Below, one piece after another: positions 1 through 64,000 of a stretch of 64,000 bases of DNA. Position 1 is the first letter of the stretch, and each line of letters opens with the position of its first letter. The DNA comes from Hymenobacter edaphi. Lineage in GTDB: Bacteria; Bacteroidota; Bacteroidia; Cytophagales; Hymenobacteraceae. The position numbers were made by a program, and so were the translations under genes. Under the pieces are notes generated by a model. That model was not told the origin of the DNA, did no database searches, and was given only the letters and a program-made list of their open reading frames with translations. The stretch is from positions 1,612,001-1,676,000 of the forward strand of contig NZ_QHKM01000001.1 in NCBI RefSeq assembly GCF_003258365.1, given 5' to 3'.

Positions 1-1022
1 TCGGCGCTGCCGTTGGCGTTGAGGCGGAACAGAATCGGCGACTCCCAGGAGCCGCTGACGCTGCCCACCAGCAGAATTCGGCCGTCGGGCTGCACGGCCA
101 CGCCGTGAATGGCGGTGGGCCGCTCGAGGGGCGGCTGGCCGTTTGCGGCGGTGCTGTAGCCCACCACGCTGGTTTCGCCGTTGGTGCCGAAGCCGGTGTC
201 GGGCGTGCCGTTGGCGTTCAGGCGGGCAATGCGGGTACTGTTGAGCGACAGGGGGCTGCCCGGCGCTGCGTGCGTCACCAGCAGAATCTTGCCATCGGGC
301 TGCACCGTCATGTCTTTGAACATGGCGTAGTACATCGGGCCGACGGGGGAGCCGGCCCCGCTGCCCGCGGCCGTGCCGAAGCTGTTGTCGGGCTGCCCGT
401 TGGCCAGCAGGCGCACCATGCGGGTGGGGCTGAGGTGGTCGAAGCTGGCGGCGGCCAGCAGCTTGCCGTCGGGCAGGATTACCACCCGGGCCAACTCGGT
501 GGGCCCGGTCGGCAGCTGCGGGTCGGGGTAAGCCAGCCCGGCGGTGCCGAAGCCCGGGTCGGGCTGGCCCTGGGCGGTGTAGCGGGCGGCGGCCCACACG
601 TTGCCCGCGTCGCCCCGAATGCCGCCGACGACGACCAGCTTGCCGTCGGGCTGCCGCGCCAGGCCGCTGGCAACGGAGCGGTTGCCGGGGAAGGCGCTGG
701 TCACGCTGCCGTTGGCGCCGAAGCCGGCGTCGGGGGTGCCATCGGCGTGGTAGCGGCGCACGGTCCAGGTGTTGGCGTTGGCCGCGCACACCACGATTTT
801 GCCGTCGGGCTGCACCAGCGTCTGGCCCATCACCGACCACGCGGCGCCGCCCGGGGCGACGGGCGAAAAATTAAACCGCTCGGCCAGCAGGCCGGTGGCC
901 ACGGAGCCCGCCGTGCCAAACGCCGCGTCGCGGGAGACGCTCTGCGCCCGGGCGCCCAGCGTGCCAAGGGTGAGTAAACCGGCCGCCACGCAGGCGCGCC
1001 CCAGAGTAAATGATTGCAGCAT
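1..1022 (-). CDS. Delta-60 repeat exported protein (partial, C-terminus outside window)
   Basis: The leftward reading frame is open from an ATG at 1022 to the window edge, about 340 codons. It starts with a signal peptide (MLQSFTLGRACVAAGLLTLG, cleavage near ARAQS). After this come tandem repeats of about 55-60 residues with the pattern QPDGK-[IL]-[LV]-V-G ... R-[LY]-x-A-[DN]-G-x-x-D-x-[GS]-F-G. This is the delta-60 repeat, a predicted beta-propeller found in secreted bacterial proteins. At least five repeats are visible. The missing C-terminus would be expected to hold a T9SS sorting domain. The specific function is unknown. Confidence 0.85.
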   Translation of the reverse strand, partial: MLQSFTLGRACVAAGLLTLGTLGARAQSVSRDAAFGTAGSVATGLLAERFNFSPVAPGGAAWSVMGQTLVQPDGKIVVCAANANTWTVRRYHADGTPDAGFGANGSVTSAFPGNRSVASGLARQPDGKLVVVGGIRGDAGNVWAAARYTAQGQPDPGFGTAGLAYPDPQLPTGPTELARVVILPDGKLLAAASFDHLSPTRMVRLLANGQPDNSFGTAAGSGAGSPVGPMYYAMFKDMTVQPDGKILLVTHAAPGSPLSLNSTRIARLNANGTPDTGFGTNGETSVVGYSTAANGQPPLERPTAIHGVAVQPDGRILLVGSVSGSWESPILFRLNANGSA

Positions 1023-1152
1023 AAATGAACTGATTAAGAAGAAAAATACCACGCGGCCCGGCCCGCCGAAGCACCGAAAAAGTGTCCGCCGGGCCGGGCC
1101 GACAAATTAAACGACGCGCCCAAAAATTGGTATAGTTTTATTCCAAAATATA

Positions 1153-1953
1153 TTAATCCTGCTGCGAGGGCAGGCGCTCGGGCGCGGGGGCGGTGGCATT
1201 GCGGCGGGCCAGGCGGTAGCTCAGGGCCAGCACCACGTTGTTTTTGGCCGAGGTATTCTGCGGCACGAACTGCCCTTGCTTGATGGTGGGCAGGTTGTAA
1301 TTGGCCTGCAGCACCCAGCCGGCCTGCAGGGTCAGGCCCCGGGTCAGCTGGTAGCCCGCGCCGGCGTACACGCGGTTGCGCTCAAACACCGGCCCCCGGG
1401 GGTTGAGAAATATCTCGTCGTACACCGACAGAAACACCGTTTTGGGGCCCAGGGCGCTGTGGTTCAGCGGCAGAAAGGCGTTGATGCGGTAACGCAGGCG
1501 GTTGCGCTGGCCGGTGCTGTCGGCGCGGTAGCTGAACCAGCGCTGCTCCACGCGGTAGCGGTGCTCCAGCTTCAGGCGGCTGGCGTACTGGGTCAGCGTG
1601 AGCTGGCCCCAGAGGCGCTTCTCCACGTTCAGCGGCCCGGCGCCCCAGTCCTGGTAGTCGCGGGTGGCGTAGCGGCCGCCGCCCAGCAGCACCACGAAGT
1701 TCTTGTTGATGTCGTAGCTCAGCCCGCCCTTCAGCTCGTTGTAGAAGTACTGGCGGAACACGGCATTGGTGCGGGCCTGAAACTCAAAGAAACCGCCCCA
1801 GCGGTGCTCCTCGCTGCCCGGCAGCTGCAGCGTACCGATAAACCAGCTGCCCCAGGGCTGGGTGGGGTTGGCCGCTCGTTGGGCCCGGGCGGGCAGCGGG
1901 GCAGCCAGCAACCCCGAAAGGCTGGCGGCCGCGAAAAGAAAAGAATAGCGCAT
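1153..1953 (-). CDS. DUF2490-like outer-membrane beta-barrel protein
   Basis: This is an exported protein of 266 aa. The ATG at 1953 is chosen over an upstream one at 1986 because it opens a clean signal peptide (MRYSFLFAAASLSGLL...ARAQ) and lies just downstream of a TACCTTTG box (1963-1970). The body alternates aromatic and charged residues in beta-strand style (WGSWFIGTLQL, LEHRYRVEQRWF, NRLRYRINAFLPL, FLSVYDEIFLN, RVYAGAGYQL). This matches DUF2490 family proteins of Bacteroidota, which are predicted outer-membrane barrels of unknown role. It is upstream of and codirectional with the delta-60 gene, 130 bp apart. Confidence 0.75.
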   Translation of the reverse strand: MRYSFLFAAASLSGLLAAPLPARAQRAANPTQPWGSWFIGTLQLPGSEEHRWGGFFEFQARTNAVFRQYFYNELKGGLSYDINKNFVVLLGGGRYATRDYQDWGAGPLNVEKRLWGQLTLTQYASRLKLEHRYRVEQRWFSYRADSTGQRNRLRYRINAFLPLNHSALGPKTVFLSVYDEIFLNPRGPVFERNRVYAGAGYQLTRGLTLQAGWVLQANYNLPTIKQGQFVPQNTSAKNNVVLALSYRLARRNATAPAPERLPSQQD

Positions 1954-1962
1954 TGCAGAAGC

Positions 1963-1970
1963 CAAAGGTA
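1963..1970 (-). promoter_or_regulatory. -7 box TACCTTTG just upstream of the DUF2490-like start
   Basis: On the minus strand the sequence is TACCTTTG, an exact match to the Bacteroidota TAnnTTTG -7 element. It ends about 9 nt before the ATG at 1953, so transcription would begin only a few nucleotides before the start codon. No good -33 TTTG is seen at the expected distance. Confidence 0.5.
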
Positions 1971-2013
1971 GGGAGCGGGGGCACACGGACCTGCACTGCC
2001 CGCCCGGCCGGTG

Positions 2014-2814
2014 CTACCGGGGCTGCAGCTCCAGCAGCAGCACGGTGTCGAAAGCCTGCACCGCCTTGCCGCGAAACGATTGGGCACTTTCCCGGCGGTA
2101 GGGCAGCGTGGGCCCCCAACGCATCCAGGTGCTGGCGGTGTACCCCGCCGGGCTTTGCCGCAGCTTCGGAAAGTCGTCGACGGAGGTCCAGATGGTGGTG
2201 GTGTCGGTGCCGCGCCGGGTCAGGATGTACGGCTTGACGATGGTGGAGCCGTCTTTTTTGGCCCGCCGGGGCACGGCCACGCGCCGCAGGTAGGTTTCGT
2301 CGGGGAAGGTGGGCAGGCACTCCAGCACCACGTATACGCCCGCCGCGGGCAGCGGCAGGGCGGCGGGGCGCAGGTCGAGGCGCACCTGGGTGCGGCGCCG
2401 GGCAATGGAGTCGGGCGGGGCCACCACCACCGGCTGCGCCGACAGCAGGGGCCCAAGCAGCTCGGGCCCGGCGCCGCGCGCGTAGAAGCTGATTTGCAGC
2501 CGCCCCGCCGTGTAGCGCCGGTGCAGCGGCACGGTCAGCGCCTGCAGGCCGAAGGTCTGGCTGGTATCGGGCGAGGCCAGCCACACCACGCAGCGCTGCC
2601 CCGGCGTCAGCGGCCGTACGCCCCGGATGTAGGCGCCGTGGTAGGTGCCCACCGCCTGCGGCCGCCGGCCGCGCACGGTTACATCGGCCAATACAATGTG
2701 CCGGGCCGGCGCGTTGGGCGGCGGGGTTTGGGCCGTGGCCGCGCCGCCGGTGCCCAGCAGCAGGCCAACCACTGCCGACCATCCCCGGCCGGCTGACTTC
2801 GCAAAGAAAAGCAT
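2014..2814 (-). CDS. Exported protein of unknown function
   Basis: This is a 266-aa protein with a signal peptide (MLFFAKSAGRGWSAVVGLLL...ATAQTPP). The mature part looks like a beta-rich extracellular domain (HIVLADVTVRGRR, LQISFYARGAGPELL, VYVVLECLP, STIVKPYILTRRGTDTTTIW). The proline-poor, lysine-poor mature region and its position 60 bp before the DUF2490-like gene suggest a shared envelope-related transcription unit. A TACTTTGC box (2819-2826) ends only 4 nt before the ATG, which suggests a near-leaderless mRNA. No family is recognised with certainty. Confidence 0.7.
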   Translation of the reverse strand: MLFFAKSAGRGWSAVVGLLLGTGGAATAQTPPPNAPARHIVLADVTVRGRRPQAVGTYHGAYIRGVRPLTPGQRCVVWLASPDTSQTFGLQALTVPLHRRYTAGRLQISFYARGAGPELLGPLLSAQPVVVAPPDSIARRRTQVRLDLRPAALPLPAAGVYVVLECLPTFPDETYLRRVAVPRRAKKDGSTIVKPYILTRRGTDTTTIWTSVDDFPKLRQSPAGYTASTWMRWGPTLPYRRESAQSFRGKAVQAFDTVLLLELQPR

Positions 2815-3171
2815 GGGCGCAAAGTACAGAACGCCCCCAGGGCTCCGCCAGGAAAATCAGCCTTGCTATAAAAATTCGGCCGGTTTCCCGCTCCTTTTCG
2901 GCACGCGGGCGGCACTACGGCGGGGCGTTTCGGCAGATGACGCGCCGGACCAAGAGCCCCGCCGACCAGCCGGCCCGGCGGGCAAAGGCCGGCCGAGCGA
3001 AGTCGAGCCCCGGACGGCCCGGGGCTTTCGGCGCGGGCGCCAGGCGCCTGCGCCCGCCCGGGCGCCGCCTTTCGGCCCCGAGGCCCCGAGGCCCCGAGTA
3101 GGCCATTTCCTCACCCCGCCCTATCTTCCCACCCCCATTCATAACTCAGAATTTCTAATTCAGAATTAGCC
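2815..3171. other. Intergenic region between divergent genes
   Basis: This 357-bp stretch separates the leftward exported-protein gene and the rightward restriction enzyme gene. It holds GC-rich hairpins (for example GCCCCGGACGGCCCGGGGC near 3008) and an AT-richer tract with two AATTCAGAATT-like repeats just before 3172. This tract is the likely promoter region of the restriction gene. No gene is seen. Confidence 0.5.
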
Positions 3172-6100
3172 TTGACTTACTCCGACTTTGAAGCCCGCTG
3201 GCGCCCGGCCGGCGGCGCCGAGCGCGCCAACTACGGCCTCTTCCTGCAAGACCTCTGCGACCTGCTCGGCGTGCCCCGCCCCGACCCCACCACCGACAAC
3301 CCCGCCGCCGACCAGTACGTGCTCGAACGGGCCGTGGAATTCCGCGACGGCGGCAAGAAGAGCACCGGCCGCATCGACCTCTACCGGCGCGGCTGCTTTA
3401 TCCTCGAAACCAAGCAGGGCACCGACACCCCCGACCAGCAGCAGAAATCGGAGCGGGCCGAGCTGGGCCTGCCCGCCGAAAAGCGCCGCAAGGGCCACGC
3501 CGTGCGCGGCTCCGTGCGGTGGGAGCAAATGATGCAGGCCGCCCGCCAGCAGGCCCTGGGCTACGTGCGCGCCCTGCCCCCCGAGGAGCCCCGCCCGCTG
3601 TTTCTGCTCGTCGTCGACGTGGGCTACTGCCTCGACGTGTACGCCAACTTCGCCGGCGTCGGCGACTCCTTCGTGCCCTTCCCCGACCAGACGCGCTTCC
3701 GCCTCCCGCTCGCGGCCCTGCAGGACGAGGCCACCCGGCAGCTGCTGCGCCAGCTCTGGCTGGAGCCCCGCGCGCTCGACCCCTCCCGCCGCGCCGCCCG
3801 CGTCACCCGCGAGCTGGCCGGCTACCTGGCCGGCGTGTCGGCCCAGCTGGAGCGGGCCGGGCACCCGGCCGAGGTGGTGGCCCAGTTCCTGATGCGCTGC
3901 CTCTTCACCATGTTCTCGGAGGACGTGGGCCTCATTCCCAAAGCCTCCTTCACCGGCATGTTGCGCACCTACTCCACCCCCGAGCTGCGCGAGTTTCTGC
4001 CCGAGGCCCTCAGCGGCCTCTGGCAGGTGATGGACACCGGCGGCTACGCCTCCGACCTCAAGGCCCGGGTGCGGCGCTTCAACGGCAAGCTCTTCCACGA
4101 CGCCCGCGCCCTGCCCCTCTCGCCCGACCAGATGGCCCTGCTGCTCAAAGCCGCCGAAGCCGACTGGACCGAGGTGGAGCCCGCCATCTTCGGCACCCTG
4201 CTCGAACGCGCCCTCGACCCCAAGGAGCGGCACTCCCTCGGCGCCCACTACACCCCGCGCCGCTACGTGGAGCGCCTGGTGCTGCCCACCGTGCTCGAGC
4301 CCCTGCGCCGGGAGTGGACGGCCGCCCAGGCCGCCTCGGCCCGCCGCCTCGAGGAAGGCCAGCCCAAGGAAGCCCGCCAGGAGCTGCTGCGCTTCCTCAC
4401 CCGCCTCACCGGGCTGCGCATCCTCGACCCCGCCTGCGGCTCCGGCAACTTCCTCTACGTCACGCTGGAGCACCTCAAGCGCCTCGAAGGCGAAGTGCTG
4501 GCCGCCATCAACGCCTTCGGCCACTCCGGCCTGCTCGACCTGGGCGGCGGAACAACAGTATCGCCCCGCCAATTGCTGGGCCTGGAGCTGAACCCGCGCG
4601 CCGCCGCCATTGCCGACGTGGTGCTGCGCATCGGCTACCTGCAGTGGCACCTGCGCACCCACGGCGCCACCCAGCTGGCCGAGCCCCTGCTCGATGAGTA
4701 CCAGAACATCCGCCAGCAGGATGCCGCCCTGCGCCACGACCCGCCCCTGCCCCGCCTCGACGCCCAGGGCCAGCCCGTCACGCGCTGGGACGGCAGCACC
4801 CGCCTGCACCCGGCCACCGGCCAGCCCGTGCCCGACGAAACCGCCCGCACCCCCGTGCTGGACTACCCCAACCCCCAGCCCGCCGAATGGCCCCAGGCCG
4901 ATTTCATCGTGGGCAATCCGCCGTTTGTGGGGCCGGCCCGCATGCGCGACGCCCTCGGCGACGGCTACACCGAAGCCCTGCGCAAAGCCTACAAAGGCAA
5001 GGTACCCGACTCGGCCGACCTGGTGATGTACTGGTGGTACAACGCCGCCCGCGCCGTGCAGCAAGGACCCGCCGAGCGGTTCGGCTTCATCACCACCAAC
5101 AGCCTCAAACAAACCTTCAACCGCCGCGTGATGCAGCCCTTCCTGGAGGGCGACACCCCGCCGCTGACCCTCACCTTCGCCATCCCCGACCACCCCTGGG
5201 TAGACGCCGCCGAAGGTGCCGCCGTGCGCATTGCCATGACGGTAGCCGAGCGCACGGCCGCTGGCTCAGTGGGCCAGTTGCTGACGCTCAAAACCGAATC
5301 AGTAGCGGAAGGCGACGAAGCGGCTGAGGTGACTTTTGAGGAGAAGCAAGGGCAGATTCTTTCTGATTTGTCAATTGGTGCTGCGTTGGATAGCGCTAAG
5401 GTGTTGAAGTCGAATGAAGGAATGTCTAGCCCCGGCGTGAAGCTGCACGGCGCTGGATTCATTGTAAGTCAGGACAAAGCCAAGGAATTAGGTTTAGGTG
5501 AGGTTCCTAGACTTGAAAACCACATTCGGCATTATCTGAACGGCCAAGACTTCACTGGCAAGTCCCGCAAGGCAATGGTCATTGACTTGTTCGGCTTGAC
5601 TTCAACTGAAGTATTGACGCGCTTCCCAAGTGTTTATCAACACTTGGTAGAAAATGTAAAGCCTGAACGTGATGCGAAAGGCAATACAAAAGATGGTGCG
5701 GGTTATGCCAAATTCTGGTGGGTTCACGGCAAGCCGCGTCAGGAAATGCGGAAGATGCTAGAAGGCTTGCCTCGTTACATCGGAACTGTAGAAACCGCGA
5801 AGCACCGCACGTTTCAATTTCTTGATGCAGGCATTTTACCTGATAATAAATTATGTGCTATTGCTTTGGATGACGCCTATTACCTAGGTGTCCTTTCGAG
5901 CAGATTTCATGTCGTTTGGGCAATGGCCGCAGGCAGCCGTCTAGGTGTCGGCAACGATTCAGTGTATGTAAAATCCCGCTGCTTCGACCCGTTCCCCTTC
6001 CCCGACGCCACGCCCGCCCAGCAAACCCGCATCCGGGAGCTGGCCGAACAGCTCGACGCCCACCGCAAGCGCCAGCAGGCCCTGCACCCCGCCCTCACCC

Positions 6101-6675
6101 TCACCGACCTCTACAACGTGGTGGAAAAGCTGCGCGCCCAGCAGCCCCTCTCCGCCAAAGACCAGCAGGTCAACCAGCAGGGCCTGGCCTCCGTGGTGCT
6201 CAGCCTCCACCAGCAGCTCGATGCCGCCGTAGCCGACGCCTACGGCTGGCCCCACGACCTGCCCGAAGCCGAGCTGCTCCAGCGCCTCGTGCGCCTCAAC
6301 CACGAGCGCGCCCGCGAAGAGCAAGCCGGCCACATCCGCTACCTGCGCCCCGCCTACCAGGCCCCCGAGCAGCAGCAAGCCGCCCTGCCCCTGCCCGAGC
6401 CGGAAGCAAAAGCCACGAAAGCCCCTAAAGCCAAATCGTCCGGCTCCCCCTCTCTTTTGGAGAGGGGGTCGGGGGGTGAGGCTTTCCCCGCCGAGCTGGC
6501 CCAGCAGATGCAGGCCCTGCGCGACGCGCTGCAGCAGGCCGCCCAGCCCCTCACCGCCGCCCAGGTAGCCGCCCGCTTCCGCCGCCTCAAGCCCGAGAAG
6601 GTGGAGCCCCTGCTGGCCACCCTGGCCGCCCTCTCGCTTATCCGCCGCACGCCCGAAGGCGCTTACGCTGCTTAG
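3172..6675 (+). CDS. MmeI-like type IIG restriction-modification enzyme
   Basis: This 1167-aa single-chain enzyme is predicted to both methylate and cut DNA. The TTG start fits the family N-terminus (MTYSDFEARW). The N-terminal nuclease has a PD-(D/E)xK signature (D69, E79-T-K81). A helical spacer follows. Next comes an N6-adenine methyltransferase with SAM motif I (D419-PACGSGNF) and catalytic motif IV (N582-PPF). The target-recognition region spans roughly residues 705-935 and a helical C-terminal part follows. No separate R, M or S subunit is adjacent, as expected for type IIG. Two oddities stand out. The recognition segment (about 5285-5975) is much more AT-rich than its flanks. A dispersed palindromic repeat (6444-6482) is read in frame near residues 1091-1104 as PSLLERGSGGE. 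Assignment to the MmeI-like family is from motif order and length. Confidence 0.9.
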   Translation: MTYSDFEARWRPAGGAERANYGLFLQDLCDLLGVPRPDPTTDNPAADQYVLERAVEFRDGGKKSTGRIDLYRRGCFILETKQGTDTPDQQQKSERAELGLPAEKRRKGHAVRGSVRWEQMMQAARQQALGYVRALPPEEPRPLFLLVVDVGYCLDVYANFAGVGDSFVPFPDQTRFRLPLAALQDEATRQLLRQLWLEPRALDPSRRAARVTRELAGYLAGVSAQLERAGHPAEVVAQFLMRCLFTMFSEDVGLIPKASFTGMLRTYSTPELREFLPEALSGLWQVMDTGGYASDLKARVRRFNGKLFHDARALPLSPDQMALLLKAAEADWTEVEPAIFGTLLERALDPKERHSLGAHYTPRRYVERLVLPTVLEPLRREWTAAQAASARRLEEGQPKEARQELLRFLTRLTGLRILDPACGSGNFLYVTLEHLKRLEGEVLAAINAFGHSGLLDLGGGTTVSPRQLLGLELNPRAAAIADVVLRIGYLQWHLRTHGATQLAEPLLDEYQNIRQQDAALRHDPPLPRLDAQGQPVTRWDGSTRLHPATGQPVPDETARTPVLDYPNPQPAEWPQADFIVGNPPFVGPARMRDALGDGYTEALRKAYKGKVPDSADLVMYWWYNAARAVQQGPAERFGFITTNSLKQTFNRRVMQPFLEGDTPPLTLTFAIPDHPWVDAAEGAAVRIAMTVAERTAAGSVGQLLTLKTESVAEGDEAAEVTFEEKQGQILSDLSIGAALDSAKVLKSNEGMSSPGVKLHGAGFIVSQDKAKELGLGEVPRLENHIRHYLNGQDFTGKSRKAMVIDLFGLTSTEVLTRFPSVYQHLVENVKPERDAKGNTKDGAGYAKFWWVHGKPRQEMRKMLEGLPRYIGTVETAKHRTFQFLDAGILPDNKLCAIALDDAYYLGVLSSRFHVVWAMAAGSRLGVGNDSVYVKSRCFDPFPFPDATPAQQTRIRELAEQLDAHRKRQQALHPALTLTDLYNVVEKLRAQQPLSAKDQQVNQQGLASVVLSLHQQLDAAVADAYGWPHDLPEAELLQRLVRLNHERAREEQAGHIRYLRPAYQAPEQQQAALPLPEPEAKATKAPKAKSSGSPSLLERGSGGEAFPAELAQQMQALRDALQQAAQPLTAAQVAARFRRLKPEKVEPLLATLAALSLIRRTPEGAYAA
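5285..5975 (+). other. Low-GC target-recognition segment inside the type IIG gene
   Basis: Codons in this stretch use many A/T third positions (AAA, GAA, TTA, ATT, GAT), whereas the sequence on either side is strongly GC-biased. The borders are sharp, near ACGCTCAAAACCGAATC and GTAAAATCCCGCTGC. The segment corresponds to the domain that sets DNA specificity in MmeI-like enzymes. Replacement of this domain by recombination is the simplest explanation. Confidence 0.75.
6444..6482. repeat. Dispersed palindromic repeat, copy inside the type IIG gene
   Basis: It consists of a CCCCCTCTC/GAGAGGGGG hairpin with a short loop, followed by a TCGGGGGGTGAGG tail. Close relatives in this window are at 41905-41946, 45929-45988 and 59377-59420. 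Weaker ones are near 8390, 11355 and 58486. Here it stays in frame and adds about 13 residues. Confidence 0.75.
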
Positions 6676-6700
6676 TTTCCCGTCCTTACTTGTCCTTACC

Positions 6701-8380
6701 GTGTCACTGACCTTACTCTCCTCCCTCCGCCGCGCCGCCGGTCTGCTGGCCCTCCTTGCGCTGGCCTGGGGCAGCACCCAAGCCCAGTCGGCCCCGCCCT
6801 GGCAGGGCCTCACCGCCACCAATGCCCACAATTCCGGCAAAGGCGTGGTCGACGCCGCCGGTAATTTCTACGCCATGGGCGTGTTCAACGGCTCCGTCAC
6901 CGTGGGCTCCGTCACCCTCACCAGTCAGGTCGAAAACTCCTTCCTGGCCAAATACGCGCCCACCGGGCAGGTGCTGTGGGTGCGCCAGCTCGCCTCGCCG
7001 GCCTTCACCATTGCCGATGATGTAGCCGTGGACGCCGCGGGCAACGCCTACGTATCCGGCGTCTACGCGGGGGGCGTCGCCTTGGGCAACAACGTAACCC
7101 TGCCCAGCCCCAATGGCCAGACCCAGGCATTCGTGGTCCGCTACTCGCCCCAGGGCACGGCCGAGTGGGTGCAGTTCAGCGCCCCCGGCTCGGCCATCTA
7201 CCGGTCCCTCGGCGTCGAGACCGACGCGGCGGGCCACGTATTCCTGCTGGGCGACTACATGACCCTGATGCAGATGGGCGGGGTCACGATCAGTGCGGGC
7301 AGCGCGGGCGCGATGATCCGCGCCACCTACCTGGCCCGCCTCTCCGCGGCCACGGGCGTGGTGGAATGGCTGCGCACGGCCTTTCAGTTTCCGAGCACCA
7401 CCAACGTGTTCGGGGGGCGGCAGCTGGCCGTGGGCGCCGCCGGCGAGCCGCTGGTGCTGACCTCGTTTGTGGGCGCCGCCCCCATCATCCCGCAGGGCCC
7501 CGTCCTCACCCCCACGGCCACGTCGGCGCCGCCGAGCTTCGCCGCCGACGTGGCCGTGATTAAGTATTCCGCGCTGCTCACCTGCGACTGGGCCCAGCAG
7601 ATCAGCGGCCCCGACGGCACGTTCGTGACCGGCGGCGCCCTCGATGCGGCCGGCAACGTGTACGTCTCCGGCGGGATGCTGGGCCCGGCCACCTTCGGCA
7701 GCACCACCCTGCCCCACGCCGGCGGCTCCGACGCCTTTCTGGCCAAATACGCGCCCACCGGCGCGCTGCTCTGGGCCCGTGGCGGGGGCGGCCCCGCCCA
7801 GGATGGCTGGAACCACGTAAGCCTGGATGCGGCCGGCAATGCCTACCTGGCCGGGTATGCGGAGGGCACCGCGCAATACGGCGCCACCACCATCACCAGC
7901 GCCGGCGCTACCGACGTGCTGCTCGCCTCGTACTCGCCCCAGGGACAGCTGCGCTGGACCCAGCAGGCCGGCAGCCCCGCCAACGACCAGGCGTTCTACC
8001 TCGGCCTCGACGCGGCCGGCACGGCCTACGTGCGGGGCGCGGCCGAAGGACCGGCGGCGTTTGGCGCCTTCACCTTGCCCGGCCCCGGCCCGGCCGTGCC
8101 GAGCTACTTCCTGGCCCGCCTGGGCACTACGCTGGCCACCCGCCCCGCCCGGACCGCCGCTACCGAGCTGTTTCCCTCGCCCGCCCACGACCAGCTGCAC
8201 CTGCCCGCCCTGCCCGCCGGCACTCCCGTGCAACTGGTGGATGCGCTCGGCCGCGTGGCGCGCACCGTTCGCGTCGTGGCCGGCCAGGTGTCGGTGCGGG
8301 GCCTGGCCCCCGGCCTCTACCAGCTGCGCGCCCCCGATGCCCAGGGCCGCCCCTGCACCGGCCGCGTGCTGGTCGAGTAA
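6701..8380 (+). CDS. SBBP-repeat exoprotein with T9SS type A sorting domain
   Basis: This is a 559-aa secreted protein starting at a GTG. A signal peptide (LLALLALAWGSTQAQS) is followed by about eight SBBP-type propeller repeats (DAAGNAYVSG, FLAKYAPTGQVLWVRQ). The C-terminal 80 residues match the T9SS sorting domain: a LFPSPAHDQLHLP segment, VDALGRVAR, GLAPGLYQLR and a final GRVLVE. The tail is expected to direct export across the outer membrane by the type IX system and removal or anchoring there. The next gene (8732-10396) is a close paralog, so the pair looks like a tandem duplication. The ligand or function is unknown. Confidence 0.85.
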   Translation: MSLTLLSSLRRAAGLLALLALAWGSTQAQSAPPWQGLTATNAHNSGKGVVDAAGNFYAMGVFNGSVTVGSVTLTSQVENSFLAKYAPTGQVLWVRQLASPAFTIADDVAVDAAGNAYVSGVYAGGVALGNNVTLPSPNGQTQAFVVRYSPQGTAEWVQFSAPGSAIYRSLGVETDAAGHVFLLGDYMTLMQMGGVTISAGSAGAMIRATYLARLSAATGVVEWLRTAFQFPSTTNVFGGRQLAVGAAGEPLVLTSFVGAAPIIPQGPVLTPTATSAPPSFAADVAVIKYSALLTCDWAQQISGPDGTFVTGGALDAAGNVYVSGGMLGPATFGSTTLPHAGGSDAFLAKYAPTGALLWARGGGGPAQDGWNHVSLDAAGNAYLAGYAEGTAQYGATTITSAGATDVLLASYSPQGQLRWTQQAGSPANDQAFYLGLDAAGTAYVRGAAEGPAAFGAFTLPGPGPAVPSYFLARLGTTLATRPARTAATELFPSPAHDQLHLPALPAGTPVQLVDALGRVARTVRVVAGQVSVRGLAPGLYQLRAPDAQGRPCTGRVLVE

Positions 8381-8731
8381 CCGCCCCAACCTCTCCTCCT
8401 TGTCGAAGGAGGGGCCGCCGGCGCGGCCGGGGTGGTTGCGGCGTCGCTGACGGCCGCTCCGCAGGTGCCGCCAGGCCGTGTGGCCGGTAGCAGCCCGGGT
8501 AATCGGCTGGCCCGTCGAACAGTCGGGCCGAGCACCGCGAAGCGCAGGCCGACGCATCTACGCCGGGTGGTATTCGGCTCGTTGCACCAGAGTACTATTG
8601 GCCCGCGAGATGCGTCGCGGCGCGCTGCATGCCGTTTCTTTGGGCTTTCAGGTTCGCCCGGCCCCGGATGGCCGACGGCAGCACTGGCCGCCCCTGTCTC
8701 ACTCATCTTTCCTTTCTCATTCTTGTAAGCT
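8381..8731. other. Intergenic region between the SBBP paralogs
   Basis: This 351-bp region begins with a degenerate copy of the CCTCTCC...GGAGGGG palindromic repeat (about 8390-8430). The rest is GC-rich with short inverted segments and no convincing gene. A pyrimidine-rich leader ends at the ATG of the second paralog. Confidence 0.5.
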
Positions 8732-10396
8732 ATGCTACAGCGCTACCTCCCCGCGGCTGCCCTGCTCCTTGCCGCCACCCTAGCCGTACCCGCCCGGGCC
8801 CAAACGTCCAGCCCGCCCGCCTGGACCGGCGCGGCCAGCCTCGGCACCGGCACCATCTACGCCAGTGTCTCCGCCGTCGACGCGGCCGGCAACACCTACC
8901 AGGTCGGCTCGTTCAACAATACGCTGACCGTGGGCAGCACCACCCTCACCAGCGCCGGCAACACCGACGCCTACCTGGCTAAGTACACGGCCGGCGGCGC
9001 CCTGGCCTGGATTCGCCAGCTCGGCTCGGCCGGCGTCGATGCCGGCAATGACCTCGTCCTCGACCCGGCCGGCCACGTTTACATCACCGGCCAGTTTGCC
9101 GGCTCGATCAGCCTGGGCAACGGCCTCACGCTCAGCGACGCCAGCGGCGCCTCGGGCAAGATGTTCGTGGTGCGCTACTCGCCCCAGGGCACGCCCGAGT
9201 GGGCCCAGCAAAGCCAGATCAACGCCATCGGCTCCGCCGCTTACGGCAACGGCATCGGCCTCGACGCCACCGGCACCGTTCACGTGGCCGGCTACTTCTT
9301 CCGCGGCCTGACCGTGGGAACCTCCACCGTCACCACCGCCTCCAACTCCCTGCCCGGCAACTACCTGGCCCGCTTTGCCGGCAGCAGCGGGGCCCCGCTG
9401 GCCCTGGTCAGAGCCAGCGACTACGCCGCGCCCGTCGGGGCGGCCTCCTATGCCTATCCGGTGCTGGCCGTGGCCCCCACCGGCGAGGACTACCTGCTCA
9501 ACTACTCCACCCAGCCGATGATTTTCGGGGGCACCACCCTCAGCAGCCGCGGCAGCTACGACGTGTACGTGGCGCGCTACTCGGCCCAGGGCGCGCTGGA
9601 GTGGGCCCGGCAGGTGGGCGGCACCGGCGACGACCGGCTGCGCCGCGCCACCGTCGACGCCGCCGGCAACCTCTACGTGGCGGGCTACTTCAACGCCGCC
9701 GCCCAGTTTGGCAGCCTCACCCTGCCCAGCGCCGGCGACTACGACGGCTTCCTGCTCAAATACGCCCCCCAGGGTACCGTGCAGTGGGTGCAGTCCTGCG
9801 GCGGCCCCGGCTCCGATGGCTTCGGCGACGTGGTGCTCGACGCGGCCGGCAACCCCTACGTCACCGGCAATTTCGAGGGCACCGCGCAGTACGGCCCCGT
9901 CACGCTCACCAGCGCCGGCAGCCGCGATGCCACGGTGGCCGCCTACACCGCGCAGGGCCAGCTGCGCTGGGTGCAGCGGGCCGGCGGCCCCGGCTTCGAC
10001 GTGGCCTACAACCTGGGCTTCGACGGCACCGGCACCCTGCACGTGCTGGGCCGCTTCGAAGGCACCTGCCTGTTCGGCAGCACCTCGCTCACCACCGCCA
10101 CGGCCACTGGCGAGCTGTTTCTGGCCCGCCTCGCCAACGCCACGCTGGCCGCGCGCCCCGCCGCTGCGGCTCAGCCCCTGGCTTTCTACCCCAGCCCCGC
10201 CCACGACCGGCTGCACCTGCCCGCCCTGCCCGCCGGCACTGCCGTGCAGCTCCTCGACGCGCTCGGCCGCGTGGCCCGCGACACCCGCGTCACGGCCGGC
10301 CAGGTGTCGGTGCGCGACCTGCCCGCCGGCCTCTACGTCCTCCGCGCCCTCGATGCCCACGGCCGCGCCTGCACCGGGCGGGTCGTGGTGGAGTAA
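8732..10396 (+). CDS. SBBP-repeat exoprotein with T9SS type A sorting domain, paralog
   Basis: This 554-aa protein shares architecture and many identical blocks with the preceding gene (FVVRYSPQGTPEW, DAAGNLYVAGYF, PSPAHDRLHLPALPAGT). It has a signal peptide (LLLAATLAVPARAQT), about eight propeller-type SBBP repeats and a C-terminal T9SS sorting domain ending GRVVVE. The nearly identical C-terminal 80 residues show recent shared ancestry or gene conversion. Two strong hairpins follow (10419-10453 and 10514-10554). The function is unknown; it is predicted to be a surface or secreted protein. Confidence 0.85.
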   Translation: MLQRYLPAAALLLAATLAVPARAQTSSPPAWTGAASLGTGTIYASVSAVDAAGNTYQVGSFNNTLTVGSTTLTSAGNTDAYLAKYTAGGALAWIRQLGSAGVDAGNDLVLDPAGHVYITGQFAGSISLGNGLTLSDASGASGKMFVVRYSPQGTPEWAQQSQINAIGSAAYGNGIGLDATGTVHVAGYFFRGLTVGTSTVTTASNSLPGNYLARFAGSSGAPLALVRASDYAAPVGAASYAYPVLAVAPTGEDYLLNYSTQPMIFGGTTLSSRGSYDVYVARYSAQGALEWARQVGGTGDDRLRRATVDAAGNLYVAGYFNAAAQFGSLTLPSAGDYDGFLLKYAPQGTVQWVQSCGGPGSDGFGDVVLDAAGNPYVTGNFEGTAQYGPVTLTSAGSRDATVAAYTAQGQLRWVQRAGGPGFDVAYNLGFDGTGTLHVLGRFEGTCLFGSTSLTTATATGELFLARLANATLAARPAAAAQPLAFYPSPAHDRLHLPALPAGTAVQLLDALGRVARDTRVTAGQVSVRDLPAGLYVLRALDAHGRACTGRVVVE

Positions 10397-10418
10397 GGCC
10401 GCTGCGCCGGTCATCAGG

Positions 10419-10453
10419 CAAACGGCCGCCCGGCAATACCGGGCGGCCGTTTG
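10419..10453 (+). terminator. Hairpin after the second SBBP gene
   Basis: Arms CAAACGGCCGCCCGG and CCGGGCGGCCGTTTG are perfectly complementary over 15 bp with a CAATA loop. It lies 23 bp after the stop codon at 10396. Confidence 0.75.
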
Positions 10454-10513
10454 CATTTTCCCGCTGTTGCTCCTTCGCCGTAGGGAAAGGGTAGGTAAAT
10501 CCGAGGTATATCC

Positions 10514-10554
10514 AAAACGCCCCCGCCGGCCGAAGCCGACGGGGGCGTTTTTTT
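10514..10554. terminator. Bidirectional terminator between convergent genes
   Basis: An 11-bp stem AAAACGCCCCC/GGGGGCGTTTT encloses a GCCGGCC-rich loop and is followed by a T run on the + strand and an A-rich mirror on the other. It separates the rightward SBBP gene from the leftward gene ending at 10579. Confidence 0.85.
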
Positions 10555-10578
10555 AAACATAACCAAGAAACCCGCTGC

Positions 10579-11148
10579 TTACAGGGAGCGGGTTTCCCGC
10601 GTCTGGTTGCCCGGCTTGTCACTGGCCAGCACGGTAATCTTGTCGCCCACCAGCGAGGCATTGGCGACCGTGGCCGTGAACACCCAGTCCAGGCCGTTGG
10701 CCTCCCGCACCGCGGCCGTCTCCTCCACCAGCGTGCCATCGGCGTTTTCGATGCGCACCCGCGTCGCGGTGACCTTGAAATTGTCGGTTACCCGCACCCG
10801 AATCGTGTCGCCGACCCGGCCCTCGTACTGGCTCAGGTCGATGGAGTGAATATCGGGGGCCTGCATAAAGTCGGCCACGGCAATGGCGTAGGCGCTGGCC
10901 GTACCGGCTTCCGGGCGCGCGGCCTCGTACTCGGCCTTGCTGCCGGGGTCCGCCAGCTGGGCCTTGGCATACAGCGCGGCCATCTGAAACCGCTCCTGAT
11001 GGGCCTGCTGCCGGGCCGTGGGTGCCTTGTCCGACTCCCGCGGCGCTGCCGCCACCACCGTCTGCCCGCCCACCTGCCGGAAGACCAGCGTGCCGCCGAT
11101 GGTGCCGCTCAGGCCCTGGGTAATAATGTTGTTGGATACTCTTGCCAT
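10579..11148 (-). CDS. Conserved hypothetical protein, DUF6266-like
   Basis: This 189-aa protein has no signal peptide. Its N-terminus (MARVSNNIITQGLSGTIGG, then LVFRQVGGQTVV) is followed by a basic, helical PTARQQAHQERFQMAALYAK segment. This is reminiscent of DUF6266 proteins of Bacteroidota, which open with a G-x-x-G-x-x-F-x-x-x-G-x-x-V pattern and a T-x-x-Q motif. A beta-rich C-terminal domain (DTIRVRVTDNFKVTATRVRIENADG) looks like an Ig-type fold. The gene is monocistronic and convergent with the SBBP gene. The family link is tentative and the function unknown. Confidence 0.6.
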   Translation of the reverse strand: MARVSNNIITQGLSGTIGGTLVFRQVGGQTVVAAAPRESDKAPTARQQAHQERFQMAALYAKAQLADPGSKAEYEAARPEAGTASAYAIAVADFMQAPDIHSIDLSQYEGRVGDTIRVRVTDNFKVTATRVRIENADGTLVEETAAVREANGLDWVFTATVANASLVGDKITVLASDKPGNQTRETRSL

Positions 11149-11566
11149 AGTAGGTGGCAGTTAAAAGGTTAGGGTTGGGAATGCCGGAAAACTAGGCGTT
11201 TGCGCCCCGTTTTGCCAGGCTTTACCCATCCTATTTTGAGCCAAAACCGGCCTGATTGCCTCCTTTTTTGGGAAATCTTCCCGCTTGCCTTTGCCCGCCG
11301 CTTCCTGCCCCACCTACTCCCGTCCCGGTAGCGCTGCACGCCCGTTTCGTCTGCCTCCCTCTTGCCCTTCGGCGAGGGGCTGGGGTGAGGCCCGGGGGCC
11401 CGCCGGAAGGGCAAATCCCTTTAATATCTTTTTAATTCAAAATAATACAATCCACTACCGCTACTTTGTCGTATGCTTCTGCGGCCCGCTCAGCCCGCTG
11501 TTTCCCGTCGGCTGCGCCGCTTCCCACTTGTCATTCACCTCCACAAACCAAACCCAATTACTGCGT
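11149..11566. other. Intergenic region upstream of the DUF4394 exoprotein
   Basis: This 418-bp region between divergent genes contains a degenerate palindromic repeat copy (about 11355-11395, CCCTTCGGCGAGGGG then CTGGGGTGAGG). An AT-rich tract (11410-11460, CTTTAATATCTTTTTAATTC) is the probable promoter zone of the rightward gene. No gene is supported. Confidence 0.5.
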
Positions 11567-14500
11567 ATGCCCACACCCCTACTCCGGTCCACTGCTTCCG
11601 GTTCCGCCTTCCGCCGCTCCCTGGGGCTGCTGGGGGGGGCCGTGCTGCTGAGCCTGGCCGCCAATCCCGCCAACGCGCAGGTCGTGTTCGGCCTCTCCGG
11701 CACCGACCTGACCTCCGTTAACCTGGCCTCGCCGGCTACGTCGCAGACGCGCGTGGCCATTACCGGCGTCACGGCCGGGCAGACGCTGGTGGGCCTGGAC
11801 TTCCGCCCCGCCACCGGCGAGCTGTTTGCCCTGGGCTACGATGCCAGCACGGCCGGCAACAACTCCCGTCTCTACGTCATCAACCAGACCACGGCCGTAG
11901 CCACGCCCGTGGGCGCGGCGGCCTTCCGCCTGGAACTGGGCGGGGCCTCGGAGCGCATTGCCTTCGACTTCAACCCCACGGTAGACCGCATCCGCGTCGC
12001 CAGCACCAACGACGCCAACTACCGCCTCAACCCCATCACCGGCACCTCCGCGGCCACCGATACCAACCTGGCCTTCGTGGCCGGCGACGCCAACGCCGGG
12101 CAGAATCCCTTCATCGGCGCGGCCGGCTATACCAACTCGTTTATCGGGGCGGCTACTACTACGCTCTACTACATCGACGAGCAGCGCAGCGTATTGGTGC
12201 GCTCCGACAACCCCAACGGTGGCACCCTCACTACGCTGGTGCCCATTGCCCCGACGGCCGGGGGCAACCCCACGCCCATTAACGCCCCCGGCGCCAGCAC
12301 CGACCTGGATATCTTCACCGTGGCGGCCGGGGCTGAAAACGCCTACCTGAACGTGAACCAGGTGGACGGCAACGGCAACTTCGTCTCCTTCCTCTACCGC
12401 CTGAACCTGACCACCGGCGAAACCACCCTGGCCGGGGCCATCAACGGCCAGGGCGTGGGCATCACCGACATTGCCGTGCGCATCAACCGCACGGCGCCGG
12501 CGGTAAGCGGGCAGCTGCTCTACGGCGTGACGACCGGCAACAGCCTGATCAGCTTCTACTCGGGCACGCCGGGCTTTATCAACAGCTCGGTGGCCATCAG
12601 CGGTATCACCGCCGGGCAGACGCTGGTGGGCACCGACTTCCGCCCCAACACCGGGCAGCTGTTCGGCTTCGGCTACGACGCCACCACGGCCGGCAACAAC
12701 TCCCAGCTGTACACCATCAACCTGACGACGGGCGTGGCCACACCCGTGGCAGCGGCTACGCGCCTGGAGCTGGGCGGCGCCACGGCCAACATCGGCTTCG
12801 ACTTCAACCCGACGGTGGACCGCATCCGCGTCACCAGCACCAACCGGGCCAACCTGCGCCTGAACCCCAACAACGGCGCCCTGGCCGCCACCGACGGGCT
12901 GCTCACCTACGCCGCCGGCGACACCACCACGGCCCGCATCGGCGCGGTGGGCTACACCAACAGCTACCCCGGCAGCACCAGCACCACGCTCTACGACATC
13001 GACGAGAACCGCAGCGTTCTGGCCATTCAGAACCCGCCGAATGCGGGCACGCTCAACGTGGTGGGCAACACCACCGGCCTGACGCTGAGCCCGACCAATG
13101 CCCTGGTCGACCTGGACATCTACTTCGACCGGAGCACGCTGACCAACCTGGCGTTCCTGGCGGCCAACCCCAACGGGCAGGCCACCAGCAACCTGTACAC
13201 CCTGGCCCTGGGCTCGGGGGCACCCACCCAGGTAGGCGCCATCGGCCTGGGCATTCCGGTGCGCGACATTTCGGCTAGCCTGGAAGGCGCCAACGCGTCG
13301 GCCCAGCTCAGCGGCCGGCTGCTCTACGGCGTGGCCGGCGGCAACCTGGTTTCGTTCGACTCGGGCAACCCCACCGTGATTCGCACGGCCGTCAACATCA
13401 CCGGCCTGCCCGCCGACGGCTCGCAGGTGCTGGTGGGCACCGACTTCCGCCCCGCCACCGGCGAGCTGTTTGCCCTGGGCTACAACGCGGCCACCCAGCA
13501 GGGCCAGCTGTACACCGTGAACCTGACCACCGGCGCGCTGACGGCCGTGGGCAGCCTCAACGGCATGGCTCTGGGCAACAACGCGGCCACCATCGGCTTC
13601 GACTTCAACCCGACGGTGGATTTGATCCGGGTGGTGTCGGGCACGACGCAGGCCAACCTGCGCGTGAACCCCACCACCGGGGCCGTGACGGTGGACACCG
13701 GCCTGACCAACCCCGGCGGGACGCCCGTAATGACGGGCGCAGCCTATACCAACAACGACAACAACGCCAACACCGGCACCACGCTCTACGGCATCGACCA
13801 GGCCCGCAACGTGCTGCTGCGCTCCACCAACGCCAACGCCGGCACCTACGTGGACCAGGGCAGCCTGGGCGTGACGCTCAATGCCGCGCTGGGCGCTGAT
13901 TTCGACATCTACTCGGACCTGTCGACCCCGTCTTCCCCCACCAATGCGGCCTTCCTGGCCGCCGCGGCCACGGGCAGCCCCAGCGACAACCTCTACTCCG
14001 TGGACCTGAACGGCGGCAACGCCACCTCGCTGGGCCGCATCGGCTCGGGCTCGAATCTGACCGGTCTGGCCGCCTTCCTCACGCCCGGCCCGGTCATTAC
14101 GGCCGGCCTGACCTGGACCGGCGCCGTGAGCACCGACTGGGGCACGGCCGGCAACTGGAGCCCGGCCCAGGTGCCTACGGCCACGGATAACGTGACCATC
14201 CCCGACGTGGCCAACGACCCGGTGGTGAGCAACGCCCAGCAGGCGGCCAACATCACCCTGGCCAGCGGCGCCACCCTGACCACCGCCAACGGCGGCACGC
14301 TGACGGTCAACGGCTCGTTTACCAACAACGGCGGCACCACCCTGGGCAGCGGCACCGGCACCATTGCCTTCACCGGCGCGGCGGCCCAGACCATCAGCGG
14401 CACGACCACCTTCTTCAACAACCTCACCGCCGGCCCGGCCGGCGTGACGGCCAGCGCCCCAGTGCAGGTGCAGCGCGTGCTGCTGCTCAACGGCAACCTG

Positions 14501-15994
14501 GCCTCGGGCGGCAACCTGACCCTGCTCAGCAACGCCACCGGCACGGCCCACGTGGTCAACAACGGCGGCGCGGTAACGGGCAACGCCACGGTGCAGCGCT
14601 ACGTGGACACGGGCCTGAACGCCGGCCCCGGCTACCGCCACTTCTCGGCGCCCGTCGTCGGCACCACCGTGAGCGACCTGGCCACGGCCGGCTTCAGCCC
14701 GGTGGTGAACCCGGCCTACAACTCGGCCCCGGTGCCGAATAACGTGACGCCCTTCCCCACCGTGTTCGGCTACGACGAGACGCGCGTGAATACCAGCGGC
14801 AACCCGGCCCCCCGGGACTTCGACCGGGGCTTCTTCTCGCCCAACGCCACCTCCGACCCGATGGTACCGGGCCGCGGCTACACCGTCAACATCCCGGCCG
14901 GCCAGACGCCCGATTTCGTGGGCGTGCTGGGCAACGGCCCCGTCATCCTCGGGGGCCTGACGCGCGGCACCCAGACCGAATCGGGCTGGCAGCTGCTGGG
15001 CAACCCCTACCCCGCGCCCCTGAACTGGGACGCCGTGGGCCGCACCAACGTGGACGGGGCCGTGTACGTGTACCGCTCCACGGGCCAGTACGCCGGCACC
15101 TACTCCACCTACGTGGCGGGCGGCGCGGGCACCAACGGCGGCACCAACGTCCTCGGCTCGGGCCAGGGCTTCTTCGTGCGGGTGAGCACGCCGGGTTCCT
15201 CGAACGGGCAGGTCTCGTTTACCAACGCCGCCCGCTTCACCACCTACCAGAGCCCGGTGTTCCAGCGCCCGGCCGCCATCACCGGCCCGCTGGTGCGCCT
15301 GGCCCTGCAAGCGGCTTCCGGCCCGGCCGATGAAACCGTGGTGTACCTGGAGCCCGGCGCCACCGCCGGCTTCGACGCCTCGATGGATGCCTACAAGCTG
15401 CAGGCCGGCGGCGCCCCGGTGCTGGCCTCGCCCATCGACGCCAGCACCCGCCTCGCGGTGAATGCCCTGCCCCCGCTGTCGGCCACCGCGCCCGAGCGCG
15501 TGGTGCCGCTGCACGTGCAAGCGCTGCAGGCCGGCCCCCACACGCTGCGCGCCGCCGAGCTGCTGAACCTGCCCGCCGGCACCTACGCCTACCTGCGCGA
15601 CGCCGACACCGGCACCCTGGTGGACCTGCAGACGCAGCCCAGCTACGCCTTCACCCTGGCCACGACCGGCCTGACCACGCGCTTCAGCCTGCTGCTGACC
15701 CAGAACCGCGTGACGGCCACCGCGCCGGCCGCCCTCAGCCAGCAGGTCGGGCTCTACCCGAACCCGGCCCGTACCCAGGTAACGCTGCAGCTGCCCGCCA
15801 GCCTGGCGCAGCAGCCGGTGGCCGTGTCGGTGCTGAACGCGCTGGGCCAGCAGGTGCTCACCCGCGTGCTGCCCGCCGCCCGCCCCGCCCAGAGCGCGCT
15901 GACCCTGCCGCTGGCGGGCCTGGCCAAAGGCGTGTACTCGGTGCGCCTGACCACGGCCCAGGGCATTGTCACCAAACGCCTGGTCGTTGAATAA
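11567..15994 (+). CDS. Large T9SS exoprotein with three DUF4394 repeats
   Basis: This is a secreted protein of 1475 aa. The ATG at 11567 is chosen because it opens a signal peptide (LGLLGGAVLLSLAANPANAQ); the frame extends upstream without a signal. Three tandem DUF4394 domains follow (about residues 35-310, 320-570 and 580-840). Each contains the blocks LVGxDFRPATGxLFxLGY, FDFNPTVDRIRV and YTNxxxxxxxTTLYxID. A spacer with a GNWSPAQVPTATDNVTIP motif, typical of Bacteroidota exoproteins, and a RYVDTGLNAGPGYRHFSAPV segment leads to a C-terminal T9SS sorting domain (LYPNPARTQVTL ... GLAKGVYSVRL ... KRLVVE). The three copies suggest internal duplication. The function is unknown. Confidence 0.88.
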   Translation: MPTPLLRSTASGSAFRRSLGLLGGAVLLSLAANPANAQVVFGLSGTDLTSVNLASPATSQTRVAITGVTAGQTLVGLDFRPATGELFALGYDASTAGNNSRLYVINQTTAVATPVGAAAFRLELGGASERIAFDFNPTVDRIRVASTNDANYRLNPITGTSAATDTNLAFVAGDANAGQNPFIGAAGYTNSFIGAATTTLYYIDEQRSVLVRSDNPNGGTLTTLVPIAPTAGGNPTPINAPGASTDLDIFTVAAGAENAYLNVNQVDGNGNFVSFLYRLNLTTGETTLAGAINGQGVGITDIAVRINRTAPAVSGQLLYGVTTGNSLISFYSGTPGFINSSVAISGITAGQTLVGTDFRPNTGQLFGFGYDATTAGNNSQLYTINLTTGVATPVAAATRLELGGATANIGFDFNPTVDRIRVTSTNRANLRLNPNNGALAATDGLLTYAAGDTTTARIGAVGYTNSYPGSTSTTLYDIDENRSVLAIQNPPNAGTLNVVGNTTGLTLSPTNALVDLDIYFDRSTLTNLAFLAANPNGQATSNLYTLALGSGAPTQVGAIGLGIPVRDISASLEGANASAQLSGRLLYGVAGGNLVSFDSGNPTVIRTAVNITGLPADGSQVLVGTDFRPATGELFALGYNAATQQGQLYTVNLTTGALTAVGSLNGMALGNNAATIGFDFNPTVDLIRVVSGTTQANLRVNPTTGAVTVDTGLTNPGGTPVMTGAAYTNNDNNANTGTTLYGIDQARNVLLRSTNANAGTYVDQGSLGVTLNAALGADFDIYSDLSTPSSPTNAAFLAAAATGSPSDNLYSVDLNGGNATSLGRIGSGSNLTGLAAFLTPGPVITAGLTWTGAVSTDWGTAGNWSPAQVPTATDNVTIPDVANDPVVSNAQQAANITLASGATLTTANGGTLTVNGSFTNNGGTTLGSGTGTIAFTGAAAQTISGTTTFFNNLTAGPAGVTASAPVQVQRVLLLNGNLASGGNLTLLSNATGTAHVVNNGGAVTGNATVQRYVDTGLNAGPGYRHFSAPVVGTTVSDLATAGFSPVVNPAYNSAPVPNNVTPFPTVFGYDETRVNTSGNPAPRDFDRGFFSPNATSDPMVPGRGYTVNIPAGQTPDFVGVLGNGPVILGGLTRGTQTESGWQLLGNPYPAPLNWDAVGRTNVDGAVYVYRSTGQYAGTYSTYVAGGAGTNGGTNVLGSGQGFFVRVSTPGSSNGQVSFTNAARFTTYQSPVFQRPAAITGPLVRLALQAASGPADETVVYLEPGATAGFDASMDAYKLQAGGAPVLASPIDASTRLAVNALPPLSATAPERVVPLHVQALQAGPHTLRAAELLNLPAGTYAYLRDADTGTLVDLQTQPSYAFTLATTGLTTRFSLLLTQNRVTATAPAALSQQVGLYPNPARTQVTLQLPASLAQQPVAVSVLNALGQQVLTRVLPAARPAQSALTLPLAGLAKGVYSVRLTTAQGIVTKRLVVE

Positions 15995-16006
15995 ACTGTA
16001 TCATTG

Positions 16007-16037
16007 GGTCCGGGAGTCCTGAAAACGCTCCCGGACC
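16007..16037 (+). terminator. Terminator-like hairpin after the DUF4394 gene
   Basis: Arms GGTCCGGGAG and CTCCCGGACC pair over 10 bp around an AT-rich loop, 12 bp after the stop. No strong T run follows, so termination may be partial and allow read-through into the small gene at 16069. Confidence 0.6.
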
Positions 16038-16068
16038 TATGATCTTACCCGTTTTCAGCTTCTGCTAC

Positions 16069-16287
16069 ATGAATCACATTGCCTCTTCCCTGTGCCGGCT
16101 GTTGTCCGGCGCGTTCCTGCTGTTGCTCTCCTACGCGGCTCAGGCCCAGACGCCCGGCTCGGGCGGCCCCGAGCCGGGCACGCCCGCCGAGCCCACCGCC
16201 GTGCCCCTCGACGGCGGGGCTTCGCTGCTGCTGGCCGGCGGCGCGGCCTACGCCCTCAACCGCCTGCGCAAGCGTCGTCGGGCCTAG
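16069..16287 (+). CDS. Small PID-CTERM-like envelope protein
   Basis: This is a 72-aa protein. The ATG at 16069 gives a good signal peptide (LCRLLSGAFLLLLSYAAQAQT). After a short Pro/Gly-rich linker the C-terminus reads PLDGGASLLLAGGAAYAL and then a basic tail NRLRKRRRA. A P-[IVL]-D-G-G motif, one hydrophobic helix and an Arg-rich end is the layout of the PID-CTERM sorting signal described in Bacteroidota. It is thought to be a membrane-sorting or processing tail, analogous to other CTERM signals. Almost the whole mature protein is the signal itself. A strong bidirectional terminator follows. Confidence 0.7.
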   Translation: MNHIASSLCRLLSGAFLLLLSYAAQAQTPGSGGPEPGTPAEPTAVPLDGGASLLLAGGAAYALNRLRKRRRA

Positions 16288-16300
16288 CCCCGCCGCCCCC

Positions 16301-16343
16301 AAACAAAACCGCCCGGACCGTACTGGTCCGGGCGGTTTTGTTT
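16301..16343. terminator. Strong bidirectional terminator
   Basis: A perfect 19-bp stem (AAACAAAACCGCCCGGACC and its complement) with a 5-nt loop has A/T-rich ends on both strands. It lies between the convergent 16069 and 18277 genes. Confidence 0.9.
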
Positions 16344-16360
16344 GGGGGGCGACGGCACGC

Positions 16361-18277
<1,917 letters not shown>

Positions 18278-18375
18278 ACGGATAAGGATTCGGGGCGGCG
18301 AAGGTATTGGTGAAGCTGCCCGCGGCCCAAATACCCGTGTTTGGCCCGCCCGTTGCGCACCGCCCCTCCCCCGCC

Positions 18376-18948
18376 TCAGCGCCGCGCCGTGCCGCGGATG
18401 TAGATGCCGGGCTTGGCTGGCCGGGACGGCCGGTGCACGAGGCGGATGTTAATGACCGGCGCGTCGGCCACCGTGGCCGGTTGCTTCACCTCCAGCCCGG
18501 CAATAGCCGCCGTGGCGACGCGCAACGTCGGGTCTTCCAGCGGCAGCCCGTCCAGCTCAAACCGGACGGGACGGGCCAGCTTCAGCTCCCGGCGCAGTTG
18601 CGGCAGGCTCTTGCTGGCAATGGTATTGAGGGGAAAGCCGGGCTTCATGGTCAGCGCCAGGATGCCGTGCGGCGCCAGGCTGCGCCATTTGGCCGGGGTC
18701 GTCAGGCCGCCCTTGTGCACCTCGAGGCGCAGAATCTGGTTCGGGTCCAGCGCCGCCAGTCCGTCGTCGCCGACGATGAGCCGGGCATTCACCAGAAATA
18801 TTGGCCCCGAGCCCACGCGTACCGGCTGCGGCGCGGGGTGCCGCAAGGAGGTGTCGGGCTGCTGGGCCAGAGCGCAGGGGCCCGGCAGGCCGTGCAGGAC
18901 GATGAGCAGGCCAAGCAGGGGCCAATAACACAGACGACGGGGCGACAT
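18376..18948 (-). CDS. Exported protein resembling an isolated TonB plug segment
   Basis: This 190-aa protein has a signal peptide (LLGLLIVLHGLPGPCALAQQ). The middle reads LDPNQILRLEVHKGG ... WRSLAPHGILALTMK. This parallels the plug of SusC-type TonB receptors (DPxxIxSIxVLKG ... YGxxGxxGVIxITTK) but has no barrel. Such short stand-alone proteins occur in Bacteroidota and their role is unknown. The gene sits upstream of the CocE-family gene, about 100 bp apart and in the same orientation. The plug similarity is by eye only. Confidence 0.6.
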   Translation of the reverse strand: MSPRRLCYWPLLGLLIVLHGLPGPCALAQQPDTSLRHPAPQPVRVGSGPIFLVNARLIVGDDGLAALDPNQILRLEVHKGGLTTPAKWRSLAPHGILALTMKPGFPLNTIASKSLPQLRRELKLARPVRFELDGLPLEDPTLRVATAAIAGLEVKQPATVADAPVINIRLVHRPSRPAKPGIYIRGTARR

Positions 18949-19059
18949 AAGCAGCGGAAACGGGTGATTGAACCAGGAATACCCGGTGGATGCGCGCCGC
19001 CTTGCGTTTCCACACGACAGCGCGCAGCAATTGTTGCGGGCGCTGCGCCAGGTACGCTC

Positions 19060-20496
19060 CTACTCCCCGCCGTACTTGCTTTTGCCGCCGCTCCCGGCAT
19101 CCATGCGCACAATTTTGGGCAGAAACGAGCCGAGCACGTCCACCAGGTCGCGCTGGTGCTCCATCACCTGGTGAATGTCCTTGTAGGCCATCGGCGCCTC
19201 GTCGAGCCCGCCGCCGATGAGCTCCACGCCCTGGTCGCGCAGCAGGCGGCGCAGCTCCCCTTCGCTGCCCTGCTGCTTGGCCTGGGTGCGCGAGAGGCGC
19301 CGCCCCGCCCCGTGGGCGGCCGACTGAATCGAGTCCCGCTCGCCCCGCCCGCGCACGATAAAGCCCGGGGCCGTCATCGAGCCGGGAATCACGCCGAGCA
19401 CGCCCCGGCCGGCCGGCGTGGCGCCCTTGCGGTGCACCACCACCTCGCGGCCGTCGGCCAGCTCCTCTTTCCAGGCAAAGTTGTGGTGATTTTCCACCTT
19501 GGCCAGGGGCTTTTCGCCCAGGGCCTGACTGAGGCGGCGGTGAATGTCGCGGTGGCAGGCCGAGGCGTAGTCGCCGGCCAGGTTCATGGCCGCCCAGTAT
19601 TCCTGCCCTTCCTGGGTGTCGAGGTCGAGCCAGGCGAGGTAGCGGGCTTCGGGCGGCAAGGGGCAGCGGTTTATGGCCAGCTTGGTGTAGTGCTGGGCCA
19701 CGGCCGCGCCCAGGCCGCGGGAGCCGGAGTGCGAGAGCAGCCCCAGGTACGGGCCCACCGGCAGGTTCAGCTCGTTGTCCTCGGCGGTGATGTCGACCAC
19801 GCCCCACTCCACGAAGTGGTTGCCGGAGCCGGAGGAACCCAGCTGGTTGATGGCGGCCTCGCGCCGGCCGCGCACCACGGCTATTTCCTTGAACTCGGAC
19901 CGGTGCAGCACCGCATCGTCGTAGGGGTCCTTGAACACTTCCTTGCCGCCAAAGCGGGTGTGGTGGTGCAGCAGCTTTTTCAGCTCGGCGCGGCGCTGCT
20001 CCAGGTAGCGCGGCGGCACATCGAACACCGACAGGGCCATGCGGCAGCCGATGTCCATGCCCACGCCGTACGGGATGACCGCGTTGTCGACGGCCAGCAC
20101 CCCGCCGATGGGCAGGCCGTAGCCCTGGTGGGCGTCGGGCATCAGGGCCCCGTCGATGGTGATGGGCAGCTGCATGGCCGTGTCCATCTGCCGCCGGGCG
20201 CCGTCTTCGATGAAGGAGTCGCCGTAGCGGCGGTAATCCTTCACCTCGGGGCTCAGGCGCACCTCGCGGCTGGGCTGGGGCACCAGCTCCTGGGCCAGGG
20301 GGCGCCAGGTCGGGTCGCGCACGTACTTGAACGGGTCGGCTTTGATGTCGCGCAGCAACGCCAGGGCGCTGCCTTTGTCGAGGCGGCGCAGTTCGCGCTG
20401 GTCGAGGATGTCGAGGGCCAGGCTGATCTGCTTATCGTCGGTGAAGCCGAGCTGGCGCAGGTCTTTGCCGTGGAGCTTGGTGGTGTTCTTGGCCAT
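19060..20496 (-). CDS. rtcB: RtcB-family RNA ligase 1
   Basis: This is a 478-aa protein. The ATG at 20496 gives MAKNTTKLHGKDLRQLGF, matching the start of the paralog at 22799. RtcB joins RNA 2',3'-cyclic-phosphate (or 3'-P) ends to 5'-OH ends using GTP and Mn2+. Family motifs are present: GVGMDIGCRMAL (metal Cys), SGSGNHFVEW, LSHSGSRGLG, ENHHNFAW, HRKGATPAGRGVLGVIPGSM and AAHGAGR, which holds the histidine that is guanylylated. An N-terminal extension of about 90 residues (LGFTDDKQISLALDILDQREL) precedes the core and is shared with the paralog. It is the last gene of the leftward RNA-repair locus. No archease gene is visible in the window. Confidence 0.93.
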   Translation of the reverse strand: MAKNTTKLHGKDLRQLGFTDDKQISLALDILDQRELRRLDKGSALALLRDIKADPFKYVRDPTWRPLAQELVPQPSREVRLSPEVKDYRRYGDSFIEDGARRQMDTAMQLPITIDGALMPDAHQGYGLPIGGVLAVDNAVIPYGVGMDIGCRMALSVFDVPPRYLEQRRAELKKLLHHHTRFGGKEVFKDPYDDAVLHRSEFKEIAVVRGRREAAINQLGSSGSGNHFVEWGVVDITAEDNELNLPVGPYLGLLSHSGSRGLGAAVAQHYTKLAINRCPLPPEARYLAWLDLDTQEGQEYWAAMNLAGDYASACHRDIHRRLSQALGEKPLAKVENHHNFAWKEELADGREVVVHRKGATPAGRGVLGVIPGSMTAPGFIVRGRGERDSIQSAAHGAGRRLSRTQAKQQGSEGELRRLLRDQGVELIGGGLDEAPMAYKDIHQVMEHQRDLVDVLGSFLPKIVRMDAGSGGKSKYGGE

Positions 20497-20570
20497 GGGT
20501 GGTCGGGAGCAAGGATGGTAAGCGTGTAGCGCAGGGGCTGCACGGCGGGTTACGGCCGAGGTTGCGCAGA

Positions 20571-20645
20571 GTAGCGCGGGCTTTCGGCCGCGTCCGCCTG
20601 GCCGATACTGCCACCCGGGCGGACGCGGGCGGAAGCCCGCGCTAC
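20571..20645. repeat. 28-bp inverted repeat
   Basis: Left arm 20571-20598 (GTAGCGCGGGCTTTCGGCCG...) and right arm 20618-20645 are complementary over about 26 of 28 positions. It lies between rtcB 1 and the oxygenase gene. It may act as a REP-like element or an mRNA-stabilising hairpin. Confidence 0.75.
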
Positions 20646-20692
20646 ATCTGCCGCCCGTTTCCATCCTCCCGGGCACTTGCAGAGAGTGGCCT

Positions 20693-21244
20693 TTATTCCG
20701 CCGGCAGGCGAAACATCACGTCGGTGCGCAGCACGTACTTCACGCCCTGCTCCACCGTGCGCCCGAGGTGGTAGAGGCCGTGCTCGAACACCAGCAGGCG
20801 CCCTTGCTGCGGCCATACGCGCAACTCGCGGAAAGCCGTGTCGCCGCCCTGAAAGTTGTCGTTCAGGTACACCATGAAGGTCAGCAGACTGGCCTCGGTG
20901 GGGCTGCGCACGTAGCTTTCATCGTAGTGGCCGCGAAACTGCTGACCGGCCTGGTAGCGGTAGAAGCGGAACAGCTCGTTGAGCCCCAGCGCCTGGCTGC
21001 GCCCGAACTCGGCCGGGATGAACGGCCGGGCCCGCTCCCAAAGCTTCTGCGCTAGCTCCTCGCTGCGGTGAAAGACCCGGCTGTTGTTGCGCACCGCGGG
21101 CATCAGCCGGGCGCCTTTGGTGGTATTCACCTTGGCGGCCTCGTAGCCCAGCTGCTCGCTGAGCGCCAGGTAGTGCAGGCATTCCTGGCGGGTCAGGAAG
21201 TCGTCGACGGTAAAGATGGATTCGGCTAGTTGGGTACGGAGCAT
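20693..21244 (-). CDS. 2OG-Fe(II) oxygenase (prolyl-4-hydroxylase-like)
   Basis: This 183-aa protein starts at the ATG at 21244 (MLRTQLAESIFTVDDFLTRQEC). It has the double-stranded beta-helix signature: FRFYRYQAGQQFRGHYDESY with the HxD iron pair, FMVYLNDNFQGGDTAF, LLVFEHGLYHLGRTV with the distal His, and a following Lys/Arg for 2-oxoglutarate. It resembles the P4H-like family that hydroxylates protein or other side chains. The substrate is unknown. It lies between two RtcB genes on the same strand, and palindromic repeats sit on both sides. This position suggests, but does not prove, a role in the RNA-repair locus, for example modifying a ligase or an RNA. Confidence 0.88.
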   Translation of the reverse strand: MLRTQLAESIFTVDDFLTRQECLHYLALSEQLGYEAAKVNTTKGARLMPAVRNNSRVFHRSEELAQKLWERARPFIPAEFGRSQALGLNELFRFYRYQAGQQFRGHYDESYVRSPTEASLLTFMVYLNDNFQGGDTAFRELRVWPQQGRLLVFEHGLYHLGRTVEQGVKYVLRTDVMFRLPAE

Positions 21245-21268
21245 GGGGTTTGGATGAATGAAAAGAAA

Positions 21269-21370
21269 CGTCAGCCGGAGCGCAGTGAAGGACCTTGTCA
21301 GGCGCAAACGAAATCGTTGTGACGACATCGACCCGACGAGACAAGGTTCTTCGCTGCGCTCCGGCTGACG
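21269..21370. repeat. 31-bp inverted repeat (GTCATCCTGAGCG-type family)
   Basis: Arms 21269-21299 (CGTCAGCCGGAGCGCAGTGA...) and 21340-21370 are complementary at 29 of 31 positions around a 40-bp loop. The element at 37461-37571 is related in sequence and layout. It fills the gap between rtcB 2 and the oxygenase. Confidence 0.8.
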
Positions 21371-21395
21371 GAACTAAAAGCGCGCCAACTGGGGG

Positions 21396-22799
21396 CTACG
21401 CCCCGCCGTCCATGCGCACGATTTTGGGCGTGAAGGTGCCGAGCACGTCCACCAGGTCCTGCTGGCTCTGCATCACGGTGTGGATGTCTTTGTAGGCCAT
21501 CGGCGCCTCGTCGAGGCCGCCGCCGATCAGCTCCACGCCGTGCTGCTGCAGGTGGCGGCGCACCTCGGCTTCGCCCAGCTCGGCCTTGGCCCGGGTGCGC
21601 GACATGAGGCGCCCCGCCCCGTGCGAGGCCGAGGCCAGCGACTCGGCCACCCCGCGGCCCCGCACAATAAAGCCGGGGGCCGTCATCGAGCCGGGAATCA
21701 CGCCGAGCACGCCCCGGCCGGCCGGCGTGGCGCCCTTGCGGTGCACCACTACCTCGCGGCCGTCCGAGAGGCGCTCCTTCCAGGCGAAGTTGTGGTGATT
21801 TTCCACTTTCGCCAGGGGCCGCTCGCCCAGGGCCCGGGCCACGCGCTGGTGAATCTGCTGGTGGCAGGCCGAGGCGTAGTCACCGGCCAGGTTCATGGCC
21901 GCCCAGTATTCCTGCCCGAGTTCCGAGTCCAGCGTGAGCCAGGCCAGGTGCTGGGCTTCGGCGGGCAGCTGGCAGGTTTCGCGGGCCAGCTTGGTGTAGT
22001 GCTGCGCGATGCTGGCGCCCAGGCCGCGGGAGCCGGAGTGCGAGAGCAGCCCCAGGTACGGGCCCACCGGCACCCCCATGTCGTTGGCGGGGTCGGTGAT
22101 TTCCACGATGCCGAATTCCACGAAGTGGTTGCCGGAGCCGGAGGTACCGATCTGCGCAATGGCCGATTCGTGCTTGTTGCGCAGGAAGGGAATGGCGGCG
22201 AATTCGTCGCGCTCCAGCACTTCGTGGCCCAGTTTCTGGCCGTGGCGAAACACGTCGCGGTTGCCGAACTTGGTGGTCGTCAGCAGCACGCCTCGCAGCT
22301 CCTGCACCCGCTGGGCGAGGTACTGGGGCGGCAGCGCGAAGATGCTCAGGGCCATGCGGCAGCCGATGTCGACGCCCACCGCGTACGGGATGACGGCGTT
22401 ATCCGTGGCCAGCACCCCGCCGATGGGCAGGCCGTAGCCGTGGTGGGCGTCGGGCATCAGGGCGCCGGCCACCGTCACGGGCAGCTTCATGGCCGTTTCC
22501 ATCTGGTGAATGGCGCCCGGCTCGATGTGCTCGGCGCCGTAGAGCACGTAGTCTTTGCGCGGCGCCAGGGCAATGTGGCGGCTGGGCGGGGGCAGCAGGG
22601 CCGCCGCGGTATGGCTCCAGTCGAGGTCGGTGAGGAAGTTGTTGGGAGTCTGCAGAATCAGCTTGAGCAGCGCCAGCTGATCGGTGTGCGAGAGGCGCTT
22701 GAGGTGTTTGCGCTGCAGCTGGGCCAGCGCCAGCCCGATGGCGCGACCTTCCGGGAAACCCAGTTGACGAAGGTCGTTGCCGCGTAATTGATTGGCCAT
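21396..22799 (-). CDS. rtcB: RtcB-family RNA ligase 2
   Basis: This 467-aa paralog of the 19060-20496 gene has the same N-terminal extension (MANQLRGNDLRQLGFPEGRA) and all catalytic blocks: VGVDIGCRMAL, SGSGNHFVEF, LSHSGSRGLG, VENHHNFAWKE, RKGATPAGRGVLG and ASHGAGR with the nucleotidyl-accepting His. It directly follows the Y RNA-like array on the same strand, so array and ligase may be cotranscribed. Its leader contains a perfect GCGCCCC-T-GGGGCGC palindrome (22811-22825) that resembles the leader hairpin of the PcfJ-like gene. Two ligases in one locus suggest different RNA targets or conditions. Confidence 0.93.
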   Translation of the reverse strand: MANQLRGNDLRQLGFPEGRAIGLALAQLQRKHLKRLSHTDQLALLKLILQTPNNFLTDLDWSHTAAALLPPPSRHIALAPRKDYVLYGAEHIEPGAIHQMETAMKLPVTVAGALMPDAHHGYGLPIGGVLATDNAVIPYAVGVDIGCRMALSIFALPPQYLAQRVQELRGVLLTTTKFGNRDVFRHGQKLGHEVLERDEFAAIPFLRNKHESAIAQIGTSGSGNHFVEFGIVEITDPANDMGVPVGPYLGLLSHSGSRGLGASIAQHYTKLARETCQLPAEAQHLAWLTLDSELGQEYWAAMNLAGDYASACHQQIHQRVARALGERPLAKVENHHNFAWKERLSDGREVVVHRKGATPAGRGVLGVIPGSMTAPGFIVRGRGVAESLASASHGAGRLMSRTRAKAELGEAEVRRHLQQHGVELIGGGLDEAPMAYKDIHTVMQSQQDLVDVLGTFTPKIVRMDGGA

Positions 22800-22810
22800 G
22801 ATGGTGGGTG

Positions 22811-22825
22811 CGCCCCTGGGGCGCG
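22811..22825 (-). promoter_or_regulatory. Leader hairpin of rtcB 2
   Basis: GCGCCCC-T-GGGGCGC is a perfect 7-bp stem 12 nt upstream of the start codon, followed by CACCCACCATC. The PcfJ-like gene at the head of the locus has a comparable hairpin (27734-27748) in the same place. Shared leaders suggest common translational control. Confidence 0.5.
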
Positions 22826-22883
22826 GTGAGTTGGAGAAAAAGCGCGGCCGACGGCTCGCGCGGCATGGTTGTCCCCCTCAAGA

Positions 22884-22980
22884 GCCGGAGCAACAGGACG
22901 GCCCGCGTACCATGGGATACACCTTGCGGCGTACTGCCCGACGTGACAGGTCGAAGTAACGCGGACCTACGGCATCCGGC
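22884..22980 (-). ncRNA. Y RNA-like unit U9 (short form)
   Basis: The outer stem pairs GCCGGA (22980-22975) with UCCGGC. The conserved 5' motif is AUGCCGUAG and the upper stem GGUCCGCGU/ACGCGGGCC is 9 bp and perfect. UUACUUCG follows. The inner part lacks T- and D-arms and instead has a 7-bp hairpin capped by GCAA (GUACGCC/GGUGUAU). The 3' motif reads UGUUGCUCC. Confidence 0.65.
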
Positions 22981-22990
22981 CGTGGGAGCG

Positions 22991-23080
22991 GGTGGTATCG
23001 GGCAAGGGTTACGGGTGAGCAGCTTCAGATTCAATTTTCAGTCGAAGGAATGCTGCCCGACGACACCTTGCCCGTCCCAC
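22991..23080 (-). ncRNA. Y RNA-like unit U8 (short form)
   Basis: The outer stem CGGGCAAGG/CCUUGCCCG is perfect (9 bp), with a further GUGG/CCAC pair outside. The 5' motif is GGUGUCGUC. The upper stem GGGCAGC/GCUGCUC is extended by UUC/GAA. AUUCCUUCG is present. There is no tRNA-like module, only a small AU-rich loop, so this looks like a minimal Y RNA. Confidence 0.65.
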
Positions 23081-23090
23081 ATTCATTTTA

Positions 23091-23228
23091 GATTGGGCTA
23101 CGGGGCGCGCCGCCCTCGATAACACTGCGCCCTAACCACTAGGCCACCGTTCCTGGCGGAAACGGGAAGGATTCGAACCTCCGACCTCAGTATCCCTGAC
23201 GAAGTATGGCGGCGCTACGGCACCAATC
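23091..23228 (-). ncRNA. Y RNA-like unit U7 with full tRNA-like module
   Basis: The outer stem is GAUUGG/CCAAUC. The motif GGUGCCGUAG precedes a perfect 8-bp upper stem GCGCCGCC/GGCGGCGC (23208-23215 with 23107-23114). The T-arm is GGAGG-UUCGAAU-CCUUC (23166-23182). The acceptor-like stem CCGUUUC/GGAACGG is 7 bp and capped by CGCCA, which looks like a retained 3' CCA joined to the 5' end. The D-arm is canonical (GUGGCCUAGUGGUUAGGGC, 23129-23147). Confidence 0.8.
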
Positions 23229-23238
23229 AAAAAACCAG

Positions 23239-23393
23239 CTGCTTACCGGGGCAACCAGCGGCGGGCGTTGCTGACGCCGCTCCTTGCGGACCGGACGTCT
23301 ACCGGCCGCCGAAGCAGCCGGGTGAAGGAATTGAACCTACTCAACGAAAACGTCTTACCGAAGTAACGCCCGCCTACGACACCCGGTAGGCAG
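23239..23393 (-). ncRNA. Y RNA-like unit U6
   Basis: The outer stem CUGCCUACCGGG/CCCGGUAAGCAG pairs at 11 of 12 positions and a U run follows soon after (A6 at 23229-23234 on +), like an intrinsic terminator. The upper stem GGCGGGCGUU/AACGCCCGCC is 10 bp and perfect. The T-arm is GUAGG-UUCAAUU-CCUUC. The acceptor-like stem CCGGCUGC/GCGGCCGG is capped by UUCG (23302-23321). The D-arm is atypical. Confidence 0.78.
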
Positions 23394-23404
23394 TAAGAAA
23401 AAAA

Positions 23405-23542
23405 CCGTTGGGGCAACGGGGCGCCCAGCCCGTTTCCTGCTCTAACCAACTGAGCTACCGCCTCCGAAGAAGCGAGAGGGACTCGAACCCCCGACCCGGG
23501 CATTAAAAGTGCGAAGTAGGGCTGCGCTACGGCACCCAACGG
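23405..23542 (-). ncRNA. Y RNA-like unit U5 with full tRNA-like module and terminator
   Basis: The outer stem CCGUUGGG/CCCAACGG (23535-23542 with 23405-23412) is perfect and followed by seven U (A7 at 23398-23404 on +). The upper stem is GCGCAGCCC with GGGCUGGGCGC. The T-arm is GGGGG-UUCGAGU-CCCUC (23476-23492). The acceptor stem CGCUUC/GAGGCG is capped by UUCG (23459-23474). The D-arm GUAGCUCAGUUGGUUAGAGC (23439-23458) is that of a normal tRNA. A GCA-CUUUUAA-UGC hairpin before the T-arm resembles a Lys-type anticodon loop. Confidence 0.82.
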
Positions 23543-23550
23543 CAAAGTCA

Positions 23551-23691
23551 ACCCGAGGCAACCACGGCCCAGCCACGAGTCTGCCCTACCGCTCGTAAGC
23601 GCAGGCCCGGCAAGCCGGCCCCACTTCGGGAGTCGAACCCGCGACAGAACTCTAAGTTGGCACGAAGGATGGCTGAGCTACGGCGCTCGGT
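23551..23691 (-). ncRNA. Y RNA-like unit U4
   Basis: The outer stem is ACCGAG with CUCGGGU. The 5' motif is GCGCCGUAG, where U-to-C keeps pairing with the 3' GUUGCC. The upper stem CUCAGCCA/UGGCUGGG is 8 bp. The T-arm is GCGGG-UUCGACU-CCCGA (23626-23642). The acceptor-like hairpin GGCCGG-CUUG-CCGGGCC follows. A D-arm-like segment contains GGUA. Confidence 0.75.
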
Positions 23692-23700
23692 ACGGCTGCT

Positions 23701-23870
23701 TTATCGGGCAAGAGCGAGGCAACAAACGGGGCGCCCTTTATCACTGGCGCGTCTTCGTTTCGCCACCGGCGGCCCTTGCGGGCGGCCGGGCGGGACTTGA
23801 ACCCGCACGCCTTGCGGCACCAGTCCCTAGCGAAGGAATGCGCTCCTACGGCACCCGCCTGGCCCGATAA
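23701..23870 (-). ncRNA. Y RNA-like unit U3 with Leu-type variable arm
   Basis: The outer stem UUAUCGGGC/GCCCGAUAA is perfect (9 bp). The upper stem is GGAGCGC/GCGCCCC with one A.C mismatch. A GCC-GCAA-GGC hairpin before the T-arm resembles the long variable arm of tRNA-Leu. The T-arm is GCGGG-UUCAAGU-CCCGC (23790-23806). The acceptor-like stem is capped by a GCAA tetraloop. The 3' motif is UGUUGCCUCG. Confidence 0.78.
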
Positions 23871-23878
23871 TGAACAAT

Positions 23879-24030
23879 CCGCCGGGGTAAAAAAGCAACA
23901 AGCGTAACGTGCGGCTGAGTAGCCGTTCTGCTCTACCCGCTGAGCTATTTCCGGCGGCGGTAATCTGCAGCCCGGAAAACAAGATTCGAACTTGTGACCC
24001 GAAGTAACGCTGGTCTACGACACCCGGCGG
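23879..24030 (-). ncRNA. Y RNA-like unit U2 with full tRNA-like module
   Basis: The outer stem CCGCCGGG/CCCGGCGG is perfect. The motif GGUGUCGUAG precedes an upper stem AGCGUUAC/GUUACGCU with one U.U. The T-arm ACAAG-UUCGAAU-CUUGU is a perfect 5-bp stem with a canonical loop (23979-23995). The acceptor stem UUUCCGG/CCGGAAA is 7 bp with a 17-nt cap. The D-arm UAGCUCAGCGGGUAGAGCA (23929-23947) is canonical. Confidence 0.82.
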
Positions 24031-24037
24031 GGTGGTG

Positions 24038-24203
24038 GGCAGTTCTTGGCAACAACAGCCAGGGCAATGGGCGCAGCGCGTTTATTTTCCTGCCGATGCC
24101 AAAGCACCGGCGCGGGATTCGAACCCGAAGCGGCCCGTGGGGCCACCCGAAACAGCCACGAAGTAACGCCCCGCTACGGCACCTGGCTAGCCGTCGAGAA
24201 CAG
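24038..24203 (-). ncRNA. Y RNA-like unit U1 (first full unit after Ro60)
   Basis: The motif GGUGCCGUAG precedes the upper stem GCGGGGCGUU/AACGCGCUGC (one mismatch; 24165-24174 with 24073-24082). There is an extra GUGGCCC-CAC-GGGCCGC hairpin. The T-arm is CGGG-UUCGAAU-CCCG. The acceptor-like stem GCCGGUGC/GCAUCGGC is 8 bp and capped by UUUG (24092-24111). Only 9 nt follow before the upper stem closes, so there is no D-arm. Confidence 0.75.
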
Positions 24204-24581
24204 TGAGGTTGTTTAGGTGAGCTTCATGAAAGTACAGCGCTTAAAAAGTGAAGGAGCAAATGCCTCCGCGCACCTCAGCGGGCCGGAAACAGCCCCGAGT
24301 TCCTGCCCCGGCGCGTTGGCGTCCGCCGGCCGGTAGCGCAGGCTGCCGTAATGGGCAGCGTGTTGCCGAGCCCTCGGTAGTCGCCGCCCGACCAAAGGCG
24401 GGCGGGTAACGGCCCGTTTGCGGGGCATCGAGGGGCGGCGGGCCAGGTGTTGACGCGGTTCGCGGTTTATTGGGGCAGGCGTGAAATCGGGGTTCCGGAC
24501 GCGGGGCGCGGCGGCCCTGTTGCCGCCGCGCCGTACCGCTTGGGGGTTGCGGGTGTGAGTTTGGAATCAGAAGGAAAAATG
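24204..24581. other. Spacer between array units U1 and U0
   Basis: No convincing gene is seen. On the minus strand there are strong hairpins: GGCGCGGCGGC/GCCGCCGCGCC (about 24505-24532), CGCCCG/CGGGCG around 24385-24405 and CUGCC/GGCAG near 24340. A 71-codon frame (24213-24428) has no initiation signal or family resemblance. The stretch may be a structured leader or promoter for the array. Confidence 0.4.
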
Positions 24582-24674
24582 GGCCGTAAAGCAGCGCACG
24601 CGCATCAGCTGGCGGAATCGGGTAGCGAAGGAATGTGGGGTAACGATGGGCACTAATCAGGCTGCTTTACGGCC
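24582..24674 (-). ncRNA. Y RNA-like unit U0, just downstream of the Ro60 gene
   Basis: A perfect 14-bp outer stem (GGCCGTAAAGCAGC, 24661-24674 with 24582-24595) is followed by CATTTTT on the minus strand. The inner stem UGCCCAUC/GAUGCGCG and an AUUCCUUCG motif match the short units U8 and U9. It lies 14 bp after the Ro60 stop and may double as its transcription terminator. Confidence 0.6.
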
Positions 24675-24687
24675 TGGGGTCAAGTAG

Positions 24688-26217
24688 TTAGAAGTCGATC
24701 CGCTCCATCTCCGTCAGGGCCGAGCCGCCGTTTTCCAGGGCCTGGAGCACGTCGAAGACTTTGTCAGACCAGCCGGCAATGAGCGCCACGCCGTCCGGCT
24801 CGCGCACGTCCAGCGGGGTATTGCCGTGGCCGGCCAGGTCGAACAGGTACAGGCGGGCCTGGGGCGCCACGGTGCGGCGGTACTGGCGCCAGGCCTTGGC
24901 CAGGTCGTTGCCGTCGCCGGTGCTGTTCCAGAGCTGGCAGTCGGTGAACATCATCACCTTGTCCACCCGCTCGTTGTGGCGGATCAAATCCTGCACCACC
25001 AGGTGGCCGTTGGTGCTGTAGCCCACCTCGCCTTCGCGACGGTACAGCTCCTGCACGTTGCTCAGCACCTGGTTCTGGGGCAGCGGCACGCGCTTCCACC
25101 GGTCGCCGAACATGCCGGTCACCACGTTCTGGCAGCGGCGCTGCAAGAGCATCCCCAGCACCAGGCCCACGTCGTAGAGCAGCACTTTGCTGCGCGGCGA
25201 AATGGGTTGCTGCATGGAGCCCGACACGTCGCAGGCCACCACCACGCGGGTGTCGGCGCCGAAGCCGCGCAGGTTCTGCGTGGAGTGCCCGATGGCCGTT
25301 TCCAGCGCCGCGAGGATGCCCGCCACGTGGCCGGAGCGCACCGTGAGCAATTCGCGGTAAGCTGCCAGGTAGCGGAAGGGCAGCTGCTTGCTGCGCGTCA
25401 CCGCCCGCTCGTCGGTCAGGGCCTGCGTGAGCTGCGCAATGGCCCCGGCCGATACGTCGGCTTCGAGGATGTTGCGCAGGTTGCGCAGCAAAGCCATGTA
25501 GCCCAGCTTGCCGCTGCCGATCAGCTCCTCCCACTTCTGGCAGAAGGCCGTCTGCCGCTCCGCATCCGTGGTAAAGGTTTGCTGGCCCAGGGCCGACAGC
25601 TCGGTTTCCCAGGTGTAGGGCGTGGGCAGCTCGCCGCGCACCAGCTGGTCGAACAGCTGCTGCTGCTCGGGCGTTTTGGCCTGGGGGTGCACCAGGAACA
25701 GGGCGTCGCGCAGGCGCACCTGCCCGGCCCGGTCGTACTTGGCCAGCTGGTAGCCATCGAAGCGGTTGAAGGCCAGGGCCAGCCCTTTCTGCAGCTGCTT
25801 GGAGAGGCGGTTCAGCTGCTTCTGCCCCTGGCGCTGGTTGGCCAGGGCGTAGAAGGCCAGCAGCTCGGTAATCTCGTCGGCACGCTGCACCACGCGGGCC
25901 ACCAGGCGGCTCACCAGGTTGTCGCCGCGGTGCAGGCGGGCCAGCTCCACGGCCAGTACCAGCGGCACGGTGCGCAGGTACATCTTTTCGCGGGCGTACA
26001 CGGCCAGCTGCGCCACGAACAGGGGGTCGTTTTTGGCCACCAGCTCGCGCAGGCGCTGCAGGCGGGTATCGGCTTTTTCGTAGAACTGGTCGCTGAGCGC
26101 GGCCGTGGCCACGGCGGCGTACAGCTCCAGCTGGGGCGTAAGGGAGTAGGCAGCCGCGCCCGCGTGGTTCACCACGTCGGCCGGCTTGTTTTTGCGGAAT
26201 CCGAAGTTGAAGCGCAT
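24688..26217 (-). CDS. rsr: Ro60/Rsr ortholog (TROVE and vWA domains)
   Basis: This 509-aa protein starts at the ATG at 26217 (MRFNFGFRKNK). Residues 20-320 are HEAT-like helical repeats of the TROVE domain (ELYAAVATAALSDQFYEKADTR, LFVAQLAVYAREKMYLRTVP). This domain forms the RNA-binding ring. Residues 325-509 are a vWA domain with an intact MIDAS (D330-V-S332-G-S334) and MMFTDCQLW. Bacterial Rsr binds Y RNAs and can tether them to nucleases such as PNPase. It acts in RNA quality control and stress survival. In Salmonella, rsr lies with Y RNA genes and rtcBA. Here it is followed on the same strand by the Y RNA-like array and rtcB. A long hairpin (26275-26351) lies upstream. Confidence 0.95.
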   Translation of the reverse strand: MRFNFGFRKNKPADVVNHAGAAAYSLTPQLELYAAVATAALSDQFYEKADTRLQRLRELVAKNDPLFVAQLAVYAREKMYLRTVPLVLAVELARLHRGDNLVSRLVARVVQRADEITELLAFYALANQRQGQKQLNRLSKQLQKGLALAFNRFDGYQLAKYDRAGQVRLRDALFLVHPQAKTPEQQQLFDQLVRGELPTPYTWETELSALGQQTFTTDAERQTAFCQKWEELIGSGKLGYMALLRNLRNILEADVSAGAIAQLTQALTDERAVTRSKQLPFRYLAAYRELLTVRSGHVAGILAALETAIGHSTQNLRGFGADTRVVVACDVSGSMQQPISPRSKVLLYDVGLVLGMLLQRRCQNVVTGMFGDRWKRVPLPQNQVLSNVQELYRREGEVGYSTNGHLVVQDLIRHNERVDKVMMFTDCQLWNSTGDGNDLAKAWRQYRRTVAPQARLYLFDLAGHGNTPLDVREPDGVALIAGWSDKVFDVLQALENGGSALTEMERIDF

Positions 26218-26274
26218 AAAAGTGGTGAGATAGTGAGGTGGTGAACTGGTGCGTTTTCGGGGCCCGCATTCGGG

Positions 26275-26351
26275 CGAAGCGGGGCATTCCGCTGGCCGAC
26301 AGTCTTCCCGTTCTGTCAGCCGGCAACCTTGCACGGAATGCCCCGGCTTCG
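26275..26351 (-). ncRNA. Long structured hairpin between the PcfJ-like gene and rsr
   Basis: Outer arms CGAAGC(C)GGGGCATTCCG (26334-26351) and CGGAATGCCCCGCTTCG (26275-26291) pair over 17 bp with one bulge. Inner arms GGCUGACAG/CUGUCGGCC add 9 bp. It could be a further non-coding RNA, a processing site or an attenuator in the leader of rsr. It lacks the conserved motifs of the array units. Confidence 0.5.
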
Positions 26352-26422
26352 TCCGGTAGGCGGTATGAGTTCGTGGTCGGAGCGGTGGCGCTATTCCGGC
26401 CAAAGCCGACGGCCCCGCGCCC

Positions 26423-27724
26423 CTACACGTGCTTGGAAATGGTCAGGCGGGCGTCGGTAGCCCAACGCTGCACCCACAGCCGCTCAGAGGCGTCCATGGG
26501 CCGGTTGTGCTTGCCCCGGGCCTGCACGATGACGCCGCCGGCCGCTACTTCCAGGGTGACGGCGCGCAGGCCGGCCTGGGTAAGGCCGAAGATGGCGCAG
26601 CGCCCCTGGCGGCAGGAGCTCAGGTACGAGGCCACGCAGTGGTGCAGCTCGCGGCCTTCCTCCAGCAGCGCCCCGTAGGTGAGCAGCTGGGTGATGAGCA
26701 CCGGGTTCTTCTTGCTGTTGTTCGTGAAATTGGGCACCGGCATGGGCGTCCAGGTGGTCGTGAGCGGAATGACGGGACCGGGGGCGTAGCGGCGCACCTG
26801 GGCCAGCTGGCGGTGCCACTGCTCCGTCTGAGCCAGTACACTCACCATCGAGCGGCCTTTCAGCGAGAAACCCGGCTGGGCCGGCTCGTCGCCGATGCCC
26901 ACGCTGCGCTTCTCGTGAATCCAGTCGCAGACGGGCCCGAAGTGGCGCGGGTCCACCATCGGCGCGGCCACGAAAAAGTCCACCACCGTCAGCCAGAAGG
27001 CGTCGTCGGGACCGATTTCGCGGCCCATCCGCGACTCCAGCACCGCCCCGAACCAGGCCAGCGCGTCGCGGGCGGCGAGCTGGGCGTAGCGCAGGGCTTC
27101 CAGGAAGGTGCAGCCCGCCGGCGCCAGGCGCAGGTGGTGCTCCAGCTTCTTGGTGAGCGGCACCGGCAGGCCCTGGAAGCGGCGCAGCGCGTGGCCGCTG
27201 CCCAGGTGCAGGGTCAGCTCGGCGATGTTCACGCCGCCGTCCTGCAGGCGCCCGGCCGTCCAGGAGTTGAGCAGCCAGCCGGGCACGTCGCCGTACTCAT
27301 CAAAGAGGTGGCGCACCAGGCTTTCCAGCTGCCGGTACACGTTGCGGGAGCGGGGCTGCCAGTCGGCCAGCTCGCGCCGGCGCAGGGGGTAGTAGTGGGT
27401 GAGGGCGGCCACGGCGGCGCTGACTTCGGGGCGCTGCAGCAGCTCGGTGCGCTTGGCGGCCAGGGCCAGCAGCACCTGCTGGCGGCGCTGGCGCTCGGCC
27501 CCGTTCTGGCCGTACACGCAGCCCTCGTAGAGCTTGGCCAGCGGGGTTTCTTCGCCGAGCAGGTTGTAGCAGTGCCGTGGTTCGCCGGTGAGCGAAAACA
27601 GGTAGTCGATCTGCCGGCTGGGGGCCCACTTGCGCCAGTCGGTGCGGCGGGCCTGGGTGAGGGCGGCTACGGCTTGCTGGGCGCGCTGGGCTTCGTAGGA
27701 TAGGGGTTTGAGGCGGTTGGCCAT
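26423..27724 (-). CDS. PcfJ-like domain protein
   Basis: This 433-aa protein starts at the ATG at 27724. The C-terminal third carries the PcfJ signature: EGRELHHCVASYLSSCRQGRCAIF, with LHHC-V and a Cys, then VTLEV and VIVQARGKHNRP. The N-terminal 300 residues are helical and of unknown fold. PcfJ-like domains are named after a conjugative plasmid protein, occur widely in mobile and conflict-related loci and lack an assigned activity. The gene is first in the leftward locus and sits 205 bp before rsr. Its start codon lies in a hairpin (27723-27759). A role with Ro60 or the array RNAs is inferred only from position. Confidence 0.75.
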   Translation of the reverse strand: MANRLKPLSYEAQRAQQAVAALTQARRTDWRKWAPSRQIDYLFSLTGEPRHCYNLLGEETPLAKLYEGCVYGQNGAERQRRQQVLLALAAKRTELLQRPEVSAAVAALTHYYPLRRRELADWQPRSRNVYRQLESLVRHLFDEYGDVPGWLLNSWTAGRLQDGGVNIAELTLHLGSGHALRRFQGLPVPLTKKLEHHLRLAPAGCTFLEALRYAQLAARDALAWFGAVLESRMGREIGPDDAFWLTVVDFFVAAPMVDPRHFGPVCDWIHEKRSVGIGDEPAQPGFSLKGRSMVSVLAQTEQWHRQLAQVRRYAPGPVIPLTTTWTPMPVPNFTNNSKKNPVLITQLLTYGALLEEGRELHHCVASYLSSCRQGRCAIFGLTQAGLRAVTLEVAAGGVIVQARGKHNRPMDASERLWVQRWATDARLTISKHV

Positions 27725-27759
27725 CGGTCGGGGTGCCCCTCGCGGGGGCGGTTACCGAT
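27723..27759 (-). promoter_or_regulatory. Hairpin enclosing the start codon of the PcfJ-like gene
   Basis: ATCGGT (27754-27759, minus) pairs with ACCGAT (27723-27728), which overlaps the ATG. An inner GCCCC/GGGGC stem (27734-27748) resembles the leader palindrome of rtcB 2. This could hide the ribosome entry site. Confidence 0.45.
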
Positions 27760-28182
27760 TGAAGAATCAGACTTGGAATGCGCCGGAGCGGCGGAGAGTT
27801 GAAGCAGAAGTCTGAACGATTCGTACATGGCGGTGCTTGGCAAAAGGGTGTAAAATTCCGTTCGGCAATTCACGCGGAATTAATTGCCGTTACGCAGGTA
27901 TTTATTACAGAAATAATTCAGGCAATATTTTCCCAGGCGACATTTATTTAGTCGCAAAACCAGGAATTAATTACCGTGAATCAGGCCCGACTGGAAAGCA
28001 CTCGGGCGGTGGCCAGGGTCGTTAGCAGCCGCGTTTTCGCGGCGCTGTATCCGGGCAACTGGCCGGCCTGATGACGCCCTGCCACAGCGGCGCGGGCACC
28101 GATAAGCGGGCAACGAGGCGGGGCTGGGGTTGAGGGGCCGACATCATGGCGGTAACGAGTTAGAAGAGCTATGAGTAAAAAC
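27725..28182. other. Region upstream of the RNA-repair locus
   Basis: It is AT-richer than its surroundings between about 27850 and 27980, with short hairpins (GCGAC-ATTTATTTA-GTCGC near 27937 and GCCGCG-TTTT-CGCGGC near 28030). This is the likely promoter and regulatory zone of the leftward locus. I searched for a sigma-54 -24/-12 pair, as used by the enterobacterial rtc operon. The best candidate (GG-N9-GC) has wrong spacing. No gene is supported. Confidence 0.4.
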
Positions 28183-28216
28183 AAAACGCCCGAATCTGGT
28201 GGGATTCGGGCGTTTT
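28183..28216 (-). terminator. Terminator of the small leftward gene
   Basis: A perfect 14-bp stem (AAAACGCCCGAATC and its complement) is followed on the minus strand by TTTTGTTTTTAC. It lies 28 bp after the stop of the 29-aa ORF and before the promoter zone of the RNA-repair locus. Confidence 0.85.
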
Positions 28217-28243
28217 GCAGGATGAGCTTCTATCGAAAGAGCT

Positions 28244-28333
28244 TCACTCCGTTGCGTGCGCGCCGAACCCCGGCTGGACCTTATCCTCCGAGCTGGTTGG
28301 CATACCTAGGTATTGATTAAAGTGGCGGCGCAT
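28244..28333 (-). CDS. Possible 29-aa small protein
   Basis: The ORF (MRRHFNQYLGMPTSSEDKVQ..., ending GAHATE) starts at the ATG at 28333. It has the complete set of expression signals: an upstream TACCTTTG -7 box (28382-28389), an A-rich leader (CAAAACAACAAACGACAAAAC) typical of Bacteroidota mRNAs, and a strong terminator after the stop. There is no signal peptide or membrane segment. The function is unknown. The transcript might instead be a non-coding RNA of about 190 nt. Confidence 0.5.
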   Translation of the reverse strand: MRRHFNQYLGMPTSSEDKVQPGFGAHATE

Positions 28334-28381
28334 GACGAGTGAAGTCGTTTTGTCGTTTGTTGTTTTGGGCTTTGAACGGGT

Positions 28382-28389
28382 CAAAGGTA
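28382..28389 (-). promoter_or_regulatory. -7 box TACCTTTG of the small leftward gene
   Basis: This is an exact TAnnTTTG match on the minus strand, with ATTG-type -33 candidates 16 and 21 nt upstream. A 16-bp imperfect palindrome (TTGATGAAA...TTTCATCAA, 28417-28450) lies just upstream and could bind a regulator. Confidence 0.5.
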
Positions 28390-28637
28390 GAAAGGTTATT
28401 TCGCACAATGCAATAGTTGATGAAATTTTTTTGAAAAAAAGTTTCATCAATTTTACCAAACCTTATTCCGAGCTAAATAGCCGCGGTTGCACTTCTTTAT
28501 TCAGAATAATTCGGGCCGTAATTTCTTTAATTAATTATTCCCGCCACGGCTATGATACACCCTGAAATCCTCACCACACCTACCCGGCTGCGCTGCCGAG
28601 GCCCGCAAATCCGCCGCAGCCGGTGAATCTTTGGCGC

Positions 28638-29033
28638 ATGATCGACAAAGTAGCATGGCTGCACTGGCAGGGCGGCCGCATTCTGAGCACCCGCAGCCGG
28701 GGCAAGGACCGGTTTTACTTTCCCGGCGGCAAGCGCGAGGCCGGCGAAACCGACGCGCAAACCCTGCTGCGCGAAATCGAGGAAGAGCTGACCGTGCACC
28801 TGCGGTCCGACAGCCTGCGCTACCTCGGCACCTTCGAGGCGCAGGCGCACGGCCATGCGCCCGGTGTGCTCGTGCGTATGATTTGCTACGCGGCCGCGTA
28901 CACGGGCACGCTGCGGCCCGCCAACGAAATCGAGGAAATCACCTGGCTCAGCTACCAGGACCGCCCCCGCGTGTCGGCCGTCGACCAGCTGATTTTCGAC
29001 TGGCTGCGCGGGCAGGGCCTGCTGGCTGATTGA
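28638..29033 (+). CDS. NUDIX hydrolase
   Basis: This 131-aa protein starts at ATG 28638; an in-frame GTG at 28623 is the alternative. The Nudix box is complete: GGKREAGET ... REIEEEL (GX5EX7REUXEEXXU pattern), which binds Mg2+ for cleavage of nucleoside-diphosphate-X substrates. The fold start (KVAWLHWQGGRILSTRS) and VRMICYAAAYTG strands are typical. The substrate cannot be assigned. An AATCTTTG box lies directly before the ATG, so the mRNA could be leaderless. It is followed by the HDAC-like gene, 69 bp away. Confidence 0.88.
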   Translation: MIDKVAWLHWQGGRILSTRSRGKDRFYFPGGKREAGETDAQTLLREIEEELTVHLRSDSLRYLGTFEAQAHGHAPGVLVRMICYAAAYTGTLRPANEIEEITWLSYQDRPRVSAVDQLIFDWLRGQGLLAD

Positions 29034-29102
29034 GCCGCCCGTAGCCCTGGGGCGCGACCCATTCGCGGTGCTGGCCGTAGACTTGCAGCGTATCCCGCCC
29101 GT

Positions 29103-30005
29103 ATGCCCTGCCTCGCCTCCTCCGACCGGTACTCCATTCAGTTGCCCGACGGCCACCGTTTCCCCATTGCCAAGTACGAGCTGATTCGGGAGCAGCTGCT
29201 GTGGCAGGGCATTGCCCGGCCCACGGACATCTACGACCCGGGGTTCTGCACCGAGGAGGACATTCTGCGCGTGCACACGGCCGAGTACTGGGGCAAGGTG
29301 AAGGAGCTGCGCCTCTCCCCCGCCGAGGTGCGCCGCCTGGGCCTGCCGCAGAGCCCGGAGCTGGTGCGGCGCAGCCTCTCGTCGGCAGCAGGCACGGTGC
29401 AGTCGGCCCTAAAAGCCCTGCGCGACGGTATCGGCCTGAGCCTGGCCGGGGGCACCCACCACGCCTTTGCCGACCGCGGCGAGGGGTTCTGCGTGCTCAA
29501 CGACCTGGCCATCAGCGCGGCCCGGCTGCTGCACCACGGCCAAGCGCGGCAGGTGCTCATCGTGGATCTGGACGTGCACCAGGGCGACGGTACGGCCAGC
29601 ATTTTCCGCGACGAGCCGCGGGTATTTACCTTCTCGATGCACGCCGGGGCGAACTATCCGCTGCGCAAGGAGCAGTCGGACCTGGACCTGGCCCTGCCGC
29701 TGGGCATGGGCGACGCGGAGTACCTGGCGCAGCTGCGCGCTACCCTGCCCGGCCTCATCGAGCGGGTGCGGCCCGATTTCATCTTCTACCAGGCCGGCGT
29801 CGACGTGCTGGCTACCGACAAGCTGGGCAAGCTGGCCCTGACGCCCACCGGCTGCCGGCAGCGCGACGAATTCGTGCTCGGCCTCTGCCACGCGCAGCAG
29901 CTACCGGTGGCCGTGAGCATGGGCGGCGGCTACTCCGAGCGGCTGGCCGACATCGTGGATGCGCACTGCAACACGTTTCGGGTGGCCTACGGGCTGTGGG
30001 GATAG
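29103..30005 (+). CDS. Histone deacetylase-family protein (class IV-like)
   Basis: This 300-aa protein contains the arginase/deacetylase fold signatures: GGTHHAFADRGEGFCVLND (the active-site HH), VLIVDLDVHQGDGTASIF (zinc Asp and His), YQAGVDVLATDKLGKLALT (zinc Asp) and SMGGGYSE. These residues coordinate Zn and activate water for amide hydrolysis of acetylated lysine or polyamine-like substrates. The length fits bacterial class IV-like HDACs. It follows the NUDIX gene. The substrate is unknown. Confidence 0.92.
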   Translation: MPCLASSDRYSIQLPDGHRFPIAKYELIREQLLWQGIARPTDIYDPGFCTEEDILRVHTAEYWGKVKELRLSPAEVRRLGLPQSPELVRRSLSSAAGTVQSALKALRDGIGLSLAGGTHHAFADRGEGFCVLNDLAISAARLLHHGQARQVLIVDLDVHQGDGTASIFRDEPRVFTFSMHAGANYPLRKEQSDLDLALPLGMGDAEYLAQLRATLPGLIERVRPDFIFYQAGVDVLATDKLGKLALTPTGCRQRDEFVLGLCHAQQLPVAVSMGGGYSERLADIVDAHCNTFRVAYGLWG

Positions 30006-30051
30006 AGCCTGTGAATGGAACCACCCCTGCATCATCTTTTACCCTTGCGCC

Positions 30052-30246
30052 TACAGCCGCAGCGCGGCGCCATATTGGTAGCCCCGGGGCAAAAAGAACG
30101 ATTGAGCTGCAGCGCAGCGGTATGGCATTGCTGACGTTGAACGGCTATTGACGCCCATACAGCTCCGAGGCCATGTCGCTGCGCTGCAGCTCGGCCGTGC
30201 TTTAGGGGCGCTGGTTCTACCAATATGACGCCGCGCTGCGGCTGTA
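30052..30246. repeat. Nested palindromic element (MITE-like)
   Basis: Outer arms 30052-30081 (TACAGCCGCAGCGCGGCGCC...) and 30217-30246 pair at 29 of 30 positions. Inner arms (GAGCTGCAGCGCAGCG, 30104-30119, with 30177-30192) also pair. A half copy of the same family lies at about 57562-57635. No ORF is inside. It fills the gap between the HDAC and cupin genes. Confidence 0.8.
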
Positions 30247-30279
30247 AAATACAACGCTGTTGGGCCACTGGTTTAGTTA

Positions 30280-30840
30280 TCAGGGCTGAACGGGCAGCGG
30301 CGGGCCGAGCTGCTCGATGCCGTGGGCCAGGGCTACGGCGGCCCGCTCGGCGGGGGTGCCCTTGGGCTGGCCGGTGGCAATGCGGCGGAAATAGTCTTCC
30401 AGCTGCCCGGCGGGCTGCACCCAGTACAGCAGCTTGCCGGCGGGGGTGAGCTGCGTCCAGGTGTGGGGCACGAGGCGCGGCAGGAAGATGGTGGCGCCCG
30501 GCCCCAGCTCGTGCCGCTCCTCCCCCACCACGAACAGGTAGCGGCCCTCCACCACGTAGAACGTCTCGTCCTGCTGCAAATGGCGGTGCAGGCTGGGCCC
30601 GCCCTTGCCCCGGCCGGTGTACTCAAACACGGCCAGCGCCCCGGCGGTGTCCTGCCCGGATATCTTCACGTCATTGGGGTTGCCGTTGATCAGGATCTGC
30701 TCGGCGGCCCGGCTCTGGGCGGGCGGCACTACGAAGGCGGGCGGAGCAGCTTCCGGCGGCGCGGCGAGGCCAGCGGCGCGCAGGTCGAGGGCGGCGGGGG
30801 CGGCCAGCAGGCCGGTTACTACGAAGTGGCGACGGTTCAT
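30280..30840 (-). CDS. Exported cupin-domain protein
   Basis: This is a 186-aa protein. The ATG at 30840 gives MNRRHFVVTGLLAAPAAL, a twin-Arg-like export signal (RRHF). The cupin core is LHRHLQQDETFYVVEGRYLFVVGEE (metal-binding HxH...E) followed by PRLVPHTW (second motif). Single-domain cupins of this type often bind a metal; the ligand and reaction are unknown. It lies downstream of the AraC-type regulator gene on the same strand. A TTTGT-TCGGG-ACAAA dyad (30852-30866) in the gap could be its operator. Confidence 0.85.
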   Translation of the reverse strand: MNRRHFVVTGLLAAPAALDLRAAGLAAPPEAAPPAFVVPPAQSRAAEQILINGNPNDVKISGQDTAGALAVFEYTGRGKGGPSLHRHLQQDETFYVVEGRYLFVVGEERHELGPGATIFLPRLVPHTWTQLTPAGKLLYWVQPAGQLEDYFRRIATGQPKGTPAERAAVALAHGIEQLGPPLPVQP

Positions 30841-30924
30841 GACGGGCAGCGGTTTGTTCGGGACAAACATGCACGGCCCGCGGCCCGGCCCGTTGGTAAA
30901 ATCCGGACATTCTGCCCGGTGGCC

Positions 30925-31755
30925 TCAGCCTTCGAACAGGCCGAACTGCCGCTCCGGCGCCTGGTTGTCGAGCTGGAAAAAGGCGCTGGGCGAGTGGCCG
31001 GTGAAGGCGCGGTAGTCCTTGGCCAGGTGCTGGTGGTCGTGGTAGCCGCAGGCCACGGCCACGCTCAGCCAGTCGAGGTCGGGGTGGCTGTTCTTGAAGC
31101 GGAAGGCGCGGTCGAAGCGGCTGATGCGGGCGTACAGGTGCGGGCTGACGCCCAGGCGCTGCTCGAACTGCCGGTTGAGCTGGCGCGGACTCAGGCAGGC
31201 GTAGTCGGCCAACGCGGCCAGGGAGAGGCCGGCCGGGGCCAGGAGCAGCCGCTGGGCCGCCGCTTCCACCGGGTGCGCCGCGCCCCGGCTGCGCGCCACC
31301 CGGGTCAACAAAAAGGCTTCGACGTGAGGCAGCATTTCCGGCCAGCTGGCCAGGCCGCTCAGCCGCTCGTTCAGGGCCCGCAGCTCGGCGCCCCACACGG
31401 CCTCGGCGTCGACGTAGGTATTGGTGAGCAGGGGCTGCGGAATGCCCGTCAGCCGGTACAGCGCCCCGGGCTGCAGCACCACCTGCAGGGCCAGAAACCG
31501 CCGCCCCACGTAGCGGTGACTGACCACCGCGTGCTGCCCGATGAGCACGGCCCGGGGCTTGGCCTGCCGGGCGGGGCCATCGGGGTAGGCCACGTCCTCC
31601 GCGTCGCGGGGGTAGAAGGCCAGGCAGTGCTCGGGCCTCGGCGGGTAGGCCTTGAAGGGCAGCGGTCCGGCGCCGTCGAAGGCAAACTCGATAACCTGAA
31701 TCAGGCGCACCCAGGTCCGCAGGGGCGCGCTGGGCAGCATATCCAGTAGTACCAT
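30925..31755 (-). CDS. AraC-family transcriptional regulator
   Basis: This is a 276-aa protein. Residues 1-130 form a sensor-like N-terminal domain with VLIGQHAVVSHRYVG and LVVLQPGALYRLTGIP patterns, as in DUF6597-type AraC regulators. The C-terminal 100 residues carry two helix-turn-helix units (LSLAALADYACLSPRQLNRQFEQRLG and DWLSVAVACGYHDHQHLAKDYRAFTGHSP). It probably controls the adjacent cupin gene (85 bp downstream) or itself. Confidence 0.9.
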   Translation of the reverse strand: MVLLDMLPSAPLRTWVRLIQVIEFAFDGAGPLPFKAYPPRPEHCLAFYPRDAEDVAYPDGPARQAKPRAVLIGQHAVVSHRYVGRRFLALQVVLQPGALYRLTGIPQPLLTNTYVDAEAVWGAELRALNERLSGLASWPEMLPHVEAFLLTRVARSRGAAHPVEAAAQRLLLAPAGLSLAALADYACLSPRQLNRQFEQRLGVSPHLYARISRFDRAFRFKNSHPDLDWLSVAVACGYHDHQHLAKDYRAFTGHSPSAFFQLDNQAPERQFGLFEG

Positions 31756-31925
31756 AGGCCCACGGTTAAGGCCCGCGTCACCGTCGCGCCGGGCCGGTCC
31801 TAAACATACACGCCCGAACCGACAAACCCGCCGAGGCTGGTCCGTCGCCCGGACAATCGGCCCGCTGGTTTGGCCGCGCCCGGCGCCCTGCCGACCTTTG
31901 CCCGCTCATCTGCCGACGCCCGCTC

Positions 31926-32939
31926 ATGCCCCTGCCCAAGTTTGAAGACTTCGATTCCAGCCAGACGCCCGCCGTGCAGCGCGGCCTGAGCCGCCCCGGC
32001 CAGCCCGAGCCCGGCACGCCCGCGCAGCAGGCTTTCCGCGAGGCCATCGAGAAGGTGGAAAGCCTGCGCCTGCAGGTGCAGGAGCTGGAAAAAGAGCAGC
32101 GCGAGGCCAAAAACAAGTACTGGCGCCAGGTAGGCCCGCTGGCCGACGCGGTGGTGAGCCAGCGCCGGCAGCTGTTTGAGCCCCTGGAAATGGCCCTGAC
32201 CACCGGCTTTTTCAGCCGCCTGGAGGAGCAGCGCATCGAGGAGCTGCTGTGGCGCAACGCCCGCACGCTGCAGCACCGCTTCGGCGAGGAAGTGGACGAT
32301 TTGCTGCTGCGCTACGCCCCCCAGCGGCCGGTGCCCCGGTTCGAAGACGAAGACGAGGCCCCGCGCAAACCCGCCGCCCCGGCCGAGCACCAGCACCACG
32401 CCCACCAGCGCGACAAGCGCAAAAGCAAGTCCGAGCGGGAGCAGGAAGCCGCCGCCCGCGCCCTGCAGGCCGATCAGCAGCGCCTGCAGGCCGGCACCAA
32501 GGCCGTGTACCGGCAGCTGGCCCGCGCCAACCACCCCGACCTGGAGCGCGACCCGGCCCTGGCCCGGCAGAAAACCGAGCGGATGCAGCGCATCACCCGC
32601 GCCTACGAAGCCGACGACCTCTACGCCCTGCTGCAGCTGCTGGCCGAGCACAGCGCCGTCGACACCGACCAGGAATCCGATGAGCTGCTGCTGCGCTACG
32701 TGCGCGCCCTGCAGCAGCAGCAAAACGAGCTGAAGCTGCGCCTGCAGCAGCTCAAGTACGGCGACAAAAACGCCTTTATGGGCACCGGCAAAAAGCAGGA
32801 AGCCGAGCTGCGCCAGATCAAGCGGGAACTGCGCGCCGAAGCCGAGTACCTGGACCTGGTGCAGAAAGCCGTACAGGAGCCCGAAAATCTGCGCCAGCTG
32901 CTGCGCGAGCTGGACGCCGCCGGCCAGGAGGAAATCTAG
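31926..32939 (+). CDS. J-domain-like coiled-coil protein
   Basis: This 337-aa cytosolic protein has long helical, Glu/Gln-rich segments (residues 35-90 and 265-330). Residues 195-240 resemble a J domain: KAVYRQLARANHPDLERDP with the HPD motif, and QRITRAYEADD. J domains stimulate the ATPase of DnaK-type chaperones. The rest is not recognised. A GACCTTTG box at about 31894 may be its -7 element. It is monocistronic. Confidence 0.75.
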   Translation: MPLPKFEDFDSSQTPAVQRGLSRPGQPEPGTPAQQAFREAIEKVESLRLQVQELEKEQREAKNKYWRQVGPLADAVVSQRRQLFEPLEMALTTGFFSRLEEQRIEELLWRNARTLQHRFGEEVDDLLLRYAPQRPVPRFEDEDEAPRKPAAPAEHQHHAHQRDKRKSKSEREQEAAARALQADQQRLQAGTKAVYRQLARANHPDLERDPALARQKTERMQRITRAYEADDLYALLQLLAEHSAVDTDQESDELLLRYVRALQQQQNELKLRLQQLKYGDKNAFMGTGKKQEAELRQIKRELRAEAEYLDLVQKAVQEPENLRQLLRELDAAGQEEI

Positions 32940-32954
32940 CCGCGGCAGCCCTGG

Positions 32955-33285
32955 CAGTTATTGCAAGCGAAGCGCGGCAACCGCAGGAAGGCGTAGCCAA
33001 TCGGTCCTGGCCGGAGCACAGACGGTAACGCTGGCACGACGCGTAATCGGTTCTGGTCGGAGGCCCAACGGCCTAACTGGCAGCAACCGAAAACCCGTTG
33101 CGGTAGGGATGCCCTGCCGTTCGAACAGCAAACAGTCCCGACTGAGACTGACACTGCCGTTTCAGCCGGGACTGTTTTCGGTCAGTATGTATTGTAGCGG
33201 CGGCGCATTGGCCAAAACCGATTGGCTACGCCTTCCTGCGGTTGACGCCGCTTGATGCGCGGAATGGCTGCGCCTCGCAATGACT
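32955..33285. repeat. Nested inverted-repeat element with internal terminator
   Basis: Inner arms CAACCGCAGGAAGGCGTAGC... (32978-33005) and 33217-33244 are 28-bp perfect complements. Outer arms of the GCAGTCATTGCGAGG type (about 32955-32977 and 33254-33285) are imperfect. In the middle is an AAACAGTCCCG/CGGGACTGTTT hairpin (33130-33140, 33167-33177). This fills the gap between convergent genes and contains no ORF of note. Confidence 0.75.
33130..33177 (+). terminator. Terminator within the nested repeat
   Basis: An 11-bp stem (AAACAGTCCCG and its complement) with a 26-nt loop is followed by TTCG. It is downstream of the J-domain-like gene and convergent to the hydrolase gene. Confidence 0.55.
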
Positions 33286-33308
33286 GCTACCCGCGCCGCT
33301 TCCTTGCG

Positions 33309-34241
33309 CTACTCCTGCAGGAACTGCGCCACCGCCTGAATCACGCCTTTGTCGCGCATAATCTTGTTGTGGCCCAGGCCGGTGGTCGACTGAAACTCGA
33401 GGCCGGGCCAGCTGCGGGCAATGTCCTGGGCTTCGGCGAAGGGCACGGATTCATCCTGGCAGTCGTGCAGGAGCAGCACGCGGGCGGCCGGCACCTTCGA
33501 GGCCGCTTGCGTGAGGCTGAAGCTTTCGGCGTCGCGGCCGGTTTGCTCCCGGATAAACCGGCCCATGCGCTGCACCACGGCGGCGGGCAGCTGCAGCAGA
33601 TCGGCGAAGCGCTGGGCCACGGCGGGCGTGCTGCCGGGCGCGCTCATCAGCACCAGCCGCGGCAAGGTGCCATCAGCGGCGCGGTTGAACTGCACCGGCA
33701 GCCCGGCCGTGGTAGCCGCCCCGAAGGAGTGCCCTACCACGGCCCACACTTCGCCCAGGTAATCGGCCACGGCCTGGGTGGCGCGGCCAAACTCGGGCAG
33801 GGTAGTCAGGCGGCCGGGCGAGTCGCCGTGGGCGGGGCCGTCGAAGGCCACGACGCGGTAGCCGGCGCGCACCAGGCCGTCGGCAAACACGCCCCAGAAG
33901 GCGGCGCGGTGCTCCCAGCCGTGCACCAGCAGCACCGTGCGCCGGCCCTGCGGGTTCCACTCGTAGGCGGCCAGCTCCCCGCCCTCGAAGGGCACGCGGA
34001 AGGCGCGGGCGGTGGCCAGGGCGGCGTCTTCCCACTTCTTGCGCGGCAGCCGCTGCGGGGTGCAAAACAGCCGCCAGGCCGCCCGAAATGCCCATTCCGT
34101 CGATACCGCGGCCAGCAGCCGAAACTTCAGCCGCACCAAGCCGATACCGGGCGGCTCGGCGTAGCGGAACGGCGTGGGCGGGGCGGGCAGCGGCTCCTGC
34201 CGGGCCGGCCACTGGTAAGCGGGCGAGAAGGTATTCACCAT
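33309..34241 (-). CDS. Alpha/beta hydrolase
   Basis: This 310-aa protein starts at the ATG at 34241; the frame runs open upstream through the TetR gene but only in a shadow sense. The catalytic elements are the oxyanion loop LLVHGWEHR, the nucleophile GHSFGAA, the acid in HDCQDESVPF and the His in GLGHNKIM. It resembles serine hydrolases of the lysophospholipase/esterase type, with no substrate clue. It lies downstream of the TetR regulator gene on the same strand (95 bp) and probably belongs to its regulon. Confidence 0.88.
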   Translation of the reverse strand: MVNTFSPAYQWPARQEPLPAPPTPFRYAEPPGIGLVRLKFRLLAAVSTEWAFRAAWRLFCTPQRLPRKKWEDAALATARAFRVPFEGGELAAYEWNPQGRRTVLLVHGWEHRAAFWGVFADGLVRAGYRVVAFDGPAHGDSPGRLTTLPEFGRATQAVADYLGEVWAVVGHSFGAATTAGLPVQFNRAADGTLPRLVLMSAPGSTPAVAQRFADLLQLPAAVVQRMGRFIREQTGRDAESFSLTQAASKVPAARVLLLHDCQDESVPFAEAQDIARSWPGLEFQSTTGLGHNKIMRDKGVIQAVAQFLQE

Positions 34242-34336
34242 AGCGGTAGCGGTGAAGGTGACTGGTAAAACAGGCGCACCACCGACGCGGCGGCGGCAAT
34301 GCTGCCGGCCGCCGGAACGGGTGGCGGAACGCGGAA

Positions 34337-34936
34337 TCAGGCTTCGCGGGTCGGCAGCAGCTCGGTGCGCAGCTGCCGGAGGATGTAGTGAAACTGCTCT
34401 TCGCCGTGCACCCGCGCCACCTGCAGCGAGCCGGCCAGCGTGGTCAGCACCTGGGCCGCTTTGCTGAAGGGGTGGCCGCTGAACTGCAAGGAGCCGTCGG
34501 CGCGGCCGGCGGCCAGCACCCCGGCCAGCCAGTGCGTCAGCTCCCCGCTGAAGGTGCGCAGCTCCTGCTGCATCACGGCGGGCAGGGTCAGAAAATCGGC
34601 CGCCAGGGCCCCGAACAAGCACACCTGCGGGCCATGGGCCGCGCGGTGCCGGTACACGTCGAGCAGGGCGTCCAGCTGCTGCGGGGGCGTCAGCTCGGTC
34701 ACGCGGGGCAGGTCGCGCCACTTGCGCAGGCGCCGCTGCTGCCGCTGGATGATGGCCGCGCCCAGCTCCTCCTTGCTCGGGTAATGGTAATGGATGGCCG
34801 CCGGCTTCACGCCCAGCTCCTTGGCAATGTGCTGGTAGCTGAAGGCATTGAAGCCCCGGGCCAGCAGCAGCTCCTCGGCCAGATGGAGGATGCGGGTGCG
34901 GGTATCGAAGGCAGTGGCGGGGGCGGCGGTAGACAT
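34337..34936 (-). CDS. TetR/AcrR-family regulator
   Basis: This is a 199-aa protein. The N-terminal HTH (TRTRILHLAEELLLARGFNAFSYQHIAKELGVKPAAIHYHYPSKEEL) is typical of TetR. The C-terminal ligand-binding part includes VCLFGALAADFLTLP, as in the YxaF/LmrA-type subgroup. Its promoter is unusually clear: the operator fills the spacer between the -33 and -7 boxes (34944-34975), so autorepression is expected. The ATG at 34936 is about 8 nt from the -7 box, so the mRNA may be leaderless. It probably also controls the hydrolase downstream. Confidence 0.92.
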   Translation of the reverse strand: MSTAAPATAFDTRTRILHLAEELLLARGFNAFSYQHIAKELGVKPAAIHYHYPSKEELGAAIIQRQQRRLRKWRDLPRVTELTPPQQLDALLDVYRHRAAHGPQVCLFGALAADFLTLPAVMQQELRTFSGELTHWLAGVLAAGRADGSLQFSGHPFSKAAQVLTTLAGSLQVARVHGEEQFHYILRQLRTELLPTREA

Positions 34937-34943
34937 GACGGCT

Positions 34944-34975
34944 CAAACATACTTACTTATTAGTAAGTAAGCAAA
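34944..34975 (-). promoter_or_regulatory. TetR promoter with operator in the spacer
   Basis: On the minus strand, TTTG (34975-34972), a 20-nt spacer and TATGTTTG (34951-34944) match the Bacteroidota -33/-7 consensus. The spacer CTTACTTACTAATAAGTAAG is itself a near-perfect palindrome (TTACTNNNNAGTAA type), which is the expected TetR operator. Confidence 0.8.
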
Positions 34976-35034
34976 GTCGTCGGTTGATTTCCCGGCGTCT
35001 TGTGCCTAGCTTAGGCAGCCAACTTCTTGAGTGT

Positions 35035-35454
35035 ATGCACCTCGCCTTTCCCGCCGAAGCCGTCATTTTTTTGCTGCTGGGCCTGTTTTTCACCGGCGCT
35101 GCCCTGTTTGGCCGGCGGCAGCAGCGGGCCCGGCAGCAGCGCGGCCGGCGGGCCGAGGCCACCATCGTGGCCCTGACGCCCGCGCGCCAGCTGTTCACCC
35201 CGCGGGTCCGGTTCACCACGGCCGCGGGGCAGGTGGTGGAAACCGACCCCGAATCCGCAGCCGTTGCGGGGCAGTACGCCGTCGGCCAGACGGTGCAGGT
35301 GGTCTACGAGCCGGAAAACCCCGAAAACGTCGACCTGGCCACGGCCCAAGCCGGCGGCTACGGGTTCGGGTTGGTCGTGGGGCTGCTTTTTGCGGGGGTC
35401 GGGGTGCTGCAGATGCTGGGCGTGCTGCCGGTGTTCGAGCAATACGCGCATTAG
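35035..35454 (+). CDS. DUF3592 membrane protein
   Basis: This 139-aa protein starts at ATG 35035. It has a first membrane helix (AVIFLLLGLFFTGAALF), a small beta-domain (ATIVALTPAR...FTPRVRFTTAAGQVVET ... YAVGQTVQVVYEPENPENV) and a second helix (GFGLVVGLLFAGVGVLQMLG). This is the DUF3592 layout. Two relatives lie at 42006 and 47478 beside the AAA+ ATPase. The function is unknown. Confidence 0.8.
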   Translation: MHLAFPAEAVIFLLLGLFFTGAALFGRRQQRARQQRGRRAEATIVALTPARQLFTPRVRFTTAAGQVVETDPESAAVAGQYAVGQTVQVVYEPENPENVDLATAQAGGYGFGLVVGLLFAGVGVLQMLGVLPVFEQYAH

Positions 35455-35477
35455 CAGCCGACGCCACCCGCTGAAAC

Positions 35478-35530
35478 AGCGTTGAGCCGACCCACCGGCG
35501 GTTTTTCCGCGGCGGGGTCGGCTCAACGCT
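35478..35530. terminator. Bidirectional terminator hairpin
   Basis: A 16-bp perfect stem, AGCGTTGAGCCGACCC (35478-35493) and its complement (35515-35530), lies between the convergent DUF3592 and MaoC genes. Confidence 0.8.
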
Positions 35531-35560
35531 GCTGCCAGTTTGCGGTCCGGAGCCGGGCCC

Positions 35561-36028
35561 TTACTCGGCGAAGTGGTACAAAAACGTCACCACACCGCTG
35601 TAGGCGGGCTTTTTCTGGTCCTTGATTTCCAGCGTCACCTCGATCTGGGCCTTGGCAATGCCGCGCAGGTTTTTCACCGCCAGCAGCTTGGTACGCAGCC
35701 GCACTTCGCTGTCCACCATCACGGCCTGGTTGAAGCGCAGGCTCTCGATTTCGTAGTTGACCTGCATCTTCAGGTTCTCAATGCGCACAATCTGCCCCCA
35801 GAGGTAGGGCAGCAGCGAGAGGGTCAGGTAGCCGTGGGCAATGGTGCCGCCAAACGGCGACTCCGTACGGGCCCGCTCCGCATCCGTGTGAATCCACTGG
35901 TGGTCGAGTGTGGCTTCGGCGAAGCGGTTGATCTGCTGCTGGGTGATGGGAAAATACTCCGAAACGCCGAGTTCCTGGCCCTGGAATTGTTCGAGTTCGG
36001 CCAGGCTGCGGATGGTAAGAAGACTCAT
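35561..36028 (-). CDS. MaoC-family hydratase
   Basis: This 155-aa hot-dog-fold protein has the hydratase motif FAEATLDHQWIHTDAERA, with catalytic Asp and His, and IAHGYLTLSLLPYLW. It resembles (R)-specific enoyl-CoA hydratases that act on acyl-CoA double bonds. It is monocistronic between the DUF3592 and XRE genes. The substrate is unknown. Confidence 0.92.
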   Translation of the reverse strand: MSLLTIRSLAELEQFQGQELGVSEYFPITQQQINRFAEATLDHQWIHTDAERARTESPFGGTIAHGYLTLSLLPYLWGQIVRIENLKMQVNYEIESLRFNQAVMVDSEVRLRTKLLAVKNLRGIAKAQIEVTLEIKDQKKPAYSGVVTFLYHFAE

Positions 36029-36093
36029 GGGGAAGGTGAGGAGGCGGCCGACGGAGCGCCGGCCGGAAGTAGGGAGAACGAAGCGCCAAGATA

Positions 36094-36891
36094 TCAGTCC
36101 TGCTCCTTATCGAGCCGGCTGAGCAGTTCTTCCACCTGCCGCTCCAGGCGGCTCACCCGCTCCTCCAGGGCCGAGGGCGGGCGCAGGTGCGTGGTAAACA
36201 CGGCTTTCACCTCCCAGATTTCCAGCGCCTGCCCCAGGTCAAATTCCTGCGCGCCGTAGTCGGGGTTGTCGGCGCGCAGCTTGAGCTGCTGCTCGCCCAG
36301 GCGCTCCACCAGCCGGCGCACCAGCAGGCGGCTCTGCGTCACGAAGGCGTAGATGCGGCCCGCGCGCAGCGTGGGCGCGGCCCGGTCGATGCGGCGGCAG
36401 AGCACCACGTCTTGGTGGCGCAGGCCCTGCTGCTGGTGCTGCATCTCGGCCCCCTGGATTTCAAACGCGCGCGTGGCGGGCCCGAGCGCGTGCGGCAACG
36501 TGAGGGCCGGCAGCGCGTCCACGAAGTGCTTGTCGTGGTAATGCACGATGTACTCCAGCAGGCGGTCGGCGCGCACGAAGGGCGTGAGGGCCGCCTGCTG
36601 GTCGGCCCGCGCCACTGGGCTGGCATCGGCGGGCGGCGCGGCCTGCAGATCCTGCTGAAAGATATCGAAGCCGTAGAGGTCGTTTACCGTCAGCTCTTTC
36701 GTCAGTAGCAGGTCGACGGAAAGGCCAAAATGCTGAGCAATCTGGATCAGGGTCTCCATTTTGGGCTCGGAGCGCCCCTCCTCGTAGGCCCCGACGCTGG
36801 GCCGGGCCAGTCCGAACAATTCCGCAAAAGCTGCTTGGCTCAGCTTTTTAACCGTGCGTATCTTGCGGATGTTGTTGCCGATATAGGACAT
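36094..36891 (-). CDS. XRE-type regulator with LexA/S24-like C-terminal domain
   Basis: This is a 265-aa protein. Residues 5-65 form an XRE HTH (IRKIRTVKKLSQAAFAELFGLARPSVGAYEEGRSEP). Residues 110-220 resemble an S24/LexA peptidase domain (LPALTLPHALGPATRAFEIQG, LRAGRIYAFVTQSRLLVRRLVERL). The usual catalytic Ser-Gly-Asp context reads GAEMQ, so proteolysis is doubtful. A C-terminal coiled coil (ALEERVSRLERQVEELLSRL) follows. The 15-bp palindrome GCTCAAAGTTTGAGC lies 20 bp upstream. Confidence 0.85.
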   Translation of the reverse strand: MSYIGNNIRKIRTVKKLSQAAFAELFGLARPSVGAYEEGRSEPKMETLIQIAQHFGLSVDLLLTKELTVNDLYGFDIFQQDLQAAPPADASPVARADQQAALTPFVRADRLLEYIVHYHDKHFVDALPALTLPHALGPATRAFEIQGAEMQHQQQGLRHQDVVLCRRIDRAAPTLRAGRIYAFVTQSRLLVRRLVERLGEQQLKLRADNPDYGAQEFDLGQALEIWEVKAVFTTHLRPPSALEERVSRLERQVEELLSRLDKEQD

Positions 36892-36910
36892 TCTGCTGAA
36901 AAAATTTTAC

Positions 36911-36925
36911 GCTCAAAGTTTGAGC
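36911..36925. promoter_or_regulatory. Palindromic operator between divergent genes
   Basis: GCTCAAA-G-TTTGAGC is a perfect dyad. On the + strand its TTTG (36919-36922) sits 20 nt before a TATTCTTG box (36943-36950), so it overlaps the likely -33 element of the rightward YbjN-like gene. It is a good candidate site for the adjacent XRE regulator. Confidence 0.6.
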
Positions 36926-37046
36926 AATGCCAGAACTTTCAGTATTCTTGCACCGTAAAGCTACCACAAATACCCCGAAGGCTCTGCCAGCAACGCCAGC
37001 AATTTGAGCCGTGCTAACGAATCTTCCCACCCGCCCCGCGCTGCCT

Positions 37047-37445
37047 ATGGCTCACCCCTACTTCGCTATCATTCACCAGCACCTGCTCACGCTGGGCTTC
37101 GACATCCGCCACGCCGACGAACCGGACGGCATCCTCGTCGTCGACCACCCCGAGCAGGGCATCCGCAACCTGGTGCTGGGCTGCGGCGAGCCGCTCCTGA
37201 TTCTGGAGCAGTACCTGCTGGAGCTGCCGGCTCCTTCCTGCGAGGTGTACCAGCGCCTGCTGACCAAAAACCGCGACATCATCCACGGCGCCTTCGCCCT
37301 CGACGAGTCGGGCCGCAAGGTCATCTTCCGCGACACGCTGCAGCTCGACACCCTGCAGCTCTCGGAGCTGGAAGCCGTGCTGAACTCGCTCAGCCTGCTG
37401 CTCAGCGAGTTTTCCGACGAGCTGATCGGCTTCAGCCGACGGTAG
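37047..37445 (+). CDS. YbjN/CesT-like chaperone-fold protein
   Basis: This 132-aa protein starts at ATG 37047. The pattern FAIIHQHLLTLGFDIRHADEPDGILVVDHPEQGIRNLVLGC ... LILEQYLLEL ... DIIHGAFALDESGRKVIFRDTLQLDTL ... LNSLSLLLSEFSDELI follows the YbjN/type III secretion chaperone-like fold. It is cytosolic and of unknown role. It directly precedes the PspA operon and could be its first gene, although a palindromic repeat (37461-37571) separates them. Confidence 0.75.
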   Translation: MAHPYFAIIHQHLLTLGFDIRHADEPDGILVVDHPEQGIRNLVLGCGEPLLILEQYLLELPAPSCEVYQRLLTKNRDIIHGAFALDESGRKVIFRDTLQLDTLQLSELEAVLNSLSLLLSEFSDELIGFSRR

Positions 37446-37460
37446 AACGACCTACAAAGG

Positions 37461-37571
37461 CCGTCATGTCGAGCGAAGTCGAGACATCTCGCTCGATAGT
37501 AATTCCCTTGTTGAACAAGTTGCCTGCAGACGCCAGCACGCGAGATTCCTCGGCTTCGCTCGGAATGACGG
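37461..37571. repeat. 31-bp inverted repeat, same type as at 21269
   Basis: Arms CCGTCATGTCGAGCGAAGTC... (37461-37491) and 37541-37571 are mostly complementary (about 25 of 31). The GTCAT...GAGCGAAG...CGAGA arms are a repeat type common in Bacteroidota genomes. It lies between the YbjN-like gene and pspA. Confidence 0.75.
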
Positions 37572-37601
37572 TCTGGTAAACTCACAAAGCCCTACCCCGC
37601 T

Positions 37602-38327
37602 ATGAACATCTTCGCCCGCCTTTTCAAAATCGGCCAGGCCGAAACGCACTCGGCCATCGACCAGCTCGAAGACCCGATCAAGATGACCGAGCAGGCCCTG
37701 CGCGACCTGCGTCTGGACCTCGACAAAAGCCTGCACGCCCTGGCCGAAGTGAAGGCCATGGCCATTCGCAGCCGCAACGAGGCGGAGGGCTTCCGCTCCA
37801 AAGCCCTCGACTACGAAAACAAGGCCGTGCTGCTGCTGCAGCGCGCCCACCGCGGCGACCTGCCCCCCGCCGAAGCCGACCGCCTCGCCAGCGAAGCCCT
37901 GGTGAAGAAAACCGAGAACGAAGCTCACGCCACCCGCGCGGGCCAGGATCAGCAGCGGTTTGAGCAGTCGGCGCAGCAGCTCGACCAGAACGTGCAGCAG
38001 CTCAAGCAGACCATCGGCCAGTGGGAAAACGAGCTGAAGACGCTCAAGGCCCGCGCCGCCGTCAACTCGGCCACCAAGACCATCAACAAGCAGCTGGCCC
38101 AGCTCGACTCCTCGGGCACGGTGGCGCTGCTGGAGCGCATGAAGGAAAAAGTGGCCGTGGAGGAAGCCCTGGCCGAGTCGTACGGGCAGATTGCGCAGGA
38201 AAGCAAGTCCGTCGACCAGGAAATCGACAAGGCCCTGCAGACCAGCGCCGGCGGGCAGGCCGCGGCCGATTTGCAGGCGCTGAAGCAGAAGCTGGGGCTG
38301 ACGTCGCCGGAGCAGCCGCAGCAGTAG
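37602..38327 (+). CDS. pspA: PspA/IM30-family membrane-stress protein
   Basis: This 241-aa, almost fully helical protein begins MNIFARLFKIGQAETHSAIDQLEDPIKMTEQAL, the PspA/Vipp1 signature with its amphipathic N-terminal helix. Long coiled coils follow (EGFRSKALDYENKAVLLL, SAQQLDQNVQQLKQTIGQW). PspA-type proteins form ESCRT-III-like polymers that bind and protect stressed membranes. It is the first gene of a cluster with YqiJ, flotillin and an AAA+ ATPase. This grouping recurs in bacteria and suggests a membrane-repair system. Confidence 0.92.
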   Translation: MNIFARLFKIGQAETHSAIDQLEDPIKMTEQALRDLRLDLDKSLHALAEVKAMAIRSRNEAEGFRSKALDYENKAVLLLQRAHRGDLPPAEADRLASEALVKKTENEAHATRAGQDQQRFEQSAQQLDQNVQQLKQTIGQWENELKTLKARAAVNSATKTINKQLAQLDSSGTVALLERMKEKVAVEEALAESYGQIAQESKSVDQEIDKALQTSAGGQAAADLQALKQKLGLTSPEQPQQ

Positions 38328-38379
38328 CGTTCTGCCGCCCGGGCCGGCTTGCCGTTGCTTTCACCCAAATCCACCTGAG

Positions 38380-38547
38380 GTGCCTCGTTTCGAATTCCTT
38401 CTGCTGGTGCTTTCCGGCTTGCTGCTCGGCGCCGGCACGTGGCTGCTGGCGGGCCAGCCCGGGGCCACCACTCCCATCCTGCTCGGATTGCTCACCCTTT
38501 CGGCCGGCGTCGCGCGCTACCGCCACCGCCGGCCGCAGCGAGGCTGA
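38380..38547 (+). CDS. Small two-helix membrane protein (55 aa)
   Basis: A GTG start after the GAG of CCACCTGAG opens MPRFEFLLLVLSGLLLGAGT. Two hydrophobic segments (FLLLVLSGLLLGAGTWLLAG and TPILLGLLTLSAGVA) flank a short turn, and a basic tail (RYRHRRPQRG) follows. It sits between pspA and another small membrane protein in the same direction. No family is recognised. It is probably a cofactor of the membrane-stress operon. Confidence 0.6.
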   Translation: MPRFEFLLLVLSGLLLGAGTWLLAGQPGATTPILLGLLTLSAGVARYRHRRPQRG

Positions 38548-38573
38548 GCTTCACTTTCTCGGTTGTTACTCCC

Positions 38574-38798
38574 ATGACCCGCCACGAACGAACCCTACTG
38601 CTCATTGGCACGGTGCTGATTACCAGCATGGCGGTGCTCCGCATCAGCCACTACATCAGCGCCAGCGTGGCCCTGACGCTGCTGGTCTTCGGCGGCCTGT
38701 TTGCGGCGGCCGCCGTGGCCGGGCACCACAAGCGCCTGAAAGCCCAACACACCGCCCTGCGGACGCGCCAGGGCGAGGCCCCCGCGGCTCGACCTTAA
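38574..38798 (+). CDS. Small membrane protein (74 aa)
   Basis: ATG 38574 begins MTRHERTLLLIGTVLITSMAV. Two membrane helices (LLLIGTVLITSMAVLRI and SVALTLLVFGGLFAAAAVAG) are followed by a basic, hydrophilic tail (HHKRLKAQHTALRTR). It lies 26 bp after the 55-aa gene and 53 bp before the YqiJ-like gene. No family is recognised. Confidence 0.65.
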   Translation: MTRHERTLLLIGTVLITSMAVLRISHYISASVALTLLVFGGLFAAAAVAGHHKRLKAQHTALRTRQGEAPAARP

Positions 38799-38851
38799 CC
38801 CCCACGCGGCCCGGCCCGTGGCGCTTTGCTTACTTTTAAGCTGCCCTTGTT

Positions 38852-39487
38852 ATGCCTATGACCGAACTGCTGCAAGCCGCGCTTTCGCGCCCGAATCTGC
38901 CGGCCACCGGGCTGCTGATTTTCGTGCTGCTGTACTGGCTGACGGTTATCGTGGGCCTGCTCGACTTCAAAACCCTGGACCTCGACCTCAACCACGACCT
39001 GGACACCGAGGCGCACCTGGGCGTGGCCTGGCTGAATCACGCGCTGGCCTTTTTCAACCTCGGCCGCATTCCGCTGATGGTGTTTTTGAGCTTCGTGGCC
39101 CTGCCGCTGTGGGTGGGCAGCATCCTGACGAACTACTACACCGGCAACACCTCCGGCCTGCTGGGCCTGGCCTTTCTCGGACCGCTGTTTATCGGCAGCC
39201 TGCTGGTGGCCAAGGTGCTGACCACGCCCTTCGTGCGGCTGTTTGCCTCGCTGGAAAAAGACCACGCCGACCACACCAACCCGGTGGGTAAAATCTGCAC
39301 GGTGCTGCTGCCCACCACGCGGGAGCGGCTGGGCCAGGCCGCCGTGCGCACCGGCGAAGTGGCCCTGACCCTGAACGTACGCGCCGCCTCCGCCGCCACC
39401 GAGCTGCGCAAGGGCGACACGGCCCTGGTCATCGACTACGATGTGGCCGGGCGCTGCTACCTTATCGAGCCTTACGAGGTGGCCTGA
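38852..39487 (+). CDS. yqiJ: YqiJ-like OB-fold membrane protein
   Basis: This 211-aa protein has three or four membrane helices in residues 15-130 (TGLLIFVLLYWLTVIVGLL, IPLMVFLSFVALPLWVG, LGPLFIGSLLVAKVL). A C-terminal OB/NfeD-like domain follows (GKICTVLLPTTRERLGQAAVRTGEVALTLNVRA ... ALVIDYDVAGRCYLIEPYEV). YqiJ and its partner YqiK (flotillin) occur together, as here, and are thought to shape membrane microdomains. The flotillin gene follows after a small ORF. Confidence 0.85.
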   Translation: MPMTELLQAALSRPNLPATGLLIFVLLYWLTVIVGLLDFKTLDLDLNHDLDTEAHLGVAWLNHALAFFNLGRIPLMVFLSFVALPLWVGSILTNYYTGNTSGLLGLAFLGPLFIGSLLVAKVLTTPFVRLFASLEKDHADHTNPVGKICTVLLPTTRERLGQAAVRTGEVALTLNVRAASAATELRKGDTALVIDYDVAGRCYLIEPYEVA

Positions 39488-39532
39488 CCGCACAACTGCC
39501 CCGCTGCTTTCCAACTCCAACACCTGCCTGCT

Positions 39533-39679
39533 ATGACTACGCCGCTGCATTTCTTCATTCTCTGGGCCGCCGCCACCGGCGCGGCCGGCCCCTTCCTGTC
39601 GTGGACCAATTCGGCCGCGGCCGGGCTTGAAACCATTGGCCGCCTGCTGGGCGCCCTGCTCGATCTGGTCCTGGCTTAA
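39533..39679 (+). CDS. Small hydrophobic protein (48 aa)
   Basis: ATG 39533 begins MTTPLHFFILWAAATGAAGP. One hydrophobic segment, a short polar middle (SWTNSAAAGLET) and a second hydrophobic end (IGRLLGALLDLVLA) are seen. It lies 45 bp after yqiJ and 53 bp before the flotillin gene in the same direction, so translation is plausible. No family is recognised. Confidence 0.5.
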   Translation: MTTPLHFFILWAAATGAAGPFLSWTNSAAAGLETIGRLLGALLDLVLA

Positions 39680-39732
39680 CCGCCCTTCACCTTTCCCCTC
39701 TCCTACTGCATACACTTTTACTACCTCCTTTT

Positions 39733-41895
39733 ATGGTTGGTCAACTTTCTCTGGCCGTGCTCGTCGTGCTCGGCCTGTTTCTGCTCGGCATCATTGCCAT
39801 CATTGCCCGCATGTACCACAAGGCCGCGCAGGGCGAGGCGCTGGTACGCACCGGCATGGGCGACACCAAGGTCTCGTTTTCGGGCATCTTCGTGGTGCCC
39901 ATCCTGCACCGCATGGAGGTGATGGATATCAAGCTGAAAACCATCGTCATTGCCCGCGCCGGCAAGGAAGGGCTGGTGTGCAAGGACAACCTGCGGGCCG
40001 ACGTGAAGGTGAACTTCTTCGTGCGCGTCAACAAAACCCACGAGGACGTGATGAACGTGGCCCAGAGCATCGGCGCCCACCGCGCTTCGGACCCGGCGGC
40101 GCTGGAAAATTTGTTCGACGCCAAGTTCTCGGAGGCTTTGAAGACCGTGGGCAAGCACTTCGACTTCATCGAGCTGTACAACTCCCGGGAGCAGTTCAAG
40201 CAGGAAATCGTGCGCATCATCGGCACCGACCTGAACGGCTACGTGCTCGACGACTGCGCCATCGACTACCTGGAGCAGACTCCCCTTAATGCGCTCAACC
40301 ACGACAACATCCTGGACGCGGAGGGCATCAAGAAGATTATTGCCCTGACCTCGGAGCAGAAGATTCAGGCCAACGCCATCGAGCGGGAGACGCAGAAAAC
40401 CATCAAGAAGCAGGACGTGGAAGCCCAGGAAACCATCCTGCAGCTGGAAAAGCAACTGATGGAAAACCAGGAAAAGCAGAAGCGCGAAATTGCCAGCATC
40501 CGGGCCCGCGAAACCGCCGAAATTGCCAAAGTGCAGCAGGAGGAACTGCTGAAATCGGAGCGGGCCCGCCTGGCGACCGAGGAGGAAGTGAAGGTGGCCG
40601 AGCAGAACCGGGACCGGCAGATCCTGGTGGCCGAGCGCAACAAGCAGCGCACCGACGCGGTGGAAACCGAGCGGGTAAGCCAGGCCAAAGCCCTCGAAAT
40701 CAACGAGCGGGAGCGGATTGTGGCCCTGGCGCAGATTGAGAAGGACAAGGCCGTGGAGGAGGAGCGCAAAAACATCCAGGCCATCATCCGGGAGCGGATT
40801 TCGGTGGAAAAGGCCACGGTGCAGGAAGAAGAGAAAATCAAGGATACCCGCGCCCAGGCCCAGGCCGAGCGCGAAAAGCTGGTCGCCATTACGGCCGCCA
40901 AGCAGGCTGCCGAAGCCGCCACGGTGAACCTGGTGGGCGAAGCCGACATGGCCAAGCAGGCCGCCGAGTTCCGCGCCAAACAGTCGCTCATCGACGCCGA
41001 AGCCGAGAAGGCCACGGCCGAGTTCAAGGCCCAGGCCATCCGCACGCTGGCCGAAGCCGAAGCCTCGAAAGCCACGGCCGTGGGCCTGGCCGAAGCCCAG
41101 GTGATGCAGGCCAAAGCCACCGCCCGCCAGAAAGAGGGCGAAACCCAGGCCACCGTGCTGCAACTGACGGCTACGGCCGAGGCCCAGGCCATCCAGGCCA
41201 AAGCCGGCGCCCAGGCCGAAGCCGACGAGAAGCTCGGCCTCGTGGCCGCCAAGGTGAACCGCGAAAAGGCCATGGTGGAAGTGGAAGTTATCGACGCCAT
41301 GGCCGACGCCCAGCAGAAGAAAGGGCTGGCCGAAGTACGCGTGAACGAGGAGCGGTTTGCGGTGGAAGCCAAGGGCATCGAAGCCAAGGCCGACGCCATG
41401 AAAAAGCTCGACGGCGTGGGCAAGGAGCACGAGGAATTCAAGCTGCGCCTGGCCAAGGACCAGGCCGTGGAGCTGGCTGAAATCAACATCCAGAAGGACA
41501 TTGCCAGCGCGCAGTCGGGCGTCATTGCCGAGGCCCTGAAAGCCGCCAAAATCGACATCGTGGGCGGCGAGACGATGTTCTTCGACCAGATCATCGGCTC
41601 GATTACCAAGGGCAAGAGCATCGACCGGGCCGTGGGCAACTCCCAGGTGCTGACCACGGTGAAGGACACGTTCTTTGCGGCTGACGGGGGCGGCGACTTC
41701 AAGCACAACATCACCCGCTTTATCAACCAGTTCGGGCTGAAATCGGAGGATGTGCGCAACCTCACCATCTCGGCCCTGCTGCTGAAGCTGCTGAACAAGG
41801 CCGGCGACGACGCCACCCGCAACACCATCACCCAACTGGCCAGCACGGCCCAGATGATGGGCATCGGGGATACGAAGGTGAGTTCGTTGAACTAA
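39733..41895 (+). CDS. yqiK: Flotillin-family SPFH protein (YqiK-like)
   Basis: This is a 720-aa protein. The N-terminal membrane anchor (LSLAVLVVLGLFLLGIIAIIARM) is followed by an SPFH/band-7 domain (residues 35-190: GIFVVPILHRMEVMDIKLKTIVI, DNLRADVKVNFFVRVNKT, LNGYVLDDCAIDYLEQTPL). A very long Ala/Glu/Lys-rich coiled coil covers residues 200-620, ending in a flotillin C-terminal region. Flotillins scaffold detergent-resistant membrane domains. It is longer than E. coli YqiK (about 550 aa), owing to the extended coiled coil. The setting with PspA and YqiJ supports a membrane-stress role. Confidence 0.92.
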   Translation: MVGQLSLAVLVVLGLFLLGIIAIIARMYHKAAQGEALVRTGMGDTKVSFSGIFVVPILHRMEVMDIKLKTIVIARAGKEGLVCKDNLRADVKVNFFVRVNKTHEDVMNVAQSIGAHRASDPAALENLFDAKFSEALKTVGKHFDFIELYNSREQFKQEIVRIIGTDLNGYVLDDCAIDYLEQTPLNALNHDNILDAEGIKKIIALTSEQKIQANAIERETQKTIKKQDVEAQETILQLEKQLMENQEKQKREIASIRARETAEIAKVQQEELLKSERARLATEEEVKVAEQNRDRQILVAERNKQRTDAVETERVSQAKALEINERERIVALAQIEKDKAVEEERKNIQAIIRERISVEKATVQEEEKIKDTRAQAQAEREKLVAITAAKQAAEAATVNLVGEADMAKQAAEFRAKQSLIDAEAEKATAEFKAQAIRTLAEAEASKATAVGLAEAQVMQAKATARQKEGETQATVLQLTATAEAQAIQAKAGAQAEADEKLGLVAAKVNREKAMVEVEVIDAMADAQQKKGLAEVRVNEERFAVEAKGIEAKADAMKKLDGVGKEHEEFKLRLAKDQAVELAEINIQKDIASAQSGVIAEALKAAKIDIVGGETMFFDQIIGSITKGKSIDRAVGNSQVLTTVKDTFFAADGGGDFKHNITRFINQFGLKSEDVRNLTISALLLKLLNKAGDDATRNTITQLASTAQMMGIGDTKVSSLN

Positions 41896-41904
41896 CGGCG
41901 CCGG

Positions 41905-41946
41905 CGCCTCCCCCCCTAGCCCCCTCTCCGAAAAAGGAGAGGGGGA
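41905..41946. repeat. Dispersed palindromic repeat, intergenic copy
   Basis: GCCCCCTCTCC-GAAAAA-GGAGAGGGGG forms an 11-bp hairpin 10 bp after the flotillin stop. It belongs to the family found in frame at 6444 and 45929. Here it could serve as a partial terminator. Confidence 0.75.
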
Positions 41947-42005
41947 ACTAGTTTCTAGCCTTTTAGAAAATAAAGCCAAGGCTGCCTACCAGCTCTTAGA
42001 ACAGG

Positions 42006-42380
42006 ATGCAAGCACCCTCTTCGAACCCCATTCCTACTAACAAGAAACAGGTGCTGGGGCTGCTGCTCGTGCTGCTGCTGACATTCGCCCTTATCGGAGT
42101 CATCATTTACCGGGGCAAGCAGGCCGATGCGCAGAAGCGGGCATTTATCCTGAAGGATCCGGGCGTTACCACGGGCATCATCACCCGGCGGCGGCGCTAC
42201 AAGCACAAGCGGGTTACCGTCACCTACCGGGTGGACGGCCGGAAATACACGTTGCGCACGCGCGTCAACCGCGCCTTCCTACGCGGCCACCAGATGGGCG
42301 ACACGACGGCCGTGGTGTACGCCAAGGCCGACCCGTCGAAGGCCGTGCTGAAAGCCACGCTGCTGCGCGAGAAAAACTAA
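42006..42380 (+). CDS. Membrane-anchored DUF3592-like protein
   Basis: This 124-aa protein has one N-terminal membrane helix (VLGLLLVLLLTFALIGVIIY). A small beta-domain follows (VTTGIITRRRRYKHKRVTVTYRVDGRKYTLRTRV ... GDTTAVVYAKADPSKAVL). The beta-domain pattern matches DUF3592 proteins such as that at 35035. It lies between the flotillin and AAA+ ATPase genes. Confidence 0.7.
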   Translation: MQAPSSNPIPTNKKQVLGLLLVLLLTFALIGVIIYRGKQADAQKRAFILKDPGVTTGIITRRRRYKHKRVTVTYRVDGRKYTLRTRVNRAFLRGHQMGDTTAVVYAKADPSKAVLKATLLREKN

Positions 42381-42419
42381 TTACTCCTTACGTCCAAACG
42401 TCAGGTTCTTACCCGCTTT

Positions 42420-45400
42420 ATGGAACAAACCGCCGCGCCCCAACTCGAAACCGGCACCTACGAAATTCTGCGCAACCGCCTCACCAAGGGCGGCTCGGAA
42501 CTGCGCGTACGGCTGGATAAGCTCAATACCGAGCGCAAGAAAGTCTTTGGCGCGCTGGACTGGCAGCTGCTGGGCACCGGGCGCATCACCACCGAGCACA
42601 ACTGCGTGCCGATGGACATGGTGGCCCTGGGCGACCAGTTTCTGTTCGGCTACAACGTGCTGCTGGGCCTCAAGACCGAGGTGGAGCTGACGGACATTTT
42701 CGGGGTGTATGCCTACCGCCGGCCGGAGTTTCACCCCGTGGGGCTGGAGCTGCTGAACGATAAGACGTTCATCGAGGAGCTGCGCAACCTGTATAAGTAC
42801 TACAAGAAGACGCGCTTCGTGAAGTTTGCCCAGCGCGGGGAGCACCTGTTCATGGTGTTCCGGGTGGGCAAGACGCCCAACGACATCAAGACCTTCAAGT
42901 GGCTGGTGCAGGGCCAGACCCTGACCTACCTCGACAACCGCTCCGACCACGAGTACACCTTCCCGCCCCAGCACGAGTTCCAGTGGAAGCGCGCCACCCG
43001 CGACATGCACCGGGCCGGCAAGTACCCGCACATCAGCATCGAGGACAAGGTGTTCGTGGAGACGGTGGGCGGCGACTTGACCATCAAGGTCGAGGATAAT
43101 ACCAAGACCGGGCAGGGCATCTACGCCGAGCCGGTGGAGAACAAGGACCAGACCCTGGACGACGCCGAAATTCACTACGCGGTGGTCGGCCAGCTGGTCT
43201 TGCTCAAGATCCGGCCCTACCAGGAGCCGCAGTTTCGCTACTTTCTCTACAACACCAAGCTGCGGCAGGCCCAGCGCCTCGACGCGCTGGCCGACGCCTG
43301 CGTGCTGCTGCCCGATGGCCACGGCCTGATTTTCCCCCACGGCTACTACCTGCAGACCGGCGACGGAAAGCAGTTCGAGCAGGTGCCGCCGGAGCTGGTG
43401 TTTGAGCGGCGGGTGGCGGCGCCCAACGGCGAGGATTTTCTGTACGTGTTCTTCCAAAAAGACAACGGCCTGTACCTGCTGCTGAGTTACAACCTCATCA
43501 GCCAGCGGGTGGCCGCGCCCATCGTCTGCCACGGCTACGCCTTGTTTGAGAACGGGGAGCTGTGCTACTTCCGCGCCGACGAGGAGCCCAAGAAGCACCA
43601 CGCCGTGCAGATCTGGCAGACGCCCTACACCGCCCCCGACTTCCAGCTGCCCGCCGCCCAGGACGGCTACCTGGGCAAGCTCGGCAACAAGGAAATCGTG
43701 CGGGCCATGGCCGAAGCCCAGGAAGTGCTGACGCTCATCGGCAAGGACGACTCCTACACCGGCCTCTACCTCGACCTGATCCGCCGCACCACCTCCCTCA
43801 CCGACACCTACCACTGGCTGGCGGAACCCGGCGCCGAAAAGCTGGCCGAGCCCCTGCAGGAAATCCGCCAGGCCGCCACCGCCGCCGTGGAGGAGTTCGA
43901 CAAGGTGCAGCGCATCCGCCGCAGCACCCAGGAGACGACCCAGCAGGTACTCGGCCGCGCCGCCGAGCTGCGCGACCTGATCAAGCGTACCGCCGACGCC
44001 ACCGAGGTGCAGCAGTACGTGCAGCAGCTGGCCGATTTGCGCACCGTGCGCGGCGAAGTCATTTCGCTGAAGGAGCTGCGCTACGTGGAGCTGCCCGCCG
44101 TCGACAAAGCCGCCGGGGAGCTGCAAAGCCTCTCGCAGGAAGTGGCCCAGCGCACCGTGGATTTCCTCTTGCGCGACGACGCCCTGGCGCCCTACGCCGC
44201 GCGGGTGCAGGCCCTAGGCGCGGGCATCGACCAGCTGCCGACCGTCACCGAGGCCAACAAGCTGGAGCAGGAGCTGAACGGGGTGGCCGCCGAGCTGGAA
44301 TTGCTGATCGAAGTGGTGGGCAACCTGCCCATTGCCGACCCGACGCAGACCACCCGCATCATCGACAACATTTCGGGCATCTACGCGGGCTTCAACCAGC
44401 TGCGGGCCGCCCTCAAGCGCCGCCGCCAGACCTTGGCCGGCACCGAGGCCCAGGCCGAGTTTTCGGCCCAGCTCAAGCTGCTCGAACAGGCCCTGGTGAA
44501 CTACCTCGACCTCTCCGACACGCCCGCCAAGTGCGACGAGTACCTCTCGCGCCTGATGGTGCAGCTGGAGGAGCTGGAGGGCAAATTCCCCGAATTCGAC
44601 CAGTTCCTGAGCCAGCTGGCCTCCCGCCGCGAGGAAGCCTACGAAGCCTTCGAGGCCCGCAAGCAAAGCCTGGTGGCCGCCCGCAACCAGCGCGCCTCCG
44701 CCCTGCTCCAATCGGCCGAGCGGATGCTTAAGGCGGTGCACAACCGCGTGACCAAGCTGACCAGCATTGCCGACATCAACGGCTACTTCGCCGCCGACGT
44801 GATGGTGGAGAAAGTGCGCCGCACCGTGGATGAGCTGCTCAGCCTGGGCGACGCGGTGAAGGCCGACGACCTGCAGTCCCGCCTGAAAACCCTGCGCGAA
44901 GACGCCGTGCGCCAGCTCAAGGACCGCGCCGACCTCTTCACCGACGGCGGCCAGGCCGTGCGCTTCGGCCCGCACACGTTCACCGTGAACACCCAGCCGC
45001 TGGAGCTGACCCTGGTGCTGCGCGACGGGACGCTGCACTACCACCTCACCGGCACCAACTTCTTCCGCCCCGTCGAGAGCGAAGCCGTGCAGCAGGCCCG
45101 CCCCGTGTGGGAACAAACCCTGCCCTCGGAAAACCAGGACGTGTACCGCGCCGAGTTCCTGGCCGATTACCTGCTCCGCGCCGCCCAGCATCCCCGCCCC
45201 GCCCAGGACGGCGCCCCCGCCGTGCTGACGGTAGCCGAGCTGGAACGCCTCGGCCCCGCCGAGCTGCTGGGCTACGTGCAGCAGCACATGGCCCCGCGCT
45301 ACGCCGAAGGCTACCTCAAGGGCGTCCACGACCACGACGCGGCCCAGATCCTCTCGGCCCTCGTGCGCCTCACCCGCACCGCCGGCCTGCTGCGCTACCC

Positions 45401-47471
45401 CGCCGACACCCGCGCCGCCGCCGCGCTCTACTGGCACCGTTTCGCCCCAGCTGAGCAGAAAGCTCACTGGCAGCGCCAGATTCAGGGCCTCGCGCTGCTG
45501 TTGCAAGTTTTCCCCGACGCCCAGGAAACCGGCCAGCTCACCGCCGAGCTGCAGGCGGCCATCGAAACCTTTGCCGCTAAAACCGGCCTGTTCACCCCGC
45601 AGGAAGTGGCCGAAGCCGGCGAATACCTGCTGCACGAGCTGATTCAGCAGAGCAGCGCGCCTTCCCTCGCCGCGCCGCAACCAGCCGCCGGCCCGGGCGG
45701 ACTGGTAGAAGGCCGGGGCAGCCTCCCCGTGGAGCAGCTTCAGACGCCGCCGACGCCTTTCACCACTTCCGCCGAAGCCGCCGACCTGTACGACGCCTTC
45801 CAGAAGCAGCTCAAGGAGCGCCGCGCCAGTGAAACCTTCGAGTCGTCCGTTGCGGCCCTGAGCGGGCAGCCTACGGCGCAGTTTCAGCTGATCCGGCAGT
45901 GGCTCCAGGCTTTCGTCAGCGCCGCCGTGGCTCCCCCTTCCGCCGCTTTATTCGCGGAATCTAAGGAGAGGGGGCCGGGGGGTGAGGTTGCCGTCCTGCT
46001 CGCCACCGGCGGCTACGCGCCGGAAAAGGTGGTCCGCACGCCCCTGACCGAGGTGCTGCCCGACATGCGCGGCAACCACCCGCGCATCGTCACCAGCAAC
46101 GACCAACAAACAACGAAAAACGAATATCACCTCGACTTCCCGGCCTTCCGCCGCCGGCTGCACCAGTACCGCACCCACACGCTGCCGCAGTTCGAGGCCT
46201 ACCAGACGCTGAAAAAAGACCTGCTAGCCCAGGCCGCCGCGGACATGCTCCTGGACGACTTCCGCCCCCGCGTGCTGACCTCCTTCGTGCGCAACCAGCT
46301 CATCGACCAGGTGTACCTGCCCCTCATCGGGGCCAACCTTGCCAAGCAGATCGGTACCGCCGGGGAAGGCAAGCGGACGGACCTGATGGGCCTGCTGCTG
46401 CTGATTTCGCCGCCCGGCTATGGCAAGACCACCCTGCTGGAATACGTGGCCAACCGCCTGGGCCTGATTTTCATGAAAATCAACGGGCCGGCCATCGGGC
46501 ACGCGGTGACCAGCGTCGACCCCGCGCAGGCGCCCAACGCGGGGGCGCGGCAGGAGCTGGAGAAGCTGAACCTGGCCTTCGAGATGGGCGACAACGTGAT
46601 GATTTACGTCGACGACATCCAGCACTGCCACCCCGAGTTCCTGCAGAAGTTCATCTCGCTCTGCGACGCCCAGCGCAAAATCGAGGGCGTGTACCAGGGC
46701 CGCGCCCGCACCTACGACTTCCGCGGCCGCAAGGTGTGCGTGGTGATGGCCGGCAACCCCTACACCGAAAGCGGGGAGGTATTCCGCATTCCCGACATGC
46801 TGGCCAACCGCGCCGACATCTACAACCTCGGCGACATCCTCACGGCCGGCTCCGAGCAGGCCTTCCGCCTCTCCTACCTCGAAAACGCCCTCACCAGCCA
46901 CCCCACCCTGGCCCGCCTGGCCGCCCAGGCCCCCCAGGACGTGCCCACCCTGCTGCGCCTGGCCGAAACCAACTCGGCCGACGGCCTCAGCTTCGAGGGC
47001 AACCACTCGCCGGAGGAGCTGAATGAGTACGTGGCCGTGCTGCGCCAGCTGCTGCGCCTGCGCGACGTGGTAGCCCGCGTCAACGCCGCCTACATCAGCT
47101 CGGCCGCCCAGGCCGACGCCTACCGCACCGAGCCGCCGTTCAAGCTGCAGGGCTCCTACCGCAACATGAACAAGCTGGCCGAAAAAGTGCGCCCGGTGAT
47201 GAACGACCAGGAAATCGAGCAGCTGCTGGCCGCCCACTACGAAAGCGAAGCCCAGACCCTGACCAGCGCCACCGAAGCCAACCTGCTCAAGCTGCGCGAG
47301 TTGCTCGGCTGGCTCACGCCCGAGCAGCAGCAGCGCTGGCAGCAGATCAAGCAAACCTACCTGGAAAACCTGCGCAACTCCGGCGCCGGCCAGCTGCTGC
47401 AGATGCTCGACAAGCTCGAAAGCATTGCCGGCGGGCTGAGCGGCATCCGGGAGGCGCTGAAAAACAACTAA
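42420..47471 (+). CDS. Giant AAA+ ATPase (DUF3686/DNA-repair-ATPase-like)
   Basis: This 1683-aa protein begins LETGTYEILRNRLTKGGSELRVRLDKLNTERKKVFG, the DUF3686 signature. Residues 1-460 form this N-terminal region, residues 470-1000 are helical and coiled coil, and residues 1270-1683 hold the AAA+ module. Walker A is SPPGYGKTT (K1336) and Walker B is NVMIYVDDIQ (about 1397). Database names call the family DNA repair ATPase, but it clusters with flotillin and YqiJ as here, so remodelling of membrane scaffolds is equally likely. Residues about 1170-1190 (PSAALFAESKERGPGGE) are encoded by a dispersed palindromic repeat. A nearby TSNDQQTTKNEY segment is also unlike its surroundings. Both are probably linker insertions. 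Confidence 0.88.
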   Translation: MEQTAAPQLETGTYEILRNRLTKGGSELRVRLDKLNTERKKVFGALDWQLLGTGRITTEHNCVPMDMVALGDQFLFGYNVLLGLKTEVELTDIFGVYAYRRPEFHPVGLELLNDKTFIEELRNLYKYYKKTRFVKFAQRGEHLFMVFRVGKTPNDIKTFKWLVQGQTLTYLDNRSDHEYTFPPQHEFQWKRATRDMHRAGKYPHISIEDKVFVETVGGDLTIKVEDNTKTGQGIYAEPVENKDQTLDDAEIHYAVVGQLVLLKIRPYQEPQFRYFLYNTKLRQAQRLDALADACVLLPDGHGLIFPHGYYLQTGDGKQFEQVPPELVFERRVAAPNGEDFLYVFFQKDNGLYLLLSYNLISQRVAAPIVCHGYALFENGELCYFRADEEPKKHHAVQIWQTPYTAPDFQLPAAQDGYLGKLGNKEIVRAMAEAQEVLTLIGKDDSYTGLYLDLIRRTTSLTDTYHWLAEPGAEKLAEPLQEIRQAATAAVEEFDKVQRIRRSTQETTQQVLGRAAELRDLIKRTADATEVQQYVQQLADLRTVRGEVISLKELRYVELPAVDKAAGELQSLSQEVAQRTVDFLLRDDALAPYAARVQALGAGIDQLPTVTEANKLEQELNGVAAELELLIEVVGNLPIADPTQTTRIIDNISGIYAGFNQLRAALKRRRQTLAGTEAQAEFSAQLKLLEQALVNYLDLSDTPAKCDEYLSRLMVQLEELEGKFPEFDQFLSQLASRREEAYEAFEARKQSLVAARNQRASALLQSAERMLKAVHNRVTKLTSIADINGYFAADVMVEKVRRTVDELLSLGDAVKADDLQSRLKTLREDAVRQLKDRADLFTDGGQAVRFGPHTFTVNTQPLELTLVLRDGTLHYHLTGTNFFRPVESEAVQQARPVWEQTLPSENQDVYRAEFLADYLLRAAQHPRPAQDGAPAVLTVAELERLGPAELLGYVQQHMAPRYAEGYLKGVHDHDAAQILSALVRLTRTAGLLRYPADTRAAAALYWHRFAPAEQKAHWQRQIQGLALLLQVFPDAQETGQLTAELQAAIETFAAKTGLFTPQEVAEAGEYLLHELIQQSSAPSLAAPQPAAGPGGLVEGRGSLPVEQLQTPPTPFTTSAEAADLYDAFQKQLKERRASETFESSVAALSGQPTAQFQLIRQWLQAFVSAAVAPPSAALFAESKERGPGGEVAVLLATGGYAPEKVVRTPLTEVLPDMRGNHPRIVTSNDQQTTKNEYHLDFPAFRRRLHQYRTHTLPQFEAYQTLKKDLLAQAAADMLLDDFRPRVLTSFVRNQLIDQVYLPLIGANLAKQIGTAGEGKRTDLMGLLLLISPPGYGKTTLLEYVANRLGLIFMKINGPAIGHAVTSVDPAQAPNAGARQELEKLNLAFEMGDNVMIYVDDIQHCHPEFLQKFISLCDAQRKIEGVYQGRARTYDFRGRKVCVVMAGNPYTESGEVFRIPDMLANRADIYNLGDILTAGSEQAFRLSYLENALTSHPTLARLAAQAPQDVPTLLRLAETNSADGLSFEGNHSPEELNEYVAVLRQLLRLRDVVARVNAAYISSAAQADAYRTEPPFKLQGSYRNMNKLAEKVRPVMNDQEIEQLLAAHYESEAQTLTSATEANLLKLRELLGWLTPEQQQRWQQIKQTYLENLRNSGAGQLLQMLDKLESIAGGLSGIREALKNN
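45929..45988. repeat. Dispersed palindromic repeat, copy inside the AAA+ gene
   Basis: GCTCCCCCTTCCGCCGC... and a GGAGAGGGGGCCGGGGGGTGAGG tail frame a longer loop with GCGG/CCGC-type pairing. It is read in frame and encodes about 20 residues in a linker before the ATPase domain. Confidence 0.75.
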
Positions 47472-47477
47472 CCACGC

Positions 47478-47843
47478 ATGACTGCCCAACCGCTGACGGG
47501 CTCCAACGCCCTGATTTTCGCCTTCGGCCTGGGCCTGGTGCTGGCCGGCGCCCACCTGCTGCTGCACAGCAGCCAGCTGCGCCGCCGCGGCCAGCACGTC
47601 TGGGGCCGGGTCACCGGCCTCGAAACCAGCCCGCCCCGGGCGCAGGTCAGCTTCCAAACCGTGGAGGGCACGGCGGTAACCGTGGAGTCGCGCTACCGCC
47701 TGGCACCGGGCGCCGCCGTGCCACTTTACTACGATCCGGCCCAGCCCGCGCACGTGGCCATCGACAGCCCGCTGTACCGCCGCGGGACGTACGCCTTGAT
47801 TGCGCTAGGCCTGGCTATTATGCCCCTGGCCTGGCTGCTGTAG
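47478..47843 (+). CDS. DUF3592 membrane protein
   Basis: This is a 121-aa protein: an N-terminal helix (ALIFAFGLGLVLAGAHLLL), a beta-domain (WGRVTGLETSPPRAQVSFQTVEGTAVTVESRYRLAPGAAVPLYYDPAQPAHVAI) and a C-terminal helix (TYALIALGLAIMPLAWLL). It starts 6 bp after the AAA+ stop, so it is surely cotranscribed. It is the third DUF3592-type protein of the window. Confidence 0.82.
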   Translation: MTAQPLTGSNALIFAFGLGLVLAGAHLLLHSSQLRRRGQHVWGRVTGLETSPPRAQVSFQTVEGTAVTVESRYRLAPGAAVPLYYDPAQPAHVAIDSPLYRRGTYALIALGLAIMPLAWLL

Positions 47844-47953
47844 CCCGAATTACCCGGCGCAGCTCCGGCGCCGGCCCGCTGCCCGGCAAGCCCGCAGGCG
47901 TTGCCAGTACGGTACCCCTTAAGCTTACTTACAAACGCTTCTATCTATCAGGC

Positions 47954-49174
47954 ATGAGCGACATCGACCTGTATCAATCATTGTTGAGGCAAACGCATCA
48001 GATTACGGAGCGCAATCAGCAGGAGCTTACCGCGCTTAAGCTTGCTACCGCCTTTGAATTCTCGCCGTTCCACTTCATTCCCTGGGGCGAGGTGCCTGTA
48101 ACCCACATGCTGGCCTTTTTCCTGAACCATACCAACCAGCATGGACAGCAAGGCGTCTTTCAGCAACACTTTCTCCAAGAGCTCCGCAAGCTGTTGCCCA
48201 GCCGCCATATTCCTGAGGATACCTACAACGTGGTGGCAGAGAAGCGGCATGGTGGCGGCAACTACGGACAAATTGATCTGCTGCTGACAGGCCGCCAGCA
48301 TCGATTCGCCATCTGCCTTGAGAACAAACCGCACGACAGCACCGGGGATACGCCTCGCCAGTTAGAGGCCTACCACGAATACCTTACCGGCGTGGGCGGT
48401 TTTGGCGACGGGTACATCTTGCTGTACTTAAGTCGGACGACGCGCCATCCGGCCCCAACCAGTTTATCGACCGACCAGCGTGAGCAGCTGACCGCCTCCG
48501 GCCACTACCGCAATATCACCTACCAGGAATTCTTACTGCCCCTGCTCAGCAGCTGGTCCGGGCGGGCGCACGCACCCAAAGTCAAGGAATTTCTACTTGA
48601 CTTCCGTTTTCAAATCGAAACCCAGCTGCATTTCCCCACTACTTCCCCTATGCCGACCGTCAACCACGCGGAAATTGCGAAGCTTCTGCTCAACGACCCA
48701 AACCTGCTTGAAGCCGCCTACCAGCTTCCGACGGTTCTTCAAACGGCAGAGCAGCAGCTACGCGAGAAATTTGCGGGCTACGTCTTGACAGTGGCCCGGG
48801 AGCTTGGGCTGCAGCTTGTTTCCTGCCCGGCAGATGTTGAAGCCTTCAAGAATTTTGTCAATGAATCGCCCTGCGCGCTGGCTCGCCCAACGTGGGGAGA
48901 ATACGCCATCGGCCTGGAATTCAGCGGCGCTACGCTCGACGTTGGAGTCATCGGCGGCGGAACCGGAAGCGCCGTCTCCCAATACCTGGCCGCAGGCTTG
49001 GGAGGCCCTAAAAGCTCGCCCGCCTGGGCCTGGTGGTCGGCCCTGTACGACAGTGATTTTAGCGCCATTTACCTGGATATTGCCAGCGGTGCAATTGCTG
49101 AAAAGATGAAAGCTAAGTTCTCATCCATCGCCGCCTTGCTTGACCAATTTACCCAAGACGGCATCCTGAACTAA
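47954..49174 (+). CDS. PD-(D/E)xK nuclease-superfamily protein (PDDEXK_4-like)
   Basis: This 406-aa protein has the nuclease core GQIDLLLTGRQHRFAICLENKPHDSTGDTPRQLEAYHEYL, with D, ENK and QL-x-x-Y as in the PDDEXK_4 family. An upstream HTNQHGQQGVFQQHFLQEL segment corresponds to the conserved FLxxxxxHG-x-G-x-x-FL region. The C-terminal half has an unassigned domain (GEYAIGLEFSGATLDVGVIGG). Its GC content is slightly lower than that of its neighbours. Such proteins are often found near defence genes, and the Hachiman pair lies 4 kb away. The substrate is not known. Confidence 0.82.
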   Translation: MSDIDLYQSLLRQTHQITERNQQELTALKLATAFEFSPFHFIPWGEVPVTHMLAFFLNHTNQHGQQGVFQQHFLQELRKLLPSRHIPEDTYNVVAEKRHGGGNYGQIDLLLTGRQHRFAICLENKPHDSTGDTPRQLEAYHEYLTGVGGFGDGYILLYLSRTTRHPAPTSLSTDQREQLTASGHYRNITYQEFLLPLLSSWSGRAHAPKVKEFLLDFRFQIETQLHFPTTSPMPTVNHAEIAKLLLNDPNLLEAAYQLPTVLQTAEQQLREKFAGYVLTVARELGLQLVSCPADVEAFKNFVNESPCALARPTWGEYAIGLEFSGATLDVGVIGGGTGSAVSQYLAAGLGGPKSSPAWAWWSALYDSDFSAIYLDIASGAIAEKMKAKFSSIAALLDQFTQDGILN

Positions 49175-49270
49175 GCTGATTTGGCGGAACTATAAGCCTC
49201 CGCGCGGTTCAGATTCAGCGTGGCGTCACGCGGGGCCTTACCGTTCACCACAGGCGCCACCACCAACCCC

Positions 49271-49298
49271 AAGCGCCCCGGCCAACACCGGGGCGCTT
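49271..49298. terminator. GC-rich terminator hairpin
   Basis: AAGCGCCCCGG (49271-49281) and CCGGGGCGCTT (49288-49298) form an 11-bp stem with a 6-nt loop. The same arms recur at 52828-52871 and nearly so at 56226-56253. Confidence 0.8.
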
Positions 49299-49444
49299 GC
49301 GTTTCCCCCGTTCGGCCGGCTTCCCCGCTTCCGGAGGATGGCGCGCATCAAGTGCGTTGGGGCCGGGGCAGGGGCCGCCAGGACCCGGAAAGGGAAGCTC
49401 CACCGCGAAACGCCCGCCCCCGCCCGCCCGTTAGCCGGCAAACC

Positions 49445-50860
49445 ATGCCCGCTCCCTCCACTACCACCACCGCCCCGCTTACCGAAGGCCCCATCCTGCG
49501 CGCCCTGCTGCGCCTGGCCGTGCCCATCGTGCTGGCCAACCTGCTCCAGACCGGCTACCAGCTCGTGGATGCCTACTGGGTGGGCCGGCTCGGGGCCAAT
49601 GCCGTAGCCGCGGTGGCCGTGAGCTTCCCCATCAACTTCCTGCTGGTGGCCCTGGGCTCGGGCTTTTCGGTGGCCGGCTCGGTGCTGGTGGCCCGCCACT
49701 TCGGCGCCCGCGACCTGCCGATGGTCAACCACGTGGCCGCCCAGTCCCTGGTGCTGACCCTGTCCCTGTCGCTGCTGCTGGCCGTGGGGGCCTACTTTGC
49801 CTCGCCCCTGCTGCTGCGCCTCATCGGCGTCGGGCCCGACATTTTCCCGCTGGCCAACCGCTTCCAGCAGGTGCTCTTTCTGGGCCTGCCGCTGAACTTC
49901 GGCTTCCTCATGTTTCAGGCCCTGATGCGCGGCGTGGGGCAGGTGCGCCTGCCGCTCTACATCAACCTGCTGGCCCTGGCCCTCAACTTCCTGCTCGACC
50001 CGCTCTTCATCTACGGCTACGGCCCCGTGCCCGGCCTGGGCGTGGCCGGCGCCGCCCTGGCCACCGTCGGCACCCAGGCCCTGTCGGTGGTACTGGGCCT
50101 CGCGCTGATGCTGCGCGGCACGGCCGGGCTCAAGCTCAGCTTCCGCGGCTTCCGCCCCGACACCGCCCTGATGCTGCGCGCCTTCCGCCTCGGTGCCCCC
50201 TCCTCCATCGATTTATCGGCGCGCGCCCTGGGCTTTTCCATGATGACCATCCTGGCCACCGGCTTCGGCACCACCGTGCTGGCCGCCTACGGCATCGGCT
50301 CGCGCCTGCTGGCCCTGGGCATCATCCCGGCCCTGGGCATCTCGCTGGCCTGCTCCACGCTGGTGGCCCAGAACCTGGGCGCCCAGCGCCCCGACCGCGC
50401 CCGCCAAACTGCCCGCTACGCCATCGGCACCAGCTTTCTGGGGCTGCTGCTGGTGGGCGCGGCCATCTACGCCGCCGCTCAGCCGCTGGTGCGCTTCTTC
50501 CTGGCCGGCGACGAAGCCGTGGCCGCCGAGGCGGTGCAGTTCGTGCGCATCGCCGCCGCCAGCCTGTGCTTTACCGGCGTGCAGCAATCGGTATCCGGCG
50601 CCCTGCGCGGGGCCGGCAACACCCTGGGCGCCATGCTGCTCACCCTCATCAGCACCTGGGTGCTGCAGTTTCCCATTGCCTGGTACCTCAGCAGCCACAC
50701 CGCCCTGGGCTTCCGCGGCCTCTGGTGGAGCTTCGTGGCCGCCAACGTGCTGGCCGCCACCCTGGCGCTGCTCTGGTTTCTGCGCGGCAGCCGGCCGCAG
50801 CCCGACCCGCTCCAGCCCCAGGCGGACGCGCTGACCGGGCTGGCAGAGGAAGCCGGGTAA
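49445..50860 (+). CDS. MATE-family efflux transporter
   Basis: This 471-aa protein starts at ATG 49445; the frame is open upstream but has no homology-like sequence. Twelve hydrophobic helices are visible. Typical MATE features are LAVPIVLANLLQTGYQLVDA near the N-terminus, LGFSMMTILATGFGTTVLAAYGIGSR at the start of the second half and GVQQSVSGALRGAGNT. MATE proteins export cationic drugs or metabolites in exchange for H+ or Na+. There is no operon partner. Confidence 0.93.
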   Translation: MPAPSTTTTAPLTEGPILRALLRLAVPIVLANLLQTGYQLVDAYWVGRLGANAVAAVAVSFPINFLLVALGSGFSVAGSVLVARHFGARDLPMVNHVAAQSLVLTLSLSLLLAVGAYFASPLLLRLIGVGPDIFPLANRFQQVLFLGLPLNFGFLMFQALMRGVGQVRLPLYINLLALALNFLLDPLFIYGYGPVPGLGVAGAALATVGTQALSVVLGLALMLRGTAGLKLSFRGFRPDTALMLRAFRLGAPSSIDLSARALGFSMMTILATGFGTTVLAAYGIGSRLLALGIIPALGISLACSTLVAQNLGAQRPDRARQTARYAIGTSFLGLLLVGAAIYAAAQPLVRFFLAGDEAVAAEAVQFVRIAAASLCFTGVQQSVSGALRGAGNTLGAMLLTLISTWVLQFPIAWYLSSHTALGFRGLWWSFVAANVLAATLALLWFLRGSRPQPDPLQPQADALTGLAEEAG

Positions 50861-50925
50861 CCAGCCCGTCAGGCGGCGACTAAAAACTACTCCTATCTTC
50901 CCCCAAAATCCCCTTCCTCTATAGC

Positions 50926-52800
50926 GTGAAACGATTACTCCTGCTCCTGCCGCTGCTGGCCGGCCTTACCCAGCCCGCCGCCCGCGCCCAGCGCCGGCCC
51001 ATCAGCACCATTCCCCAGCTCACCGACTCGCTGCAGCGCATCATGCAGAAGGAGCACATGCCCGGCCTGCTGCTCACTATCGTTGCCCACGATTCGGTGC
51101 TCTTCGAGGGCGGGCTGGGCTTGGCCGACGTGGCCCAGCAAAAGCCCGTCACCGCCCACACGCTGTTTCGCATGGGCTCCGTCACCAAAACCTTCGTGGC
51201 CGTGGGCCTGCTCAAGCTCGTGCAGCAGGGCAAGCTCAGCCTGAACGATGAGGTGCGCAAGCTGGCCCCCGAAGTACCTATCGACAACCCCTGGGAAGCC
51301 ACCGACCCGGTGCGCGTCGTGCATCTACTGGAGCACACCGCCGGCTTCGACGACATGCACCTCAACCACGTCTACAACCCCACCGCCACCGACCCGCGCG
51401 GCGCGGCCAGCGTGCAGGTGTTCCGGCCGGAGCTGCGCTGCCGCTGGCGCCCCGGCGAGCGGATGAGCTACTCCAACCCCGGCTACCTGCTGGCCGGCTA
51501 CCTGCTCGAAAAACGCGGCGGCCAGCCCTACGAAACCTACCTCGCCCGGCACCTGCTCCGCCCCCTGGGCATGGCCGACGCCACCTTCGCCCTGCGCCCC
51601 GCCGCCCTGCCCCAGCTGGCCCGGGGCTACCGCTTCGCCGACGGCCACTACCAGCCCATTGCCCCGCTGCCCATCTACTCCGGCCCCGCCGGCTCGCTCA
51701 GCGCCTCCGCCGCCGACATGACGCGCTGGGTGCAATTCTTCCTCCACGACCTGCGCACCAGCCCCACCGGCCCCGCCCTGCTCGCGCCCGGCACCCTCCG
51801 CGACATCGAAACCACCCACAGCACCCTGGCCGCCCGCGCCGGCCTGCCCGCCCAGTACGGCCTGGCCAACCAGGTGATGAACTGGAAAGGCCCCGCCGCC
51901 TTCCGCGGCCACGGCGGCGGCATCGACGGCTTCCTCTCCACCTTCGCCTACCAGCGCGAACTGGGCGTGGGCTACGCCCTCTCCAACAACGGCGGCCAGC
52001 CCACCAAAAGCCTCGACAAGCTGATCCGCGACTTCCTGCTGCGCCGCGTGCCCGCCCCCGCCGCCCCGGCCACCCGCCCCCTCGATTCCGCCGCCCTCGC
52101 CCCCTTCCTCGGCCACTTTAGCCCCGCCGCGCCCCGGCAGCACATGGCCGGCCTCAACGACTACCTGCTCGGCGACCGGCAGCTGGTGCGCCGCGGCCCG
52201 CTGCTGCTGTTCCAGCCCCTCTTCGGCGACGCCGATACCCTGCTGCCCGCCGGCCCCCCGCTCACCTTCCGCCGCCCCGGCCAGCAGCAAGCCTCCCTGG
52301 CCCTCACCCACGACCGCGACGGCCGCCGCGCCCTCGTCGGCAACGGCACCTACGCCCTCGAAGCCAGCAACACCTGGTGGTGGCTGCGCCCCGCCCTGCT
52401 CGGCCTCACCGTGCTGCTCATGCTCAGCAGCAGCTTCGCCGGCCTGGTCTGGCTGATCCTGGCCCTGCGCCGCCAGGTGCCCCGCGGCCAGGTGCTGCCC
52501 CGCCTGCTGCCCCTGCTGGCCAGCCTCACCCTCGTCGGCACCCTCATCGGCTTCCTCGGCCTCGTCGACCACATCACCCAGACCGGCACCCGGCAGCCCC
52601 TCCCCATCCTGGTCAGCCTCGGCCCCCTGCTGTTCGCCGCCCTCATCCTGGCCGGCCTGCTGCTCACGCTGCGCCGCTTCCGCCAGTTCCGCAGCCGCAC
52701 CGTGGCCTGGTACCTGCTGCTCACCTACGGCGCCCTGGGCTGGCTGGCCTTTGCTCTGGCCTCCTACGGCTGGCTCAGCTTGCGGCTATGGACGGTATAA
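50926..52800 (+). CDS. Serine hydrolase, beta-lactamase class C-like, with C-terminal membrane helices
   Basis: This 624-aa protein starts at GTG 50926 after a TATCTTCC-type box. A signal peptide (LLLLLPLLAGLTQPAARAQ) is followed by a class C beta-lactamase/PBP-like domain with GSVTKTF (SxxK), SYSNPGYLL (YxN) and FRGHGGGIDG (HxG). The C-terminal 160 residues add four membrane helices (LLGLTVLLMLSSSFAGLVWLILAL and others). Such proteins are predicted peptidases or esterases acting in the periplasm; resistance is not implied. It is monocistronic and followed by a GC-rich hairpin. Confidence 0.9.
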   Translation: MKRLLLLLPLLAGLTQPAARAQRRPISTIPQLTDSLQRIMQKEHMPGLLLTIVAHDSVLFEGGLGLADVAQQKPVTAHTLFRMGSVTKTFVAVGLLKLVQQGKLSLNDEVRKLAPEVPIDNPWEATDPVRVVHLLEHTAGFDDMHLNHVYNPTATDPRGAASVQVFRPELRCRWRPGERMSYSNPGYLLAGYLLEKRGGQPYETYLARHLLRPLGMADATFALRPAALPQLARGYRFADGHYQPIAPLPIYSGPAGSLSASAADMTRWVQFFLHDLRTSPTGPALLAPGTLRDIETTHSTLAARAGLPAQYGLANQVMNWKGPAAFRGHGGGIDGFLSTFAYQRELGVGYALSNNGGQPTKSLDKLIRDFLLRRVPAPAAPATRPLDSAALAPFLGHFSPAAPRQHMAGLNDYLLGDRQLVRRGPLLLFQPLFGDADTLLPAGPPLTFRRPGQQQASLALTHDRDGRRALVGNGTYALEASNTWWWLRPALLGLTVLLMLSSSFAGLVWLILALRRQVPRGQVLPRLLPLLASLTLVGTLIGFLGLVDHITQTGTRQPLPILVSLGPLLFAALILAGLLLTLRRFRQFRSRTVAWYLLLTYGALGWLAFALASYGWLSLRLWTV

Positions 52801-53103
52801 TGCCCCGCCCTTTCGCGCCCTAAAACCAAGCGCCCCGGTACAGCTGACGCATCAGCCGCACCGGGGCGCTTAGTGTGGGGAATCTGTAATTTAGGTTTCT
52901 ACGGTCGCTGGCATTTGAGTTTGGGAGGAGTCTAGGTGTGAATCAACAACCATGTACTGTTCTGACAATTCAAAATTTGTTGTACATAGTCATGATTAAC
53001 ATTATTAGATTTGTCTTCGCCCTGTACCAAATGGTATCATGTGTGCGCTGCATCACCTTAATAACAGTTACTCCACAAGTCCTATCTGACTATTAAGAAG
53101 CTT
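52801..53103. other. Left border of the Hachiman island
   Basis: A terminator hairpin (AAGCGCCCCGG at 52828-52838, CCGGGGCGCTT at 52861-52871, with an inner GCTGA/TCAGC stem) ends the resident sequence. Just after it the base composition drops to AT-rich and stays so to about 56220. No gene is seen between 52880 and 53103; this is the likely promoter of hamA. Confidence 0.7.
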
Positions 53104-53958
53104 ATGCCAAGACCTTTCCAGTCCGACTTAGTCATAGATGAACGCATCTGTGAGCCCGCATTAAAGGCTTACCATGTCGGGTTCGACAACAACAAATTCA
53201 GATTCCTACCGCTTATTGATGTAATAAGAAGAGTTATACCCGAGTTTTCATTGGGTTACCATGAAGGAAAAGGATTTTCTTTAACCGTAATGGTAGATAG
53301 ATTAAAAGAAGCTGCTGATACAGTTTATCAAACTGATAAATACCAAAAGAGAGGAGAATTCGGAGAATTAATATTACATCTTTTGCTAAGAGATTTTCAA
53401 AATAGCATACCTTTAGTATCAAAAATTTATTTCAAAGATTCCCATGATGTACCTGTACACGGCTTCGATGGAGTGCATGTAACTATTAATGGAGAAGAAA
53501 AAAAATTATGGTTAGGTGAGTCCAAAATGTTTAAAACTGGCAAAAGAGGCATTCAAGATCTTGCAAAAGATATTCACAAACATGTAAATGAAGATTACAT
53601 AAGAAAAGAATTCGCTTTGGTATCGCGAAAACTACCTGTTGAAGTACCCGAAATAGATTACTGGCGAAACTTAATGGATAAACATCAGCGCGCTCAAACC
53701 ATATTTTCAAGCTTAGTAATACCGATGGTCTGCACTTATACTAGTAATTTGTTCAACAAGCATACTGATGAAACAGTAGATTATTTTCAAGAATTTGAAA
53801 ATGAATGCAAGTATTTATGCTCAGAATTTGATAAACTAAAACTAAAGCTAACAATACCAAATAATGTTGAGATTATATTAATGCTACTACCAGTCCCATG
53901 CAAAAACGAACTTAATAAAGAACTAAATAAAAGATTAAAGGCCATGCAAAGCATTTAA
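53104..53958 (+). CDS. hamA: HamA, Hachiman defence nuclease (DUF1837)
   Basis: This 284-aa protein matches the HamA/DUF1837 pattern: QKRGEFGELILHLLLRDF, PLVSKIYFKDSHDVPVHGFDGVHV and KKLWLGESKMFKTGKRGIQDLAKDI. A PD-(D/E)xK-type site is visible (E88, D122, E139-S-K141). In Hachiman, HamA is a DNase held inactive by the HamB helicase and released upon phage attack. It is AT-rich, unlike the chromosome around it, and stops 2 nt before hamB. This is a textbook two-gene operon acquired by transfer. Confidence 0.92.
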   Translation: MPRPFQSDLVIDERICEPALKAYHVGFDNNKFRFLPLIDVIRRVIPEFSLGYHEGKGFSLTVMVDRLKEAADTVYQTDKYQKRGEFGELILHLLLRDFQNSIPLVSKIYFKDSHDVPVHGFDGVHVTINGEEKKLWLGESKMFKTGKRGIQDLAKDIHKHVNEDYIRKEFALVSRKLPVEVPEIDYWRNLMDKHQRAQTIFSSLVIPMVCTYTSNLFNKHTDETVDYFQEFENECKYLCSEFDKLKLKLTIPNNVEIILMLLPVPCKNELNKELNKRLKAMQSI

Positions 53959-53960
53959 CT

Positions 53961-56147
53961 ATGAATTACGAACAGGCACTTAGCATAATCCGCAACAAGT
54001 CATTCATTGACTCTTCAACCAGTTTTGCTATAGCAAAACTATGCACGTCCTTATTAAGAAACAAAGAGTTAGAATCTAATGGAAGAGACCTAGTCATAAG
54101 AATACAAGATATATGGGAATTAGTAGCCCCACAAACACATGAAATGTGGAATGACATTACTGAAGCAGCTGGCTTGTACCCGTACGTTAAGCCTGAAAGA
54201 CTATCCTCAAGCTCACTTCTGAGATATGAATATCACAAATCTCCTCATCTGAACAATGTCTACTTACACGAGGAACAACAAAAAATATCCATGAATTTAT
54301 TAGAAAAGAGGTCAGTAGTCGTCAGTGCTCCGACTAGTTTCGGAAAAAGCCTACTGATTGAAGAGATAGTAGCAAGCAATATTTATAAGCAAATCGTTAT
54401 TATACAACCCACATTAGCATTAATTGACGAAACAAGAAAGAAGTTATTAAAATACAAGCGAGAATACAAAATCATTGTCTCAACATCTCAATACCCAGAT
54501 ATAGACAAAGGAAATATTTTCATTTTTACAGGAGAGAGAACTGTTGAGTACTCTAAATTCATTGGAGTTGATTTTTTTATAATTGATGAATTTTATAAAC
54601 TAAGTGTAGAAAGAGATGATGACAGAGCGGTTGTTTTAAATCAAGCTTTCTACAAACTGCTCAAAATGACAAACAGGTTCTATCTTTTAGGGCCTATGAT
54701 TAAAAACATACCTGTTGCGTTTAAAGAACAGTTTGACCTATTGTGGTTTCCCACGGAGTTTGCAACTGTTGCTGTAGATGAAATTAACCACGAAACAAGA
54801 GGATCATTAAAAGCAGCTGAAAAGAAAGCACTAAAAACCCAAAACCTACTAGATCTATTAGTTCAATTACAAGAACCAACACTCATATATTGCTCCGCAC
54901 CGTTGAAGGCAACAAAACTTTGTAATGACTTCGTAGAATATCTTAACGAAGACGTTTATAACCCGATAGAGCTGCCAAATTTTGACAACAAGGAAATCAT
55001 TGAATGGATTGAAGAAAATTTGAATAATGAGTGGCTACTAATCGAAGCACTGCAAAAAGGCATAGGTTTTCATCATGGAGCAATACCAAGGCATTTAGGC
55101 AGTGCTTTAGTAGACGCATTCAATCAAGGCAACATCAAATGGTTGTTTTGCACCTCTACACTGATTGAAGGAGTAAATACATCTGCAAAGAATGTCGTGC
55201 TCTTTGACAAAGAGAAAGGAAGAAAGCCTATCGATTTTTTTGACTACAAGAATATTGCTGGCAGATCCGGAAGAATGAACAACTATTTTATTGGCAATGT
55301 ATATAGATTCGAAAAACCACCTATTCAGACAGATTTATTTATAGATTTACCATTATACGATCAAAAAAATGCACCTATTGAATTTTTATTTTCTATCGAC
55401 ACAAAAGATATTAACAATGACGGACTTGCCAAGCTAAGTGAATACCAAAACCACCCACCAGATATATTAGAAACTATAAGAAAGAACAGCTCAATCAATG
55501 TTAATGGACAGATAGAAATAATAAATGAGATAGAAAATAATCTACAAAAATATCACTACTTACTTAATTGGTCATCAAACCCCACATACGAACAACTATT
55601 AGCGGTTATTGATTTATGCTGGCACTTTTTGTTAAAGCCAAAAGAGAATCGAGCAGAAATCAGATCAGCTAAGCATTTAACTTTCATGACAAGTCGATAT
55701 ACCCAAGTAAAATCATTGCCTATATTAATAAAAATAATTGTAGATGATCCTTATTGGGTAAAAATAATACCAGATTATAAAACCAGATTAAACACCTTGA
55801 CTTTCTTCACACTCAATATCACCAGACATTGGTTTGACCACAAGCTGCCAAAATGGATATGTGTTATATCCGATTTACAAGAATATGTATTCAAAAAACA
55901 TGGCATTGATTTTGGCAACTATACTCTTTATGCAAGAACATTAGAACACAATTTTCTCCCTGGAAACCTTTCTTCACTAAAAGAATATGACATTCCTGTT
56001 TCAGCAATTCAAAAACTTACAAACATTCTAAACCCAAACGACAGCATAGAAGAACTTATTAATATTTTAAGCATATTACCAAATAGCATGCTTACTCAAT
56101 TTGGACTACTACCATATGAAATAAATAAAATTAAATCCGCATTCTAA
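53961..56147 (+). CDS. hamB: HamB, Hachiman DExH helicase
   Basis: This 728-aa SF2 helicase has motif I APTSFGKS (K129), motif II IIDEFYK (D209-E-F-Y), motif III-like YLLGP, motif IV LIYCSAP, motif V TSTLIEGVNTS and motif VI AGRSGRMN. The order and the DEFY box fit HamB, the DNA-sensing helicase of the Hachiman system. The C-terminal 250 residues are helical. It follows hamA with 2 nt between stop and start and shares its AT-rich composition. A GC-rich hairpin follows at 56226-56253. Confidence 0.92.
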   Translation: MNYEQALSIIRNKSFIDSSTSFAIAKLCTSLLRNKELESNGRDLVIRIQDIWELVAPQTHEMWNDITEAAGLYPYVKPERLSSSSLLRYEYHKSPHLNNVYLHEEQQKISMNLLEKRSVVVSAPTSFGKSLLIEEIVASNIYKQIVIIQPTLALIDETRKKLLKYKREYKIIVSTSQYPDIDKGNIFIFTGERTVEYSKFIGVDFFIIDEFYKLSVERDDDRAVVLNQAFYKLLKMTNRFYLLGPMIKNIPVAFKEQFDLLWFPTEFATVAVDEINHETRGSLKAAEKKALKTQNLLDLLVQLQEPTLIYCSAPLKATKLCNDFVEYLNEDVYNPIELPNFDNKEIIEWIEENLNNEWLLIEALQKGIGFHHGAIPRHLGSALVDAFNQGNIKWLFCTSTLIEGVNTSAKNVVLFDKEKGRKPIDFFDYKNIAGRSGRMNNYFIGNVYRFEKPPIQTDLFIDLPLYDQKNAPIEFLFSIDTKDINNDGLAKLSEYQNHPPDILETIRKNSSINVNGQIEIINEIENNLQKYHYLLNWSSNPTYEQLLAVIDLCWHFLLKPKENRAEIRSAKHLTFMTSRYTQVKSLPILIKIIVDDPYWVKIIPDYKTRLNTLTFFTLNITRHWFDHKLPKWICVISDLQEYVFKKHGIDFGNYTLYARTLEHNFLPGNLSSLKEYDIPVSAIQKLTNILNPNDSIEELINILSILPNSMLTQFGLLPYEINKIKSAF

Positions 56148-56225
56148 TATACAACCACATAACTAACTTGGCCATACATTAAGCATCACAAAATTTTACA
56201 ATTACAATGTATCACACACAAACAA

Positions 56226-56253
56226 AAACGCCCCGACCAAAACCGGGGCGTTT
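56226..56253. terminator. Terminator at the right border of the Hachiman island
   Basis: AAACGCCCCG (56226-56235) and CGGGGCGTTT (56244-56253) flank a 8-nt loop. It lies between hamB and the convergent leftward gene. Base composition returns to GC-rich here. Confidence 0.85.
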
Positions 56254-56280
56254 CCATTCCGACCAAGCCCACTAGGCGCC

Positions 56281-57222
56281 CTACCGCACCACCCACCGTC
56301 CTTCCCCGTCCACCTGCTCCAGCACCACCAGCAGGTACGGCGCATCGGCCGCCCCCAGCCCGCTATAATCCGCCAGCTGCTGATCCGTCTTGTGCTTCAC
56401 CACCACGCCCTGCCCCGGCGCGGGCGCGGCCGTGCTGGTCAGGGCCGTGTAGTAGCGCAGCGTGAGGCCCTTGCCGCTGCGGTTGCCCAGCGTCGGCTGG
56501 GGCACGCCGGCCTCGCGCCGGTCGTACACCAATACCGGCTTGCCGTAGCGGGCCACCCCGCGGTACTCGGCCTTGCGCCGGGCCGCCGTCTTCACGATGC
56601 GCCGCGCGGCCTCGTACTGCGTCACCAGCTCCGGGTGCTTCAGCTGCTGGGCCGTCACCAGCGGGTCCAGCTGCTCGTCCAGCACCCGCGTGGCCTCGTC
56701 AATCAGCGTTTCCAGCGCATCGGTGGCCGTACTGGTGCCGGTTTCCACCTGCCGGGCCGCCCCCTGCGTATCGGTCAGCGCCTGGATGTCGGCCCGCAGG
56801 TCCGTGCGTACCTGCTCCTCGTAGCCCGCCTCGGCCAGGTCGGCGGGCTTGAGCGTGCCCACCGCCCCGTCGATTTTGCGCAGGTAGGCCAGCAGCTCCG
56901 CCTCCTTGCCCTTGGCCACCTTGCTCAGCGGCTGCTTCAGCTCCCCGCGCAACCCGGCATCAGCGGTCAGCGTCACCACCAGCAGGCGCAACACCTCCGC
57001 CTTCTGCGCGGCGTGCCCCTTCGTGGCCGTCCTGCTTTCCGTGATTTTAGTCGTGTCGCGGTCCTGCGACTCCCCCGCCGCCCCAATACGCGTCACCACG
57101 TCCGCCAGCTTCGCCCGCCCGGCCTCAATGCGCTTCACGGCCAGCAACGGCGTCCCCGCTTCGTCAAAGAAGCGCAAAACCGTCTGGTACATGGCCAACT
57201 GGTTTTGTTGATAAGTTTTCAT
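56281..57222 (-). CDS. Conserved hypothetical helical protein
   Basis: This is a 313-aa protein. The ATG at 57222 begins MKTYQQNQLAMYQTVLRFFD, with no signal peptide. The body is helical (AKLADVVTRIGAAGESQDRDTTKITESRTATKGHAAQKAEVLRLLVVTL, EAELLAYLRKIDGAVGTL), followed by a short beta-rich C-terminus. An open frame extends upstream through a 21-bp minisatellite (57316-57538), but this is probably untranslated. The function is unknown. Confidence 0.75.
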   Translation of the reverse strand: MKTYQQNQLAMYQTVLRFFDEAGTPLLAVKRIEAGRAKLADVVTRIGAAGESQDRDTTKITESRTATKGHAAQKAEVLRLLVVTLTADAGLRGELKQPLSKVAKGKEAELLAYLRKIDGAVGTLKPADLAEAGYEEQVRTDLRADIQALTDTQGAARQVETGTSTATDALETLIDEATRVLDEQLDPLVTAQQLKHPELVTQYEAARRIVKTAARRKAEYRGVARYGKPVLVYDRREAGVPQPTLGNRSGKGLTLRYYTALTSTAAPAPGQGVVVKHKTDQQLADYSGLGAADAPYLLVVLEQVDGEGRWVVR

Positions 57223-57315
57223 GCTAAAAGGTATTTGATTATGATTAGCCGCCTTTTCACCCGAAAAAGCCCAACAATATATCAATCCCCCTATTCCAAA
57301 CAAATACAATTCATC

Positions 57316-57538
57316 ATCACCGCCTTCATCCACCACCTCACCGACCGCCCCCACCACCTCGCCGACGATTCCCACCGTCTCTCTGCCTTCATCCACCACC
57401 TCGCCGACCGTTCCCACCACCCCGCCGACTGTCCCCACCGCCTCGCCGCTAGCCCCCACCGCCTCACCGCTAGCCCCCACCGCCTCGCCGACCGTTCCCA
57501 CCACCTCGCCGACCGTTCCCACCGCCTCGCAGACAGGA
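57316..57538. repeat. 21-bp minisatellite upstream of the 57222 gene
   Basis: There are about ten tandem units of the type CTCGCCGACCGTTCCCACCAC with substitutions. The period of 21 keeps a 7-residue reading frame (VGTVGEx on the minus strand) open. It is likely to vary in copy number. Confidence 0.85.
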
Positions 57539-57561
57539 ACGGTCTGGCATAGTGTGGGGGC

Positions 57562-57635
57562 CACAGCCGCGTAGCGGCGCCATGTTGGTAGCAATACCAA
57601 GACACCGGAACGACCAGGCTGCAGCGCAACGGCCC
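57562..57635. repeat. Half copy of the 30052 palindromic element
   Basis: ACAGCCGCGTAGCGGCGCC-ATGTTGGTAGC at 57562-57592, followed by GGCTGCAGCGCAACGGCC, matches the left half of the element at 30052-30246 in order and spacing. The right half is absent. Confidence 0.6.
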
Positions 57636-57792
57636 GGCCTCGAACGAGCAACATCAACATCCGCAAGGCCGTGCCGCCGCCCGGCCAGCGTCATGGCCTG
57701 AGCCTCCTGATCTTCTACCCCCACAACGCCGCCACGCGCCCGCAGCCCCCGACGCTATGCCGGAACCGGTCTATTAGAGTAGGCTCCTGCCC

Positions 57793-58269
57793 CTACTTAG
57801 CGGGCACGAAGGCGAACCGCTGCCCGGCCAGCGCTTCCAGTTCGGCCTGCCGTACCCGGGCGTAGAACAGCTCCAGCGCCACGGCCTGATCGTAGAAATA
57901 CAGGTCGATATCGTGCGCCTGCCCGGCCAGGTGCAGCACCGCTTTCAGCTCCCGGGGCCGGTGCAGCAGGGTGCCGTCCTCCAGCTTGCCCTGCGCGTTC
58001 TGCACCAGCACCACCCCCCGCAGCCGCCGCTCCCGTCGCAGCGAGTCGGCGGGCAGCGGGCGGTTGTCACGGTCGTAGGCGGGCAGGGCACCCCGTTCCA
58101 GCCGCGCAATCAGCGAGTCATTCCAGGCCGGCTGCCAGCCCGGGCTGCCCTTCAAGTCGAGCACTTGCTCGTCGTCCTGCACCCGGTAAGTGAGCGGCGT
58201 AGCGGGCGTCGAGCAGCCCAGCAGCAGGCAGGCACTCAAGCAATAAGCGAGGTAGCGAAGGACGGGCAT
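57793..58269 (-). CDS. Lipoprotein of unknown function
   Basis: This is a 158-aa protein. The ATG at 58269 gives MPVLRYLAYCLSACLLLGCS with a lipobox (LLLGC), so it should be a lipidated envelope protein. The mature part (YRVQDDEQVLDLKGSPGWQPAWNDSLIARLERG ... VLVQNAQGKLEDGTLL ... HDIDLYFYDQAVALELFYARVRQAELEAL) has no recognised family. A second 21-bp minisatellite lies upstream (58359-58463). Confidence 0.75.
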   Translation of the reverse strand: MPVLRYLAYCLSACLLLGCSTPATPLTYRVQDDEQVLDLKGSPGWQPAWNDSLIARLERGALPAYDRDNRPLPADSLRRERRLRGVVLVQNAQGKLEDGTLLHRPRELKAVLHLAGQAHDIDLYFYDQAVALELFYARVRQAELEALAGQRFAFVPAK

Positions 58270-58798
58270 CAGCAGGGCAGTTTCCCCAAATATAGCCACC
58301 CGACCCACCCCACCCCATCCGCCCCCAACAAGCCCCCGGCCGGCTGGCTCGCCATCGATTCCTGCATCCTCGCCGCCAGCCCCTGCAGTCATTCCGATGG
58401 CTCCTGCAATCATTCCGCCCGCCCCTGCAAGCTCACTGACGGTTCCTGCGAGCATTCCGCATACCCCCTACCGCCTCGTGCCACCAAGCTCCCCCGCTCG
58501 TCAGGCTCCCGCGCTCCTTTTCATGTCGCGCATCAAGCGAGGTAGGGGGCCGGGGGGGTTGAGGCGAACGTGAGGGCAGCAAAGCGCACCTGCGCCGGCA
58601 AGACAACCAAGCGCCTCCACCAGCCCCCGCCCCATTCGCAGAAGAAACCCGCCCGGTGGGCGATAATCCAAGCTTCTTGGACGGCAGTTCCGGCCCGCCG
58701 CCGCCCCGGCGCCCCGCCCTGGCACCCCGCTTGCAACTACCCTGGCAAGCGGTTGCCTACTGCCCCGCCCCCTTCTCACCCCCACACATCCACTTGCC
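58270..58798. other. Repeat-rich intergenic region between divergent genes
   Basis: It contains five 21-bp tandem units (58359-58463, CCCCTGCAGTCATTCCGATGG type) and a divergent copy of the CTCCCCC...GGGGGCCGGGGGG repeat (about 58486-58560). A pyrimidine-rich leader leads to the gene at 58799. No gene is supported. Confidence 0.6.
58359..58463. repeat. Second 21-bp minisatellite
   Basis: There are five units of 21 bp sharing a CCTGCA/G...CATTCCG core. As with the repeat at 57316, the period preserves a 7-residue frame on the minus strand (AGAGGMI, AGAIGMT) upstream of a leftward gene. Confidence 0.75.
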
Positions 58799-59146
58799 AT
58801 GAAAGCCTCCCTGTTTTCCTTCGTTGCCGCCCTGGGCCTGTTCGCTTCTTCCGCCTCGGCCTTCGCCGCCCCGGCCGCCAACCCGTTCAACGACCGCCGC
58901 GAAGTGAGCCGCTACGAGCGGGAGCGGGCCGAACGCCTCGAACGCGAACGGGCCGAGCGTGCCCGCCGCGAAGCCGCCGAGCGCCAGCGCAAAATGGAGC
59001 TCGAACGCCAGCGCCAGCTGCAGGCCCAGCGCCGCCTGGAGCAGCAGCGCGCCGCCGAGCGCGCCCGCTACGAAGCCCAGCACCGCAACGACCGCCACGA
59101 TGACCGCCGCGACGACCGCGGCCGCAACGACGGCTACCGCCGCTAA
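58799..59146 (+). CDS. Small exported highly charged helical protein
   Basis: This is a 115-aa protein. The signal peptide (FSFVAALGLFASSASAFAAP) is followed by a long single helix with repeating ERER/RRE pattern (RYERERAERLERERAERARREAAERQRKMELERQRQ) and an Asp/Arg/Gly-rich tail. It resembles small periplasmic stress proteins in composition only. A terminator follows (59171-59197). Confidence 0.7.
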   Translation: MKASLFSFVAALGLFASSASAFAAPAANPFNDRREVSRYERERAERLERERAERARREAAERQRKMELERQRQLQAQRRLEQQRAAERARYEAQHRNDRHDDRRDDRGRNDGYRR

Positions 59147-59170
59147 CGCTCCCTGCGCCTGCTATCCGCC

Positions 59171-59197
59171 AAAGCCCCGGCCCACCGCCGGGGCTTT
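59171..59197 (+). terminator. Terminator after the charged exported protein
   Basis: AAAGCCCCGG and CCGGGGCTTT form a 10-bp stem with a 7-nt loop, followed by TTC. Confidence 0.85.
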
Positions 59198-59359
59198 TTC
59201 GTGTTCCTCACCGAGGTTTCCCGCCCCCAAACCGCGGAGGTGCGCAGCCCCTTCCGCCCCTCAGGCAGCGCGCAGGCACCGGCTGATCAGATGAGCACCG
59301 GCCGCGTTTGTCCCCGTTTATCGTGCAAAGCGCGCCCCAACCGTCCGGCAGGCCCAATC

Positions 59360-60640
59360 CTACCGCGTCGCCTGGCTCCCCCGCTCCTTTTCGGAGAGGG
59401 GGCCGGGGGGCGCGGCGAGCGGGCGGGCGTCCGGGGTTGAATCCCCCGCTTCCTCCTGCGGCAGAAAGATGCGGAAGGTGGTGCCCGCGTCCACGGCGCT
59501 GTCCACCTCCACGCGCCCGCCCGCCTGCCGGGCCAGCCGGTTGACCAGGTACAGGCCCATGCCGGTGCCGGCCACCTCCGGGTGAAAGCGCCGAAACAGC
59601 TGAAACAGCTCCCGGTGGTGGCGCGTCAGGTCGATGCCCCGGCCGTTGTCCTGCACGCTGAGCACGGTGGCGTGCGCGGTCCGGGCCGTGCTCACCCGCA
59701 CCCGCGGCGGGCGGTCCGGGGCCGCGTACTTCAGCGCATTCGAGAGCAGGTTGTAGAGCAGGCTGTGCAGCCCCGGCCGGGCAATGCGGAGCACCGGCGC
59801 GGCGGCAAAGTCCAGCTCGAAGCGGGTTCCGGCCGGCGCCGGCTGCAGGCTGCGGATGATGTCCTCGGTGAAGGGCAGCAGCGCCACCGGCTCGGCGGGC
59901 ACCTGCTCCATGGCCCGCTGCAGCTGCACCACCTGCGTCAGCCCGTCGATGGTGGCCAGGATCTGCGCCAGCGCGTCCTCGAACATGCTCATCATCGGGC
60001 CCGCCTCCGCGTCGTGGAAGGTGACGGAGCGGCGCAGCTCCTCGAACAGCCCCACCATGTTGTTGATGGGCTGCTTCAAATCGTGCGAGGCCGTGTACAC
60101 GAAGCTGTCCAGGTCGGCATTGATGCGGGTGAGCTGCTCGTTTTTGGCCCGCAGCTGCTCGTTGGCCCGGGCCAGCTGCTCGCGCTGCTCCTCGGCCTGC
60201 ACCTTGGCGCGCAGCAGCTCCTGCTCGTACTTGCGCCGCTCGGTGATGTCGAACAAGCTCACGCGCACGGCCAGCGGCGTGCCGTCGGGCTCGCGCACCA
60301 GCGCCGCGCTCAGCAGCACCGGCAGGGTGCTCCCGTCGCGGCGGCGCAGCAGGTAGCTCATTTCGCGCACCTGCCCCTGCAGCAGCAGCAGCGGAGCGCA
60401 GTGCGTTTCGTAGTGCAGGCGCCCGCCCACCGTCAGCAGCTGCTGCAGGCAGCGGCGGGCCACCAGCTCGTCGCGCCGGTAGCCCAGCCACCCGAGCAGC
60501 GTCTGGTTCAGCTTCACCAGCGTGCCGTCGGGCAGGCAGGTGCAGTAGCCGCAGGGCGCGTGCTCGTAGAGGTCGTCGAGGTTTTCCTCGGTCAGGCGCA
60601 GGTCCAGGGCGGGCAGGGACGCGTCGTCGGGCGGGGTCAT
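59360..60640 (-). CDS. PAS-domain sensor histidine kinase
   Basis: This 426-aa soluble kinase starts at the ATG at 60640. Residues 20-135 form a PAS domain (YEHAPCGYCTCLPDGTLVKLNQTLLGWLGY ... VRVSLFDITERRKYEQEL). A coiled coil leads to the H-box FVYTASHDLKQPINNMVGL. The N-box LLYNLLSNALKYA, G1 VQDNGRGID and G2 GTGMGLYLVNRLA follow. No membrane segment is seen, so it senses a cytosolic signal. The start is 2 nt from the stop of the RsbQ-like gene, so the two are cotranscribed. The last residues (PGPLSEKERGSQ) come from a dispersed palindromic repeat. Confidence 0.92.
   Translation of the reverse strand: MTPPDDASLPALDLRLTEENLDDLYEHAPCGYCTCLPDGTLVKLNQTLLGWLGYRRDELVARRCLQQLLTVGGRLHYETHCAPLLLLQGQVREMSYLLRRRDGSTLPVLLSAALVREPDGTPLAVRVSLFDITERRKYEQELLRAKVQAEEQREQLARANEQLRAKNEQLTRINADLDSFVYTASHDLKQPINNMVGLFEELRRSVTFHDAEAGPMMSMFEDALAQILATIDGLTQVVQLQRAMEQVPAEPVALLPFTEDIIRSLQPAPAGTRFELDFAAAPVLRIARPGLHSLLYNLLSNALKYAAPDRPPRVRVSTARTAHATVLSVQDNGRGIDLTRHHRELFQLFRRFHPEVAGTGMGLYLVNRLARQAGGRVEVDSAVDAGTTFRIFLPQEEAGDSTPDARPLAAPPGPLSEKERGSQATR
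59377..59420. repeat. Dispersed palindromic repeat, copy at the kinase C-terminus
   Basis: CTCCCCCGCTCCTTTTCGGAGAGGGGGCCGGGGGG is of the same family as 6444, 41905 and 45929. It supplies part of the kinase C-terminal tail. Confidence 0.75.
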
Positions 60641-60642
60641 GG

Positions 60643-61452
60643 CTACGGGCGGGGCGCAGCACCCAAAAAGTGGTCGATGGCGGCAATGGTGGGCGCGGGC
60701 GCGCTCAGGTGCGGGCAGTGACCCGAGGTATCGAGCACCACCAGCTCGCTGCCGGGCAGCTGCCGGTGCAGGTACTGGCCCACGGGCAGCGGGGCAATGA
60801 CGTCGTGGGCGGACTGCAGGATGAGCGTGGGCGTGTGCAGCCGCGGCAGGTCGCCGCGGTTGTCGCCCAGGAAGGTCACGCGGGCGAAGTGCCGGGCAAT
60901 GGCCGGATCGGTGCGGCAGAAGCTGTCGGTCAGCTCCTGGGCCAGCGCCGGCTGCTCGGGGTGGCCCATGATAACCGGCGCCATGGCCCCCGACCAGCCC
61001 AGGTAGTTGGCGTCCATGGCCTCCAGCAGCTCCTCGATGTCGACCCGCTCGAAGCCGCCCACGTAGCCCGCGTCGTTGAGGTAGCGCGGCGAGGGCGCCA
61101 CCAGCACCAGCCGCTCCACGATGCCCGCGGGCGCGGCAATGGCCGCCAGCACCGCAATCATGGCGCTGACGGAGTGGCCCACCAGCACCACCCGCGGCAG
61201 CGCCAGCGCCCGCACCACGGCCAGCACATCGTCGGCATGGGCCTGCAGCGCGGCGTAGCGCGCCGGGTCGTAGGCGCCCACCTCCGAGCCGCCCGCCCCC
61301 ACCAGGTCGAGCAGCACCACGCGGTAGCGGTCCTCGAACGCCGGGGCCACCAGGCGCCACATGCGCTGGTCGCAGCCGAAGCCGTGGATAAACACCAGGG
61401 CCACTTCCCCGGTGCCCGTTACCGAGACGTTGTTGCGTGTGAGGGCAGTCAT
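60643..61452 (-). CDS. RsbQ-like alpha/beta hydrolase
   Basis: This is a 269-aa protein from the ATG at 61452. It has the RsbQ/D14/KAI2 pattern: VFIHGFGCDQRMWR, VVLLDLVGAGGSE, nucleophile GHSVSAMI, acid LQSAHDVIAP and histidine DTSGHCPHLSAP. In Bacillus, RsbQ works with the PAS-domain phosphatase RsbP in energy-stress sensing. In plants the same fold is a hormone receptor. Here the partner gene, 2 nt downstream, encodes a PAS histidine kinase. The hydrolase may therefore make or bind the ligand sensed by that PAS domain. Confidence 0.9.
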   Translation of the reverse strand: MTALTRNNVSVTGTGEVALVFIHGFGCDQRMWRLVAPAFEDRYRVVLLDLVGAGGSEVGAYDPARYAALQAHADDVLAVVRALALPRVVLVGHSVSAMIAVLAAIAAPAGIVERLVLVAPSPRYLNDAGYVGGFERVDIEELLEAMDANYLGWSGAMAPVIMGHPEQPALAQELTDSFCRTDPAIARHFARVTFLGDNRGDLPRLHTPTLILQSAHDVIAPLPVGQYLHRQLPGSELVVLDTSGHCPHLSAPAPTIAAIDHFLGAAPRP

Positions 61453-61630
61453 TGCTATGGCCGATGCGCACGGGCCCGCGGCGGGTTGTCGCCGGCCTTG
61501 CTGACCCAAGATACGGCTTATCCCCCGCCCGGCCTACCCCGGGCCCGGCCGCCGCGCACCCGCGCGGCCGGCGCGTGCGTAAGACCCGGAAAGGCCCCCG
61601 CGCCGTTTTTTGCCACAAGCCCCGCTCCCG

Positions 61631-62380
61631 ATGAACGCCAAGCTGCTCACGGCCACCGCCCTCGGCCTGCTCCTGCTCACCCGCCCCGCCGCCCAGGCCC
61701 AGGACCTCGGCGGCGCCCTCGACCTGCCCATGCTCGGCCGCGACCTGGCCCTGAGCGCCGCCATTACCGCCGACGCCGAGCGAAGGGCCAAGGAAATGGG
61801 CGTTTCCCTCGACAAATCGAAAGCCGCCACCGGCGCGGCCACCGCCGGCAGCGCCCGCCTGAGCTACACCGCCACCCCCGCCCTGCGCCGCCAGACCGTC
61901 GACAACCTCGCCCGGCGCATGGCGGCCAACAACGCCGGCCAGGCCCAGGCCATGCGCACTATGTTCGGCCCCGGCGGCAAGGCCGACTACAGCCAGCTCT
62001 ACCGCGCCGGCTTGAAAGGCTCCGGCTTCCAGGACAACGACGCGGCCTCGGCCCTGGCCTCGTTTATGGAAGTGGCCTACGTGGTCGTCAACAACATCCG
62101 CGACACCAAGGCCATTACCCCCGCCGTCGACCGCGGCCTGCGCCAGCAGATGGCCGGACTGCTCGCCCGCAACGCCGTCGCCAAAAGCCCCGCCCAGCTG
62201 GCCAGCCTCGGCGAGGACCTGAAGCTGCAAACCGTCATCCTGATGGCCGGCTGGCAGGAAAGCGTCCAGAACGGCAAGGCCGACGCCTTCCGCGGCACCA
62301 TCGGCCAGAGCTTCCGCAGCCAGTTTGGCCTCGACCTGACCCAGGTACGCCTCACCGAACACGGCTTCGCGCCCAAATAG
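61631..62380 (+). CDS. Exported protein of unknown function (possibly DUF6683-type)
   Basis: This 249-aa protein starts at ATG 61631. The signal peptide is LLTATALGLLLLTRPAAQAQ. The mature region is helical (RLSYTATPALRRQTVDNLARRMAANNAGQAQAMRTMF, DNDAASALASFMEVAYVVVNNI, LGEDLKLQTVILMAGWQ). The pattern recalls DUF6683 proteins, but I cannot be sure. It is monocistronic and divergent from the RsbQ-like gene. Confidence 0.7.
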   Translation: MNAKLLTATALGLLLLTRPAAQAQDLGGALDLPMLGRDLALSAAITADAERRAKEMGVSLDKSKAATGAATAGSARLSYTATPALRRQTVDNLARRMAANNAGQAQAMRTMFGPGGKADYSQLYRAGLKGSGFQDNDAASALASFMEVAYVVVNNIRDTKAITPAVDRGLRQQMAGLLARNAVAKSPAQLASLGEDLKLQTVILMAGWQESVQNGKADAFRGTIGQSFRSQFGLDLTQVRLTEHGFAPK

Positions 62381-62528
62381 GCGTCCGCGCCCCGCACCGG
62401 CCGGGGCCGGTCAGCGGAGGCCGGGGACGCGGGCATGGGCGGCGCGGGGCGGGCCCGCGGCGGCGGGCCGTATCCGCCGGGGCGCCGCACGCGTACCTTG
62501 CAGCTCACCTGTCTGATTTTCGCCTGCC

Positions 62529-63383
62529 GTGCCTCCAGCCGCTTTGCCCGCCCCCCACTACCTGCTCATCCGCTGCCCCGACGAGCCGGGCCTGATCTTC
62601 CGCATCACCGGCGTGCTTTTCCGCCACGGCCTCAACATCGTGCGCAACGACGAGTTCGTGGAGCCCACCGGCCCCACCTTCTTCATGCGCACCGAGGTAG
62701 CCGGCGACTTCCAGGCCGAGGCCCTGCTCAGCGAGCTGCGCGCCGCCCTGCCCCCGGCCGCCGAGGTGCAGCTGGGCGACCCGCGCCCCCGCAACATCGT
62801 GGTGATGGCCACCAAGGAGCACCACTGCCTGAGCGAGCTGCTGGTGCGCCACGCCTTCGACGAGCTGGGCGCGCGCATCCTGGCCGTCATCAGCAACCAC
62901 GCCCTGCTCGGGCCGCTCACCACCCAGTTCGGCGTGCCCTTCCACCACGTGAGCCACGAGGGCCTGAGCCGGGCGCAGCACGAGGCCGCCGTGCGCGCCG
63001 TGCTCGACCACTACCAGCCCGAGTACGTGGTGCTGGCCAAGTACATGCGCATCCTCTCCCCCGAGTTCGTGGCCCCCTACGCCGACCGGCTCATCAACAT
63101 TCACCACTCCTCGCTGCCCGCCTTCGTGGGGGCCAATCCCTACGGCCAGGCCTTCGAGCGGGGCGTGAAAATCATCGGGGCCACGGCTCACTTCGTCAAC
63201 AACGAGCTGGACCAGGGGCCCATCATTGCCCAGAGCATCATCCCCGTCGACCACACCCACAGCGCCGCCGACATGGCCCAGGCCGGCCGCGACGTGGAGA
63301 AAATCGTGTTGGCCCGCTCCCTGCGGCTGGTGTTCAGCGGGCGCGTGTTCGTGCACCACAACAAGACCATCATCTTCGAGTAA
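62529..63383 (+). CDS. purU: Formyltetrahydrofolate deformylase
   Basis: This 284-aa protein starts at GTG 62529. The N-terminal ACT domain (YLLIRCPDEPGLIFRITGVLFRHGLNIVRNDEF) is followed by a formyl-transferase fold (NIVVMATKEHHCLSELL, YVVLAKYMRILSPEFV). Catalytic residues lie in LINIHHSSLPAFVGANPY and the Asp of NELDQGPIIAQ. PurU hydrolyses 10-formyl-THF to THF and formate, supplying formate for purine synthesis and balancing one-carbon pools. A TACCTTGC box lies 36 nt upstream. Confidence 0.95.
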   Translation: MPPAALPAPHYLLIRCPDEPGLIFRITGVLFRHGLNIVRNDEFVEPTGPTFFMRTEVAGDFQAEALLSELRAALPPAAEVQLGDPRPRNIVVMATKEHHCLSELLVRHAFDELGARILAVISNHALLGPLTTQFGVPFHHVSHEGLSRAQHEAAVRAVLDHYQPEYVVLAKYMRILSPEFVAPYADRLINIHHSSLPAFVGANPYGQAFERGVKIIGATAHFVNNELDQGPIIAQSIIPVDHTHSAADMAQAGRDVEKIVLARSLRLVFSGRVFVHHNKTIIFE

Positions 63384-63417
63384 GGCCCGGCGCTTGGTGA
63401 ATACGCAGGAGATAGGG

Positions 63418-63425
63418 TAGCTTTG
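63418..63425 (+). promoter_or_regulatory. -7 box TAGCTTTG of the last gene
   Basis: This is an exact TAnnTTTG match, with a TTGG (63395-63398) 19 nt upstream as a -33 candidate. It lies 49 nt before the ATG at 63474. Confidence 0.6.
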
Positions 63426-63473
63426 GAGCCGGCTATGCCGCTATGTTTTCCGCTTCATTTTCATTCCTACCCC

Positions 63474-63986
63474 ATGCGTTATGTTTTCGCTGGCCTGCTC
63501 GTGCTACTCGGGCACGCGGTCCAGGCTCAGATCGGGCTGCTGCAAACCGGGGGCCGGGCCGCCGTCTCGGCCCACTCGCTGGCTAAGCGCCCCACCAAGG
63601 CCGGTGCCAAGGCCAAGGAGGCCGCTGCCCCGCCCGTGAAGTACGTGACGCCCTTTACCTACCGCGGGCAAACGGTGTCGCACCAACGCACGGCCGCCGA
63701 CCAGCTCAAGGGCAAAGGCAGCACCGAAATTCTGGCCCTGGAAGCCCTGCTGGAAGAAACCTATACCGCCATGCGGGCCGACTCGGCGCAGTCGTTTTGC
63801 CCGCCCGCCCGCTTCGACGCCATTGCCGCGGCGGCCCGCACGGCGGCGGGCGCCCGGCCTTCGTGGGACTATTATGCCTACCAGAACGAACTCGCGTTCT
63901 ACCAGCAGGAGGAAGCCCGCCGCCAGCGCCTGCTGAACCCACCGCCCCCGCCGGCGCGCCGCCCGCCCGTGAAGCGTCGCGGGTAG
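63474..63986 (+). CDS. Exported protein of unknown function
   Basis: This 170-aa protein starts at ATG 63474, chosen for its signal peptide (MRYVFAGLLVLLGHAVQAQ). The mature part has a Lys/Ala-rich linker, a conserved-looking YVTPFTYRGQTVSHQRTAADQLKGKGSTEILALEALLEETY block and a Pro/Arg-rich tail. No family is recognised. Confidence 0.65.
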   Translation: MRYVFAGLLVLLGHAVQAQIGLLQTGGRAAVSAHSLAKRPTKAGAKAKEAAAPPVKYVTPFTYRGQTVSHQRTAADQLKGKGSTEILALEALLEETYTAMRADSAQSFCPPARFDAIAAAARTAAGARPSWDYYAYQNELAFYQQEEARRQRLLNPPPPPARRPPVKRRG

Positions 63987-64000
63987 TCCTGCCCGACAGG

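Follow-up and report, generated by a model that had tools for sequence, protein, structure and literature searches.

The Salmonella rsr-yrlBA-rtcBA operon contains two Y RNAs, as its name also indicates, and in D. radiodurans several small RNAs lie upstream of rsr. The bacterial Y RNAs described in the sections of PMC8394870 drawn on here mimic the D, T and acceptor arms of tRNA; in other bacteria, according to the same sections, the basal stem binds Rsr and the tRNA-like domain binds PNPase, with modification by DusA and TruB. Damaged tRNAs regulate the Salmonella operon, as stated in parts of PMC7790460 and also of PMC8394870. In the portion of PMC7790460 used here, Hughes et al. raise the possibility that YrlA competitively inhibits a tRNA nuclease. 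YrlA is reportedly uncut by the anticodon nuclease in Salmonella (same portion of PMC7790460), which, as far as that text goes, fits an inhibitor and not a sacrificial substrate.

We analyzed an array of Y RNA-like units in Hymenobacter edaphi, located between a Ro60 gene and an RNA ligase gene. Judged from sequence, many of these units mimic a circularly permuted tRNA and carry an anticodon stem-loop just after a conserved CUUCG, a feature missed by an earlier note on this DNA. The array would represent a set of tRNA look-alikes, with other anticodons in relatives and phages, that may lure tRNA-cutting enzymes. In the part of the literature that our search covered, bacterial Y RNAs with anticodon loops or in large arrays did not come up, although an earlier mention is possible.

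Organization of the Ro60–RtcB locus

The array was assigned by the earlier note to the interval between Ro60 and RtcB genes, and Pfam matches confirm that it is flanked by ro60 (TROVE and vWA domains) and rtcB1. The flanking features are as follows:

19060-20676, minus strand: RtcB2 RNA ligase (PF01139, 8e-78; ORF as listed, with a GTG start)
21396-22799, minus strand: RtcB1 RNA ligase (PF01139, 5.6e-83)
24688-26274, minus strand: Ro60 orthologue, TROVE and vWA (PF05731, 1.5e-28; PF25045, 4.2e-11)
26423-27724, minus strand: PcfJ-like protein, upstream of ro60 (PF14284, 2.4e-13)
28382-28413, minus strand: Bacteroidota-type promoter match

Ro60, the Y units and RtcB are thus adjacent, as in an RNA repair operon, and RtcB is found downstream of the array in 75 of 87 Hymenobacteraceae ro60 loci. 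A Pfam scan of eight neighboring proteins identified neither RtcA nor RtcR among them. The promoter match, TTG-N21-TAnnTTTG, which we take to be the Bacteroidota promoter motif, is the sole match on the minus strand in 22700-29000. Signals for individual units were not apparent: the interval 22700-27800 contains no sigma-70 promoter match (0.3 expected) and four terminator-like sites, against 4.8 expected for intrinsic terminators.

The PcfJ-like protein was considered as a nuclease or toxin and rejected as such, its AlphaFold model (pLDDT 72) having no match in the PDB at E ≤ 0.001. Its C-terminal part gave just weak GNAT-like matches (E 0.3 or more), which are not evidence, and PADLOC reported nothing for this protein.

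Nine Y RNA-like units

Nine tandem units, U1 to U9, lie between ro60 and rtcB1, all of them on the minus strand. Bit scores refer to R1, our covariance model of the U5 type, and core denotes the position of the 5' core:

24054-24194, minus strand: U1, with a T arm and a long variable-type arm (47.0 bits; core at 24183)
23877-24035, minus strand: U2, T arm, acceptor, D arm and anticodon-like arm (57.7 bits, alignment to own tRNAs; core at 24024)
23709-23864, minus strand: U3, predicted permuted tRNA-Leu(UAG) mimic including a class II variable arm (51.0 bits; core at 23855)
23548-23698, minus strand: U4, with a T arm (42.7 bits; core at 23687)
23403-23547, minus strand: U5, predicted permuted Lys(UUU) mimic with anticodon, T, acceptor and D arms (131.2 bits, U5 being in the seed, and RNAalifold; core at 23536)
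23500-23512, minus strand: U5 anticodon stem-loop GCA-CUUUUAA-UGC, with the loop of the organism's own tRNA-Lys(UUU)
23241-23394, minus strand: U6, with a T arm (52.7 bits; core at 23383)
23087-23235, minus strand: U7, permuted T-acceptor-D module (81.9 bits; core at 23224)
22998-23078, minus strand: U8, short, without T or D arm (core and fold; missed by R1 at E ≤ 0.01; core at 23067)
23032-23044, minus strand: U8 anticodon stem-loop CGA-CUGAAAA-UUG, with one G-U pair and the loop of own tRNA-Phe(GAA)
22880-22987, minus strand: U9, short, without T or D arm (30.6 bits, E 9.4e-6; core at 22976)
22940-22952, minus strand: U9 anticodon stem-loop GAC-CUGUCAC-GUC, with the loop of own tRNA-Asp(GUC)

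R1 recovers eight of the nine units at E ≤ 0.01, U8 being the exception. The earlier note had counted about ten units; nine are real, but its partial match U0 is unsupported. The region 24674-24207 has UUCCUUCG standing alone at 24633, with no 5' core within two substitutions and no R1 match, and folding of 24690-24570 and 24470-24330 yielded only a 14-bp hairpin. The motifs proposed for the units were found in U1 to U9 but are more variable than had been described. The 5' core takes the forms AGCGCCGUAG in U4, GGUGUCGUCG in U8 and GAUGCCGUAG in U9, and UWACUUCG is replaced by UUCCUUCG in U3 and U8, AUCCUUCG in U4, CUACUUCG in U5 and AUACUUCG in U7. The 3' motif reads GUUGCC in U3 to U6, GUUGCU in U2 and U9, AUUGCC in U1, GUAGCC in U7 and GUAACC in U8.

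Unit architecture and covariation

In the structure derived from sequence, a basal stem containing a conserved internal loop is followed in each unit by an upper stem of some 8 bp and then by a module. The fullest type of module is a predicted circularly permuted tRNA, consisting of an anticodon arm, a variable region, a T arm, an acceptor stem closed by a hairpin, and a D arm. The permuted T arm, acceptor and D arm on a basal stem are present in the U5 type and absent from U8 and U9. Of 559 units, 424 have a T-arm-like sequence, compared with 34 once shuffled, and the order T then D is found by motif in 209 of the 559. The acceptor is a hairpin, in place of the open acceptor and 3' CCA of a functional tRNA, and ARAGORN called no tRNA gene in the window (the whole stretch of DNA analyzed, 64,000 nt).

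Pairing of the upper and outer stems within each unit, as previously proposed, was borne out. Upper stems form 7–8 of 8 pairs in 307 of 557 units, where about 34 would be expected with shuffled partners, and outer stems average 7.12 of 8 pairs compared with 5.97 after shuffling (maximum 6.05). The covariation check gave the same result: in an alignment of 38 U5-type sequences, 95.7% of cells pair and 206 cells show double changes, against 63.8 in shuffles (0/500). Because the units covary, the mechanically listed ORFs overlapping the array were set aside, and with them a protein-coding explanation.

Anticodon loops in the units

The anticodon loops are the most informative property of the units. 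In 75 of 557 units, from 51 of the 87 loci, an exact anticodon loop of an H. edaphi tRNA, enclosed by a 3-bp stem, lies at a fixed slot 2–4 nt into CUUCG, the tRNAs of the H. edaphi genome serving as the reference for all 87 loci. Shuffles gave a mean of 0.24 and a maximum of 3 in 200, and a second set of 200 a mean of 0.14 and a maximum of 1 unit. These matches comprise 12 different loops in 70 distinct contexts. In the other 482 units the slot does not hold an exact copy of an own anticodon loop, which counts against a role as decoys; many variant loops (for example UUUCCAU and UUUGCUU) have no equal among the tRNA loops of H. edaphi, the only species whose tRNAs were compared. ARAGORN, which is blind to the anticodon idea, called 27 Y units in the 87 loci as tRNAs, 21 of them with the slot anticodon; for annotation, this means that some Y units get called tRNA genes.

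Within the H. edaphi array, U3 aligns to own tRNA-Leu with a score of 75 (best non-Leu tRNA, 37), and Lys is the best own tRNA for U5 (63 versus 53). The body of U2 is nearest to tRNA-Gly among own tRNAs, with a weak margin. The Asp loop of U9 recurs in 23 Hymenobacteraceae units. No clear tRNA identity was found for U1, U4, U6 and U7 of this array, which also counts against decoys; a likely orthologue of U4, L019_4, has a His anticodon loop. A canonical anticodon loop is absent from the slot of H. edaphi U7, and units similar to it in other species carry Pro-like loops, the slot assignment being our own reading.

A tRNA identity extending through the whole body of every unit was rejected. Both halves of the module point to one isotype in 48 of 332 units (25.2 expected), and agreement is significant for Leu (18 versus 7 expected) and Ser (11 versus 2.6) only. 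As the excess comes mainly from these two, we claim no body-based tRNA identity outside Leu and Ser.

Anticodon turnover and distribution

Within one slot, the predicted anticodon is variable across species, and the remainder of the unit less so. The slot GCR-N7-YGC is represented by 58 units from 55 loci with 23 loops, of which 54 units have U33 and 57 have A or G at position 37. Mean entropy is 1.04 bits at positions 34–36 versus 0.29 for the remaining 35 columns; individual columns away from the anticodon reach up to 1.24 bits, which counts against the decoy reading. Across 22 non-overlapping close pairs, loops change at 21 of 154 sites and flanks at 114 of 1809, and the anticodon differs in 11 pairs and is the same in 11, the sites not being independent. 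U5 and its counterpart in H. jeollabukensis, L016_4, are identical over the 65 nt after the arm, and their loops are Lys and Gln, respectively. On the Ro60 tree, the 62 loci scored require at least 31 anticodon changes.

The 87 Hymenobacteraceae ro60 loci contain 564 5' cores (about 25 expected by chance), with 3–10 matches in each locus. An exact core is present in 102 of 103 TROVE-positive and 3 of 101 TROVE-negative Hymenobacteraceae genomes, and upper-stem sequence tracks several units through the genus Hymenobacter. The earlier note had described a Y RNA amplified into a library; the units do form a diverse, Y RNA-like set, but local amplification at the H. edaphi locus was not supported. 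Since units can be traced through the genus and every locus has 3–10 cores, the set looks ancient and seems to have been maintained as a repertoire. The unit design recurs in other Bacteroidota, and R1 identified Y arrays beside TROVE in phage CcrColossus and other viral contigs.

A possible role for the array

We tentatively propose, at somewhat below even chances, that Ro60 carries a repertoire of decoys for enzymes that recognize or cleave anticodon loops, encoded beside an RtcB ligase. The units would be transcribed as one precursor from a promoter that precedes the PcfJ-like gene, and would then be cut apart. Ro60 would hold the basal stem, leaving the anticodon arm (or the long variable arm, in units of Leu and Ser type) exposed to enzymes specific for certain tRNAs, the likeliest being anticodon nucleases that belong to toxins, phages or rivals. 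A permuted RNA without a free CCA end should escape charging and translation, and can therefore act as a decoy. The adjacently encoded RtcB would mend cut tRNAs or decoys, and the fast anticodon change would be the mark of an arms race over the choice of tRNA to attack. More speculatively, bacteria and phages might keep an adaptable anticodon-decoy library on Ro60, akin to an immune repertoire built from modular RNA. Its variable region would then be the anticodon arm, swapped among units and among species so as to follow the tRNAs hit by anticodon nucleases.

An ordinary Y RNA function, in which the tRNA-like module would serve as a tether from Ro60 to PNPase or as the gate of its ring, is unlikely but deserves serious weight. 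The anticodon arm would be a convenient stable tRNA-like fold recruiting tRNA-modifying enzymes, and several units would serve several effector partners. The Rsr and PNPase binding and the DusA and TruB modification described in the cited sections of PMC8394870 agree with such a function, as does the frequency of T-arm-like sequence. It leaves unexplained the exact tRNA anticodon loops, their change within a more constant module, and U8 and U9, which have an anticodon arm yet no T or D arm.

The identity elements used by aminoacyl-tRNA synthetases include the anticodon loops of Lys, Asp, Asn, Phe, Pro, Glu, Gln and His tRNAs and the variable arm of Ser and Leu tRNAs. The units show anticodon loops, and those of Leu and Ser type retain their variable arm, as would suit mimics that titrate or recruit other anticodon readers, chiefly synthetases or anticodon-modifying enzymes, and so adjust translation or tRNA modification under stress. 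We regard this as rather improbable: host synthetases change slowly, which makes anticodon turnover between close species hard to explain, and phage carriage would need a separate reason.

Less probable still is a tripwire, in which an invader's nuclease cuts the anticodon arm, the Ro60 complex opens or is activated, and RtcB reseals the RNA and resets the system. The downstream RtcB in most loci and the regulation of the Salmonella operon by damaged tRNAs (PMC7790460 and PMC8394870, in the parts cited) speak for it; against it, Salmonella YrlA is uncut according to the same part of PMC7790460, and no such regulator is present among the eight neighboring proteins scanned. Least probable of all are relics, modules captured from tRNA genes whose loops are merely inherited and have no function: the extended similarity of some units to one tRNA (U3 to tRNA-Leu, L119_6 to tRNA-Asn, both long near-matches) and the Asp loop kept by the last unit in many loci fit this, but the arm stems are unlike those of real tRNAs (for Lys, GCA/UGC in the unit versus GUACA/UGUAC), the anticodon changes within a module that is more constant, and both U33 and purine 37 are conserved.

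A Y RNA with a nameable anticodon leads to testable predictions as to which tRNA, and hence which nuclease or enzyme, each unit concerns. If true, the decoy proposal would link Ro60, a human autoantigen, to the conflict between bacteria and phages, and would give a reason for phages to carry TROVE and Y RNAs.

Comparison with known systems

Non-tRNA molecules that mimic tRNA include tmRNA and the tRNA-like structures of plant viruses, which keep a chargeable acceptor end, whereas a hairpin loop closes the acceptor in the H. edaphi units. The array shares with YrlA (RF02553) the linkage to Ro60/Rsr, the basal stem and the permuted T arm, acceptor hairpin and D arm. The comparison with YrlA models suggested earlier gave sub-threshold matches for U5 (35.8 bits, E 5.1e-5), U2 (27.8) and U7 (26.5), against a gathering cut-off of 69, and genome-wide RF02553 had no match over the cut-off. 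The Rfam consensus has AUGCUU where the H. edaphi units have UACUUCG, and its structure does not contain the anticodon stem-loop; the array further differs in its nine different units and in the class II variable arms of Leu and Ser types.

Jumbo-phage TROVE loci, named an RNA repair platform in the portion of PMC7824862 consulted, similarly combine a ROT/TROVE protein with a tRNA-like partner; that portion mentions neither arrays nor anticodon loops. The Salmonella rsr-yrlBA-rtcBA operon, as presented in the cited part of PMC7790460, likewise brings together a Ro60 orthologue, Y RNAs and RtcB, and the H. edaphi locus differs from it in having nine Y units, two RtcB genes and a PcfJ-like gene.

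Gene order and extent of the array

On the minus strand of the window, a PcfJ-like gene is followed by ro60, the Y array, rtcB1, a gene for a 2OG-Fe(II) oxygenase, and rtcB2. About ten tandem units had been proposed in the earlier note. Nine of them, U1–U9, contain the conserved 5' motif of each unit (the core), whereas the tenth, U0, consists only of a 14-bp hairpin, perhaps a terminator or a degenerate unit.

Features of the window locus
24183, 24024, 23855, 23687, 23536, 23383, 23224, 23067, 22976; minus strand; cores of U1 to U9 in order, from the core pattern search
24585-24679; minus strand; 14-bp hairpin GGCCGUAAAGCAGC/GCUGCUUUACGGCC (U0), directly 3' of ro60
26423-27724; minus strand; PcfJ-like gene, upstream of ro60

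The genome measures 6.0 Mb (contig G000:C11), and the closest named relatives of its ro60 are from Hymenobacter (H. jeollabukensis, 89%; Hymenobacter sp. CRA2, 90%) in a search that may omit records very close to the window. A long inverted repeat lies by the rtcB2 start (20570-20651), with sub-threshold Rfam matches to mir-H3 (30.6 bits) and P35 (21.8 bits). The genome also holds a third RtcB-family match about 95 kb away (G000:C11:1537916-1538584).

Conservation across Hymenobacteraceae

The gene order is conserved within the family. We read ro60 loci from 86 of the 102 other family genomes with a match to TROVE, the domain of Ro60 orthologues, making 87 of 103 with the window. The PcfJ-like gene adjoins ro60 in many, not all, of the family loci, and is placed between the Y units and rtcB in L051, L096, L119, and L122; the C-terminal part of its product gives weak GNAT-like matches that are not significant. 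Allowing at most one substitution per core half, we found 564 core matches in the stretch from ro60 to rtcB, limited to 4.5 kb where no rtcB follows, with 3–10 per locus and a median spacing of 156 nt. Given the background of the pattern over the 988 kb (139 reverse-strand matches and 87 forward ones elsewhere) and the 177 kb held by these intervals, chance may account for about 25 of them. Counted by reading two tables, an exact core occurs in 102 of the 103 TROVE-positive genomes, the exception being G138, and in 3 of the 101 TROVE-negative ones (G045, G061, and G100), where it may represent orphan Y RNAs or assembly gaps. A reversed-pattern control had no match among the genomes listed.

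Covariation and fold of the units

Covariation supports the RNA structure and bears out the covarying stems of the earlier note. In an alignment of 38 U5-type units, 23 of 44 pairs show double changes, and 95.7% of paired cells are complementary, compared with 83.5% after shuffling and 45.5% at most when partners are slid by 1–3 columns. Upper arms form 7–8 of 8 pairs in 307 of 557 units, where about 34 would be expected. Run on this alignment, RNAalifold places inside the upper stem a 7-nt loop on a 3-bp stem that ACUU/AGGU pairs lengthen, a T arm whose loop reads UUCGANU, a 9-bp acceptor stem capped by a loop of variable sequence, and a D arm of 4 bp. Pairing of the 3-bp/7-nt arm is partly selected, since the sequences were picked by requiring it. 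The anticodon arm for the most part, and the D arm throughout, are invariant and give no covariation signal. The module is a permuted tRNA carrying an anticodon arm. Against 42 distinct tRNA sequences of the window's genome (from 46 Rfam matches), U3 scores 75 with tRNA-Leu(UAG), where no tRNA of another isotype exceeds 37; for U5 the score is 63 with tRNA-Lys and 53 with the next best.

Anticodon mimicry

Many units mimic tRNA anticodon loops at a fixed slot, starting 2–4 nt into the conserved CUUCG. Comparing only positions 32–38 of the tRNAs of the window's genome (39 loops), we found that 75 of 557 units, spread over 51 of 87 loci, hold an exact loop closed by a 3-bp stem there; two sets of 200 module shuffles gave means of 0.24 (maximum 3 matches) and 0.14 (maximum 1 unit). 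The loops include Lys, Asp, Phe, Pro, Asn, Trp, Gln, His, Leu, and Glu, and those of the window are Lys (U5), Phe (U8), and Asp (U9). Ten further units carry the Lys(CUU) loop CUCUUAA, which is absent from the reference set. Of the Y units in the 87 loci, ARAGORN annotated 27 as tRNA genes and gave 21 of these the anticodon of the slot. Deeper in the module, at offsets of 6 or more, 20 exact loops were found versus 2.8 after shuffling, among them 8 Asn loops at offsets 17–18 and 7 Pro-type AUGGGGU loops at 11. These Asn(GUU) loops belong to unit L119_6 and seven similar family units; the 17-nt arm of L119_6, comprising the whole 5-bp arm, is identical to that of tRNA-Asn from the window's genome and is perhaps a recent capture.

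The mimicry changes between species. At slots of the form GCR-N7-YGC, 58 units of 55 loci carry 23 different loops, with U33 conserved in 54 and A or G37 in 57. Mean entropy is 1.04 bits at positions 34–36 versus 0.29 over 35 other columns, single ones of which reach 1.24. Among 22 non-overlapping close pairs, the difference is 0.136 at loop sites versus 0.063 in flanks (Fisher p 0.0013, with non-independent sites), and anticodons are unlike in 11 and alike in 11. U5 and L016_4, a unit of H. jeollabukensis, are identical over the 65 nt that follow the arm and span the variable region, T arm, acceptor, and D arm, but their loops are Lys and Gln, respectively. On a FastTree phylogeny of 87 Ro60 proteins, one slot scored in 62 loci shows 16 anticodon states and at least 31 changes, some of which may reflect paralogy, as the first candidate unit was used where a locus had several.

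Other Bacteroidota and phages

Core matches lie 3' of ro60 in Flavobacterium, Saprospiraceae, Cesiribacter, Chitinophaga, a Prevotella MAG, and others, their number ranging from 1–2 to 7 per locus (26 loci read with the tolerant pattern, stray matches included). Among 104 dereplicated exact-core units from 45 Bacteroidota loci outside the family, the slot holds an exact tRNA loop of the window's genome in 6, compared with 0.06 expected, and a YU-NNN-R loop in 13. In Flavobacterium, one unit reads GCA-CUUUCAC-UGC, which ARAGORN likewise assigns to Glu(UUC).

Core matches occur in 54 stretches of viral contigs, many lacking a T arm and chance-like as judged by eye. Of 61 dereplicated viral cores, 12 have YU-NNN-R loops and 3 exact loops of the window's genome (0.02 expected), two of these being one unit in two related phages. 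R1, a covariance model from the U5-type alignment, gave 90 matches at E ≤ 0.01 on 40 chosen sources and none in four presumed chance-match controls (L308, L312, L319, and L325). Six successive matches lie upstream of TROVE in phage CcrColossus (L353 2802-3914), and others in the TROVE-bearing viral contigs L301, L303, L311, L318, L320, L322, L345, and L349. The GenBank tRNA-Gln of CcrColossus (D866_gt024, L353 3128-3195) sits within a Y unit of this array and is probably not a tRNA gene.

Proposed function and relation to known Y RNAs

All units would be transcribed as one precursor, since a search of 22700-27800 gave no sigma-70-like site and the single promoter match of Bacteroidota type precedes the PcfJ-like gene. 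Ro60 would bind the units, which may then serve as decoys. The exact loops, their fast replacement, the company of RtcB, the carriage by phages, and the fact that U8 and U9 consist of little beyond an anticodon arm are best explained by a decoy role towards enzymes that recognize anticodon loops. A literature search, with the field's main papers outside its reach, returned no publication on anticodon arms in Y RNAs.

Among other possibilities, Hughes et al. mention that YrlA might competitively inhibit an anticodon nuclease (PMC7790460), and a jumbo-phage survey describes TROVE and its tRNA-like partner as an RNA-repair platform (PMC7824862); the anticodon loops add the identity of the tRNA that a given RNA imitates. 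The window units share a common building plan with Rfam YrlA, which matches U5 (35.8 bits), U2 (27.8), and U7 (26.5), but all below the cut-off of 69, so they stay outside that family. The array units are a novel variant of bacterial Y RNA.
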